Positions 1 to 64,000 of a DNA stretch of 64,000 nt are shown one piece after another. Within the stretch, counting starts at the first letter, position 1. Every line of letters begins with the position of its first letter. Position numbers and translations under genes: made by a program. A model generated the notes under the pieces. It ran no database searches. It saw only the letters and a list, made by a program, of their open reading frames with translations, and was not told the DNA's origin. The stretch is from NCBI GenBank assembly GCA_963971285.1, contig OZ020252.1:19629662-19693661 (forward strand). Reading direction: 5' to 3'. Source of the DNA: Astropecten irregularis (Eukaryota > Echinodermata > Asteroidea > Paxillosida > Astropectinidae).

Positions 1-725
1 AATTTAAGGACTTATCACAAACACACACACACCGTCCGTTGTCAAGTACGAGTCATGATTCAGAATTGTTTACTGAATTTTTTTGTCAAGAAGCAGAAAT
101 CGTGGTCTGCTGTATGTACGTACGACTAGTCTAGTCATTGTCGAGTTATAGTTAAGTTTGTCCTCAGACAATAATCCTTCTTTGAAATACCGTATACTTA
201 GATTAAATTATGGCAGCTTATTATCTTCAACACCATACAACTTGCCGCTTTGTTTTCGTCGCTCCAAGGTCGGCGAGTTGGAATGACGTCAGTGCGCGAT
301 AGGCTGTTCAATTGTTTTGGTTGTCCGAAAACTGGACAGGCAATGAAAAGTTGAAAAAACTCTGATAAATTCATTGCCATTTGTCCAATAATTAAGCTGA
401 CGTAAATCCAGCACGTGAATTAAAGCACTCGATATTTCTTGTACAAATAATGACAAAATATCTGAGAAATAATTCGATAAAAAGCACTCACCAAAATAAA
501 AGAACCGCCAACTTGATAGGGCTCCGCTAGATCACAGGTACCATACTAAAAGAAATTGTCCGTGTGATTTTCTAGGCTAGTGGATGTCATAAAGTCTGGG
601 TACCAGACAATGTCAACAGTCTACGTTGAGGTGCGTTCGATTACATCACACAGCAAAGTAAAACGTACTCGAGTGCGCCCTGGGTCTTTCATAATACACA
701 TTACACAATGTATGAATAATACACA
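1..725. other. No gene seen
   Basis: AT-rich sequence with a short CA run near 23-34. Short ORFs show no domain and no repeat partner was recognised. Confidence 0.5.
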
Positions 726-1082
726 ATGTATCATACTTTGGTAGCATACCGAAACAGAAATCTTCCCAGATTTACCTATAACTTAGGGTATAAAGATGGT
801 GATGGTAGAAACATATACCGTTAACATTTTTCTGTCTGAAAAAATATGCTGTGTTATCAAGAAAAAATAATAGTAAAACCAGTGACCACAATTATTTTTG
901 ATCTTATAAAGATAAAAAAAAGAGAAAAGAGTGTGGCTGTTTCTCACTGTTTTCTTAAGAATTGGGCACCGTATGGGACTGATATTTTCACAGATGACGG
1001 TTACTCTGTATCTTTCTTGATATTCTTGCCCATGAATCTGTATTTCGTTGACAAAAACCAAAGTATGATATCACTACCTCTA
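726..1082 (+). mobile_element. TTAA MITE family A, copy 1
   Basis: Starts ATCATACTTTGGTAGCATACC and ends with the inverted CAAAGTATGATATCACTACC. Internal landmarks shared by all A copies: GGTATAAAGATGGTGATGGTAG, TTGATCTT..AAGAT and GGGCACCGTATGGGACTG. The TTAA target duplication is degraded here. ORFs crossing it are not conserved between copies. Confidence 0.85.
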
Positions 1083-1242
1083 ATAACCATCAACTTAATC
1101 ACTGACAATGCACTTGTTTCTTACGGTCAATTGCCTTACCTTAAATATTCCTGCCCTTATCAACACCGTCGCCATGAAATTCCACTTTTAATAATGTGTA
1201 AATATGTAACTAGAACTGACCTAATGATACTAATTAGCCTCC

Positions 1243-1522
1243 CAGGGGCGGATCGGGGTGGGGAAGGGGAGTGCCGGGGTGCCCCCTTTTCTTTCAACAA
1301 AAATAGTGGAAGCAAGAAAAGACGAAGAAGAAGAAAAGGAAGAAGGGGGAGTAATTAACTCACAATGGAGGGGAAATGACAGATTGGCTGAGAATATTAA
1401 CTGGGCAGTTCACGTCAGCCTCCCACCATAACCTGCCAGCTTTGATCGCCCCGAAAACCATCCGTCGCTATATTGAATTGGTACACCCCCCCCCCCTTTG
1501 GAAAATCTTGGATCCACCCCAG
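1243..1522. mobile_element. Possible MITE with CAGGGGCGGATC-type ends
   Basis: Left end CAGGGGCGGATC faces right end GGATCCACCCCAG (read inverted, CTGGGGTGGATCC), about 280 bp apart. The interior is purine-rich with a C-run. A clear target duplication is not seen and only one copy is present, so the call rests on the inverted ends alone. Confidence 0.4.
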
Positions 1523-1799
1523 TCTACATGAGCTTTACAGAAAAGCTTTAAGCCGTATGATAAGAAAAAAAACTGACAAATATTGGATATTGGTTTCTAA
1601 GATTTCCTAAACGTTTTATAAAGAAACGAAAAATCAGGCTCGACTAAGATTGAAATAAAACAGATTTTAAATAATACTTTTCCTTTTTTTTCTTTAAAAA
1701 AAATATATATAATTGATGGATATCTGGGCGAAATGGAAAGTTTCATGCGGCAACAAATTTATGTTTCATACGTCAATAAAACAACAATCGCAGTTCAAA

Positions 1800-2275
1800 G
1801 GGCCTTTACGGAATGAGGATTGAGGTTAGGCCACGGACGTATATAAAAAAATCTGGACTTGCAATGCTTTTGTATCAACTGAAGCCACCGGCGACCATCT
1901 TACCGTGCCAGATACAATGCGGTAATTATTGTTGTCAGGCGGATTTAACTAACAATGGTGAGCTCGTCTTTGTATTACCTTTGTATTTGGCCCTCCAAGA
2001 CGGATGCTCGTAATTGTGGCTTCAGTGACCATGTGGGCTTATAGGGAGTATTGCCAGTCCAGGTTTTTTATTATGACGTCCGAGGGCTAGGCTTGGGATT
2101 TATTTTGCTACCGCCATTTTGTGTCCTAAATTAAATGAAGGGCTTGAGATACATGGTGAAGCTGGAGCCTTTCTTCGGCATCGTCGTGTGGCCCAATCCC
2201 TTCATTTCGTTTTATGGGCCTTAATGGCCGTAGCAAAATAAGTGACTAGCCTCAAGCCTGGTTTCGTAAAGGCCC
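1800..2275. mobile_element. MITE family C, interrupted by a nested element
   Basis: Left end GGGCCTTTACGGAATGAGG (1800 on) and right end GCCTGGTTTCGTAAAGGCCC (to 2275) are inverted to one another and match copies at 31629 and 62387. The left arm breaks at about 1833 and resumes at 2083, with a 249-bp element between. Inside lie GCTACCGCCATTTTGTG and the shared GGCCCAATCCCTTCATTTCG block. Confidence 0.75.
1834..2082. mobile_element. MITE D nested in MITE C
   Basis: Left end CGGACGTATATAAAAAAATC with TGGACTTGCAATGC following. The right end, inverted, reads CGGACGTCATAATAAAAAAC then CTGGACTGGCAATAC. Arms are about 36 bp. The flanking GGTTAGGC and GGGCTAGGC look like an imperfect duplication of roughly 9 bp. 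Inserted in the left arm of family C. Confidence 0.7.
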
Positions 2276-2812
2276 AATGTTTGCAGAGCCAATGAAATGC
2301 TCACTCATCCTTTTTTATAAATGCGAAAAACTGAGAAAAAGTCAAAGGCACACACATTTATTAGGTGATGATATAATTAACGTGTTTATTGTCTTTACAT
2401 TATTTTTCATAGAGTATAATCATTTTATTCCAGTATTATATTTCTGTACTCCTGATGATAATTTTATGTAAAACTTAAAACCATGATATTTTTTTTTACG
2501 ACCGACAAGTAATTGAATTGATGCATTTGATGTCTGAAAAACCATTCAAGAAAAATCTGCATGACTATGTAATACTCCAGCCATCAGCTGCATTTAATAT
2601 CATAGATGAAATTATGTATTTCTTTTAATACTGTGAAGTATACGTGAAGTTTTTTTTTCTGTTATTCCCAGCCCCAGAAAAACAAACATCAGATCAAAGT
2701 AAGAGACGCGGTAATTCCGACCTGACCCATCGTAAGTGGATAAGGACCCGCCACTTCTGGTACCAATTAACCGTTCCCACAGAGTTCGGCCAGTTTCCGG
2801 GCGTTTCACAAT

Positions 2813-2984
2813 GGTGCGCCACCATGAGTTTGCACCGCGGAGGCCAATTGTCGACAAACTGCGCATATTCCCACATGCGCAATTTGTCGACAAACTGCGC
2901 ATATTCCCACATGCGCAATTTGTCGACAAAATTAATTCCGCACAGTGTGATTGGCCAACGCGTTGCAAACTCATGGTGGCGCCC
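2813..2984. mobile_element. MITE family P, copy 1, with internal 36-bp tandem repeat
   Basis: Ends TGCGCCACCATGAGTTTGCA and, inverted, GGCGCCACCATGAGTTTGCA flank a core with a duplicated 36-bp unit. The palindrome TTGTCGACAA occurs three times at exact 36-bp spacing (2848, 2884, 2920). ATTGGCCAACGCGTTGCAAAC is shared with copy 2 at 12790. ORFs here on both strands only mirror the inverted repeat. Confidence 0.75.
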
Positions 2985-3907
2985 ACATAAAAAGTAAAGA
3001 CCGTGAAAGTGCAAGAACCCGGTTTACGACAAACAGAAAACAATTTCAATAACTTGAACTCAAAAGTTGCACTGCATTAGTCCACCGACTCTTTGAGTGT
3101 TTAAAAAGTACAATATTAGGCCTATTTCGACCCAGAGCGACAAACGTTTGTGAATGGAAGGAATCATTTTGTAATAGAGAAAACTGCCGCCTACAACATG
3201 GCTAGAATATAAGTACCTCTGTGAAGTCTATAATTTTATGTATAACAGACACACAATAAGTTACTCTTTTAGTACACAAATATCTTGGCACATTATAGTG
3301 TTTGGCAAGTGACACGTAATCTTCACAATATTATAGACAATATGTCCCTTGAAATGACGGTTACCAACCTAAAAAAGTCTCCTTATATTAATATATTAAT
3401 TGTTATTTTTTATGAATGAGAATGTTTTTGAATTACACATTATGTAAACCATGCATGACGCCTGAACAGTAATGTTACTATATAATATTCTCCTCTGTAC
3501 TGTCGCCGTTGGCGGCAGCAGATACCCTGTCTTTCCTAATATCCACACGATGCACGCTCTTCTTATTTTAGCAAAATAAAAATTTGTTTTGAACGGTACA
3601 TTGTATGCACACTCCTCCACCTGAGATACGTTTTCTTTCTTGAATAAAGACCATGTCGAGGTGATCAGGGACAAAATACCTGGTAAAATTCCGGGAGAAT
3701 TGTCAATGGTATTTCAGAAACGAAGGCTCTCAAATTTGGAATCCTCCACAATGACCTATCACGTTCACACGAGCTTCTGTGGATCCATTCTGATCCACTC
3801 TCCAGGTGATCCGGTCGGTAATTCATGTTCACAAAAGACTCTGAAGTTGAATTATGAAATAGCTTCGTGCATGTTTATAATGACAGCAAGTCGTAGTGAA
3901 CATAGAA
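2985..3907. other. No gene seen
   Basis: AT-rich intergenic DNA between MITE P and the S1 SINE. It contains one TAGGCCTA (3117-3124). ORFs at 3396 and 3640 lack recognisable features. Confidence 0.5.
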
Positions 3908-3986
3908 AAATTGACGGGAGCGGGATTCGAACCAGCGACACGGAATACCGTAATGACACTCCACCGACTGAGCTACCCAGCCCTAC
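3908..3986 (-). mobile_element. S1 SINE, tRNA-derived head
   Basis: On the minus strand it reads as a tRNA-like head: box A TAGCTCAGTCGG (3964-3975) and box B GGTTCGAATCC (3923-3933), spaced as in a tRNA. The same head recurs at 5625, 5795, 34846 and 61322. With several diverged copies and no folded CCA-ready end it is a SINE, not a tRNA gene. It lies just past the inferred end of the acyltransferase gene. Confidence 0.75.
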
Positions 3987-4293
3987 GTTGGTGGTGTCCA
4001 AAATTTTAATACCGCTCCAATCAATTTATTTCTGTATTCATTTTTTTTAACGACTTAAAATGAATCCAGTCAGTACCAAGTTTGGTACTTGGCCGGAACC
4101 CGATGCCTAACATTGAAGTGTCCAAAATCACCTGTCACAATGGACTATATTAATTATGATATTCATAATTAATGAAACATAAGTTTCAATCTAAGTTTGT
4201 CTACGAACATTACAATGAATACAATAAGATGAATGCTCTGGACGTTTTCGACAGACGAGTTTGACGGAACTAAAAGAAGTACAATAAAAATAA

Positions 4294-4774
4294 TTTATTA
4301 TTTCTTTTTACTCTTAAATTTCATCTCAAATCTTATAGTTGATATTTAAGTCTCCTTTTTGAACAATTTTTTGTACACGTGTTAGGGAATAAATAACCCA
4401 TTCAATACCTTATTCGGAATGGTAGATTTAGCACATTGTATACATACAAATTGACAAACAAATCATAATTTGTGCAAAACACTTTTGCTAAATGTATAGG
4501 AAAAATTAAACCCAGGTAAATAATAGATTTTTAACAGTAAAAAAAACAACACAATCTATTTCTACAAATGACACATCTTTGGACAGTTGAAATCATTACC
4601 CTCATTATATTATAAATGTCTTAAACATCGCACGCTACATCTACAGAATTGCACAATCTTTTTAATTGCATTATAATGCCGACAAATTCCTAATGATACG
4701 GTCAAGTGAATTGAGTAGCTAGTGCACTTTGAAACATTGCTTGTTTTTTTAACTGTTGTCCCAAATTGAGATTT
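4294..4774 (-). other. Probable 3' UTR with poly(A) signal
   Basis: AT-rich sequence downstream of the stop on the minus strand. The nearest AATAAA I see on that strand is at 4294-4299, giving a 3' UTR of about 0.5 kb. No repeat family is seen here. Inferred from position and the hexamer only. Confidence 0.4.
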
Positions 4775-5143
4775 TCAAACAAGATGGCCGGACGAGTTGC
4801 GTCTTTCGACGCTTGGAGAGATATCGAAGGCAAAATCGCCCTCGGAATGACTAACATCCGCTGAGAAGCTCACGCACTCCATGCTGCCCACGCTGCCCAC
4901 TCGATTATCGCCCACCTTGTCGACCGGCACAATAACGTCCGAATTCTCACGGCTGGAAGGCAATACGCCCTCCAGCGACCCGTTAATATCGCTGGCCTCC
5001 GCTGATGTCGACAGTGGGCGCATGACGGAGGAGGAGCGGGTACCAGGACGCTGGAGACAGTTCGCCGACAGAGGGCGGCTCTTCCGTCCTGATGCTGAAG
5101 ATGGAGTCCGTATTTCCTCTTCAAGAGGGTCAATTTCTTCATC
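4775..5143 (-). CDS. Last coding exon of the WS/DGAT-like gene (acidic/Ser-rich tail)
   Basis: 369-nt exon: 122 codons and a TGA at 4775-4777. The acceptor is GTGTTTTAG just above 5143. The product starts DEEIDPLEEE, then a basic Ser-rich stretch (SASGRKSRPL), then Ser/Asp/Gly-rich sequence ending RRNSSGHLV. It has no recognisable domain, looks disordered and contains Arg/Ser patches that could be phosphorylated. The smaller ORF starting at Met 5023 is part of the same frame. GC content and lack of stops contrast with flanking AT-rich DNA, supporting real coding. Confidence 0.75.
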   Translation of the reverse strand, partial: DEEIDPLEEEIRTPSSASGRKSRPLSANCLQRPGTRSSSVMRPLSTSAEASDINGSLEGVLPSSRENSDVIVPVDKVGDNRVGSVGSMECVSFSADVSHSEGDFAFDISPSVERRNSSGHLV

Positions 5144-8100
5144 CTAAAACACGAAGGAGAAATCGATCAATCTCTAGTTAATACCTCATTGTAGCTTTAA
5201 AATAAACAAACTAACCGCCTCAACCGTTGTCACTCTCTCAGGCGACCTGAAGCAGCAACACAAGAAACAAGATGGCTGCCAAGAGCGCCAAAAGAGACAT
5301 TTCAAAGGGAGGCACATTTGGCGCGTTTAGGCGAGTGTCTGCTGATGTCCGAGGCAGCCTGGGCAAGTTAATAGGCCTTATTCATTACGGTGCATCCATC
5401 CTTCATTCGAACAGTGCAATCAAACCAAGGCTTGGGTTCAAAATAGTCAGGTACCTGCTTCCCTTATCTTTTCCGAAGCGCATACGAGGAGGAGGTGACA
5501 AAATGGATGCACCGTGAACAAGGCCTATATCTTCCAGTTGCAACTAGTATTTACGAAACCCAAAAGAAATATGATTTGACCAACTGAAGCCGCTATCTTA
5601 AGGAGAATAAGGAAACTGTCGTTGGTGGGAATCGCACCAGCGACCTATCGGTCTGCTGTATCAGCACTTTACCTACTGGCATATCCAGCCCTATATGCTG
5701 ATTGTCAATTACCATTGTACGGTTCCTAAAACCAAACACAATTACACAAGTCATGACGCTATATCAAAAAGATACATAAAGATACCAGCTGGAAAGCTCA
5801 AGTTGCAAGGTACTTAAGGTCGCTGGTTCCAATCCCGCTTCGGTCAATTTACAATACATTCTGCAGGCCACTATTGGTATTAACATCTAATTGAAATGAA
5901 TTAGTCAATTATACGGTTGATACATAACCTCATCTTCATCCTCGTCCATTGCACGTCTCCTGTACTCTCCAGGTATCCGTCGATGTGCCAGCAGGCTGAC
6001 TAACGTTTCTATCTGTCACATACAAGATTAACATCACGACAAATCAGTTTCAAATCAAAAACATCTGAAAGGGTTTAACTACGAGTCTACGATTGACTAC
6101 GAATGTTCACTTTATGACATTTGGGAGGTTGTTTTTCTCGTTATTCTGTTTCAAACTAGCGGTAACTAACTCAATTTTGCTATAATGGAGAGGTCAAATA
6201 CTTGGTACAATGATGAGTCTGAATCTGAATCTGAATCTGAATATTATACGATGCAGGGCCTTACTAGGCATAAACGCATCGGGTAAGAGAGGGCTCAAAA
6301 ACCTGATGAAACCATTTATAGAAAGATGTGTCATGAGAAGAAGATACAGGTGGGAGGAAAACCCAGTGTTATATTCTGAGTAAAACCCATATAATCAGGT
6401 AGGGACTGAAAACCCAATTCACTTGTGGACCGAGCCGGATTTGAACCCGGTCCGCAGAGGTGAAAGGCGAGGAAAGAACCGCTACGCCAACCTGACTCCC
6501 CTGATGAAACTAAATAGAAGCGATTGGAAGAGCTATAATGGCATAGATTTATAAGAGGAAGTCAGCAGTGCTAGTGATATACCTGTCTTTTGAATTCATC
6601 TGCAATGGGCTGTGGGTCTGGTACGATTCCTTTATCGGCAAGTATGGCTATCCTGATCTGGCCTGCATAGGTCAGGAGAGATATGCTGATGGGTACCTCG
6701 TCTCCTGGTGACATCCAGAACAGAACCATCTTCACATGTTTCCCTCCCAGGGATATAATGTCCTCTCCCAGGGCCATGTTGGACACGGTGCAACTGCTGT
6801 CGCCGTAGAAGGAGGACATGATGCCCTGGGCCATCGTCTCCGGGAATGTCGTCATAGCCATTTTGGTGAAGCCGTAGAGGACCACGTGCTCCGTCGAGAG
6901 TTTAAGCTCGTCCAGGCGGCGCTTGGTGTCCCACAGGCGAGGGATGGCACCCTCCGTGCCGGTCGCCAGTTTGACGGTGGCCAGGGTGAAGCGATTCCCC
7001 ATCGGCCCGATGGACCTCTGCGACTCGGAGCCTCGGAAGTCCACGGCAATGTTGGCCTGGGTGTTCTTCGGGTTGTCGATCCCCGACGATTGGAGGAAGA
7101 GCCGGAGGCTTCCAGCCACCGCGGACATAGCCACGTCGTTCAAGGAGCATCTGGTGACCAGTTTGACGCGGTACACGGGCGCTAGCTGGATGGCATCAGA
7201 CCAAGCCACGCACTTCTGCCCGGTGAGTCTCCTATCGCTGAACAAGCCGAAGTCCTCACAGCCACACAGCATTTGTCTCATGACCACGAGCGGTCCAACT
7301 ATTAACGCCCTTAGTACATTGAATGCTAGTGCCCTCCGCCCAAAGCGAGTTTTCCTGGGCACGATGACGGGCGATTTGGTCTGATTATCCGCCAGAGCCT
7401 TGTGCAACAACTCATTCAGGTTCACTCCATCGGACACGCAGGCGTGGATTCGGAACAGCAGGAGCGTGTCCGGCTGTTCCGATCCCAGTTGAAGGACGTG
7501 CACCTCCCAGAGTGGTCTGTCATGACTCAGCTCCTGGCACGAAAGTCTCGAGACGTATCCCACCACGTCTGCTTTAGTTCTGAAAGACTCGGTGACTTTG
7601 ACTATGTGGTTATCAATGTTAAAATCGTCATCGTTGATCCACTGGTAGCCGCAGACGGCCGGAATGACGCGTTGGGTGAACCGTGCGTACAGCTTGCTAC
7701 CCCGTTTGTTCTCGGCTGACACCACACGGGCTAGGAGCAGGTCCCGAAAGCGCGTCACCTCCAGACTCCCGTCCAGTTGCATCAGGCACTGGTTCACCGC
7801 CTGGTTCAACTCGGTCTCGTAAAGCCAGAATCGATCCACGGCCGACAGCAGGTTGGGACAGCCGACACAAGTGCAGCGCCGGCAAGACACCAGCCGGCGT
7901 ATGAGGTACGCTACCGGTACCACGATCAGAGTGACTACTAAGACTGGAATGCATGTTGCCAGCGCGAGAAAGACGAACACCAGCGTGCCAACCAGAGGAA
8001 TGATCAGGCTCTGGTCGGCCGGGTGCTTGAGTCGCTTCATTGGTTTTACTCCATTAGCCATCGGGCCTCCCGCTCTGGTGCTGCGCTGATGAATGTTTCC

Positions 8101-10078
8101 TTTGGCTCCCCGGCTCTCCGGACTCGATTCGCTGTACAAGTTGGACTCGGCATAATCGATGGTAACATTGAAGGAGTCTGCGCTACCGACTCTCGGAGTT
8201 GCCCCTCGGGAACCCGGGACGCCGCCACCTCCAGAAGCAGACTGCTTCTTGGATCCCGCTATGAAGACAGAAAAAGAGAAAGCCCGGATCAGAGAGGTTT
8301 TCATGGTTTGATGTAACATTGTAGGCACGTTGCCATAACGATGTATGCCTTTCCTACGGTGAAAAGGCTCATAATTGTAAAGAAACCCCTTTACAAACAG
8401 GCTTAAAATCCACATGGTTTCAACTATTTTCTTGCATTTTCAAATACTGCAGTATGGATGATGAACATTTTCTACCCTTGACTTTAAATAATGCCAGCCT
8501 CCACAATCACGAGTCCCTAGAGTAAAAGATTGGAAATTTCAGATATTTGTATCCAGATTTATGACAAAATATTGAGTAGGAATAAAAAAAAAACCGACTG
8601 CATGAGTGAATACAGATTAACTATACGCTAACAAAGACGTCAGATTGTTAGACCTTTATAATCTACATGATCTACCATTGTGAAGGTCTTGCTTTCAATA
8701 TGTACGAAAAAATTGAAATATTTTGTCACACTGTTTGCTGAATTACAAAAAAGCACCAGATTTGGGTTGCAGTATAATGGATGACATTTAACAAGATACG
8801 AATATTATAATACAACAGCTTCTTTGGCATTTTCATTGATGGGACGTCACCAAGTCAACCAAGTCATCAATCTGAACCAAGTTTTCAATATTTTTTATAT
8901 ACTGTACAGTTCATGCAAACAAAATTTAGCAAAATGGCTAATTGCATAATGCATGGAAAATCTCAACAGAGTTTGCCCGCGGTTCAGACACTCTACCTTC
9001 TCTAGAGAATGAGGTAAGATTTCTTCAATGCTTTCCATCAGAGTGGCAACTTCAAAACGGGTCTGTCTGATTGTTTGTTTGTTTCAGTCATTTCTTTTCT
9101 GATATTTTTTAACCTATTCCACAGAAACGAACGAGCAACAGACCAAACATTCAATCACGAGCATAAATTATCGAGCGACAGGCAAGTTGCCACAAAGCCC
9201 AAAGCTTTAGGTTGTCTGGCCCACTGTCTATAAATAACCATCACCCCTAAGGATCCATCAGTGGCTCTCCTGCCCTCGCATAAGTCCGTGAAGACCGTCT
9301 TGGAGTCCTCATGTTCCTCGCCGGAGGATTCTGTACAAGGTTACGCGAGCTATTTCCGGGGAGCTGTTCCTCATGGGTTGAGGAAAGGTGTTTATCCAAA
9401 CCAGCTTTGAGGCTGTGGCATGGTTGGCTTAATTTGACGTGGCAACACAGAGCAACTCAAGAGCGTGATTACAAAATTCATTTGCTTATTAACCCTTTAT
9501 GGTCAAATACAAATAATGAGATCCAATGCACGCTTTTACTAAAAAAAGAAAAGGATTGAAAATTAACGAATTTCTCAAGGGAACAAATTCAGACAGCTAT
9601 TATTATTTTGTCCACTTCAGAAAAGCTTTCAAGAAATACTGGTGATTGTGGACATCTGAAATATTATACCCACTTTTACTTAAGCTCACTTAACTGTGAT
9701 TGGTTGTATATAAGAGAATGAAAATTTCTATTTTCGATTCAATTCCATTTTTAATCCTTTCATTAATCCGGAAACGGGTATCTTCTGGTCAGAGTATCAT
9801 TTAAAGCTTCAGAATTCATATTTCTTTTTTTGTATTATTTTCAGATCGGCTTAAAAACAGGTACAATGCATCTTGAAGCGTAACCCACGTAGCAAAACGT
9901 GTAGCAGGATTCTTATCGAGATTTCCTTTCGCTTCACTGCGAGTCATCCGTCAATAACTGATGGCCCCCTATACCTAGTGTAGCTGCACATCTTACCTTC
10001 GCAAGCAATCTGCGATAACCGCCGTTCAGCCCACGGGGACGGCGGCTCACCTGGCGAGTTTGGGGCGCGTTTCTCCAT
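4775..10078 (-). CDS. WS/DGAT-like O-acyltransferase, four-exon gene model
   Basis: Spliced model: complement of join(4775-5143, 5929-6012, 6583-8258, 10051-10078), 2157 nt, 718 residues plus stop. WS/DGAT enzymes transfer acyl groups from acyl-CoA to fatty alcohols or diacylglycerol, usually at membranes. Seen in the model: Gly/Ser-rich N-terminus; hydrophobic stretch at about residues 94-129 (one or two membrane segments); a CxxCxCxxC-like patch just after it; PLWE at 258-261; HACVSDG at 281-287 where the family has HHxxxDG; NDVA at 383-386; MGNRF at 429-433; family-like C-terminal helix at about 560-585; acidic then Ser-rich tail to 718. Bacterial relatives are about 450-480 residues, so the membrane segment and tail are extra. 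The second His is Ala, so catalysis is uncertain. Phases agree at all three junctions (1, 0, 0). Membership in the family is clear; substrate is unknown. Confidence 0.8.
5625..5693 (-). mobile_element. S1 SINE head, decayed
   Basis: Minus-strand copy of the S1 head: it begins TAGGGCTGGATATGCC and ends near a degraded box B (GGTGCGATTCC). It lies in the proposed intron 3. Confidence 0.55.
5795..5860 (+). mobile_element. S1 SINE, 3' half of the tRNA-like head
   Basis: Contains GGTTCCAATCCCGCTTCGG, a box-B region matching the S1 family, followed by TCAATTTAC as in other copies. Box A is lost. It is oriented opposite to the neighbouring copy. Confidence 0.5.
5929..6012 (-). CDS. Third coding exon of the WS/DGAT-like gene
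   Basis: 84-nt exon, 28 codons, phase 0 on both sides, flanked by TGTGACAG at the acceptor and GAG|GTTATG at the donor (weak after GT). It starts IETLVSLLAHRR, which continues the helix begun by ADEFKRQ at the end of the main exon. WS/DGAT proteins typically finish with such an amphipathic Leu-rich helix. It ends MDEDEDE, and the next exon opens DEEIDPLEEE, so the acidic run spans the junction. Too short to show as a long ORF. Confidence 0.75.
6215..6497 (-). mobile_element. S2 SINE, tRNA-derived, with ATTCAG tail
   Basis: Minus strand: box A TGGCGTAGCGG (6479-6489), box B GGTTCAAATCC (6437-6447), a body with the TTTTCCTCCCACCTG motif, and a 3' tail of about four ATTCAG units (6218-6242). 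Head, body and simple-sequence tail in this order are the SINE layout. A related copy with the same head pattern and GTTTTCCTCC body is at 35872-36240. It lies in the intron between exons 2 and 3. Confidence 0.75.
6583..8258 (-). CDS. Main exon of the WS/DGAT-like gene (membrane segment and acyltransferase core)
   Basis: 1676-nt exon holding residues 10-568 of the model. It has the membrane segment and all recognisable WS/DGAT motifs: PLWE, the degenerate HAxxxDG, NDVAMSAVAG and GPMGNRF. The open frame runs on from 6583 to a stop at 6571 and upstream to an ATG at 8415, but both ends look spliced. At the 5' side a pyrimidine-rich tract ending TCTTCATAG precedes position 8258. At the 3' side CAG|GTATAT follows position 6583, cutting the C-terminal helix mid-way. 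If the upstream part is coding instead, Met at 8301 would give a hydrophobic leader starting MKTSLIRAFSF. GC content is visibly higher than in the flanks, as expected for a selected coding exon. Confidence 0.9.
8259..10050 (-). other. Intron 1 of the WS/DGAT-like gene (proposed)
   Basis: 1792 bp between donor GTGAGC at 10050 and the pyrimidine-rich acceptor at 8259. It is mostly AT-rich with no recognised repeat. An oddity on the plus strand is a TATAAATA at about 9227-9234 followed by an open frame of about 56 codons without ATG. I do not call it a gene. Confidence 0.5.
10051..10078 (-). CDS. First coding exon of the WS/DGAT-like gene
   Basis: Encodes MEKRAPNSP plus one base, which joins the next exon to make Ala-10. 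The donor is CAG|GTGAGC, close to the metazoan consensus, and leaves exactly the phase needed by the acceptor at 8258. The ATG has G at -3 and G at +4, and an in-frame TGA lies four codons upstream, so it is the first in-frame start. An overlapping out-of-frame ATG sits 13 nt upstream at 10089-10091. The exon probably extends upstream as 5' UTR, either to a TSS after the TATAAG at 10230-10235 or to an acceptor-like CTTGCCAG ending at 10188. The alternative is that translation starts inside the long ORF near 8301 and this exon is not used. Confidence 0.55.
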
Positions 10079-10229
10079 GACGTTCGCTCATGTTGCCTGC
10101 ATGCCGTGCTTTTTTTTGGCACGAGATGATCACCGTACGAGCCCAGCAATGATCGCCATAACTCCCCGGCACTTAAAACCCCCAGTCCTGGCAAGAGCAG
10201 AAAACGGCAACACAACATTATCATCTGTA

Positions 10230-10235
10230 CTTATA
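10230..10235 (-). promoter_or_regulatory. TATA-like element upstream of exon 1
   Basis: TATAAG on the minus strand about 150 nt upstream of the proposed start codon. The spacing would fit a 5' UTR of about 120 nt. The hexamer is common by chance, so this is tentative. Confidence 0.2.
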
Positions 10236-10310
10236 CACCATGCATGATTCGTCTATAAGTATCCATCGATTAACGACATGTACAGACGTGCAGGTTTCAG
10301 TCTTACTTAA

Positions 10311-10503
10311 AGGTACTGTCATACTTTGGTAGCATAATATACCGAAACAGAAATCGCCACAGATTTACCTACAACGTACAGGGTATAGCGATGGTGATGG
10401 TAGAAACATATGTTAACAGTTTTCTTCTGCCTGAAATGCTGTATTTATCCAGAAAAGAGTAAAGCCAATGATCAAAAAGCTACAAAAATAATGGTGAAAA
10501 GAC
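10311..10503 (+). mobile_element. TTAA MITE family A, truncated copy
   Basis: 5' half of family A after a TTAA at 10307-10310. It stops at GAAAAGAC followed by TTAA, where the next copy starts. In intact copies this internal GAAAAGACTTAAG site is present, so the neighbour may have inserted there with loss of the rest. Confidence 0.8.
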
Positions 10504-10507
10504 TTAA

Positions 10508-10772
10508 AGGTAGTATCATACTTTGGTAGCATAACGAAACAGAAATCGCAACAGATTTACCAACAACCTATAGGGCATGGTAAAAACATACCGTTAACAT
10601 TTGTGTCTGCCTGAAATTAAAGATCAGAAATAACGGTTTTCACTATTTTCTCAAAAAGTAGGCACCGTCTGGGACTGGGAAATCCACAGATGACTGTTAC
10701 TGTATATCTTCCTTGATATTTTTGCCCATGAATCTGCATTTCTTTGACAAAAACAAAAGTATGACATTACCT
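10508..10772 (+). mobile_element. TTAA MITE family A, copy with intact TSD
   Basis: AGGTAGTATCATACTTTGGT to AAAAGTATGACATTACCT, flanked by TTAA at 10504-10507 and 10773-10776. The interior has an internal deletion relative to longer copies. Confidence 0.88.
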
Positions 10773-11493
10773 TTAATGCTAAATGAAGCAAAGACGTAGA
10801 TGGTAATGATAATTATCAAGTTTCTACACTGATTATATTGTGATGATTAATGCTGAACGGATTTCAAACATGGGGAGAACTGATTATGTTATACACCTCA
10901 TTATGTACTTGCTCCATCGGCGCATGAAGACAAGATTAAAAAAAAAAAGTGCAGACAAATCTGTTCGTTGTTTTGGATTTCTGCTCCCGAGGGTAAATTC
11001 AGATTTCGTTTTCGCCCGACATTAATTGCGTTCCGTGCTATTTTTTCTGTACGTTGTGGTCCAAAATTGCGCGCCGTTAAAACACAGCTGTTGCGTATAT
11101 ACTGTTGCCTTTAGGCTGCTACTAAACCATGCAACCGAAATATAAAAAAAAAAACACGAAAACGTGAATTGAGTGCAGACTGGTCGGCACCCTATAACCA
11201 TTCACCAATCCGCAGCAATTCGGGAATAATTATACGGCGGGCGCCAGACGATACGAGTTATTTTGAACCAGTCCTTCAAGTTCCCTTTGGTAATTTCTTT
11301 TTTCAAACCACTCAGAATGACCAAGTACAACCCGGTGAATAATGCTCAGGTCATCAGATGAAGAACCCCAGGGAATGTTGACAAGCCAGCAACAGTTCCT
11401 ACCCAATCGGCAGGAAGAAGGCCGGACGGCAGTATTGTGTCAAATTTTTACAAGATCAACAGACAACCATGTATACGTTTAAGGCACGTTTAA

Positions 11494-11890
11494 TATGTTC
11501 AATAAACGTTGTAAGAACGTTCATGTCATGTCACTTGTTTCTTTAGGTATCCGAAACGTTTTATTTAGGTTCTTGTTACGTCTTTAAATACCAGTGCACT
11601 TTTAGTACGCTTTGTACGTTCAGAATACGTTATTAGAACGTGTATGGCACGTCAGTTGGTTTTGTGAATGTCTAAAACGTTTTATGCAGGTCCATGTTAC
11701 GTTTTCAGTAACTACACGTATGTTTTCAATACGGCTTTTACGTTCAGAACACGTTCTTAGAACGTCCCATAAAAACGTAAAGAAAACGTCCAAAAGTGTC
11801 CACAAATGGCCGTTCTGAAAACGTGTTTTCAAAACGTTCTCAAAACCTAATTAGAGGTACGTTCAGAAAACGTTTAGAAAACGTAAAATG
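11494..11890. repeat. AACGT-rich tandem repeat, about 121-124 bp unit
   Basis: The motif GTTCA(A/G)(A/T)A(A/C)ACGTT recurs at 11497, 11618 and 11742, with aligned landmarks CGAAACGTTTTAT / CTAAAACGTTTTAT and TTAGAACGT between. The unit is about 122 bp in roughly three diverged copies. ACGT is extremely frequent. Opposing ORFs of similar size on both strands are by-products of its palindromic character. Confidence 0.7.
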
Positions 11891-12046
11891 GTTTGCTGGG
11901 CACCGGATGACAGCACCCTATATAAAAAGCAAGATTATGTCGACTTAGTACCACTCAAAATGTCCACCAATGCCTTTGTTTCGACTGACAGAGAGGACTA
12001 ACAGCTAAACACCCAACCTGACGTTTTAAAAGCTTTTCTGTATTAA

Positions 12047-12405
12047 AGACACTATCACACTTTTCTAGCATACCGAAACAGAAATCTTCATAGATTTACC
12101 TATAACTTTTACAGGGTATAAAGATGGTGATGGTAGAAACATAGCATTTTGTCTGCATGAAATGCTCTATTTATCAAAAAAAATAAAGAGTAAAACCAAT
12201 GACTAAACCAATTTTGATCTTCTGAAGATAGAAAATAAAAATGAAAAGATTGTATAAATAACATGGGAATTTTTCAATGTTTTCTCAAAAGGTGGGCACC
12301 CGTACCTTGGGACTGAGAATATCACCACAGGTGACTGTTTCTTTCTTACTATTTTTGCCCATGAATCTGCATTTCTTTGACAAAAACCAAAGTATAATAT
12401 AACCT
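12047..12405 (+). mobile_element. TTAA MITE family A copy
   Basis: Flanked by TTAA at 12043-12046 and 12406-12409. The left end is diverged (AGACACTATCACAC), the right end reads CCAAAGTATAATATAACCT. Full-length for the family (about 360 bp). Confidence 0.85.
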
Positions 12406-12789
12406 TTAAAGCTCGTTTCAGTGGTAGGGATATCATCATGAGATTTGCACATTTTGCTTTTAAATTCGGGTAAATTTATCGTGCCCACTAAGGAATTAGA
12501 TATCTAAATTTTGAGAAATCGATTCATCCACAATCACCAAGAGTGCGTCGCCCTCATGCGAGCAAACTTGGTATACATTACACCGGTACAGTCTGTACAG
12601 CAAACTGCATTAATTGTCATACGATACTCCAGCGTTGAATACACGATATGTTTTATCATGATTCTGTCACCAATACAAACTGCTCTTTACAAACTCGCTA
12701 ATAGGTGAAATCTATGCGCTTGCATGTAGTTCTTCCGTATCAACGCCGTAGGACATAGTTGAATGTACCCCCCGTGCGCTACGTGCAAT

Positions 12790-12952
12790 ACAGGCGATTC
12801 AGGATAGTGCGCCTCCAAGAGTGTGCAATGCGTTGACCAATCACAATGCACGGAACTTGTGGACCCAATGCACATCTGCATGTACGATTCCGTTCATTGT
12901 GATTGGCCAATGCGTTGCAAACTCTTGGAGGCGCACTATCGTGAATCGCCCG
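12790..12952. mobile_element. MITE family P, copy 2
   Basis: Left GGCGATTCAGGATAGTGCGCC and right (inverted) GGGCGATTCACGATAGTGCGCC, continuing as CTCCAAGAG with TTGCAATGCGTTG. The arms are about 60 bp. The inner arm GATTGGCCAATGCGTTGCAAA matches copy 1 at 2813. Confidence 0.8.
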
Positions 12953-13599
12953 TGTTTTATCGTGTTTATAAGGCCGTGTCCCAATTCTCTGGCTGCGACC
13001 GCAAATAACACACAAGTATATGGAAATGGCTGCAGTCACTGGCTAGTGGCTTCCATAGGTACATGCGTAATTTGCAGTTACCTAATCTCTTTGCCGTGGC
13101 TGGAACAGACTAAAAAAAACTGCACATTGAACTCATTTCATACAAAGTACTTAATTGATTCATCTGCAGTCACAACACTGCACGCACATTGTGCTGTCAC
13201 TCATCAAAGAATATCATTATGATGTTGCAGAACAGCTATTCAATTCTGTAATCCTTTCCTGTAAAATATGTAAAATATATCTAACAAAACTTTCATTCGG
13301 CAAAACTTAATGCTGTGTAATTCCGATGATCGTCACAGTCTAGCAGCTGCCAATGACTGATTGTCATGGAAACAATGTGCGCAGAGCACATCTAATCTTT
13401 TTTAATGCATATTCTCTACGAAAGCATGTCTGAAGTAAATTATTATGACCAGGCTAGGTATGCTGCAAGCATTTAGAAAGCGTCTCATTAAACATGCATG
13501 ATACATAATGTAGACACAATGTAATTATACAAGTAATTTGAATGTATAGAGAATTCTTCGGCATCTTGTGTCCATATTATTTGTCTTTTTGCTTTGTAA

Positions 13600-13720
13600 T
13601 ACTTGTTGTTGATCCTGCTAGGATCGAAACGCGTCAGGCTCTCCTACAAACATTTGGGGTTTTTTGGTAAATTTCAGATCTTTATTTTGGCTGATGAGCA
13701 GTTTGTAGCAGTTTCATATT
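13600..13720 (+). mobile_element. Dispersed element M with GATC-stem/GAAACGCGTC motif
   Basis: A 6-bp stem GATCCT-gct-AGGATC followed directly by GAAACGCGTCAGG (13611-13638), then TCTCCTACAAACATTTGGGG and TTTATTTTGGCTGATGAGCA. The block recurs at 36555 and 59865, with the motif alone at 55889. Confidence 0.6.
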
Positions 13721-14439
13721 ACTTATAGTGTTGGCGACTGGGTCGTTTAGAAAACAAATGATACGTGAATTACAAGTGATAATAATCGTCTGTATGATCT
13801 AGGTAAGTAGGCTAAGGACAACGTGCACACAACCTTACAGACCATCATCCGATTAAACTCCAGGTATATGTAACCCGATTATGCCGCTAATAGTCGCTAG
13901 GACTTCAGCCGTGAAGCTCGGCTCAGCTTTTGTCACAGCACGCTACAATAATCCGTGTAAATAGCTCAGCATGCGCCATCAGTCATACAGTCGTCGTGTT
14001 TCTACGAAAAGAAAAGGTGTATGTAAACTTGTCAGAAAGGAAATTGCTCTTGCGGACAGAATGCTGATTAAATGTGCAGCTTGGAGGCCAATGTTACACG
14101 TCCCTTTGTGTTCGTTTGCGGACGTCGAAGGAAACATTATCAAGGAAGGCCAATCAGCCTAATGATGTCCAACAGATATTAAACAATATGAAGCAATTAT
14201 TATCCATTGAATGATAGGTGTGTAGTTAACCAATTAACTTAACTGCAGCACAGCGAAACTGTCTGGCTTCTTGGTGATATTGTTCACAGCCAGGGCCCTA
14301 TGTCAAGGAATCCGTTACGACATAATTACGTTTGTGCTTACGGGCACCGCAGCTATATACGCGTGAAATCTTTGGGCGCTTAATCGGTAAGCGAAGAATT
14401 TCTACTTACCTATATTTTCAGCATATGGATGATAGAGCT

Positions 14440-14510
14440 GGAGCATGTGCCTAAGCCATGAGCCTTAGCTTTAGCCTTAGCCTGAGCCTCCGTTTCGTAA
14501 ACGACGTGCA
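14440..14510. repeat. Hexamer-type MITE end (family O/C related)
   Basis: Imperfect AGCCTT/GAGCCT units lead into CCTCCGTTTCGTAAACG at 14489-14505. Inverted, this is TTTACGAAACGGAGGCTCAG, the same as the element end at 46743. Confidence 0.5.
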
Positions 14511-16084
14511 AAAAAAATCCGATCTGATAAAACCCGGACATTGGACAAGAAAACGACTGCCTTTCTGAGCTATAACCGGTTCCCAAAACCTAAAACGGTC
14601 GATCAGAGCCCGCACTCGCGGTAAAATCTGGACACTTCATCGACAACAACCAATGCAGCAGCAGCAGCCGCGTGACTATAGACTCAACTGCTTGCACCTA
14701 ACAGCACGGACTCGCCACCACACCCCGCAATGCTCAATCATGAACACATTATGCTCATATAATATTAATAAAATCCCAGTCGATGCTGCTCAACTAACAC
14801 CGGCAGCTGCACACATACAGGCCATCGTAATTCTTATTTAACCGAGCCGGGCACTTCAGAGGAACCTGAGTTCAAACTGAAGTTTTAGCAATACAAATAA
14901 ATGCTTTATTGACCAGCGTACTATTTTAAGAGTATAATTATGTGAAGCGGTAAAGACTGCCGCTGAACAAAAAAGAGGAAAAGGTCAGATTTTCCAACCA
15001 TGTTACAGTGTACTGTTGACCAACCTTGGAAGACACTTGAATACATTTAAATGACCATTAGCTAAGGAGCTGTTTGCCGTCATTAAATGGCTTCACACTT
15101 GTCTCACAATTTTAACGAGCACTGATAAATATTGTCCGTTGTAGATATTCTCATCACAGAGAGCCAACACAATCATGGCGCACGCGTTCGTTTAGCATCC
15201 CCGAGGCAGCACTGACCTGGGAATGATTGTGTTTACTGCGCAAAACAAGCGAGAGGGTGGGGACGAAGTTGACTAGTGCCGACTCGTGGAAGCTAAACGA
15301 ATGCAACCAATTAAGGAGATCTTTCTTTTACTTTACAAACAACCACTCGCGGTTGCCATGGGCGGCCAAATGTTGCAAAACATCATCTTCCTGATGTTCA
15401 ATGTGCCCAAATTGTGCATAATCAATACAGCTGTACATTACACATCCAATTCTTAGTCGTTTTTTTAATTCGTTTCCATAACATTCAACAATATCTTTGA
15501 ATGTTAATTAAAACATTCCTATGTCCAGTTAGCATTGCAGGCCGAGGCTCCCCACATTACTTTCCACCATATTGGGTAGCTTCAAAAACATCGTTGCATG
15601 CAAAAGAAAGCTTTGCAGACGCCGTGTCAGAAAACAGCCGTCAGACAGACGTACGTCTGATTTCCGACTCAACGTCTGGCCGTGGACATGCAGGATCACA
15701 TATAGGCTTAGGCCCTAACATGGATCTTAGGGAAACGCACGTTGGTACGGTTATATAGCTTGAATACGGACAGGCCCCGCGGTGCGAATCAGTAATTTAC
15801 CAGGAAAACAGAAATATTCAGGAGCATTATAAAATCTACAAATAGCACACTGATCAGACAGAACATCAATCCATGGCAAATCCATCTCCGATCTGACAGA
15901 CAAAATACACTTAGAAAAGTGCAGCGATTAATGAGTGATTCATGAACAATAAGTTTGAGGAGTAATAAGCCTCGGCGCTGAAACCTGAGCTTGCTTAAGG
16001 CAACACAATACGGCTTCACTATCGGGCTGCCAAGCAGTACGATAATTCGTCCGCACGTCTATTGCTTCAAAATCGATTTTGAAA

Positions 16085-16122
16085 ATACAATATATATATA
16101 CATACACACACATACATACATT
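16085..16122. repeat. TA/CA microsatellite
   Basis: TATATATATACATACACACA followed by CATACATACATT. Confidence 0.8.
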
Positions 16123-16357
16123 ACTTTTTATATAGGTCGCTGTTACCATGGTAACTGCTCATCACTATGCAGTTTGGCCGACTGTTTTGAGACGAAACGA
16201 CAGCAGCTGTTCACGTTAATTGTCAGACCGTATATAAATCTTCATCATGTAGTATGTCATTACGAGACACCGTACGTGCCTTCAACATTTGAATAATACC
16301 AAATCATGGCAATATTTATGCACAAAAGGCAATTGAGTTCACAGCATAAAGCAGAGT

Positions 16358-16603
16358 GTACACTGTCATCACTTAGTAACATTTTCGGTAACATGTTGCC
16401 CAGTTAGGGCAACACACTTGGGCAACACGACTTTGGACCCTGTGTATAAATATACATCAGCAACATTTGGCCAAAATGTTACAGATATATTGCTGCGACA
16501 TGTAATCCTACTCGTTTTGCTATGTGTACACTGACAATATTTTCAGCAACAAGGCACCTGGGCAATATGTCAAAGATTGCCCCCCCCCAAATGTTGATAG
16601 TGT
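16358..16603. mobile_element. MITE family E, copy 1
   Basis: GTACACTGTCATCACTTAG and TTCGGTAACATGTTGCCCAG at the left; GGGCAATATGTCAAAGATTG and a diverged right end. The interior GCGACATGTAATCCTACTCG / TTTTGCTATGTGTACAC aligns along its length with 50547-50780. Confidence 0.75.
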
Positions 16604-17197
16604 CAATGTGCAAGTCGTTACAACATATGACAGTTGCATGATACCGTCTGATTTTTCTCGATATTGGACATTCCCATAGCATTCGCTGTACAATAATGAG
16701 AACTTCCAATATTGAGAAAACCAATCAGAAATTCGCCGTACAAACCAATGGGCATGACCAATGTCCAAAAGTCAAAGCAACAACTTCGCTGTCATCTTAC
16801 GACAGTTGTATCAGAAGGCATAAGGAGGCATAAGACCATGCACGCACGGTGATATGACTATACCGGTGGAGAGCTAGAGGGAGTTGGCAGGTGTTACAGG
16901 CCATTATGGCAAAGCCGACACGTTGTTGACTTTATCTTATATTGCAATCTTCGGATCAGTCTCAGCTTTTGGACAGACTGTGATGGGAGCAAGACGATGC
17001 ACGTGAAGTGAACCAAAGTGCCACGTGCAATTGCCGAATCTTGCCTGCGGCTCATTGCAGCGTTCTTAATTAATGATCTCAACTCTTAATTTCAGAGCAA
17101 CTGTGTGTTCTCTTATCGCGTGTTTCCTGTCATTTGGACTGTGGGTATATCGAAATATGGAAGCATCGTTGTGAAATCAATTAACATTTCACAATAA

Positions 17198-17552
17198 AGG
17201 GTACAGTACAGGATTGGTAACGTACCCAAACAGAAATAAATGTCCCAGATTTACGTATAACTTTCAGGATATGAAGATGGTGCTCGTAGAAATATACCGT
17301 TTAAATATTTCCACCTGAAATGGTGTATTTATCCAGAATTTAAGACAAAAAGCAGTTTTGATCTCAGGTAAGATCAAACCATTCTTAATGTTTTATCAGA
17401 AAAATTGAATCGTTTTGTGTATGTGCTATTTTCTCGTGACTCAGATATCCGATTGAGCTCAATCTTTCACAGGTGTGTTATTTCATGTACATGCTGGACC
17501 AGTCAAAGTGTGAGTGCTGCTCTGTGGCCTTTACCAATCATGTATTATACCT
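17198..17552 (+). mobile_element. TTAA MITE family B copy
   Basis: Starts AGGGTACAGTACAGGATTGG, ends CCAATCATGTATTATACCT, with TTAA at 17553-17556 (left site decayed). It shares GATATGAAGATGGTGCTCGTAG and the GAAATGGTGTATTTATCCAG block with family A, so A and B are related subfamilies. Confidence 0.85.
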
Positions 17553-17629
17553 TTAAGGCAGACAAGCATTCATTGTATTATAAAGTTTCCGTCATTATTT
17601 TCAAGATCTAAAACATTTTAACGTCTAAT

Positions 17630-17841
17630 GCCCATGTCACACGTGGCAATTTACAGGCAACAAGTTCCAGGCAATCTCCAAGATGAAATAACATTCATCT
17701 ATAAATCTTGATGTAATTTTCTTGGGGATAGTGAAAAATTACCAGAAAAATTACTTTTGTACCAGCTAGGTTTTCCTCCTGTATGCGGTGTAGTTGGTTG
17801 CCTCCAAGTTGTCTGTAAAAGTTGCCTTGTGTGACATGGGC
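17630..17841. mobile_element. MITE family N, single copy with clear TIRs
   Basis: Left GCCCATGTCACACGTGGCAA; right, inverted, GCCCATGTCACACAAGGCAA. The arms continue for about 45 bp with GGCAAC motifs. Flanks CTAAT and CTAAC may be a 5-bp target duplication. Confidence 0.7.
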
Positions 17842-20472
17842 CTAACGCTCTGATTCTGCATCCCATGAAATAGCAAAACAGCCATGGTGATCGCAAATTA
17901 TTGTAGCAAGAAAGGCAGATCTATATCTTGATATCATTCCACCGATGCAGTTATTTCTATAATATACTCATTCAGCGAGTTTAAATTGTCAACAGCGACT
18001 ATGAAATAAGAGTTCTTGAACTGATTTTCTGAAAAGCCAGCCTTTGATTTTCGTCTGAGTGTGCGCCTCCACAGTCAACGCGAGGGCCATGTTTCTATAC
18101 ACAAACATCCTTGTTCGCTTTGAAAGCTTACGGTCACGATCTTCTGATAATCAGATTTGGAGACGGAATTCATCCTTCTAGACATGGATCCGTCTCCATT
18201 GTCTGCTAAACCTCAACATCTTTACCTCCCAATAACATGGCATATGGACTCTTTCCGTTTCTTTTTCTGAAGAACGTGCTCCCATGTTTCGATCCGGTTA
18301 TATTTTGCTCAGTCAGGTTTTATGGGGATTTGTCTGAGCACAATCAGTCCGAAATGCCTCCAACCAAATAATAATAGAGCCGTTGTATGAAATCTGCTAT
18401 ACGGATGTCTCTTCACCAACGTGGGCACGTTCTGCTTTGCTGGATGCGACTCTTCATTGCAATCGTACCGGTACATCCTCCAACAAAATACTTAATAAAT
18501 ACTCTCAGGACATTTCAGTTCCCTCAAAGTTTTTGAAAGACGAAAAGCAAAGAGATTGACTTCTGTATACATTTCCGATTTCCAAACTGAGGTTTTGGAT
18601 TTCTTTTGAAATGTATGTTCTCAATTACAGCCTGACGAAGTTAAGTTTGCAGCAGTTATTACTTGTATGTTCTCAATTTTGAAATGAAGAGAATATAGAG
18701 CCCGTGGGTGTTTATGAAACTCGGTTGAACATCTCGAGGCTCGAGAATTATTCCCTAAAACTAAACCAGTGAATACGTATTAAGTTCTTTCCCTTAATAC
18801 AATTGTCACCATCAAAATGATGTCCGTATACCGACATAATTTTATGATTGAAAGATTTCGATTGTTGATAACGATGTCCCAAACAAATATCTCCTAAATC
18901 AATCTCTTCTTAAACAGATGTCATAAACATTCCAAGAGTTAAACAGCTCCACCAGACGTTCTCATTCCGAATCACACCACCGGCTTCAAAGAGTCTTCCG
19001 ACGGAAGAAAACATGTTATGGTTGATTCTGACTGAGTGAAAAACAATGTCATCGCGAATTCCGAACGCGTGGTCTTCTCGGAAAGTATAAAGTTCACATT
19101 GGAACACATTTCTATTCCCAATCGTGTACAGTTTCCAGTTCTTTACAACAAATAATATCAGACACCCACCCGTTTTCTATCAGGATAACGGTATGAAACG
19201 GGAACCTTGCGTACCCATGGCGTGATCGAATGTCTCCCATGCCGGACCCGTGACTCGTTTGTAAAACTAAACACCACTGATGAAGAGGAGAAGACACGCC
19301 AGAAAGAGGTCAAGAGCTGTTGAAGCAGGAAGGTTAGTGCAGAAAATGATATCGTTCTGATGCATTGAGTGTAACCCGAAACACCGTACAAGGCAAAAGC
19401 TATGGCGATGTACTTATACAGGCTAGCTGTATAGTTTATATCATATAATTATTCAGATTTAGCCATCTGAATATCATTCAGGCTTTATAACATCAACAAT
19501 AATTGAAACAAACAGCAATAAAAATGTAAAGTGTTACCAACGAGTACGACGCCTACATAATCAGATCGTGTTATTATGTCGGCACGCCATGACAAACAAA
19601 TCTTTATGTTGTGCAAATTCAAAATCGTAACATTGTAATACGAGGAAACAGTGTTGTTGTTGTTGCTGCTGCAGCTTTTGTTGTTGCAGCTGGTTATGAC
19701 ATTTCCCTTTTTACTTCTTCCTGTTTCTGTTTTAAATGTATTATACAGGAGATTTCACAAAGCAGAATCAGTCAGTTCACAAATCGTGTTGTCATCATGA
19801 AAGAAAAACAAACCTGTGACATTTTCAGCTCAAAACATCCTCTTCTAAGAGAAAGTGGTTTCCCCTCGCTACAATGACAAACTAAAAAGTGAAGACAATT
19901 TACAATTATAGGGCTAATTATGTTACAAATGTCATTTCCTTTTTCCCCCTTGTTAACGTGAAGGTCTAAACCGAATCGTAAACCCGAAACCTATACTCTG
20001 ATTCACTGGTAATAGCTAGAATCCTTCGTAGTCTTTCTACAAGACTGAAATCGTGGCCGGGGATGGAAACTTGCCACATCATTATGAAAGAGCAAAAGAA
20101 CACATAATACGATATAATTTCTATATTGGACTATTCCACTGATGCGGTGTGGAAGTGACAACGTCACTATGACGTAACTATGACGTCGCTTGGGGCTCCA
20201 GTAATCCACACTACCTCCCGCGTGCATTAAAACACGCACACACACACTTTGTAACACGACTTGTATCGAATTATCATTTCACTCCTGATAAAAGTTAATT
20301 TCGAAATTTGGTAAGCAATTAATGTCATACCTGAAACTATCGAGGTATCTAATGGATATAGCCTGTTTCGTCCACACCCCAACCCCCTCCCCTCCAAAAA
20401 AGAAGTAGACAAATGATATTAATTTCATATTAGATTACAGGATCGCTAGCAGGAGAAAGCTATCCACCCTAG
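17842..20472. other. No gene seen
   Basis: Unique-looking AT-rich DNA. TGTATGTTCTCAATT occurs twice about 50 bp apart (near 18612 and 18665). Two half-CRE motifs lie at 20168-20186. Confidence 0.5.
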
Positions 20473-20619
20473 GGTCGATTTCACGAACTCCCACGAATAT
20501 TGGTCTTAAATGTGAATCAATATTAATTGCTAAGCAAAGTGTGATGTCACAATCCAAATCACTATGGTGATATTGACAAGACAAAGTTAAGATTGATCTT
20601 AGTGTTTGGTGAAATCTGG
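20473..20619. mobile_element. MITE family F, copy 1
   Basis: GGTCGATTTCACGAACTCCC at the left, TTGGTGAAATCTGGC at the right. The interior AATTGCTAAGCAAAGTGTGA / TGTCACAATCCAAATCACTA matches 26961-27109. Confidence 0.75.
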
Positions 20620-22825
20620 CTGAATATCCGCAAAGTGAATGGGATACCTGCAAATGGACGGAGGGTTTTGCGGGTGAACGTAATTGGCACATACGGCGCT
20701 ATGTTACTGATGCAACGGGAGCAATATAACACAGTGCAAGAGCATACAGTCAGCAAATGATGGCTTTTCTCAACGGTCCCCACTCCTGCTGGAGACCATT
20801 CCAATGTCGAGAAATTAGAGAATGAAGCTGATATACGCCTTCTCTGAGTCCGATCACGTCCCGAAACTAGACGAAATCTGTCATGGTGTTTATGTGAGGT
20901 TACCGTGGGGTTTGGAGATAAAAACACATGCACCATTTGCCATTATCGTCTTCTTTTCAAGCTATGCAAACAGTGATGTATAGCCCGCACGGGGTATGTT
21001 TCATTGGAGGCAGCCTCGGGCACGTAGGCCTAATAGACAACTTGCTCGGCGATGAAAGATTCAAAAAGTCATGTAATTTTTGTTTTAATAGTTTTTTCAC
21101 TTTGTATCAATAACCCTTAATTGACAGTAATGTACTCCGAGATTTCAAGGACCGTCCCCCAAAAGATTATCTCCTTTAACGGAAAAAAAAATGAAATTAA
21201 AACAGAATCGAACTCAGAGGACAGGGAAGGACGTTAGTGAAGGCACGGATGGGGGATCCAAGCTATAGCTTGTTATTTACGCCGCTCGTGCTTAATGCTC
21301 CTTCACATCCTCATGATCAGTCCTTCAGATGATGAGAATCATGTAATAAGTTCTGGATTCCTTTCCGGGAAACCAACCAATTCCTAGGCGGGGGATCAGT
21401 CATTTCATCAAGTGACAGGCATCGTATCTTTGAAACCTTAGTTTCCGATCCCGTCAGCTACACACGTATACCGTACTTTTTCCCTTATCCGTCATTGATT
21501 GCACCTGCAGAGTTTCGCCTGTTTTTCAGGAAGGCTGTTATGTTCTGATCTTGACTTTTTTGCCCTTTCTCCGTTTACATTGTGCTGATGCACACTGGTG
21601 CATTATAAATCATGCATATTCTTATTATCAGCCGGGCAATGCGTTCGGTTATGCAATTGAATTATTCAGAAGGATTATTATATTGTGTGCTGGCTTCAAA
21701 GTTAGATTTCATCTTCGCCTTTTCTTTTCTTAACGAGAGCTTTTGTGTGTGTGTGGTTTTTTTTTTTTTTTTTACGTCGTTTGCACTATCCACCCTCGGG
21801 GGTTTTCAATTTCGTTAATTTACCTTTCGGACATCTCTGGTGCTATGAAATATTAGCTTCTATCTCGGCGTACAGATCATATTAGATTTTTGGTGTGGAA
21901 AGAGCAAATACTGCACTGTAATGTGGGTCTGATCAACGACGCACGGTATATATACGACCTATGCTGACAGCTGGAGATGGAGTGCTAATTCAAACAGCTA
22001 TACCAAGCATATACGTTTATAATATATGAGTGGATGTGATAAGCTTGATGTTTGTAACTACGTGATATAGGGTCAGGCTTATTCTGTACACCGAATTATT
22101 GTCAGCGCCCCATATTGGGAGGAGCATTTTTACGTCTTTTTTGAGGGGGCCTGACATTTCTAGATCATGGCAGGATCTTTCCAAAAGGATAAATGAGCAT
22201 GAAAAACAAGATCATAATTTACAAGCTTTAATTAGCAGTTTTACAGCAGTTGATTACTAATTTATTTACTGTTTTATTAGATGCCGAATGCTCTCTCTCA
22301 CTGCCAGAATTTCATGAAATCAAGGACGGCTTTTAAATACCCCAGCCCTGACAAAAGTAGAGTATGGTTCGGTATGGTCTTTCAACGAGCAATCTGCCTA
22401 TTCCTACGGAAAATGCGTGCAATTCTCAAGACGTATTTTCCATGGATTGCATCAAAACCTGACATTCAACCCGATAAAGAGCCCTCACATAGCATAGACA
22501 ATATGCAGGGATTAAGCCTTGTCAGGCTTCGCATGCAAATTGAAGCTTGTCATTTTCTTTTCAGCGTAGGATAATGTAAGTCGCATAATGATGAAGTCAA
22601 TGATATCACAATCAAGTAGAAAACAAGGAGAATACGTAATGACACGTAGGCATATTCCGTTTAGAGTCGCGCCAAATTCCTGCTTGTGCTTGTAATATGG
22701 GATGCCCGTCAGATTTCACTTTGATTATGTGTCTGTGTCTGTGTCTGTCGCTGTTGTTGTTGCTGTTGCTGTTGCTGTTGTTGTTGTTGTTGTTGTTGTT
22801 ATTGTTGTTGTTGCTGTTGTTGTTG

Positions 22826-22867
<42 letters not shown>

Positions 22868-24415
22868 TTGTTGTTGCTGCTGCTGCTGTTGTTGCTGCTG
22901 TTGTTGTTGTTGTCAGTCTTGTTGTTGCCGTTGTGCCCAGTACTGAGAGCTTTTAAGTGCTACCTGAATTTTCTATGACGTTTTGAAAGACTAACTAAAG
23001 TAAAAACTGCAAAAGCGGCCGTATTAATCAGACAGTCTTGAAGTCCAACCTAAGATTTATATTTTGATAGAGTAGCATGGCTACCAACGTACGAAAGAAA
23101 ACTGTGGGACGTGTTAAAAGAAGGTAGGTTTGCAGTGACACCATGTAATCTCTTCTGCAAGAGTGTGTGGTTCTGAGAAGAACAGGTGGTATTATCCCTT
23201 AGGACTTGTTATTTTCCTTTTTCATACATTTCCCCCTTGAATTTCATTCATGAGCTAACGTTCTCGTTGTTCGCCGTTTGGCGACACAAACACAGTGATG
23301 GTTTAACATTTACACAACATCGCAACGAACCCCGGGCCCTCTTTACACCATTAATCAAGGCGTGTACGTGTTTGTGTATACCGAGAGCACATCCTCATCC
23401 ATCTTGCCTCGGACTGCTAACCGTCAATTTGAAATGTACACTTTGCTCGTGATGAAGAGTGAACTCCGCCGCGTCTGCAATGATTATGCATGTGAATTGA
23501 CAGAATGAGTGACACCAGACTATCAAGTTGATGCCGGCTTTTCTTCAAATTCGTTAAAATTCGTCTTGACGATTGTTTAAAAAATACCCTTTGCCGAATT
23601 TGTTTTTATTCTAAAATTATACGGGTTTTATAAAGTAGGTGTGATTGTGCTTATATCTGTTTTGATTCGGTTATCTTGCGGGGTTTGGACTATGATATTT
23701 CACCAAAATTTACTTCAACTTGCAAAAAAATAACAAAAGTTTTTTATGAAAATTGTTTTCTTAATTTGTCAAAAGTTTTGCCCCGTTGATTGTTCCCGTT
23801 CTTTTTCTTTTCTTTTTTTTGTTTTTTTAGAGGGGGGTTATATATGATTTGGTATTGTTGTGTGATATAAAAATTCACAGGTGGGTTCAGGGGACAACAT
23901 AATAGAATGCCATATACCAAGACTTCGCCAATTCGGACCAACTATGCTTTTAACGCATCCATTTCAAACAGGTTAACTACACTGATGGAAACCATCCTAT
24001 AGAGGTTTTACAGTCACGTGACATCATCACCCGACTGTGTGATTGGCAGCCATATTGGCGGTCATGGGTCATGACATGACATGCATAATCATTAGCCACG
24101 TTAACGTCACGTAAATATATTCCCAAACTTCGCATTTCCTTCCCATTCGCACTTAGTACTTCAATTTAAAATCACGCCATTATACATCCCAAAAGCATGT
24201 CATAAGGATTGAATATCGCCCTTTCTGGGTCCAACATTAACGTAGTACATCAATATCAGATTATCAATCTGGTACGATCTTTCAATGTCACGACTATACC
24301 AAAGGCTTTCAGTGTGACCTACATGGGATATCTATATAATGCTAAGACGGTAGACATCATAATTGTCAGGTGTTGAATGCATTCCTATGTAATATTATGT
24401 CGATAGGGTTTTGCC
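20620..24415. other. Intergenic with one long microsatellite
   Basis: Contains the TTG/CTG array at 22750. An ORF at 22281-22574 starts right after TTTTATTAG and ends near GTAAGTC, but its stop precedes the donor-like site and no domain is seen. Confidence 0.45.
22750..22913 (+). repeat. Trinucleotide array (GTT/GCT)n
   Basis: About 55 triplets, mostly TTG with CTG blocks, including a pure (CTG)n run of about 10 units near 22834-22863. Plus frames read poly-Leu, poly-Val/Ala or poly-Cys; the minus strand would read poly-Gln. There are no coding flanks, so it is a microsatellite, not a gene. Confidence 0.9.
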
Positions 24416-24419
24416 TTAA

Positions 24420-24732
24420 AGGTACAGTACAGTACAGTATTGGTAACATACCCAAGCAGAAATGTCCACATATTTACGTATAACTTTCAGGATTTCAGGA
24501 TATGAAGATGGTGCTGGTAGAAACATGCCATTAAAATATTTCCGCATGCCATGAAATAGTGTATTTATCCAGAAATTAGTAAAACAAAGACCAAAAACAG
24601 TTTTGATCTCGGGGTAAGATGAAAACCATTCTTTATGTTTTATAAGAAAAATCTAGTATGGTTTTTGCTATTTTCTCGTGAGTCAGATGTTCGATTGAGC
24701 TCAAATTTGCACAGGTTTATCATTTTATACCT
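24420..24732 (+). mobile_element. TTAA MITE family B copy
   Basis: TTAA at 24416-24419, then AGGTACAGTACAGTACAG. The interior has TTTTGATCTCGGGGTAAGATG and ATTGAGCTCAAATTTGCACAGG. The right end TATACCT has lost its TTAA. Confidence 0.82.
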
Positions 24733-25874
24733 TTCCTCAGTCTTCAGTATCTTTAGTAGAAAAAAAAACACTAAGAGCTAAAATGAATCTGCTCGTATCG
24801 TTAAAAATGATACAGGATGGACAGGGATTTAAACAAAATCATTAATATTTACTTTCGGTCTAGAAGTGTAATATTTTTCTTAGAAATATTTACATTTTAT
24901 CCATAGAATTCATATTCTAGAATGAACTTTTCTGCGAAATAATTCCCTCTCAAATACTGTCATATTCCGTTTGAAAACCTTAAAAAAAATTGAAACATCA
25001 GATATCGCGAAATCTGATTTCAATTTTATCGATTGGAAATCAAGCACAACACGCAAAGAGTCCCACATGAAAACAATTCTGCTATCCTTAGTTTTGTCAA
25101 AAACGTAAACACCGAATTCAAATTTTTTTTGAAATCGGCTTTAAAATGCCAATTTTTTTTTTAACGCGGTAATTGAAACGAAAGTCCCCCACCCCATTAA
25201 AGGAAGTCGCAAAATGAATGCAAAATGCTTTTTGGGGTAAGATCACCCCGTAATGCTGTATGGATTTAAACATCTAAGCAAATATTCAATCCATTAAGCT
25301 GTTTGCTCTATGGACCATTTTGAAGTGCATTTCCTTGTCAATGTATAACCATCCACTGTAGATCAGGAGTATTAACCATGCCTTCCTTCGTATTCAAGGA
25401 TAATTGATTCCGAGGAACAGGCAGGATTCGCTACGACCTCCCTTAAAGATGAAGTAAGTTGTTTTGTGGGCAGTCGTTTTCGATGCAAGACGTGACAAGA
25501 GCGAAGGTTATACAAGCTAGGATCATGCGGCATACATGCACGGGGATCTCTGGCGTTCGTTCTCGGTTGACATTATCGAGGCAATTCGAAATTCTTGCAG
25601 ACTTTGTATATCGTGCCTTTTGGAAGGGTATAATGTTGTTCTGGCTCGCTATGTCTACAAGTGGCGTTACAATCAACGTGAACAATCAAATAAACAGCCA
25701 CACGCGGCACGACCGAAGGGCATCCTAATAGATCGGTGCTTGAATATTTGTTGATGTTGGACTCGAAAATACACCCAACACAATTTAGGAAATGGATATG
25801 TGAAAGAATTTTATATCATATATTATCGACAGCGAGGCTGGCGGTAACCTATGGAGGCATCAGTGTCTCTCTAA

Positions 25875-26067
25875 GGGTATTTTCCAAACCTCGGCGTCGG
25901 CTACGGCTCCGGCTTCATCTCTGCCTACCAATTAAATGCTGAAAATGTAGGTTAATTGCGCTTTTTCGTTGAAATTGAAATTTTTCGGTTTGCTTGAGAA
26001 CAGAGTGAGCCGTAACCGAAAGCCTCTATTTTGATATATGCTGTTTTAAAATTGATGCACAAAATAT

Positions 26068-26111
<44 letters not shown>

Positions 26112-26113
26112 AA

Positions 26114-26161
<48 letters not shown>

Positions 26162-26181
26162 GCCTACGTTTGAAAAGGCCC
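25875..26181. mobile_element. MITE family O carrying a CCGGAG hexamer array
   Basis: Left end TTTTCCAAACCTCGGCGTCG with a few GGCTNC hexamers. Right end, inverted, is GGCCTTTTCAAACGTAGGCC leading into about 15 hexamers. The core TGCTGAAAATGTAGGTT and TTTTTCGTTGAAATTGAAA is shared with 46800-46860. The family ends resemble family C (TTTACGAAAC then GGCTNN). Confidence 0.65.
26069..26162 (+). repeat. Hexanucleotide array (GAGCCG)n
   Basis: About 15 units of GAGCCG with one interruption (GGAACCGG). In three frames it would read Ser-Arg, Glu-Pro or Ala-Gly repeats, but it lies inside MITE O and is not called coding. Confidence 0.9.
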
Positions 26182-26554
26182 AAATCTCCTCCAGCAAGTC
26201 ACTTGTTATTAAGGTACCAATGAGAAGCCGAGGAAAATGATTATTGAAAGTACAGCTCGGATTTTATAATCTAATTATTGAGCATTCAATAATCATAGTG
26301 CTGTTGTCTGTGATTGTAATGGACAACTTTCACTGGGCAAATATTATCTACCTTATATTGGTATAATAAGCCATACAAAAGACCCTCTACACTACTTTAC
26401 GTCGCAGCCATCTTGTCAGGCAAGATGATGATGGATCAATGAATAATCTATGGACGTGTAACGCAGTTCAGAATCAATGAACCAATCATAGATAAGAAAT
26501 TGTCTATGGGGGCCAATGAGCTGCCGCCCTCTGACCTCAAGTCGAGCGTCACGT

Positions 26555-26615
26555 GCCCAATGACTGACGTGCGTCAGTGAGGTCAATGACGTCACCGAGC
26601 CAAGATGGCGGTTTG
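26555..26615 (+). promoter_or_regulatory. CRE plus CAAGATGGCGG cluster, promoter-like
   Basis: TGACGTGCGTCA, TGACGTCA and CCAAGATGGCGG (YY1-type) lie within 50 bp, preceded by CACGTG. Such clusters mark many animal core promoters. No convincing exon was found downstream, so this is a candidate only. Confidence 0.3.
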
Positions 26616-26960
26616 GTCAGACCTGAAACTAATGGTTGCATGAATATCTTCTGGGGTTTCCTTGGCCCCTATAATATAGGAGATGGAGGAAGGACAACAG
26701 GTTCAACGGTTACCACGGGGCAACCTTTGCCATATATTAATCATATGTCTGGATTTTCACATTTACACTGGTAATTATACAATGCAAAGAAAACAAATTG
26801 TACCAAGGAGGCACCACCGAAATTCTACAACAATTAATACCACGACATAGCCCAACAAACGTCACCCGAAATTATTATCCCTTGATATGCAAGACAGTAA
26901 ACGCCGTTACCGAGCACGCGTCGAATTGCTCACTAGGGGAAAACGGAGGTTTATGCGACT

Positions 26961-27109
26961 GGGTCGATTTCACGAAGCACATAAGATTGATCTTAAGTGT
27001 GAATTCATCTTAATTGCTAAGCAACATGTGATGTCACAATACAAATCACTATGGTGATATTGAACAACTGATCTTAAGATTAATCTTAGTGCTTGGTGAA
27101 ATCTATCCC
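26961..27109. mobile_element. MITE family F, copy 2
   Basis: GGGTCGATTTCACGAAGCAC to GCTTGGTGAAATCTATCC, arms containing AAGATTGATCTTAAG. Directly followed, one base away, by the related MITE G at 27111. Confidence 0.8.
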
Positions 27110-27110
27110 T

Positions 27111-27233
27111 GGGTCCAGATTCACGAAGCCCTACGATCGATCGTAACCCATCGTATCCGCCGTGGGGCTCCAATGCATATTATAAGTCATACGAATGATA
27201 GTAAGCTACGATGTGTTTGATGAAATCGATCGC
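27111..27233. mobile_element. MITE family G, copy 1
   Basis: GGGTCCAGATTCACGAAGCC with CTACGATCGATCGTAACCC at the left and TAAGCTACGATG..GATGAAATCGATC at the right. Homologous to 61681-61816. Confidence 0.78.
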
Positions 27234-30200
27234 TGATCTATGAACGCTCGTTCCACAGAGGCGGCGGAATTCCCATTTCCAAACTGCTCCATACTCTCAT
27301 GGAGTGAGAGCTAAGTGTTTGCAGCTCAGCATTAAGGCGGTCTGGTGGCATGAAGGAGGAAAAGGGCTGACACACACACTGTCTGGGTTCCGCTTGAACA
27401 TTATAATATTACAGGGTTTCAGCACGCCCCTGTAATGTATAAGTATGATGCGCGGTAAATGCTACACAGTTTTTCTCTGGCGAGAGCGGTTTTTGTGTGG
27501 TTTTGGCTCCGGGCCTATTTCACTTACCCTGATTTGTTCAACGTTCTATACCAGTAAGTTCCCTGCCTGAGCATTGAAACCTTTGTGTTTTTTCTTTCTC
27601 AGATGGATTACGCTTTTAAGATAAATCCCGACTTTCCACTATTATTTTTCTAAAGACACATGCTAACTTCCCCGCAGCAACTGCGACACGAATATCATTT
27701 CATTATTCTCGGATGAAAAAAAAAAGAAAGCGAGGAAAATGATAAAAATTGATAATTTAATTTACTCTAAAGTTTACAAATGCACTCGTATTATGAAATT
27801 AAATCGATGGGTTTGACCCGAAAATACATTCTGACCCATTAATAAACCGACTTGAACGATACAGACACTTAGGACAAAACTATACTGGCGACAGGGAGAA
27901 AGGAAAATCAGAAAAACGCTCGAAAAATTGCGTTATACGTTGTCAATTGAATCACTACTTCTATCCATACTGGGAATAACCAAAGCCATGCACAAACAGG
28001 ATGACAAAATGACTGCGTCTTTTCAAAAGTTCAGTCTTGACAGTTTTTACATGTTGGTCTTAGATACACAAACAGCATGTTTTCATGATCAAATTAGTTG
28101 GCTGTATGCTGTGCTGAGCGAGCACTGTGTCCGGCCACACGACCACTGCACGTACATCTTGCATACCAGTGTGTGCTCGACCAATAGCTGTGCGACTTCA
28201 TACTGCACTGATTCATTGCAACAAGATTTATAACCGTCTGAGAATATTCCCGCCAACAACTTTGATATTATAACCCACCAAACTCACCAATAAAACCGTA
28301 CAAAGACCGTTATTAATCAATTTACATCTTAAAGGAGGTACATCATTTGAAATCGCGTGAACTGTTTAGTAAAATCAAACTGATATTCTACTTTACAAGA
28401 GGTGTTTTCGAGCTATACTTGGTTATTATGTGGGCTACTGGCGTGGTAGGTAACGTAGGTTAGACAGTATAGGTATATAGGTATATACTTTTGGGTTGGT
28501 GAAAGGCTATAATATCCTATCCTGAATCTCAAGCGGACTGAGGAACCAGACAGATGAATTGCAGAGAATGGTTTCTCTCTCTCCATTGATTTGGGATGGA
28601 CGCAGGTGACGTCATCATGTTAGCAAGTGCGCACTCAATGACGTCATTCTATGTGTTATTTGACAGTCGCAATATCATCTCACGTAAGTCGAAGAAAAGT
28701 GGAATTTCTTAATTTTGCTAAGCTCGACCTAGACATTTTGTTAAACCACTATCTTTTGGTAGGCCTATAACGGCAAAGGAAATACAGTGAAGGCCTATTG
28801 TGAGAAGCGTAATAATTGATTCCTGTCAATGTGCACGACACAAAAATAGGAATTTCCAAGCTTTAAAAATGCTTCTTCTACGGTCACGGCTTTCTCTGTG
28901 TGCTTTCGTTTCATGTCTGCGAATCCTTGGATAATATTCTGGAGAATGGTGAAACCAAGCTGTCCGAGAAAAACATAAAACAACCCCTCGGGATGTCCTC
29001 CCGTTGACAATCAGGCTAAGGACTCCCGCAGACTTTCCCTTCATATCACTTAGCGATATCATGCCCGCTATACAACTAGCTTTCCTGTCCCATCACTTCA
29101 CGTGACAACAAGCGATATCACAACAAGACAAGAAACCTTTACCAAACAAAAATCTATGATCAATCGTCCCACTATGATAAAAAAAAGGCGCCTTGGTGAC
29201 TCGCGTTCGGTTTCTTTGGACAATTTGGAGGTTCAGCAGCGCAGCATCCCTATGTCTCGCAAGCAGGGACATTGATTCTGCCTGGAACATTTGTCACGTA
29301 ATTTGTCTAGGCACGTCACTGGAACAATGCGTTATAGAGACGAGCTATATTGGCAAAGGAAAAATATGAAATAACAAATATACAGCAATAATAACCACAG
29401 AGTGTCTTTGTTTGCTCTGTTCGTCTTTAATTTCCCGGGCCAGGCGAATATTTCCTTGCGTGCCATGGAAACAGCCAGAAGCATCGGTCAAATGTGGCAA
29501 GGATTCCTCAGCACCGTGCAGGCAGGGGCGATGTTAAAGCAAATACATCGAGTTGAAGATACATTATTCAAGTTGACCCGGGCTCTGGGTCTCTTTGTAA
29601 CCTGTGATGAGACGAAATTATACGTTGCCGAGTAAATAAACCACGAGCACGTTCCATTAATCCAAAGACACGAACTGTGTTTTGTTTATAAGGCGCAGTC
29701 AACGATACAATGTGTGCATCCCAAACATCTAGGCCTAACGTCTGATATTATTCGCAGTGGTTTCATTATCCAAAAGCCAATTTCATGAAAGAAGAGCATT
29801 TTGTGATTGAAAGTGTGTTTCTAGCTGTATGTTGCTGTATTCAGACAGGTTGTTTGTGTGTTCCTGTCGTGCAGGTTTATTTATTATTATTTAATCATGA
29901 ACACTGATCTTTTCGCTCGTCATTTATGGTGAGCTAACAATTCGACGTCGACCCAGAAATGTACAGCAAACTCGGCAGCCATAGGTCTATGTACAACCCT
30001 GCCCCGTGGGCGCGATATGGCACATGACTGATCATGACTGTAACATGACAGCTAGTCGATCGGTCAAACAAACCGACATTTTCTCTTGCATGACCGGCAG
30101 GGCTGGGGCAATATCTCGCCGGATCAGAACATGACTTTTGAAGCGAAAGCTCAAGTCAGGAACATGAAATATTGTCACCGAACGTCAATATAAATCTGAT

Positions 30201-31628
30201 TGCATGTTGTATGTAATAATGTATTATACATTATTAACACACAGCAGGCTTTTGGCAGGCAGTACATATAGGGTATGGTGCCGTTTGGTAAACAAATCGT
30301 ATGTGCCTTGTATTCATTCTAATTCCACGACCTTTGCTATTTGCACGTTTCCGTCTAGTTCATCAGTCTGTGAATGGACATGACCCCAATTTCAAGTCCA
30401 CCGTATAAACATGAATATAGAAATGACTTTACCAACGGTCTCAGCTACTAGAAACGCGGGAATTGAGAAAAACGCCTGTTCACACCGGAAAATAAATCAA
30501 ACAAATAAATAAATAAATAACAAAATCAAAGAAGTGAAAAGTAATTTTTAATCTAATCAATACAAGTCCATTCTTACGAATGCACCAAACGCCCTGAGTA
30601 TGGTGAAAGACCCCAGCAAGATCGTTCTGCAAGGCTAATTGCAAATTTCAAATTACATTCTCTCTCCCCGTCAGAATATGAAACACAATTTGGTTTTGGC
30701 TTGCGTCTTGTTTATACTGGACGGGCTGTGCTTCATAGTTGTAGTCATGTGCCGTTCGCATAAGAATGAAATTAATATACAGCATACGTGCGGGCTCTAT
30801 ACAACTGTCACGGCATATATAAGAGCTGGATTTTGATCCATTTTTTCTGTATTCAAACCAAAAATACCTTCCTTGTTGTATTGACATATTCTAAATGTCA
30901 GCGGAGTAAAGTGAGTTGAGTCAATTGCTAAATATTTCCCAATAGACCGTCTGCACCATAATGAATTGAGCGTTTCTCACATGCACGCACACACACATCA
31001 CAAAACGCGTGCAAAAATGGCAGCGTGTATCATTAAAAAGCATTCAATTTATACATGTGAAATTTAAATCACGGGCACACTACAATGTATGCGGCAACAT
31101 CGACTATGTCAATGCTCCTCCTTACCGCTGAATGCATGGAGTCGGGTGCAATTACACGATTGTTATTTGTGGAAAAAAATAGACATGGACATTTGCCAGG
31201 TAATGACCCCCGTGCAAAAAGACAGCGTGTGTGCTATGCAGTCCGTGTCGTGGTGAAACCAACGCCTAGAATAATTCATATATATTCAGTGACTTCAATT
31301 TCGTTCCCTGTTAATTTGTGTTGTGTGGGTTTTTTTCTTATCTCGACCCAATGAGAGAAATAAAAAGACATTGAAATGAAATTACTTACGGCGCATGCCT
31401 GATTGACAATGACAAGTGGCAGGCTACACTTGGACTTTATAATCAGACAAGAAATAATTCACTTACGATCGGTCTTTTTCTGTTTGGTTATTCACTACTG
31501 CTCATTATTATTTCAGAACGGACCTTTGACAATTTTCAGGTTCAGTTCCACATCTCATAATAGCCTCCATTCCCCGTAAAGCAACTTGGTACTTGGAAGC
31601 TTGAATTCTTGTGCTTTGTTCAAATCTA
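27234..31628. other. Long stretch without recognised gene or repeat
   Basis: 4.4 kb with only CRE-like sites (28605), an AAATAAATAAAT run near 30500 and two TAGGCCTA octamers. ORFs at 27928, 29402 and 31085 have no recognisable domain or conserved motif. Confidence 0.45.
28605..28650 (+). promoter_or_regulatory. Pair of CRE sites
   Basis: Two TGACGTCA octamers, about 30 bp apart, both followed by AT-rich sequence. No gene is attached. Confidence 0.25.
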
Positions 31629-31836
31629 GGGCCCTTACGAATCCTAGCTTGAGGTTAGGCTTGAGACTTATTTCGCTACCGCCATATGAAACTCACAAAA
31701 CGAAATGAAGGGATTGGGCCACACGACGAAGCCGAAGAAAGGCTCCGGCTTCGCTATGTATCTCAAGCCCTTCGTTTCATAAAAGACACAAAATGGCATA
31801 AATCCAAAACCTTGACTTATGCCTCATTTCGTACAA
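31629..31836. mobile_element. MITE family C, copy 2
   Basis: GGGCCCTTACGAATCCTAGC / TTGAGGTTAGGCTTGAGAC at the left, GAAGGGATTGGGCCACACGA in the middle, and a diverged right arm ending CTCATTTCGTA. Confidence 0.7.
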
Positions 31837-31920
31837 GCACCAAGTGTTCTGGTTGCCTGATTTATAGTCTAAGGAAGAATTATTTTGTCGGAATATTCGA
31901 AAAAAGGCCAATCGAGATTA

Positions 31921-32082
31921 CAGGGATGAGATTGAGTGATACAAATGTCTGAAAAACAGCTGACAGGGAGCATAAAAAGTCTTAAATCTGATACTTTTGT
32001 ACACACCAACGAGGACAAAAAATCTGAAATCCAAAACAAAAAAATCTGAAATCAATTTTTAATCGGAAAAATCTCATCCCTG
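31921..32082. mobile_element. MITE family K
   Basis: CAGGGATGAGATT at the left is inverted as AATCTCATCCCTG at the right; the interior is rich in AAATCTGAAAT units. Similar AATCTGAAAT-rich sequence lies at 42325-42475, probably a decayed relative. CAGGG ends suggest hAT, but no 8-bp duplication is visible. Confidence 0.65.
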
Positions 32083-33732
32083 TTATAACCAAACGTCTGA
32101 GAGCCTCGATATGGGATGCAATCACCTGCCCTCCCTAAGAAAACGTCATGTCTGGGTGCCATCACCTGGGTGCATGTTGAACGAAGCACGCCACCATTTT
32201 CATACCGCCGGTGGTTCAATCGTCCATTCTGATGTTCCTGCACACTACTAGTCCTCTATACCTATAGCAATCTCCTATTTGGAGCATCACAACGGCGACA
32301 AAACCGCACCAAATTTATTACCGGAACCAGCCTGATCACATTACAAACGCACGGGGCGTCGTGCTCCAATTCTACGGGGCGAACAAGAAGCTCTCGTTCC
32401 CGCCTCTCGATTATATTATACAGACGCGCATTCACTCCACGTGTAAACCAGCCTGGGCAGATTGAGCTAATGAAGCTCTATTACAATCGATCAGATACAA
32501 TAAATGATATAATTATACCACTTGCCCTGACCGGGTTCTTTCTTTTGCAGACAATTAAGACAATGCCCTATGCATATTAGATTGTTGTTTTTCTTTGTAA
32601 CCCTTTTTCTCCCGTCGCTCTTTGAGTATCCCTGTTGTTTTGGTATCCCCACATTTGTATCGATTCACCGTCAACTCGATACCGGGCGGCCTCATCGGAT
32701 TCCAGCCCGTGTCTCGCTCTAGAATCATTGTCGGAGTTGTTTTCCTCGGTTATTTTATCAGTGCACTCGGATTCGTTTTTTTTTTCTCTTCCTTTCCGTC
32801 AACAGCGATATTCAGATTTCTGTCTCGCTCCTTCGCCGAAGACTGGGCAAGAAAATGCACTCTGAATATTCTACACACGTCGTCTAGCTTGGTACATACA
32901 CTACCGTGCATAATACAGTTATACAGGTATAGACATATACAAACCAGACATTGGTTTACACTTCATGCGACACATAATATCCAGTCAAATCAATCCAATT
33001 TTAAGCGAATTCAGCTTAAAAGCATTCAGCTTAAAATTCAAATTATATCTCCCATATAGTCATTAGACGACATTGTTACATCTTCATTAAACGAATCGAA
33101 ATAGAAAGAAAACTGACTGACTGGGCGCAGTTTCAACTGCAAAATCTACAATTGAGCGAACCCACCGTACCTCAAGTTCAAGGAGGTCCCCTCTTCGGTC
33201 ATTTAACAAGTCTCTCGAGTCAAATGTATCCATTATCATAACTTCCTTCACAGTAGCTACGTATTCATCCAACCAACTCAAAAAGATATTGAACTATCGA
33301 CCGATCAATGATCGCCAGTGGCGCCACAAATCGGCGCCGCTATAGACTCACACAACCCAAGTTTTACAGCCCCGCCAAGATGGATAGGAACTATTGCACG
33401 GTGAATAGAAACTCCCATTGCACGTTCAGTGCTACAGACAATGGCGGCGCCATTGCACGAATCTATCTTACTAGCATCGCGTGCGCTACCTTGATAATCA
33501 CCAGCATATTCTATTGACACATGCCCTCGATCCATTCAGGTGTTGTATATCTACACAAATCGGAGTTTCATGTATGTCAGTTGGAGGAATGATTTAATGA
33601 CATTAATGACAATGCCATGACATGATGACAGATGGAACATCTGACACCATACAAAGCGATCTGTTTACGATCAGGTAGACAAACAACCATTCCCAATGTA
33701 TAAAATGCAGTCACTGGATTTTATAAGTTTAA
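32083..33732. other. No gene seen
   Basis: Contains repeated ATTCAGCTTAAAA near 33007-33035 and a cluster of three GGCGCC sites with CCATTGCACG twice between 33317 and 33470. A 69-codon ORF there (33308) is not supported. Confidence 0.4.
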
Positions 33733-34073
33733 AGGTAATATCATACTTTGGTTTTTGTCAAAGAAATACAAATTCATGAGCAAACATATCAAGGAAGATA
33801 CATTAACAGTCATCTGTGAAGATTTCAGTCCCATACGGTGCCCACTTTTTGAGGAAAATAGTGAAAAACGGCCACCGTATTTTTAAGAATCTGTTTGCTT
33901 TTAAATGTTTTCTTTATTTTTCATCTTTACTCTTTTCTGGATAAATACAGCATATCAGGCGGAAACATTTTAACGGTATGTTTCTATCATATCACCATCT
34001 TTATATCCGGTAAGTTTTAGGTGAATCTGTGAAGTTTTCTGTTTCGGTATGCTACCAAAGTAAGACACTACCA
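33733..34073 (-). mobile_element. TTAA MITE family A copy
   Basis: Reverse orientation: AGGTAATATCATACTTTGGT after TTAA at 33729-33732, ending at GCTACCAAAGTAAGACACTACC where the right TTAA is lost. Confidence 0.85.
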
Positions 34074-34845
34074 TTGTCTAAAAGATGGTCGAGCACAGAG
34101 TTCGCGTCACGTAAGCTAAAGCCAACTCCCTGTAAAGTATCACCCAGACACTGCCCAAGCAGATAAAAAGCCAATTCCTTACGCACGACATCCTCATTTT
34201 AAATTCGACCGGCGAGGAATTACAGAATAGTACAGACAGAATATGGCGCGGAGTGCGAGTAACAGCCCGACCCCACCCCACATTCAATCACGCCTGAACT
34301 ACGGTTGAACCTTCCTATAGGATCACGGATAGTATACTCACCCGTACAATCATGCAGTGGGCGATACTTGTTTTCTTTATTGCGTTATACTCCTGCAGGG
34401 TTCTTGCTGGGAATGGAAGATTATGCGAGGTCGGTCCTGCAGGCAAGAGATGCACAAGACACAACATACAGTAAGCAAACACGTATAGCACTGAGTGTAT
34501 TATACACGAATGAGAAACACACGTCTGTACGTACGTATACGTACCACCTGCACCAACGACGACACTAGGCCCGTTAATTCAGAGCATAGACCTATGTAAG
34601 TCATACACAGCTCTATAATAATCACTCAGAATCATCTCACAGAGTCTTATCAAAGGTCAGATTTTCATCTAAGTAATAAACAATACACAATCACTTTCGC
34701 CCATTTAAAAATTCTGCTTGGTGTTTTTTTTTTATGTACGTCATGGACAGCGCCCTCAAGTAAACAGTTGTAAAATTTAATCATTAAATAATCATAAGAG
34801 AAACTGACTGAATGTCAAGTCATTGAAAAGTGAACAACAAAAAAT

Positions 34846-34905
34846 TTGACTGGAGCGGGATTCGAACCGGCGACGAAGGGTGAACAAACGTAACCCTTCG
34901 GGAGG
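34846..34905 (-). mobile_element. S1 SINE fragment
   Basis: Box B GGTTCGAATCC on the minus strand in the same context as the S1 copy at 3908 (GTCGCCGGTTCGAATCCCGC). The box A side is replaced by unrelated sequence. Confidence 0.6.
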
Positions 34906-35871
34906 GAATCTCTATAAGAACTCTAGGTGGCAGCAGACACCATTGCATTTTCCATTTGAGGGCACGGTAAACTCCAAAAAATAAACTTCGATTGAAACGA
35001 GTGTAAACAAATTAGTTGGGATTCAATGAAAAGTCTTACCCGTACCCACGTTTTGCGAAAATACAGACAAAATAATATTGTGGTCAAAATCTGAATTCTG
35101 TCAGAATCTGTTAAATTGTTGGTCGATCTGCCGGATGAGACATTTGACTTATTTAACCCCCACCCCCGGACACACACACACCCACACACTCTCTCATAAA
35201 AACACCTTGCATCTCCAAGGCTAAACTGGATCTACTTCAGAGCCACATTCATCCAGTGACCTCCGTCTGTCCGGGACGTTGACGCTAAGGGGCCCCAGGT
35301 TGTGATATATTATCATAATCTACACAATGACCTTATTTACATGACCCTCAAAATTTACTATTCAAAATAATAAAGGACATACAAGATGACACACCCTTTT
35401 GTCTGTCTATGGGATTTCGCGCACAAATGTTGAGCGCTAATGAATTGCCCTACAAATGGATTTTTATTTACCTTGTATGTTATTATCTGTACGGAATGTT
35501 GGATACGCCAGTAGCTTTGTAATCCTGGCAACACAAATTCGTCGTGTAATCTTCGGCCGTTATGTCCCCAAAATATTTGCTGTGGGACCAAACCTATAAG
35601 CCCGGGGCAGGTCTAAGGACACGACTGCCATTGATGCTTCTGCTTTTAAAGATCATGGCCTCAGTATTTTTTGCTAAACCCTAATCATCGGTGTCACGCC
35701 CACACAAGACAAAAGCTCTTTACCACACATTACCACAGTCTCTACAGGGCGAACATAATCATAAACCACATATTACCACACAAACCACATTGCGGAGTAT
35801 TGTGGTATTCAGGACACAATTCTTGTGTCTTGTAAAATAATCACCATCAGTCGAAAGACCATTATAATAAT

Positions 35872-36240
35872 GTAATTAATAATAATAATAATAATAACAA
35901 TCAATTTGGGAGGCTAATCATCACTCGCAGCTGGGGTACTGAATTGCGAAGGATGCGACTTTAACGTGATCGAGTAGCAGGCTTTCATAGGCGGCCTTGG
36001 CTGCCAGCCACATCAACCCATATATCACGGAGTACAACCTGAGATCGAAAGTGTTTGATTTTTGTGGAGGGAGGAAAACCGGAGAACCAGAAGAAAAATC
36101 CTCATAGTATTATAGGACAGAACCAACGGACAACTCTACTCACATATGACCAGAATCGGCCCCAGCTGGTCGGGATCGAACCCGGGCCACATTGGTGAGA
36201 GGCGAGTGCCTATAACGCACTTGCAACCTATGCCCCCTGG
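35872..36240 (-). mobile_element. S2-related SINE with TTA tail
   Basis: Minus strand: box-B-like GGGTTCGATCC (36173-36183), then the TTCTCCGGTTTTCCTCCC body and a (TTA)n tail at 35877-35900. Same general plan as 6215-6497. Box A is degraded. Confidence 0.7.
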
Positions 36241-36554
36241 ATTGGATGTTAACTGAAAAAAAACCAGGTTGCATTGCTATACGCTTTTTAGAAATTGGGA
36301 CTGGCATAAAATTACGATGCTGCATTTTTATTCGAACCACCTGGCGGAGCACCAATATTTATATGGAGCTCGATGGCTGAATCTAAATACTTCAAATGGC
36401 CAATGAGCTGTGCAGTCTTCGTTATAAAGACCAATGGCCGTGACCACATGAATCCAGGTAGAATTTTTCATTTGTAAACCGATGCAAATAAAGTTCATAA
36501 TAAGGGGACTTGGTTGGCTCGTTGAAAAAGGGATCCAGAATTAAAATCAATTTA

Positions 36555-36715
36555 TGCAAACTGATCAACCAAAATAATGACATGAAAATATCAAATGCTT
36601 GGAATTAGTAGGACCTGGTGTGTCGGTTCTAGAAGGATCTTTTTCAGAGAAAGAAACATCCGGCTACAGGATCGAAACGTCAAGCTCTCCTAACTCCAAG
36701 CAAAATTGATTTATG
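36555..36715 (+). mobile_element. Dispersed element M, diverged copy
   Basis: Contains CAACCAAAATAATGACATGA and AATGCTTGGA, as at 59913, and AGGATCGAAACGTCAAGCTC at 36668-36687. The stem is degraded. Confidence 0.45.
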
Positions 36716-36959
36716 TCGTTTTGAATGAAAAGCACCGGAGGCGGGTGGTTTGAGCTGTAGATGGGACGCGATACCCTAGCTCTGGGATGAGGTTATGAAT
36801 ATCGGCACTGCATGTGTGTATTGGATATTCATTGGGTAATGGGTACATCCGTGGTATAGAGGGTGTCGCTCATTCTCCTGACTGAGGCATCACTTGAAGG
36901 GGCAGAAAATATAGTTTCTAGAAATATGATTGATTCTTTAAAATAAAATTATAGTTGTG

Positions 36960-37158
36960 CAAATTACTTTTTGATGGCCTTGCTTCATATTGTCTTTACT
37001 CACTCATACGTGAAGTATGCATCATATGAATGGTATCAGATGAAAGCTGAGGAAATAAGCTTTCCAAATATGTGTTATTTATTATTCAAAAGTGAAATTA
37101 AAATGGGATTTAACATTGACAAATCTCGGTTTCGTTTTGTCTGGAACACCCTGTATAT
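36960..37158 (-). mobile_element. Mariner-like end fragment
   Basis: On the minus strand from 37158: TATACAGGGTGTTCCAGACA, then GATTTGTCAATGTTAAATCC. TACAGGGTGT(T/C)CC is a common Tc1/mariner-type end. Only one end is seen. Confidence 0.45.
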
Positions 37159-38216
37159 GGTCGTGTTGGATCGATGCTGTGTAATGCAATTTGTGCATAA
37201 AACCATCGCGCTCATCCCACATGCCATGTATTATACAAATCATAACTCTCAAGACATGTCCCGTCAATGAAACACTGTGGAACTTGGCCACAAAATAAAG
37301 TGAAGATCGAGATACGTCATTCCAGCAGATCGCCAGATTGTATATAATAGCAGTGGCTTTCAATATCAAATAATAAATCAATTAAGAGCAAACCTGGAAA
37401 CTGTAATTATTACAGATAACATCGATGCTTTTTCTCAGGATTCGTCTTCCATTGCTATCCGTATAATCAGGTTATAACGGCAACCAGAGACTATAATACA
37501 TGCATATGAGGAAGTATCATGACTTCTGACAGAGATCCCATGTTATAAAGATGATAATCCGATAACAACGGTAGCAGTACACGAGCATTATACGTCCATA
37601 CGGTGACTGGAGGGATTACACGTGTTACATGTTTGATGTCATGCGTATGATAACCATACGGGTCCCCGAGAAGTATTTTTGGTTGCTTTTAAAAAGAAAA
37701 TCACCGACAGTTGTTCGTGTCGGTCCCCCGGGGCCAAGCGGCGACTTCGTCTTGAAACTGCCCGGTGAAGTTTCAACGATTAGCTTACATCGCCACGCGA
37801 GAACTCAACACAGAACACGCTCCTCCTGTCGTCCAAATTCTCTTAATAAAGTGTCTAGTTCATGTATCAAGCTAATAAAAAGGCTACCATGCATCACATG
37901 GCAGGTATACGGTGGAGATTATAGCTGGGAAAGTACAGGCTGTCCCATGCATTGCACATCTTTACTCTGTTTCACTATCTCGCTCAGTTTAAGATGACGC
38001 TCGGAATTAATATGCCACCGACGATGTTGAGTTATATATCATTAATAAGGCAAGTCACTGTAGATTCATGCACTTTCTCTCCGTCTATACAGTGTGTATC
38101 TCCTTTCAGATTCTACATTTTGACTGATAGACCGACTGACCTCCCGATCCTATATCACTCCCTCACGTCTGCTTGTGTCTCTTGACCTGATAGATGGGCG
38201 CCGATTCGATCCGTCC

Positions 38217-38446
38217 GGGGCCAATTTCACGGCGCTGCTTAGCACAAAAATTTGCTATAAGCATGACATTTCTGTCTTTATAAAAACAGGGTTAACAACC
38301 ACATCTCCATGTGTTGTGTATCACTTGTGATTGTTCTTTGGCTGTTGTTCGCTGACCATTAATATCAAATGGAATTGTTTTATTGGGCAATACATTTTTG
38401 TGCTAAGCAATTTTTTGTGCTGAGCAGCTCCATGAAATTGGCCTCG
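38217..38446. mobile_element. MITE family I, copy 1
   Basis: GGGGCCAATTTCACGGCGCTG with CTTAGCACAAAAATT at the left; right, inverted, GGCCAATTTCATGGAGCTGC with TCAGCACAAAAAATTG. Flanks TCCGG / TCGGG may be a decayed 5-bp duplication. Confidence 0.8.
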
Positions 38447-40318
38447 GGTCAGTTCCACCGACGCCGATAAGCATAATTGTCAGCCACAATTCCCTCATGT
38501 ACACAATCCCCTATGTATACTCCACACAATCTCATATTCAATTTCCACAGTAAAGACGAACTATGAATAATCTGATTAAATCTATAAATTGACTGTCGCG
38601 TGAACTGGATCGATACAAAAGAACAAAGCTGATGTTGAGACAATGTATTCGTTTACGAGGTTATACATGCACTGTTGTCAAGACAACGGCTGTCAGACTT
38701 ATTCTGTTGTCATGGTTACCGCATGTTTTAAATTTGTTATCGAATGTGGGATGTCACAACATTGACCTTATTACAACGGGCGACACTAATGGATAGAGTG
38801 ATTTCACGTCGGAACGCCATTACGTTAAAAGCGTATAGCTGATGACGACGCGTCTGATGAAGGAGTTTTCATTATTCAATAATGGTCAGACAGTATTTAT
38901 ATATTTTACAGTCAACTTTATTTTTTTTATTCATTAATTTAAAAGATTAGTGTCCATTTCCTTTTTTCCCTTTTAAAGCTATTAATTAAACCGTGTGATC
39001 TGTTTTCGTTCGTTATACTGCCCTCTTTCGACCTCCCACTCAGGGCCTACGTGACTAAAACAACCGGACATTCTAGAACTCGCCACGGACCAAGGACTCG
39101 TTAAAAGCGAATCACGTTGTGGGACTCGGAAGTTTGCTAGGCGGGTAACACGCCTAGTTTACACAATGCAAACAAAACCTAACTATTTACAAAGAAACGA
39201 GATAACCCTCTGACGTACGCGCCATTACTCGCCCAACCCGGATATGTAAAGACAGAAAGATGGACACAACCAAAATGTCCTTGTGGATGACAAATTGTTA
39301 CCTTGAGTAGCAAGCATTATAAAGCATCAATCAACGCCAGACCGACCTGACTTACTGATCTATACTTCCCTCCGGACTGGTCAATACAAACACGGAAGTC
39401 GATACCAGACTCACGATGAACCTAAATCACGTAGACGAGAAGGAAACAAGGCTATACATGATGATGACAACCGACAGATGTTAATACGGAAACACACACG
39501 AACCAAACAGGAAAGACAACCCGTCGATAATGAGCAGGCTTATGACGGTAACAATTGCCCAAGCGATCTTGCCTGTGTTTGTGCCAGCTATACATGCATA
39601 TACGCAATACGTTTCTCACGAACGACCAATGGCCGAGCAAAACACGCTACTTTTCCCCGTAAACAAGAGATGTTTTGGTGCATAATGCCCATGGCTAAAA
39701 CTCTTCCACAAGGAATTGGATTTCCACTCCGAAGGCGGAAGGAGATTCATGTCACAAACTTGGAAAAATTCTTCTTCTTCTTCTCCCCCATCAACAAAAT
39801 CTCAATAGTTGTGGATTCAGGCAATACGCAGCGCATTCGATGCGAAGACTATACAGTACAGAAAGAATCTCCCATGGAAACAGTTGCCTAGCAACCGACC
39901 GCGGGTTGAAAATATTTGGCGCCATGATCAGACTACTACCGTCAACGGACGCTGAACTCGCAGGTTGTGATGACACCGCTGTTCGCTGTGGCGGATGCCG
40001 AGAATTCGCAGAATCCAGTGGAGCTTTTTTATTTTCAAAATTGGCTGATACCAATTATTTACGCTACCTGGGGCAGAGCTGAGTGCACTAGTGATTGTAT
40101 TTTTAAGAATCATAATTATATCAGACGATCGTAATCTCAAAGCACGGTGCAGAATCGGTAATGGCAAGAGACCCGATACATTATGTCTCACGTTGCTTTT
40201 TGGTGAAACCAGCAAAAATTAATCACATCAAATCGACATTTCAATACCAATTACTTTTTTGTAATTGAGCTGCTCATTTGATGGAATTGGCGCTTTATGA
40301 ATAATTAAAAATGTGGTA
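38447..40318. other. No gene seen
   Basis: AT-rich between MITE I and repeat J. The 137-codon ORF at 39478 overlaps opposite-strand ORFs and shows no domain. Confidence 0.45.
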
Positions 40319-40563
40319 TTAGGAAGACACGTTAGCGTCTAAAAGTGGGCATTTGGGAGACATCGGGACTTACGGAGACTTTTCGATGTCTCCCTAAGGT
40401 ACCAGCTACCTTTTAAAGACATATTTTCAGTGTCCATATTGTAATAGAAGACAGATAATGCTCTAAATTTGAACATATGTCAATTTCAAGTTCATTGGTT
40501 TGGAGGATGTTTAGAAATAGGTAAGTAAAGTTTGTGCACGACCCAATGAGAAAGTCTCCCTAA
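40319..40563. mobile_element. Repeat family J, copy 1
   Basis: Left TTAGGAAGACACGTTAGCG and right AGTCTCCCTAATG. The interior TTTTCGATGTCTCCCTAAGG / AGCTACCTTTTAAAGACAT and TCAAGTTCATTGGTT aligns with 52094-52338. Confidence 0.7.
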
Positions 40564-43070
40564 TGACCCATCCAGTCGGTTATTTCCATGACAACTGTTG
40601 CTAAAGCAACTGACACAAAACAATGGCAGCCATTATAGCTAACATCACAGTGCTCCAGCAGCAGCATCTAATCAACGGGTGATGCACAGTGGTTCTCCCC
40701 ATTCAATATACAATACACCGCCTCGGATGTTTCTCAGGCTATCCATCACCATGTACCATAATAAATACACTGTCATTCTATATTGCAGCACATTTGTCCC
40801 TCTTTATTTTTAGGTATGCAACATTTACAGCAAATCGTAATTCGTAACTGAAAGAATTAATTAATAAATAACAGCCAAATGATGCATTTAGTTTCTCCTA
40901 TGCACTTGTGTAATGCACGCCATACACTGTGGGAGTACTCAATACATGTACATTAATAATGAAGATAGGATTTTTTATGCGAGGATTATAGTCGCAACAT
41001 AATAATGAGAAACACGATGGGCACAATCGGCCCTGGTTATATCCCGCGGCGCGCAATATGGTCATAAAATGTATGGGAGTTTTTTTTTTAAAGCAAATTA
41101 CATCGACTATCCAACCATTACAAGTGCATAAAATGGGTTTTTAATTCAATTTATTTAGATATATAATAGCCTAGGCCTATGCAGCATAATATTAGCAAAA
41201 TAATTCGAACATGCATGCCAACGACGCCAGGAAGGACTAAGAATAGCTGCATGTCACAAATTACAAAATACAAATACATGCATACGGCATTATGAAGTTA
41301 ATGAACACCATGTCTTAAATATAGAAAATCTCCACAGCTATACCCCAAGGGCTACTATACTTGTTACATTTATACGACATTGAACTGTAGGCCTATACAC
41401 TCCATGCATCTCATACGAGCTTTAAGAAGGGCTTTATTTTTCCAGTAGCCGTAAGCTGTGGTTAGAGTACAACTAGCTACCTACAGATTGTCTAAATATT
41501 AGTCAGAACTATTTCACAGTCGCCGACAAAACCACGAGAACATACTCGGAAACGACCAATGCACTGTAATCAGCCATCTTACTTTTAAAGTATCACACTT
41601 TGCTAAGAAACCAAAACAGAAATGTTCACAGATTTACGTATAACTTACAGGGTATGAAGATGGTAATGCTAGAAACATACGTTACCAATTTTCCATCTGA
41701 AATGGTGTATTTATCCAGAAATTAATAAAACAACGACCGGAAATCTTTTTGATCTTTTAAAAGATAAAAAAAAGCGAAAAGACTTAAGAAATACTGTGGC
41801 TTTTTTCACTATTTTCTCATAAAGTGGGCACCGTATGGGACTGAAATTTTCACAGATGACTGTTACTGTATCTTCCTGCTATTTTTGCCCATGAATCTGT
41901 ATTTCTTTGATAAAAAACAAAGTATGATATTACCTTTAAACTCACGCAGAAGAAATTATTCATCAAACCATGGCTCTCTCAAGGCAGTAGAATGAGATAA
42001 TTGCATCAAATTACCTACTCCCTGGTGCACGCAAGCAAGGAAATGAGATACCGTAATTTCGTATATACGGCAACTGGGAAAAGGTCAAAATATATCCCCT
42101 GAAAGTTGTCAGAATATGGGTGTATAGGAATCGTTTGCCTTCCTGTGCATGATTTATGTATTAAGCTAGGTTCCTTAGTGCAACTGGTGTGTACTATGCA
42201 TAAACCGTCGACCGGGGAGGGAAAAGAATGCTATTTGTGCATCAGGTGGGGTTTGACTTTCGTTTCCACCCTCCTTTTTCATCGTGGAAGGATATAAAAC
42301 GTCCCAATAAGGCAGGGCACGAGAATTAACCTGAAAAAAAAAATCTGAAAATACCAGTTCCTATAATTTTGTACAGACTGAGCAGGTGCACGAAAGAGCT
42401 GAAATTCTGAGTTAAAATCTAAACCAAAACAATTTGAAATCCGATTTAAAATCTGAAGTCTCACATACCTGAAAATAGCCCCTTCCTACCCCCTTCTTCA
42501 ACAAGGTTTAGAGAGGGGGCCATACTAAACCCTTTATCCCCTGGGTTATTTTGGTTCCTCCTTGGTTCGTCTTACAATTTCCCTGTTAGCGCACCATCAA
42601 TATGCAATATTCATTAGGTGTTTTCTTCTTCATTGAGTTGCACAAGGAGCAAAAGTCAGATTCGATTACGCGGTAAATACGATTAGGCATAATTATGTGC
42701 ACTGAACGATTTGATTCGGAAGCTCGTCTTGTCGATCCTGCCCACGTACACACTCACACACAGCGCGAGCTGGTCATTGTGCTAGTCTATTTCTAATTCA
42801 CCCACACACTGGCTAGTACGGTCGAATGGTATCGATCACCCCACACCATATTTCTTCCCCCGCCCCCAGGGGGGAATTGCCGATGACGTCATACCTAAAG
42901 AACCTGTAGCACCACAGTCACTGGAGAAGATTAGATGTTATACGTGGTTGGTTTCCATGATCAGAGAGGGAAACCACGGGTCAAATTATTATACCGTGTT
43001 ATATGTGCATATAACAATCAAGACATCACAAGTTCTATTTCCATTGAAAGTTGGCTATTACAGTGCTAGA
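40564..43070. other. Intergenic with one family A MITE
   Basis: Besides the MITE at 41589 and AATCTGAAAT-rich sequence at 42325-42475 related to MITE K, nothing is recognised. Two TAGGCCTA octamers lie at 41172 and 41388. Confidence 0.45.
41589..41935 (+). mobile_element. TTAA MITE family A copy
   Basis: TTAA at 41585-41588 and 41936-41939. The right end is CAAAGTATGATATTACCT; the interior carries TTTTAAAAGATAAAAAAAAG and GGGCACCGTATGGGACTG. Confidence 0.88.
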
Positions 43071-43127
43071 CGAACTACCACGAACTACCACGAACTACCA
43101 CGAACTACCACGAAGGACCACGAAGGA
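43071..43127 (+). repeat. 10-bp tandem repeat (CGAACTACCA)n
   Basis: Four perfect CGAACTACCA units, then CGAAGGACCA and a partial unit. Confidence 0.9.
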
Positions 43128-45732
43128 TATTTCAGACCACGCCCAAATCTGCCAAGATCGTCCACATCAGAGTCCAAGTACCTCCAGTCTTTGAAGCCCA
43201 ACAGATATTTGGCGAGTTACATGCCCTTGCCTCGAAAGCAACTAATATACCAATTCCTGAAATTTCAATTTAAGAACAATTTGGAACAGGAATCGGCAAT
43301 CTAGCTAGCTTAGCACATAAGGGGTCAAGCGTTTGCTATACTGATACACGAAACCACGAAAACTTGTTAACAGGTTTACTTGATAAAATTCATTACAATG
43401 AAGCTGAACGGCATCCTATGATTGGCACTGCTCAAGCATCTTACGAGGCCGACACAGACTACAACAATACATCTCAAGGTGCTATTGCATTTTTTCTTAT
43501 AGGTCATAAGGCCTACGCCGTAAGTAGCGGGTAAATATAGCTATACCGGCCTAGCTACCTTTCCAGCCAATTCCCTCTTCACATGTCAATATTATTAATT
43601 CCGCCAGTCTAGGCAGACGTAACATTTGCATGTTCCAACGGTTGGGTAAGCGTCACGCGTGACACCAAAAGAGACACTTGTCATGCATGGGTAGAGACGC
43701 AGAATCTTGGGCACCGATGGGAATCGATAATGTGCAGGAGACCGAAATTAAATAGCCCAAAGTAACTTTTCAGGCATGCAGTGCTAGAATTAATAATAAG
43801 AGATGCCATCCCATTAGCCACATGCCCATGGAGACTAGAAACTGGGAGCCTGAGACAGACAGCCACCTGGTGATGGCCTGCGATTACCGTCTCAAGTCGG
43901 CCACTTGAGACGCTGGTGATGACGAAGGACTGAAAGACTGTTGCGTCACGACAGCAGACGGTGGCACCTCTAAACACGACTTTGACCGCTAAATTGATAT
44001 TATCTTGAAAGATTTTAGGCTTTGCATGGTGACAATTGGTATGTGAATCGGATTGCGGAAACACCATGTAAGAACCATTCGTACTTTCACACTTCTATCT
44101 TGTTTGCAATTTTCGTAAGGTCTCAACGTTTCGACTAGCCTGCTCTAGTCCTCATCAGGATACCCGATCCACAAACCGACCCACATGGTATTATCTTGTT
44201 CCCTGAGACAGACACTATCAATTATACCAAGCTCTACATCTTTAAGCCGAAGCCTAAGACGTGATGTGGCCCCAAACCTGTGTGAAGTATTGCAGAGGAG
44301 TGGTCCACAGGGCCCAATGGTGGGATCTATGCAGCTTGATAATTCCACAGTTCGCCGACTACAGCCGGGCTATCAGGGTAGTGGCTTTTGAGCACAGCGC
44401 TCTTACGCTAATTGTGTGTCCCACCCAGAGGGTAAAACGGAACATTAAGGAAGAGCTTGGAGGTTGTGTTTGCTAGTCAACAGCAGCATATGGCAGGCTG
44501 CATACAGACTCCCTGAGGACATGAAACAATCTACGAGTGCCACGAGGAAGCCTGATGCATTTCTATCCTGAAAAGACGCCAGAAAGAGACCATTTCCCAA
44601 ATAAGATATCATTCCCTATCGGGATGACCTAAACAAAAAATCTCCTACTGTACACCTTGATATACCCGAGGTCCTGATATTCTTTCCTAGATTGAAATCA
44701 CAATACAAGAGGAGTTGGATGGGTTGTTAAGGAAATTGCTGCTTCGGGTCACGAATGGATGCACGGGCGTTTCAGATTCAGTGACTCACGTATGCCACCA
44801 TCACATAGGTCCCCTACCTTGTTTATCAACACCGAAACAACAGTTGAAACATGGATATCTCATCACTGGTCCTCAACACCTAATCTTGGTTCATCAGATG
44901 CTGGGTTTTCAAGGAAATAAAGATTTAGTATCTTTTAAAAAGATCGTTCGTCCGAACGATTTATTGGCATTTCGAAATGTTTGACCATATTTCTGCTATC
45001 CAGATGAACAAGGCGTAGAAAGGTACATGAAACAACGTCTGTAAGGAAGTTTAAGACCTTCACTTCCGTTTAAGTACCAAATTCAGCAAAAACGCACATC
45101 TTTGCAAATCTTATATGCTCCATTTAAAGCACACATTAAGAAAGACCTCTTTCCAAACGAAATCTAATTCGTATTCCCCGACTAAATCTAAAACGTCAAT
45201 TTTCGCTAAAGAGATATGCATTTGCACGATAGATTAAAAAATGTAAATGCTTTACACTGAGTGAGCGTCGGTACAAACGACAATAATGACACATATCGTT
45301 AAGAGTCCAATACCTCACAGTATATATTTCGTTGTATATACGCTGATTTCGGAGCAGTATAGGTACTTTCCCATTCTTCTGACATAACTACGATTTGGGG
45401 TAATAGAGCAATAAACATTAACTTTACTGCAGAGAACAATACCAGTTTTCACTGATTCGCAATAATCATGCGTTACAGGCAGAAATGATCACGTTACCGT
45501 GGTAACACATCAAGAAGCATGGCCAAGTGGGCCTCCAAGTTATAGAGACGGCCGATCATCAACGCAGTATAGTCTCTTCCTGACTCTGCAGTTGAATGAT
45601 GTGCAGTTTAAGGCGGATGATTATAAATCATTATGTCTAATACCATCTAAGATGCTAACGTGCTCAAGTTCATTCTGGAAGTTTAGTTTTGTACTAACCC
45701 TGATAAATGTTGTACTGGGCCTCGCTCATTAA
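43128..45732. other. Possible decayed retroelement region
   Basis: Holds the hammerhead-like motif at 44120-44160. Minus ORF 43681-44067 lies just downstream of it on the same strand but has no readable domain. Plus-strand ORFs at 44185-44476 overlap it. Nothing is callable as a gene. Confidence 0.35.
44120..44160 (-). ncRNA. Hammerhead-ribozyme-like motif, intact conserved core
   Basis: Minus strand: CTGATGAG (44151-44158), stem GACTAG / CTAGTC with 6-nt loop (44133-44150), then GAAAC (44128-44132) and GTTGAGACC. The CUGAUGA and GAAA boxes match the consensus. Stem III and the cleavage triplet are not obvious. The context (44.1-44.7 kb) looks like a decayed retroelement but no domain could be read. 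Confidence 0.5.
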
Positions 45733-46062
45733 AGGTATAATACATGATTGGTAAAAGTCACAGAACAGCATTCACACTATGTCTGATCCACCATGTACAT
45801 GAAATAATAAACATGAGAAAGTTTGAGCTGAATCTGACATCCTAGTCTCGAGAAAATAGCGAAAACCCGTCTAAATGTTTTCTTATTAAACATAAGTAAA
45901 TATTTTGATCTTACCCCGATATCAAAACTGTTTGCGGTCTTTGTTTTAATGATTTCTGGATAAATACAGCATTTCAAACGGAAACATTTTAACGGTATGT
46001 TTCTACCAACACCATCTTCATACCCTGAATGTTATACGTAAATCTGTGCACATTTCTGACCT
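45733..46062 (-). mobile_element. TTAA MITE family B copy
   Basis: TTAA at 45729-45732 and 46063-46066. Begins AGGTATAATACATGATTGGT. Reverse orientation. Confidence 0.87.
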
Positions 46063-46737
46063 TTAAGTCCCATTTACTCCCCTTTACTATCGTCCACATC
46101 AAGTTCGACATCAAAGTGGATACAGAGTTATAATTGGCATGATCATAGAAAGAAACACATCAGTCTCTCTCTTACTCAGTGCTAAATGCATCCTTTTATA
46201 CCGCTATTAATATCAAGGGAAATTCTTCACGATTCTGATTTGACTCTTCTCTCCTCATTCCATTAATTTACCAGAGATAGACTCCCATTAACAGGCAAAA
46301 TCTCACAAATTGAAGGTCTCGAAATTGCCATCTGAGCATAAATGTGATTTATTTCTGTCGTAAAACTAAATTATGAGATTCACATGCAGATCGCCTGTGT
46401 GGACACGATTCAGTTAATTTTCTACATGTATCCCATTGATTATTATGCATGTTCGCGTGGGACTATACGGCCATCACACGAAATGCTGAAAATGTCATCC
46501 ATTTTATTCATTCGTAATGAGCCTCTGTCTGAGATGAACACAGCAGGTGTTCACAAGATTCACAGAGGGCATCTTGATCAGTCCAGATATGTCATAGTTT
46601 TTATTTCCAACTAGCCTACAACAAAAGCATGACTATAGGGATTTGTTTGTTGCTGTTGCTGTTGTTTTTGCTTCCTAATAATGTTATCAAATTCACTTGA
46701 GTCCTGTGCATATCAGTGTTGGAAAAGATCCTAATGG

Positions 46738-46754
46738 CGTTTACGAAACGGAGT

Positions 46755-46799
<45 letters not shown>

Positions 46800-46900
46800 C
46801 AGTTCTGACATCAATGTGCTGAACATGTAGGTTGTGGTTTTTCGTTGAAGATGAAATTCTGTTTTTCTTTTCAAACTTTAGAATGATTTCATGAAATGTT
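46738..46900. mobile_element. MITE family O, one end with (CAGGCT)n
   Basis: GCGTTTACGAAACGGAG followed by seven near-perfect CAGGCT units (46757-46799), then TGTGCTGAACATGTAGGTTG and TTTTTCGTTGAAGATGAAAT, as in the copy at 25875. The distal end is not found. Confidence 0.6.
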
Positions 46901-47540
46901 TTTTCTGTTTCGTAAACGTTCCAAGACAAGAAATTAAAGGGATAAAGGTTGATAGCATAAATGTACATACAAAGTCCAAATGTGCACTTTTTCACAAAAG
47001 TTTGAACATGAAGGTGTATAATCCTCATAATTGATAAGCGATGATTCCAGATATCCATTTTAATCGAACTGTTTTTTTCCAAAACATCAAACCGAGGTGA
47101 TGGCTATATACAGTACCAAGAACGGCAAAGCAGAAATGTGGTAAACATCAATGCTTCTGGTTTCTAATGCAGATTCACACTTTCATAATGGGATTGGGAT
47201 CGCGACACCAGCCTAGACCTTTGGCGTGGCAGGTGGAACTAGGAAATGCGTGCGGCCCAATTACTTACAATGGAAGGTGTTTTTGGCCTCCGTCCCATAC
47301 TTTTGTCGTGCAATATTGTTTCCACGACCAGAAGGACGAGACTATCCCTGTATATTTACTGTAGGGTAAATTCACGAGAGATCACTACAGTTAACCATAC
47401 ACGCACACATTTTTAGAAAAGACTTCATATCACCCTCTTAATTAATATGATCATCAATTTTCACATACAAATATGATAAGCATTTTTACGATAGGTTCAT
47501 GGAGTGTTTTACTGACAATAATGACAGGTTATAATGTTAA

Positions 47541-47899
47541 AGGTAATATCATACTTTGGTTTTTGTCAGAGAAATACATATTCATGGGCACCAATATCAA
47601 GAACGATACAGTAACAGTCATCTGTGAAAATTTCAGTCCCATACGGTGCCCACTTTTTGAGAAAACACTGGAAAAACAGCCACAGTATTTCGTAAGTCCT
47701 TCCTCTTCTATATTTTTTATATTTTAATAGATACAAATAATTTGGTCACTGGCTTTACTCTTTTCTGGATAAATATAGCATTTCAGGCAGGAAAATGTTA
47801 ATGGTATGTTTCTACCATCACCATCTTTATACCCTGTAAGTTAATAAATCTGTGAAGATTTCTGTTAATATGGTTTCCCACCAAAGTATGATACTGCCT
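47541..47899 (-). mobile_element. TTAA MITE family A copy
   Basis: TTAA at 47537-47540 and 47900-47903 flank ends AGGTAATATCATACTTTGGT and CCAAAGTATGATACTGCCT. Reverse orientation, full length. Confidence 0.9.
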
Positions 47900-48459
47900 T
47901 TAAGCTACGTAATTATTCTCTGATCATATTGAGGTACCACTGATGGATGTAATAAACTACGTTAGCAATTCTTCACAAATATTAATGTCGCACCAATGCA
48001 TATGAAAATACAGGCTTGCTACTGCACGTATAATAACGCCGCCCCCTCCCATCATTATTTGTGCCATAAAAACAACTTACGTAATGAAAACAGATCGTCT
48101 AACTATATCTACAGGTTATCTTGATTTGCAACTATATAAAGATACATGATCGTAAGCCATTTGACTCGATCTGACGGAGTAGTATAATGAACCCATACAT
48201 GCATGATATAATAATACAGGACATTTATATTGCGCAGGTACTACACTGCATATCATCATACTCTACTGCTCATTACAAATGTATACAGCGCATATCGCAA
48301 TCGATGCGAGATGTCTCTATGCGCGTATTACATCTTAAACATGGCGACATCATTGTATACCAAAAAAGCCATTCTGCGTTATGAAAATGAGAAAATAGTG
48401 TTATCATCAATTTGCTGGATGATGATATTCTAATCATCTATATAGTAAAGTGCGTTTAA

Positions 48460-48815
48460 AGGTAATATATACTTTTATTTTTATCAAACAAATACTGATT
48501 CATGGGCAAAAATATCAAGACAGATACAGAAAAACTCATATGTGAAAATTTCACTCCCATACGGTGCCCAATTTTTGAGAAAACATTGAAAAACGTCCAC
48601 GGTATTTCTTAAGTCTTTTCTCTTTTATTTTTGATCTTTTAAAAGATCGAAAGGATTTTCGGTCGTTGTTTTACTCTTTTCTGGATAAATACAGCATTTC
48701 AGACGGAAATATTTTAACGGTAGGTTTCTACCATCACCATCTTCATACCCTGAGAGTTATACGTATATCTGTGCAGATTTCTGTTTTGATTTCTTACCAA
48801 AGTATGATACTACCT
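48460..48815 (-). mobile_element. TTAA MITE family A copy
   Basis: TTAA at 48456-48459 and 48816-48819. The interior contains the palindrome GATCTTTTAAAAGATC. It lies only about 550 bp from the previous copy, in the same orientation. Confidence 0.9.
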
Positions 48816-49610
48816 TTAATACTTACTAGGCAAGTAAGCAATGCAGGCGTATGATATGTATGCATGTTTGCATGTATGTATAATAATATGATAGTATACA
48901 CGTGTGGATGAAGGGAGCCAAGTCGCAAAACCGACCGAGTCCAAAGGCCGGCAGCATTGATCAGATACACAACGTGATAACCAAGAAAATATCTCCAGTA
49001 TCTCCACATCGTGTCGGTATATAACACAAGGAGATGGAATATCCATTATGCTTGTGTACACCATCAACCACATTGTAAAGATGATGCCTTAAGCAGAATA
49101 GATTTTGTTTCAACAAGACAATTTCTTTCTTCTCCTGGAGAAACGCGGGGAAATGAAGTAATCAGAAACCTGGAAAAGGTATTTGAGAATTGAGACCGAG
49201 CAATGCTTACGGTAGAAGATTCAAATGGATCAGAAAGTGGGGTTGTTTTACCAGATGGTTTACCGAGGTTTGAAATGAACTGGAACAAACGAATGTTAGT
49301 ATTATGGATAAGTAAGGTGCTACTTTCCCATCCTTAGGATTCTCAGGGATGGGATTGAAGACAAGACATCGATTGTCCCCGGGTATAGCTTGGGGTTGAA
49401 CCATGGAGGAAGGTCCCAATGGAGGAAGGTTTCCATGGTTTGGACTGACCGTAGCAGTCATCGTTCCTCACATCGGAGTGGTCATTGCGTATTCCGGCCT
49501 TGCATAAGAAATGGACTGCTTCAATAAATAAAATGGCTCAAATTGATTTAGAAACGAAGGGAATTGGTACGAGTGAGGTTAGCTAAGGCCACTGGTAACA
49601 CGTTAACACC

Positions 49611-49838
49611 TGGGGCCAAATTCATAGAATTGCTTAAGCACCAAAACAACCTTGGTAAATAACATCAGTATGCCTGCCAAAACTCCTTGTGAGTGTTATG
49701 CTCAGCAAACAATGGCCGAATACTAGTCAGAAGCAGTAATCATCACTTGACCATTTTGTTAGAAATCCTGTTTGATTATAAAGGAAGGATTTTAAAGCAA
49801 ATTTTGTGCTTAAAGCAGCTCTATGAAACTTGCTCCCC
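49611..49838. mobile_element. MITE family I, copy 2
   Basis: TGGGGCCAAATTCATAGAATTG / CTTAAGCACCAAAAC at the left and TTTTGTGCTTAAAGCAGCTC / TATGAAACTTGCTCCCC at the right; same layout as 38217-38446. Confidence 0.78.
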
Positions 49839-50546
49839 AGCTCCCAGTAAGAGGCGGTTTAAATGGGCGCAGATTGCTATATCATGCACACTTGTTCATT
49901 TCGAGTGCATTTCTCTGATACACATCCACAGGTCCAGTCATAATACATGCTTCAATCAAATGCTTCGCTCGTCGAACAAAAAAAATAATAATCCAAGACA
50001 TTTATGTCTATTTTATCTTCATCCAGATGTCGGTAGATGCAGACCCTGGCAGTCATAAAATAGAGGAATAAAAATTAAGTTATGCTATTAAATTATCGCA
50101 ATGCCTTCGAGCCAAATTCTAGAAATATCAAACATGCATTATGTATAGGCCTATAGACTAGATGACGACTTTGAATTATCACACAGCAACATTATGCAGT
50201 TGTTGTGTGCTCGCAAATGCCTGTATTATTTTGAGTTTGACTGTTTGGTATATGTGCGCGGTAGACCATGCACGTACGTACAAACCATACGTGTATCTGC
50301 CATTGGTATAGGATTCAGATGTATTCATTAAATCGTTGTGATGTACATTGTTTAGTACTCTCCACCATCTCATGTGGCGTGCGCATTATTGCACCGTGCA
50401 TGGGTCTAAACAGGATATACTCCCAATAACCTTGGATAGCCATGGTCGCAAGAGGAAACTGTCAACAATTAATTACCAGGAAATAATTGGGCCAAACCTT
50501 GGTAATAACGACCGCAAAAATATTTGCAAGAGTAAAGCAAGATTAT

Positions 50547-50780
50547 GTACATTGTCAACAATTTCGGTAACATTTTCGGTAATCTGTTGCCCAGTTTAGG
50601 GCAACATACTTTGGCAAAAAGACTCTAGGCCTTGTGTACACTATAGCAACATTTGGCCAACATGTTACCGAGATGTTGCTGCGACATATTTACCCAACTC
50701 GTTTTGCTCTGTGTACACAGACAACATTTCCAGTAACAACGTACCTGGGCAACATGTTACCGAGATTGTTGACAGTGTAC
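50547..50780. mobile_element. MITE family E, copy 2
   Basis: Left GTACATTGTCAACAATTTCG and right, inverted, GTACACTGTCAACAATCTCG, both continuing GTAACAT..TTGCCCAG. About 45 bp of inverted repeat; 234 bp total. Confidence 0.8.
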
Positions 50781-51114
50781 ACTGTACTTAACGGTATACA
50801 CTACAAATCGAAAGTCACCCACTGTGAGCATTGACACGGGGCATCAACCGCTAAATTTAACTACAATGACATAACAACATAATCGTTCAATTAAATTGGC
50901 ACTAAAATATCATTGATTTATGTAGTTTTCGTCCCCTTTTCAAGAAATTCGTTTCACATAAAAGGACAAAAAGCCTAAATATGCAAGTACCAGTCCCAGG
51001 CACGGAATACGAAAGATATTTTGAGGTTTTATGTTCACTATTTATTTATTTTCTATTTTCAATTTATTCGATGTGATTTTTATATTTTTGGTCCATGGAG
51101 TGAAATTACAGCGG

Positions 51115-51235
51115 CATCGTGGCCCCGGGCCTAGACATCCTGGGCTAACCACGCAACCCGACTTTGCAACGGCCATTGCACCAGCATCTCTGCCGTCCCG
51201 GCACGGGGAAGGGCCGGGGGCAACCCTTAGCATTT
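51115..51235. other. GC-rich island with inverted GGCCCCGGGCC-type ends
   Basis: A strongly GC-rich block in AT-rich DNA, with GGCCCCGGGCC at 51120 and GGGCCGGGGGC at 51210. It may be a small transposon remnant. ORFs through it (51031-51348 and opposite strand) reflect composition and show no domain. Confidence 0.35.
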
Positions 51236-51649
51236 TTTCAGAGCGGCATCATATTAATACTACCGGTACGAACATCATGGCAAGGTCGGTCATACACAGT
51301 ACCAAGCGATCATTTTTCACTATCCCCATCACTACTGCAAAAAAATAGCCATTGAAAATGACACTTCATAATTGAAATGGACAACACTGACCCCCGTACT
51401 TTCCCTTTCTGTCTCACACACGTCATACACAATGGCCAGTGGCAAAATTAATTGATCTGAATTGTTTCATCAACCGGCTGCACCAGCTATACTCTGTAAA
51501 ACAAAATATCGGCAAACCGAGGTGATTGCAAAGGTTGATCTTGGTCAAACAGAAATACGGGAGCCCACCTGCTCCCAATGATATCACTGCTAAATGTGCA
51601 ATGGTCTTTTACTGTGCTTGCTTGCAGGCCGGGTTTAGTAATTTATCAA

Positions 51650-51997
51650 AGGTAAAATATAATGATTGGTAAAGGTCACAGAACAACACTGACACGTTGT
51701 CTAATCAAACATGTACACGAAATAATAAACCTGTGAAATTTTTAGATCAATTGGACATCTGTGCCACTGCGAGAAAATAGCGGAAACCCGACTCAATATT
51801 TCTTATAAAACAAAAAGATCTTATCCTGAGATCAAAACTGTTTTCGGTCTTTGTTTTAATTATGTATGCATCAATACACCATTTCCGGCTGAAATATTTA
51901 AACGGTATTTTTCTACCATCACCATCTTCATACCCTGTAAGTTATATGTAAATCTGTGAACATTTCTGTTTGGGTATGTCAATCCTGGAATGTACCT
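51650..51997 (-). mobile_element. TTAA MITE family B copy
   Basis: Starts AGGTAAAATATAATGATTGG after TCAA, ends CCTGGAATGTACCT with TTAA at 51998-52001. Reverse orientation. Confidence 0.85.
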
Positions 51998-52093
51998 TTA
52001 AATAAACTCAGAACAGCTCTGTGTTCGTTCACGAACACTTAAATGTCTAGTTTTCATTTTATTATCATTATTACCACAACCAAAATTTGGGTT

Positions 52094-52338
52094 TTAGGGA
52101 GACAGGTAAGCGTGTGGAAGTGAGTATTTGTGATACATTGGGAATTAGGGAGTCATTTCGATGTCTCCTAAAGGTATTGGCTACCTTTTAAAGACATTAT
52201 CTTTTATTATATGTCCATATTTTAATATGACATCGAGAATGCTCTCAATATTATGAACAATATTCATGTCAAGTTCATTGGTTCGGGAATACACGAGTAT
52301 ACGGTTTTATGCACAATCCTATGGGAATATCTCCCTAT
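52094..52338. mobile_element. Repeat family J, copy 2
   Basis: TTAGGGAGACAGGTAAGCG to ATATCTCCCTATTA. Inverted ends TTAGGGAGAC / TCTCCCTA plus interior identity with the copy at 40319. Confidence 0.7.
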
Positions 52339-53999
52339 TAAGTAGAGGTATATCATCACCATTATAATAAGGTCTACAATGTATTCCTTCCTATACATAA
52401 CTATGATCGATTCGGAAATGGGTCTGAATTAGGTATCTTGGAGATTGTTTGTATGTAATTATGCACCACAATTACCCTACATCACGACAGTAGGCCTACG
52501 ATACCGTGAGTATCATTTTCAGTACTCTTGAATGCAATGATAATTTTTTTCAAGACCCATATTCCCCTCCGGTGTTCACATTTTGACTAAGACGTACGCG
52601 CAAAATAAATTCCTTTCAAGTTGCGAATTTTCAATACATCCAAGCGAGAATCACCCGTATTTTAAACGGTTGGGTAAAATATGCTTTTAAGATCTGAAAT
52701 ATTAATTAATAGTCTTTGTGCTTGGCTTGCTCTGAGCAGGCATCACATTGCAGACACAATGTGAGCTATGACACTGCGTTGCCATGTAGGGTACACGGCA
52801 GCCTGTGGTATACATAGAAGATAAATTGCACCCACTCATCATACTGTTTGAATGAACTGACCTTAATACGTGATTGTAACCTCCACTGTGCTCCTCCCTC
52901 GGTTAGTAGTGACCATGAGAATGAGTCGGGTTGTCCTGTATGTCTTCGGACATGTCCTCGATCTTGAATCCTCGTGTCCGAATGTTCGCGAGGGAGAGAT
53001 GAAGGCTTGCAGTGGCGGACTGGATTGAAACAGATATAATACAGATGACGTACGGTATTCACCTGTACTGACAATAATACAAGGCACAAACTGCATCAAT
53101 CATCACACACACATGCTCATCCTATAGCACACACACTGCCTCCTGGCCTGACTGTCATACACGGTGCCTGAGCGTAACGACAGCGATAGCATGTACATGT
53201 ATAATGCACCATCACCAACTCGGCCTCATCATCGCCTAGTGCGCTCCTTGTGATAACCAAGTCATGAATATTCACGAGGCTGGGGTCAAAGGGCCACAGC
53301 TGCTGCGGGTTGGTCATGAAACGCGGCAGTTATCATCACAGAGCCTCGCACACATAAAATTGGCTGCGTAATAAATATAAGCGCTGTAACGTGTACTCGT
53401 TAGGAGTGCGCGCCTAATACGTATCGACAGAATACACACACCGTGCAGATTGTGTTTGAATGAAGCATACAGGGAGAAACCGACTGCCCCTCAACATGAA
53501 TTATATCTGTCCATCCCCATCTCCTCCATCCATAGGCGTGCTGGAATAACCCTGCAATTCAGACTAGACATAAGGGGCCAACGCGCTGCATGCCCGTTAA
53601 AATGATCACGGCTGTTTCATGTCATCGCAATTTAATACCGAGAATTGTCATGGATTGAAATTTGCGTTTTCTGATAATAATTTGTAAGGGCAGGGAACAC
53701 AATTATTTTGGTGAACTGTGCCGAATCTTCAGTTTATTTGTTTCAACGCTAACTTATGTTCTCCCAAACAGAGACGCCAAATTGCATTTGGTGAAACGAC
53801 ACAAAAAATTGATAATTCCCTTTAAAAGCATGACGTCATCATGACGTGAATAATCAGAAAAAAAAGGGACAACACGGATCCTCTTCCCTGCATCCTGGCA
53901 GCAGCACCGGCCTCCCACACACTCTTTTCATGATTGGCTGCTGGAATGGAATGGGAAGCCTTGGGTGATAAGACTTCGATCATCTCGCCAACACTGTCC
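52339..53999. other. Intergenic with a possible minus-strand exon
   Basis: An interval at 52862-53019 has good splice-like borders on the minus strand (see findings). Elsewhere no repeat or domain is seen. ORF 53117-53317 is stop-free but unrecognised. Confidence 0.35.
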
Positions 54000-54003
54000 T
54001 TAA

Positions 54004-54352
54004 AGGTTGTATCATACTTTGGTTTTTGTCGACGAAATACAGATTCGTATGCAAAAATATAAAGGAAGATATAATAATAGTCTTCTGTGAAAATGTCAGT
54101 CCCATACGAAGCCCACTTTTTGAGAAAACAATGAAAAACGGTCACATTTTTAAAGTCTTTTCTCTTTTATGTTTGATCTTTTAAAAGATCAAAAAGATTT
54201 TCGGTCGTTACTCATTTCTGGATAAATACAGCATTTTAGGCGGAAACATTTTAACGATATGTTCCCACCATCACCATCTTCACACCCTGTAAGTTATAGG
54301 TAAATCTGTGAACATTTCTGTTCCGGTATGCTACCAAAATATGATACTACCT
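54004..54352 (-). mobile_element. TTAA MITE family A copy
   Basis: TTAA at 54000-54003 and 54353-54356. Ends AGGTTGTATCATACTTTGGT and ACCAAAATATGATACTACCT. The interior contains GATCTTTTAAAAGATC. Confidence 0.9.
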
Positions 54353-54686
54353 TTAAGATTTCTTGTGGAGATGAAACCACACCCTCGATATGTCACAATC
54401 ACTATTTTAAAATGGAAAAGGAAATTTGGAGTGAACGCCGTATAGTCTCCATGGAAACAAAACATTAATGGGCAAAAACTATTCAGATGGCACTAGTAGC
54501 TTGAAATTGATTGTGCTGAACTTCTACAACCCCCCCCCCCCCACACACACACACACCCCTCGCATTGATCGAAGACCCCAAGATGGCTTAATTAAACCGA
54601 ATGAGGGCAGTATTCACAAGGACTGTAAGCACCAGTCACAACGGACTGGGCGCTGCAGTGAGCAGCCAATTTCATAGTAGATGGGT

Positions 54687-54950
54687 ATTATAAGTACTAT
54701 CATGATTGTAGGTCACAGAACAGCACTCACACTTTGTCTCTATGTACATAAAATAATAAACCAGTGAAAATATTAGCTCAATCGGACATTCTGAGTCACG
54801 AGAAAATAGCGAAAACCGATTCCATTTCTCTATTAAAACATAGAGATTCGTTTTTTTACTCTTAGTACCCCGAGATCAAACTGTTTTCGGTCGTTGTTTT
54901 ACTAATTTCTGGATAAATATTCCATTTCAGGCGGAAATATTTTAACGGTA
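54687..54950 (-). mobile_element. TTAA MITE family B, truncated copy
   Basis: Has the B landmarks (GGTCACAGAACAGCACTCAC, CGAGAAAATAGCGAAAACCG, TTTTAACGGTA) but stops at about 54950, lacking the distal end. It lies 335 bp from a family A copy. Confidence 0.8.
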
Positions 54951-55888
54951 TTCACAGCGCAACCCCAAAACAAAACCTCCAACACGTTGTCTTCTTCTCT
55001 TTGTCCTCTGTAGACCAAGTTTTATCTAGATGTATTCATTTCAATAACTTCATAATAAATGTAGGCCTATATAATAATCTTTTCTTTTTCAAAACAAACA
55101 AATCTTGCTGGGGAATTGTGTATACATTTGACGTGTTGTTGTGTCTCTTATTTTCGGAGGAGTTGGTTTAAGAAACCACGGAGAAAGGAACACCCCCTCT
55201 CTGCTTTTACCGTTGGCATTTTTGGAAGAGGATTGTTTGATAAACAATTCAATTCAATCCAATTCAATATATTCATTCGTCATTTAAAAATACATTGTCC
55301 AAAACATCAAATTTTGACAAACATTTGCTAACAAAAATCGCATACCTAGTAGGCCTATTAGTACAAGAGAACGGATCCTTTCTGATTTGTTGACGATCAC
55401 CAAGGAAGAGGGTGAGTGGAATGTAATTTTGACAGAGCATTTGCCTCAAAAGTGCAATGCAAAATGTTTGACATCAAGCCCAATAGTTTTAGCTGCAACT
55501 TTAATCATACGTTCCAATTTGGGGGAATTTTAAACTGTCCATTCAAAAGTTAAAAATTGACTGAACAACGCTCTGATAAAACAGATACAAAATGTTTTCC
55601 TGAAAAAAGCTTCCTGAGAAAGAAACATTCTCTGGTTAGCGTTTGCCGCTACTTTCTGAGTATTACAATTTCACTTTAGGTTGTTGTCAATGAAGGTCCT
55701 CAGATATTTATACTCTGTAACCATTTTCAACCGGAGTGTCTTTAATAACTACTGGTTCAATGCAAGGCTTGGTCTTACGGAAATCAAACACTATTTCTTT
55801 GGTATGACTCACATTGAGCACTGAAAAGTGTTGGTAACCCACCCCTCCCACCCCCACCCCCGTGATCAACGCCCATAGTCGGGAGGGC

Positions 55889-55932
55889 CTGACGCGTTTC
55901 GATCCCACCAGGTTCTTTCTCAAAGGATAAAG
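55889..55932 (-). mobile_element. Isolated M-type motif
   Basis: On the minus strand GAGAAAGAACCTGGTGGGATC is followed by GAAACGCGTCAGGCC, the same arrangement as in element M. The rest of the element is not recognised. Confidence 0.4.
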
Positions 55933-56265
55933 CTAAAAACTATAAAATTCAACGAATACGCATAACATAAATGATTAATATTGACATAGGACATACACAA
56001 TGGTATGATGAACCAAAATGTACTCTTCCTTACACTATGAATGAATTAAGTGAAATACACGTAGTAAAGTCAAATGCAGATCCACTTCAAAGTTTGTAGA
56101 GCGACCCCTCGCGGCCTGAATGTGACTTGATCACTTTAAATCTTGATGCAATAGAGGGCGCATGAACATATTTCCTGACGACTCGAAATGAAACTTGATG
56201 CTATACACTTAGGATTAATTTTGCTACCGCCATTTCCGTAGAAAGACTTGCGGAGACACCATGTA

Positions 56266-56663
56266 CAGGGTATCCCCAAAAACGCAACACTTTATGTCGA
56301 GAACAATTACAGGAAAATTTAACTGTTTACCACTTCAAGATTCATATGTGATACAACCATGTTTGGGCTATTGCCATGTAGATTTTGAGCAAAATTGGAC
56401 TGAAATTAAGGGAAATAACCAGGACTTAATTACCCAACCTCAAAACCCGATTTTCATCTTTCTTTCAATACACATTATGTCTTCTTCTGAAATACATCAA
56501 ATTTGTTTTTAAAGAGTACTCTTTTAATTGGTCATATTTTCGCAAATTTCAGCCCGATTTCGCTTAAATTCTACATTGCGATAGCCAAGACATGGTTGTA
56601 TTATATAACTGAATCTTGAAGTGATTAACCGACAAAGTGTTGCGTGTTTTGGGAGACACGCTG
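56266..56663. mobile_element. Mariner-type MITE L, with TA duplication
   Basis: Left CAGGGTATCCCCAAAAACGC and right, inverted, CAGCGTGTCTCCCAAAACAC, continuing as long arms of about 140 bp (AACACTTT, CACTTCAAGATTCA, ATACAACCATG, AATGTAGA-like blocks). TA at 56264-56265 and 56664-56665 flanks it. No transposase remains: ORFs at 56261 and 56524 are the two arms. Confidence 0.82.
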
Positions 56664-56683
56664 TATAATAACACTCTTTTAGG

Positions 56684-56767
56684 AAGGAACACGCCCACAT
56701 CGCCGACCACAATTTCGACTGGACGTCTGCCCAAGTCCGGCACTCTCTCTCTCATGAGAACGACTAA
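56684..56767 (+). pseudogene. Penelope-like element endonuclease C-terminal remnant
   Basis: An open segment of 27 codons reads KEHAHIADHNFDWTSAQV, then RHSLSHEND and a stop. EHAxxxxHxxDWxxAxV is the pattern found after the GIY-YIG core at the end of Penelope-like polyproteins (family recalled, not searched). A stop lies just upstream at 56669-56671 and MITE L sits directly 5', so the rest is lost. A hammerhead-like motif overlaps its 3' end. Confidence 0.5.
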
Positions 56768-56795
56768 AGCACACTAGTCGAAACGTCGAGAATTG
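56749..56795 (+). ncRNA. Hammerhead-ribozyme-like motif (Penelope-type), degenerate core
   Basis: CTCATGAG (56751-56758; consensus CTGATGAG), stem GACTA / TAGTC with 8-nt loop (56762-56779), then GAAAC and GTC (56780-56787). Order and spacing fit a hammerhead with a minimal stem III, as described for Penelope-like retroelements. The core G-to-C change would probably inactivate it. Confidence 0.45.
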
Positions 56796-57160
56796 TTTAC
56801 TCTCATCGGTCCTTCTCAGGACCACACACCTTCCAAGAAGAGTGTAAAACATGGTGAATCCGCAAGTCTCTCCACCATGCAAAACTTCAAATCATTTTTT
56901 GTTGCCGTATACTGATGATTATGATGAAGTATCCCCGTGCATTTTGTTACACTTTTGGAAGGCTGTCCTTGGTTTGTCCCGGACAATTTGTCTCAAATCT
57001 CAATTTCTAAAAGTCATTTCCGATTGACTCGAACCCAGAAGACTTTCTAGATGATAAAATTAAGTTTCGTGAAAGCCCACGAAGAGCTTTTAAGTGCTTT
57101 AATTACACAGGCCCCGAAGCAAGGAAGCAGGGTCCACTCCTCGCAGTAGGCCTATATTAA

Positions 57161-57410
57161 AGGCACAGTACAGGATTGGTAACATACCCAAACAGAAATA
57201 GTCACAGATTTACGTATAACTTTCAGGGTATGAAGATGGTGCTGTAGAAACATACCGTTAAAATAATTCCGCCTGAAATGGTGTATTTATCTAGAAATTA
57301 GTAAACAAAGACCGAAAACAGTTTTCGCTTTTTTATCTAAAGTGACTCAGATGTCCGATTGAGCTCAAACTTTTACAAGTTCAGTGTGAGTGCAAATAAA
57401 TATGTGACCT
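57161..57410 (+). mobile_element. TTAA MITE family B, internally deleted copy
   Basis: TTAA at 57157-57160 and 57411-57414. Begins AGGCACAGTACAGGATTGGT; the distal part is shortened. Confidence 0.85.
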
Positions 57411-57414
57411 TTAA

Positions 57415-58685
57415 CGATAATGTATAATAAATTTAAGCTTCGTTTGATGTCTGATGTCCATTTGTGAGCCGTCCGCCCACAAGTCCGACGCCCCCTTTCG
57501 GCGAGACTCTTTGCCGGACCACGTTAGCCAGAGGCTGGACGGGAAGCTGAAGTACTTGTGAGTGAAATTTAACAACAGGATGACAGTGCTGGAGGTGGGA
57601 GGGTAAGGGAGAGGCGGTGTTGGTGCCTGGATTGTGGGGGTTGAGCATTTCCTTGAGCTCTTCGGAGCAGATTGTGGCAAACAGTGTTGATCCCTGGTGG
57701 AGATTACGGTGTGACCAAACTTTCAAACTATAATGGGGATTGAGGGTGGGACTTTGAGGGTTAGTTAAGCTCGGTTCCTGCCAAAACTACCAAGACGAAT
57801 TTATAGGAGCTCTTCCCCCTTCTGACGCGAAATAAACGCATATTTCGTTGGATGATGTATAATGTGAGGACGCAATATTGATAGTCACGGCTGCTCAGAC
57901 AGTCACATGCCTATGCCACTACGACATTAACGACATCTATGACAACGACGACAGTGACAAGAGGGCGACATGTGTAAGGCCTAACTTAGTGACTTTGATC
58001 GCGGCTATAATGGGCGAGAGTCACGGGTTTGGGTTTTTGTTTAAAAACCGTCCACTGTCAACGTGGTCTCAATTTTACAACTCGATCGTGGCTGGAGTTA
58101 ATGTACACAGAGGAGTCTCAAATTGCTCTTTCGTAAAACTCCAATAATCACAATAAATATCCACGATTCCTTGTCGAATGTAGCCCAAACGAAGTTGGAC
58201 AAATCAATACCAAGAGCTCTTTATCTGCCTTTATTAATAAGCACAGGGAAATGTTTTACATAGATATACATGTAGGTAAACTAAATAAGACTTATTTATT
58301 AGCCACGCTTACCGCAAACAGCTTTCTGCTTAGTAGGGAACAGTGGAGCCCGCTTATACGTGCTATGATCAATTTCGTCCACCTACAATAAATTCAAAAC
58401 ATGCAATTCAGAATAATCCCTTTCTTTTTTGTTTTTAGTCATTGATCATTCCAACAATTAATTAATCGAAATAAGTTTGATTTTCATAAGCAATATTCGA
58501 CGTAAAATGGATCTTTGGACGCCTGTCATGCACCCACGATAGACGGGAAGTGGGAGCAGTAGTGTAGACACGTACATACGTTTGGGCACAAATGCATATG
58601 TACTTAATAATACAAAATGAAATTCTGGGGGCGTCCCCCCCCCCCCCCCCCCCATCCTGTGATCTACGCCCATGCGTGCGTGGGT
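57415..58685. other. No supported gene; GC-richer open stretch at 57415-57730
   Basis: Two minus-strand frames are open across about 300 bp (57411-57726) because the stretch is GC-rich; no domain is seen. A poly-C run lies at 58636-58654. Confidence 0.4.
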
Positions 58686-59060
58686 GATAATAATAATAAT
58701 AATATTAATAATAATAATAATAACGGGCATTTATAAAGCGCCTTTCCAAGAAGATCAAAGCGCTGTACATTATTATTATCCCTGGTCATCGGGCCATAAT
58801 TTACATACCTGAAACCATCTTAACTCCCTGGGTGGTATACAGCCCCATGGCTCCTGTAGGGCGCAAAGAGGCTAATCAAACCACAAAGCCATCTCTACCC
58901 TCACAGGTACCCATTTACACCTGGGTGAAGAGGAGCAATATGTGACAAAGCGTCTTGCCCAAGGACGCAAGCACCATGCCTGGATTCGAACCCATAATCT
59001 GTAGATTGACCACAAGACTTTGGGTTCAACACGCCAGACCACTAGGCCACAGCACCCCAC
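58686..59060 (-). mobile_element. S3 SINE, complete tRNA-derived element with TTA tail
   Basis: Minus strand, in order: box A TGGCCTAGTGG (59039-59049); box B GGTTCGAATCC (58982-58992); a central block with CTTGGGCAAGACGCTTTGTC and ACCCAGGTGTAAATGGGTACC; a 3' part AAGGCGCTTTATAAATGCCC; and a (TTA)n tail at 58688-58722. The central block and AAGCGCTTTATAAATGCC end resemble SINEs widely seen in marine invertebrates (from memory, not searched). Confidence 0.85.
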
Positions 59061-59864
59061 AATATATAGAGCCTGATATAGAGCCTCAGTATTCAGGGTA
59101 TAGGGTCGCTATTGCCAAGCCGCTGTCAAACTGTCCATCACGCTCAAAATCGGCGCGGGAAACTTGTATTGATTCTCAGTTGCAAATGGTACCCTTGGTA
59201 TGTTGTTATAGGTATTTGGTATGAACCAAAACAAACAAGCAAACACCCCCAACAAACAAACAACACCCACAACAACCCAACACCCGATGTCTCCAAATGG
59301 TATTGCAAGGCAAATTATATAAACCTAGCCCCGCTATATGGGCTAGAAAACTATCTGGAAAACTTTATGCATTCGAATTTCGGCACTTTCCTTACGGCCG
59401 TCCAGTCTTGAGGCTGTGCCAACATTATCATGAGACCTTCAAGGAACTTATGACTTTTTATGTTCCACACTTTGCGTCATCATGGGAAAAAGTTAATATA
59501 ATGTCAAACCACTCTAATTAACTATTTGACCCAAGGCGGGTTGTCCAATTTTAGGATGACTCGAGAATCCGACGCAATTATTTTCAAATGCCAAACAGAT
59601 GAAGGGAGCCATCTTTGACATTATGAAATGTATGGACTGCGGGTGAGCTACGGGCGGTATTATTATGCCTTGTCATAAAAAGAGACAAGTAATACCCTGA
59701 AAGATTCAATTTACCAGGAAAATTGAATCGATGTCCGAAGCAAAGTTTGTTTTCGACGCCACTGAGCACATGATTGCACTAATAGTATAGGCCTACATTT
59801 TCTGGACAAAACCCCTTTAAGAATTTTTGTTATACGTAATCCATGGATGAGAAAAATAACATAA

Positions 59865-60100
59865 AAAACTATACAAGTAAAAACTGCTGCAAACTGCTCA
59901 TCGGCCAAAATAATGACCTGAAATTTATAAAATGCTTGGACTGGGGGCTGACGCGTTTCGATCCTAGCAGAATCTTTATCGAAGGTTTCAGACGCGTTTC
60001 GATCCTAGCAGAATTTTTATCGGGGGCTTAAAGCCTTCGTTAAAGATCCTGCTAGGATCAAAACGCGTCAGGTCCTCCTAACTCAAAACATTAAAAAATT
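59865..60100. mobile_element. Dispersed element M cluster with tandem and inverted motifs
   Basis: GACGCGTTTCGATCCTAGCA starts at 59950 and again at 59991 (41-bp period); an inverted copy GATCCTGCTAGGATCAAAAC follows at 60046. The neighbouring CGGCCAAAATAATGACCTGA matches the copies at 13600 and 36555. Confidence 0.65.
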
Positions 60101-61075
60101 AAGTATATGTGGAAGAAATTATGGCAGACCTACAGAAACATCATCTCCGACGGATCATGGTGCGCGACAATATTCTTCAGTCAAAGAAGTAGTAGCAACA
60201 AAGAAGTAGCAATTACTACTACAAAGAAGTATCAATTTTCTCGATAGATCTTTTCGAAATGATGGAGCGGTTGGCTTATGGCTTGAACATTTCACTGGGT
60301 CCCCCTGACATGGTGAAGCGGCTGCTGTCACTATACCGGCACCGTATACACTGTGTGTCTGCCAGACTTAAGTGCGAATCACATCTTGGATATCGTCATG
60401 CACACACGATCACTGCCACACCTTGGTAGAATAGCCCGCGGAGTTTATACTAGCCGTACGTATGTGGGCAGAGCTAGCTGGACTAAAGTATAACTCGAAC
60501 ACACCAACGCGTTGTCACTTGTCAGCATGTTTTATGCATAGCCGTTGGGTATAAATTATGCTATGAAAACCCCGCAATAACCCCCACGGGAAAGTACGAT
60601 AACATCCATTAAAATACATTAGACTGATTCTATGGTATAATAATCCTGATATACATTGAATTCAACGTGTTTTTAATCTACATGCACCTAGACCTATGGA
60701 GCGTCAACCCTTATAAAACGCACGGTAAGCCCAAATTTAGATCCCAGTCCACGCCTGCGTGAACATATTTTCAGGAAGAGTTTAATGTATGCATGGGGGT
60801 CACCATAAACATGATACACTGTTAACCATTCTCATACCAGGCAAGTATTTAGACGCTGATTGGTCAATCAGCAGCCTCGCTCATTGTACATAATAATGCA
60901 CGTAGTGCCTAATGCTTTGTTATCACCGATCACGTTCTGATTTCTGTATCGATAATATAGCTCTATCAATTGGAAACTTAGATAAAATAGTCAAATTTAC
61001 GATAGGTGATGGTGAAAGACATACAATTATAGCTTTTTGTGCTGAAATACATGACTTTTAATAGTATGGGATTGC

Positions 61076-61137
61076 CATCAAATTACCACAAGGGAAACTG
61101 ACTGAATTCAGTCAGTTTCCCTTGTGGTTATTTGATG
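61076..61137. repeat. 62-bp near-perfect palindrome
   Basis: 31-bp arms with a single mismatch (61084 with 61129) and no spacer. The centre is CTGAATTCAG between 61106 and 61107. It could extrude as a cruciform. It lies in non-coding DNA 190 bp from an S1 SINE. Confidence 0.9.
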
Positions 61138-61321
61138 ATTATATTAATTAAAAAGCCGCATCCTCTTTGAGTGATTCCCCATGTACCGTTCCCAGGTTGA
61201 AGCATTGCTGCGCGTATCGGTAAAAATAATGATCTCTGGGGTATGGCGGTGTGTGCATGGTTTCATGGCTTCTGACTGCCAAACGAACAAAGACAATTGA
61301 CTATTAGGGTCACCACCAACA

Positions 61322-61420
61322 TAGGGCTGGATGGCTCAGTTGGTATTGTGTCTGTACGGTATTCAAAGGGTAGCCGGTTCGAATCCCGTTCCAGAAAAAA
61401 TGTTTCTTTGTTCACTTTTT
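61322..61420 (+). mobile_element. S1 SINE, tRNA-like head and start of body
   Basis: Plus strand: AGGGCTGGATGGCTCAGTTGG (box A inside) and, about 45 nt on, GGTTCGAATCCCG (box B). Following AGAAAAAATG and TTGTTCACTTTTTAATGAG resemble the sequence beyond the head at 34846. This is the best-preserved S1 copy. Confidence 0.75.
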
Positions 61421-61680
61421 AATGAGTATGGGATTGCATAAGCACGTTGCTGACGAACACCATCATTGACAAACTATGTCTAGACTACGGACAGATTGTC
61501 CCTGTACAAATCATTAATACCACACTATAACGCCTTCGTTATAGTGACGGATATTAACTAGATAACCCGGGGCGACCTCACCACAACACGGCTGTTATAC
61601 ATATTATTAGAAATGAAGAAAATATATTTTTCAAGGATTTGCAAACAACATAACTTGTGCAACTGCTATACGCAACCAGT

Positions 61681-61816
61681 GGTCGATGTCACGAAGCCCT
61701 AAGATCGATCGTGACTCGAGTTACGAAGGATAACCCATCGTATCTTACGTAGGGCTGCAATGCATCATACGTCCTACGATTGATAGTAAGTTACGATGAG
61801 TCTTGTGAAATCGACC
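61681..61816. mobile_element. MITE family G, copy 2, with 5-bp target duplication
   Basis: Ends GGTCGATGTCACGAAG and (right) CTTGTGAAATCGACC; CCAGT flanks both sides (61676-61680 and 61817-61821). Arms carry AAGATCGATCGTGACTCG / TTACGATGAGTC. Confidence 0.85.
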
Positions 61817-62386
61817 CCAGTCCGTTAACGTGGTCTGAGATGGGTTCAACCGCGCACCGACCAGGTACACGTAAGGCCGGTCGCAATCCACGGCCACCTT
61901 ACCGGGGAGTGGTCCAATCAGATCTTGCAGAGAGAAGAGGTAACCCGAAGGCCAACCTTTGGTATAACAGCAGACAACCAGCCACTCATCATGTCCTTCG
62001 TTTTGGGAACGATGGCACGTTCAGGTTCCTCTGTATACCTTCATGTGGTCGTTTATCATCATTTCCAGCTGGTAACTTACCTTTTTTATTTCTTTGTAAG
62101 ACCTGGCAAGGATGCCGAGGGCCTGGAGACGAGGCTGGCAATGCTTCCAAGGGTCTCAATCCTGAAAGACGTCTGACAGGAGAAGGTCTCTTAATTAGTC
62201 AACGGCTGTTGCCTGAATGAGAAAACAAATTAAAATCAAGAAGGTTTTTTTTATCAGCGATACCAAAATTACAATGAAAAAGCTGAAGTTTGTCATTTGT
62301 TTCTGTTTTCTTCCCCAAAAACGTGGGAAGAAGCTAGAACCGTTCACCTTATTCCAATGACGTCACAAACAAAAGTCAGTAATTAT

Positions 62387-62606
62387 GGGCCTTTACGAAA
62401 CCTGGCTTGAGGCTAGGCTTGGTACTTTTTTTGCTACCGCCATTTTGAGGCCAACAAAACGAAAAGAAGGGATTGGGCCCCATGATGAAGTAGAAGAAAG
62501 GCTCCAGCTTCGCCTTGTATCTCAGACCCTTCATTTCATTTAGGACACAAAATGGCAGTAGCAAAATAAATCCCAAGCCTAGCCTCAAGCTTCATTTCAT
62601 AAAGGC
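62387..62606. mobile_element. MITE family C, copy 3 (complete)
   Basis: GGGCCTTTACGAAACCTGGC at the left and, inverted from 62606, GCCTTTATGAAATGAAGC. Both arms continue as TTGAGGCTAGGCTTGG and TTTTGCTACNGCCATTTTG. Middle: AAGGGATTGGGCCCCATGAT. Confidence 0.82.
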
Positions 62607-63001
62607 TCTATGAGTCTTACAGAAACAAAATGGAAAGGTTTGTTCCCATTTAAAGACGTGCATAATTAATGATTCAATACCAATAGTATAGGAGATTGTA
62701 TCAATATAAAATGTAGCGGTTTATTTTGGTTTTTCTACCAGTTTAGTAAGCATGCTGCCTCCCACATACTGCCTTGTATTTTCACCAATAGGAACTAGAT
62801 GTTCGGGCTACCAATAACGACTCATACGATCTGGCATTTGGTACGGTCTCTTTAATACTCGAGATTTGTAGGACGGGAAATGAACGGAAATAAATGAAAA
62901 TGAAAATGAAATTAAAATGACGTCATGGTATTGCAAAAAGAGCCGCCGTACCAGCGTCAGTGTGTCGGCTGCTCGGATGTGTTCATGCAATGCCGCGACC
63001 T

Positions 63002-63155
63002 GGGACCGATTTCACTAATGCTTTGCGCCATCATCGCTAAAGCCCAAATCCATCGCTGAACAGTGAATCGATCGCTACTTTGCGTAACAATTTTCCGTTA
63101 AGCGATGCCGATTTGGGCTTTACCGATGACCGTAAAGCGTTAGTGAAATCGGCCC
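63002..63155. mobile_element. MITE family H, long hairpin
   Basis: Almost the whole element is an inverted repeat: GGGACCGATTTCACTAATGC versus inverted GGGGCCGATTTCACTAACGC, then GCTAAAGCCCAAAT versus GGTAAAGCCCAAAT. Arms are about 70 bp. The ends match families F, G and I. Confidence 0.82.
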
Positions 63156-64000
63156 CAGATCCCCTTAGGATCATCCGTGCCCCCGTGTCATACAACAGAG
63201 CAATATCCAGAATCGGAAAAGAAAATTCCCATCTAAGTTCAAATTCACATTTTGCGCGGCTTTTCAGCAGTTTAATAGCAGTACATGAGTCCCATGCATG
63301 CAACAGTCGTCAGGGGAAGAAGGTAACGTGGAAAGAGCGTTGCGCTTCTGACCGTCGTCTAGATATAGATGTGTATCTACGTGTGGGTGGTGAGCGTTGG
63401 CCTTTGAAATCCCCATTAGGGGACAAAGCTAACCTCCCCTTATAATTGGCAATGGGAGAATCAGGTGCTACAGAAAATGACTTTATGGAGATCAATTAAT
63501 GAATGACGCAAACGAAAGCCTAACGCACTGTAATGAGGGAAACGGGTATCCCCCGCAATTTATTACCATTTCGACAACTGAACTTTTGTTTGTTTCTTTA
63601 TTGTGCTGTTTGACGGTGTGTGAAACGATATTGATTATGTTCGTGAGGGGTCCGAGTTTGAGGTTATATAAATACAATAATTGAATTATTAGGAGTTCGA
63701 TATGAATTTTTTTCTTTTGGGGTGGGGGAAGTTCATGCTCTTATTGTGTGGGATGCGAGTTGAGACTTTGCCTCTCAACTCGAAACGGAAACCTATTTTT
63801 AATACGATCCTTGCTGAAAAAGAGAAGACTCCCTTGACTGCCCAGAAGGTCTATGTTTGGCTTTTTCTTTGGCTAGATCGTAGTTCATTTATTCATATTA
63901 GTGCACTATTTATCAGTCCCCACCTCTTCAGTGGCCTATTTGCCCTCTCCCAATTAGTCCTGATGAGACTGAGAATATATAAGCAATGAGGCATGTCGGG
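63156..64000. other. No gene seen at the right edge
   Basis: AT-rich with T-runs. ORFs at 63080, 63499 and 63702 show no domain. A gene continuing beyond the window cannot be excluded. Confidence 0.4.

Follow-up and report, generated by a model that had tools for sequence, protein, structure and literature searches.

The window (the whole stretch of 64,000 nucleotides of Astropecten irregularis DNA that was analysed) carries, on its minus strand, a gene for a protein in which the second histidine of the WS/DGAT active-site motif HHxxxDG is alanine. This altered active site is the main point of the analysis and was absent from the first reading of the gene. The gene is almost certainly a real WS/DGAT-fold gene, and the best explanation is that it is a functional, intron-containing gene of the sea star. 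Because alanine replaces the catalytic histidine, the role of the protein is probably other than ordinary wax or fat synthesis. Judged from the sequence, we consider, on balance, that its function would be non-canonical or non-catalytic.

Gene model and support for the exons

Four pieces of the minus strand, running from 10078 down to 4775, were joined in frame with phases 1, 0 and 0. The product has 718 residues, and the four-exon model of the initial annotation was thereby reproduced. The pieces, together with an alternative form of the first, are as follows.

10051..10078, minus strand: exon 1, 28 nt, from ATG 10078, phase 1 (donor 8/9; weak, with a competing donor and an upstream ATG)
9997..10078, minus strand: alternative exon 1, 82 nt, same ATG, phase 1 (donor AAG/GTAAGA, 8/9; frame open)
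6583..8258, minus strand: exon 2, 1676 nt, coding for the N-terminal tail, the hydrophobic segment and almost the whole WS/DGAT fold (622-codon frame; PF03007 and PF06974)
5929..6012, minus strand: exon 3, 84 nt, last part of the C-terminal helix and first part of the acidic run (acceptor ranked first of 201; TIGR02946 and PF06974 extended)
4775..5143, minus strand: exon 4, 369 nt including the stop, acidic and then serine-rich tail (longest frame and sole acidic start among 161 acceptors)

Each of the three introns begins with GT and ends with AG. The donors of exons 1, 2 and 3 match MAG/GTRAGT at 8/9, 7/9 and 5/9 positions, respectively, and the 20 nt preceding the acceptor AG of exons 2, 3 and 4 contain 18, 11 and 16 pyrimidines.

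Exon 2, the obvious ORF of the initial annotation, is certain. Its stop-to-stop frame spans 622 codons, whereas 100 sequences generated from the window by a first-order Markov model reached 218 at most, and its GC3 is 0.70. Two Pfam domains were detected within the frame, PF06974 with 91.2 bits (cut-off 20.7) and PF03007 with 49.6 bits (cut-off 23.6; profile positions 53-171 of 263).

For exon 3, exon 2 was joined in frame to 201 downstream AG acceptors and the products were scored with a profile built from 33 related bacterial proteins. The acceptor of exon 3 ranked first with 111.0 bits, followed by 109.6 bits for the next acceptor, 105.7 bits for the unspliced frame and 105.0 bits for exon 2 alone. 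Adding exon 3 raised the TIGR02946 score from 167.4 to 172.5 bits and moved the end of that alignment from profile position 445 to 451 of 453; the PF06974 alignment was lengthened from position 139 to 144 of 145. This gain is small but real. The splice sites of exon 3 are ordinary (the minus strand of 4700-10100 contains 88 donors scoring 5 and 52 acceptors with 11 pyrimidines, those of exon 3 included), and its codon usage is indistinguishable from background, 384 of 5563 null segments being equally high.

Downstream of the exon 3 donor, 161 acceptors were compared. The longest phase-0 frame, of 122 codons, starts from the acceptor at 5143, and no other acceptor is followed by six or more acidic residues in the first ten. 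The acidic run crossing into exon 4 had been argued to be hard to obtain by chance. In codon score, exon 4 surpasses all 62 null segments, which are mutually overlapping. Read on the opposite strand, exon 4 scores higher than in its coding frame (0.169 vs 0.055), as do the 90 codons at the start of exon 2 (0.211 vs 0.143); the codon score therefore mostly reflects G+C content.

Exon 1 is the weakest part of the model. From ATG 10078 the frame is open in phase 1 to two equal donors (8/9), after 10051 and after 9997. The near-consensus donor claimed for a 28-nt start exon was thus recovered, but the equally scored donor yields an exon of 82 nt (9997-10078) and 736 residues instead of 718, a length with equal support. 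The protein has 718 or 736 residues, provided that ATG 10078 is used. The region 8300-20000 contains one other comparable ATG/donor pair (14446/14410). At 10091, 13 nt upstream of ATG 10078, there is an ATG that is out of frame and has A at -3. A start within the frame of exon 2 above 8258, with no exon 1, was considered and rejected, as this stretch is background-like (an equally high score is reached by 628 of 1052 null segments). Given the 18 pyrimidines among 20 at the 8258 acceptor and the non-coding-like sequence above it, some exon upstream of 8258 is likely. In this by-eye gene model the middle and 3' parts are trustworthy and the first exon is ambiguous.

The WS/DGAT fold and its altered active site

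The spliced protein was matched by PF03007 (49.3 bits, only profile positions 53-171 of 263) and PF06974 (93.4 bits), both above their cut-offs and in the order by which membership of the WS/DGAT superfamily was judged. Alignment to a bacterial profile with hhalign gave 99.7% probability over 427 columns, and the fold is recognisable. TIGR02946, the NCBI model for WS/DGAT acyltransferases, has a cut-off of 309.95 bits, far above the 172.5 bits obtained here. Since the protein falls short of this curated cut-off and lacks the catalytic motif, it is best classed from its sequence as a member of the WS/DGAT superfamily by homology, yet is not filed as a WS/DGAT enzyme. The earlier description as WS/DGAT-like accordingly holds for homology, both Pfam cut-offs being passed, but fails as an enzyme label. 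Among the Pfam matches of the spliced protein, neither PF03982, the mark of the DGAT2/AWAT family of animal fat and wax synthases, nor the BAHD transferase domain of BAHD and CER2-LIKE proteins was present. Two AlphaFold models, computed from alignments of the exon 2 protein with Moraxellaceae relatives, had mean pLDDT values of 44.1 and 42.6, which is low confidence.

In comparison with bacterial WS/DGAT proteins of the Acinetobacter AtfA type (with 7nxg and 6chj as solved relatives; PF03007 and PF06974, TIGR02946), the starfish protein shares both domains of the fold over their whole extent, as judged by profile alignment, and the majority of the motif positions surrounding the active site. 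It differs in its overall sequence (~20% identity), in the alanine for the catalytic histidine, in SNMALG for SNVPGP, and in having an extra hydrophobic segment and long tails. As a scaffold reference, 46 columns conserved to at least 85% in 36 bacterial WSDs were used. The window protein is identical in 25 of these columns and different in 21. Retained positions include D151, W216, H227, PLW (258-260), H281, DG (286-287), ND (383-384) and N431. Among the differing columns are the PGP of SNVPGP and several positions in the first conserved block, an uncertainly aligned region. The pattern looks like divergence with the scaffold kept, and not random decay. The 21 differing columns may mean that the mechanism has changed more generally or that constraint is relaxed. 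They and the missing catalytic residue would also suit a decaying or relaxed gene on its way to becoming a pseudogene; with all exons open, GT..AG introns throughout, G+C-rich third positions in exon 2 and conserved scaffold columns, we regard that explanation as unlikely.

The motif itself was located as follows.

7426..7446, minus strand: active-site motif HACVSDG, residues 281-287, alanine for the second histidine (three alignments and codons)

In the window protein, HHxxxDG is replaced by H281-A282-C-V-S-D-G. The alanine was placed on the second histidine, without gaps in the motif, by phmmer alignment to 7nxg and 6chj, by MAFFT alignment with six plasmid-encoded WSDs, and by hhalign. Residues 281 and 282 are encoded by CAC GCC, and two base changes would be needed to give His-His. 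An ordinary wax ester synthase/DGAT, with the alanine as an assembly error or rare allele, would be compatible with a sequence taken from one assembly, but the two base changes needed from a His codon and a TIGR02946 score far under its cut-off make this very improbable. Cys283, beside the alanine, was considered as a new nucleophile and rejected, because Cys also occupies this position in bacterial proteins that retain both histidines (L006, L098, L124 and others).

The second histidine is kept in 119 of 120 profile-matched prokaryotic rows (119 loci examined), a count biased towards Acinetobacter-type sequences (80 rows) and with few Actinomycetota. The rows are these 80 and 40 from plasmids and Pseudomonadota genomes, with L004, L096 and L097 duplicating genes of the 80. 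Only one row departs from this, that of a WSD on a plasmid of Rhodococcus ruber, which has HQSLLDD for HHxxxDG (L011:1349-2725). Natural variants known mostly alter the first histidine. It is given as Asn in 22 of 30 archaeal proteins, that of one wax-ester-making species included (PMC11948995), as Ser or Asp in two active Thraustochytrium WSDs, in a text that terms the second histidine strictly conserved (PMC5513132), and as Glu in EgWSD4 of Euglena (PMC5647427). Losses of the second histidine are not new, since Rhodococcus jostii RHA1 is described as having it replaced, as in the starfish protein, in three of 14 paralogues (atf4, atf10 and atf14, with Lys, Ser and Pro), the other 11 carrying HHxxxDG (PMC2667194). 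Those proteins are bacterial and belong to a set of 14, whereas no other member was found among the best candidates scored in the starfish genome.

The protein could alternatively be an active WS/DGAT-fold acyltransferase, in which another residue or substrate-assisted catalysis replaces the second histidine and the acceptor is perhaps neither fatty alcohol nor diacylglycerol. We consider this possible but clearly less probable than a non-canonical or non-catalytic function, even though the first histidine and the DG, PLW and ND positions are retained. Both histidines are reportedly essential, going by the title of Stoveken et al. 2009. For bacterial WS/DGAT, His132 is described as structural and His133 as directly catalytic, which also tells against an active transferase (PMC11948995). 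In its favour, NRPS condensation domains, which have the same motif, are reported to stay active in some cases after mutation of the second histidine, and one working condensation domain carries HQxxxDM (PMC11546977).

Hydrophobic segment, copy number and genomic setting

A hydrophobic segment precedes the WS/DGAT fold.

7882..8022, minus strand: hydrophobic segment and cysteines, residues 89-135, proposed membrane anchor (hydropathy and composition)

Hydropathy windows of 19 residues exceeding 1.5 start at residues 89 to 117. The segment has internal prolines and is flanked by basic residues on both sides, and cysteines 135, 138, 140 and 143 cluster just beyond its end. From these features we infer a hairpin or a single anchor, which may face the cytosol on the ER or a lipid droplet; the four cysteines are possible acylation sites. 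A second, weaker hydrophobic stretch starts at 318-324. The tails are of low complexity, Gly/Ser-rich at the N terminus and acidic, then Ser-rich, at the C terminus.

The genome (475.7 Mb, 168 contigs, with the window on contig 16) was searched for further copies. No second PF03007 or PF06974 match (E up to 0.001) was found among the best candidates scored in six frames of the 475.7 Mb. With the window protein as query (E up to 10), an exon-by-exon six-frame search, again with the best candidates scored, returned its own locus only. No relatives of the window protein were confirmed in the genome_contigs collection (22 pattern matches), and none were found in viral contigs or, at E 1e-3, in plasmids; WSD queries against viral contigs gave no confirmed match. 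Among the matches listed from open-licence papers, no echinoderm WS/DGAT literature was found in titles or abstract openings. DGAT2-family exons are present elsewhere in the genome: 16 PF03982 matches, four of which cover the N-terminal part of the profile, lie within ~23 kb of contig C27 (9405545-9428331), and are probably tandem genes.

The window contains 22 frames that run for 120 aa or more from stop to stop, 20 of them outside exons 2 and 4. Ten of these 20 were scanned with Pfam and gave no match above cut-off. A 156-aa frame at 12752-13222 has a weak DUF2162 match (E 0.044, 13.6 bits, cut-off 34.4), probably by chance. A scan of the window with Rfam gave 0 matches at gathering score. 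By eye, a dispersed repeat with a tRNA-derived look was recognised at 3905-4000; it has at least 40 scored matches, itself included, the others being 85-88% identical, from 1167 genome candidates. Two more tRNA-like stretches, also identified by eye, lie within introns of this gene (5615-5700 and 6430-6500).

Contig 168 (16,335 bases, of which 10,000 were read) is the mitochondrion, with COX1 detected by Pfam with internal TGA codons, tRNA-Phe at 1 and tRNA-Thr at 1049. Read with the echinoderm code, it has long frames that we take, by eye, to be nad2 and nad1, both on the strand opposite cox1, and nad4L between cox1 and cox2. Sea-star mitochondria have this gene order, with nad1/nad2 inverted as a block, and this genome fits the echinoderm, hemichordate or amphioxus setting that had been anticipated. 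A further COX1 match, with 7 internal TGA codons, lies on contig C25 (9951047-9952018), a nuclear-type contig, and is probably a nuclear copy of mitochondrial DNA. On contig C131, COX1 is matched in a stop-free 552-aa frame and PF07993 in one of 523 aa (32162-33484 and 70858-71250, respectively); this contig is probably bacterial, from a symbiont or contaminant.

Proposed role and its meaning

By analogy, we rather favour a membrane-anchored WS/DGAT-fold protein that would have lost the canonical mechanism and plausibly acts as a lipid-binding regulator, the anchor and the regulatory role both being inferred. The hydrophobic segment would tether the fold to the ER or a lipid droplet, on the cytosolic side, and the WS/DGAT cleft would bind acyl-CoA or neutral lipid. 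With no general-base histidine, the usual acylation of alcohols or diacylglycerol would be inefficient. The fold may have been retained as an acyl-CoA- or lipid-binding, partner-regulating protein or scaffold, as in CER2-LIKE BAHD proteins without their histidine, and bulk fat synthesis would be left to the DGAT2-type genes elsewhere in the genome.

The CER2-LIKE clade of plants provides a functional analogy, being described as acyltransferase-type proteins that are ER-located, have a lipid role, and in which the catalytic histidine is dispensable or missing (PMC5489795). The H166A and H166N alleles of CER2 are reported to complement the mutant fully, and other motif changes do impair the function of a rice CER2-LIKE protein (PMC5489795). 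CER2-LIKE proteins are of another family, BAHD, of which the starfish protein has no domain match. This difference, and the condensation domains that are sometimes active after mutation of the second histidine, count against a lipid-binding regulator.

More speculatively, and with considerable doubt, sea stars (perhaps other invertebrates) may keep one ER- or droplet-anchored pseudo-acyltransferase with a fixed HAxxxDG, which would sense acyl-CoA or neutral lipid and regulate lipid enzymes via its acidic and serine-rich tails. Such a protein would be an animal counterpart of CER2 with an independent origin within the WS/DGAT family. Annotation transfer would label this gene a wax ester synthase or DGAT, and that label is contradicted at the very position to which catalysis is ascribed. 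Should all sea stars prove to share the alanine, the gene would cleanly distinguish between continued acyl transfer and lipid-binding regulation in animals as the role of a WS/DGAT fold that has lost its base.
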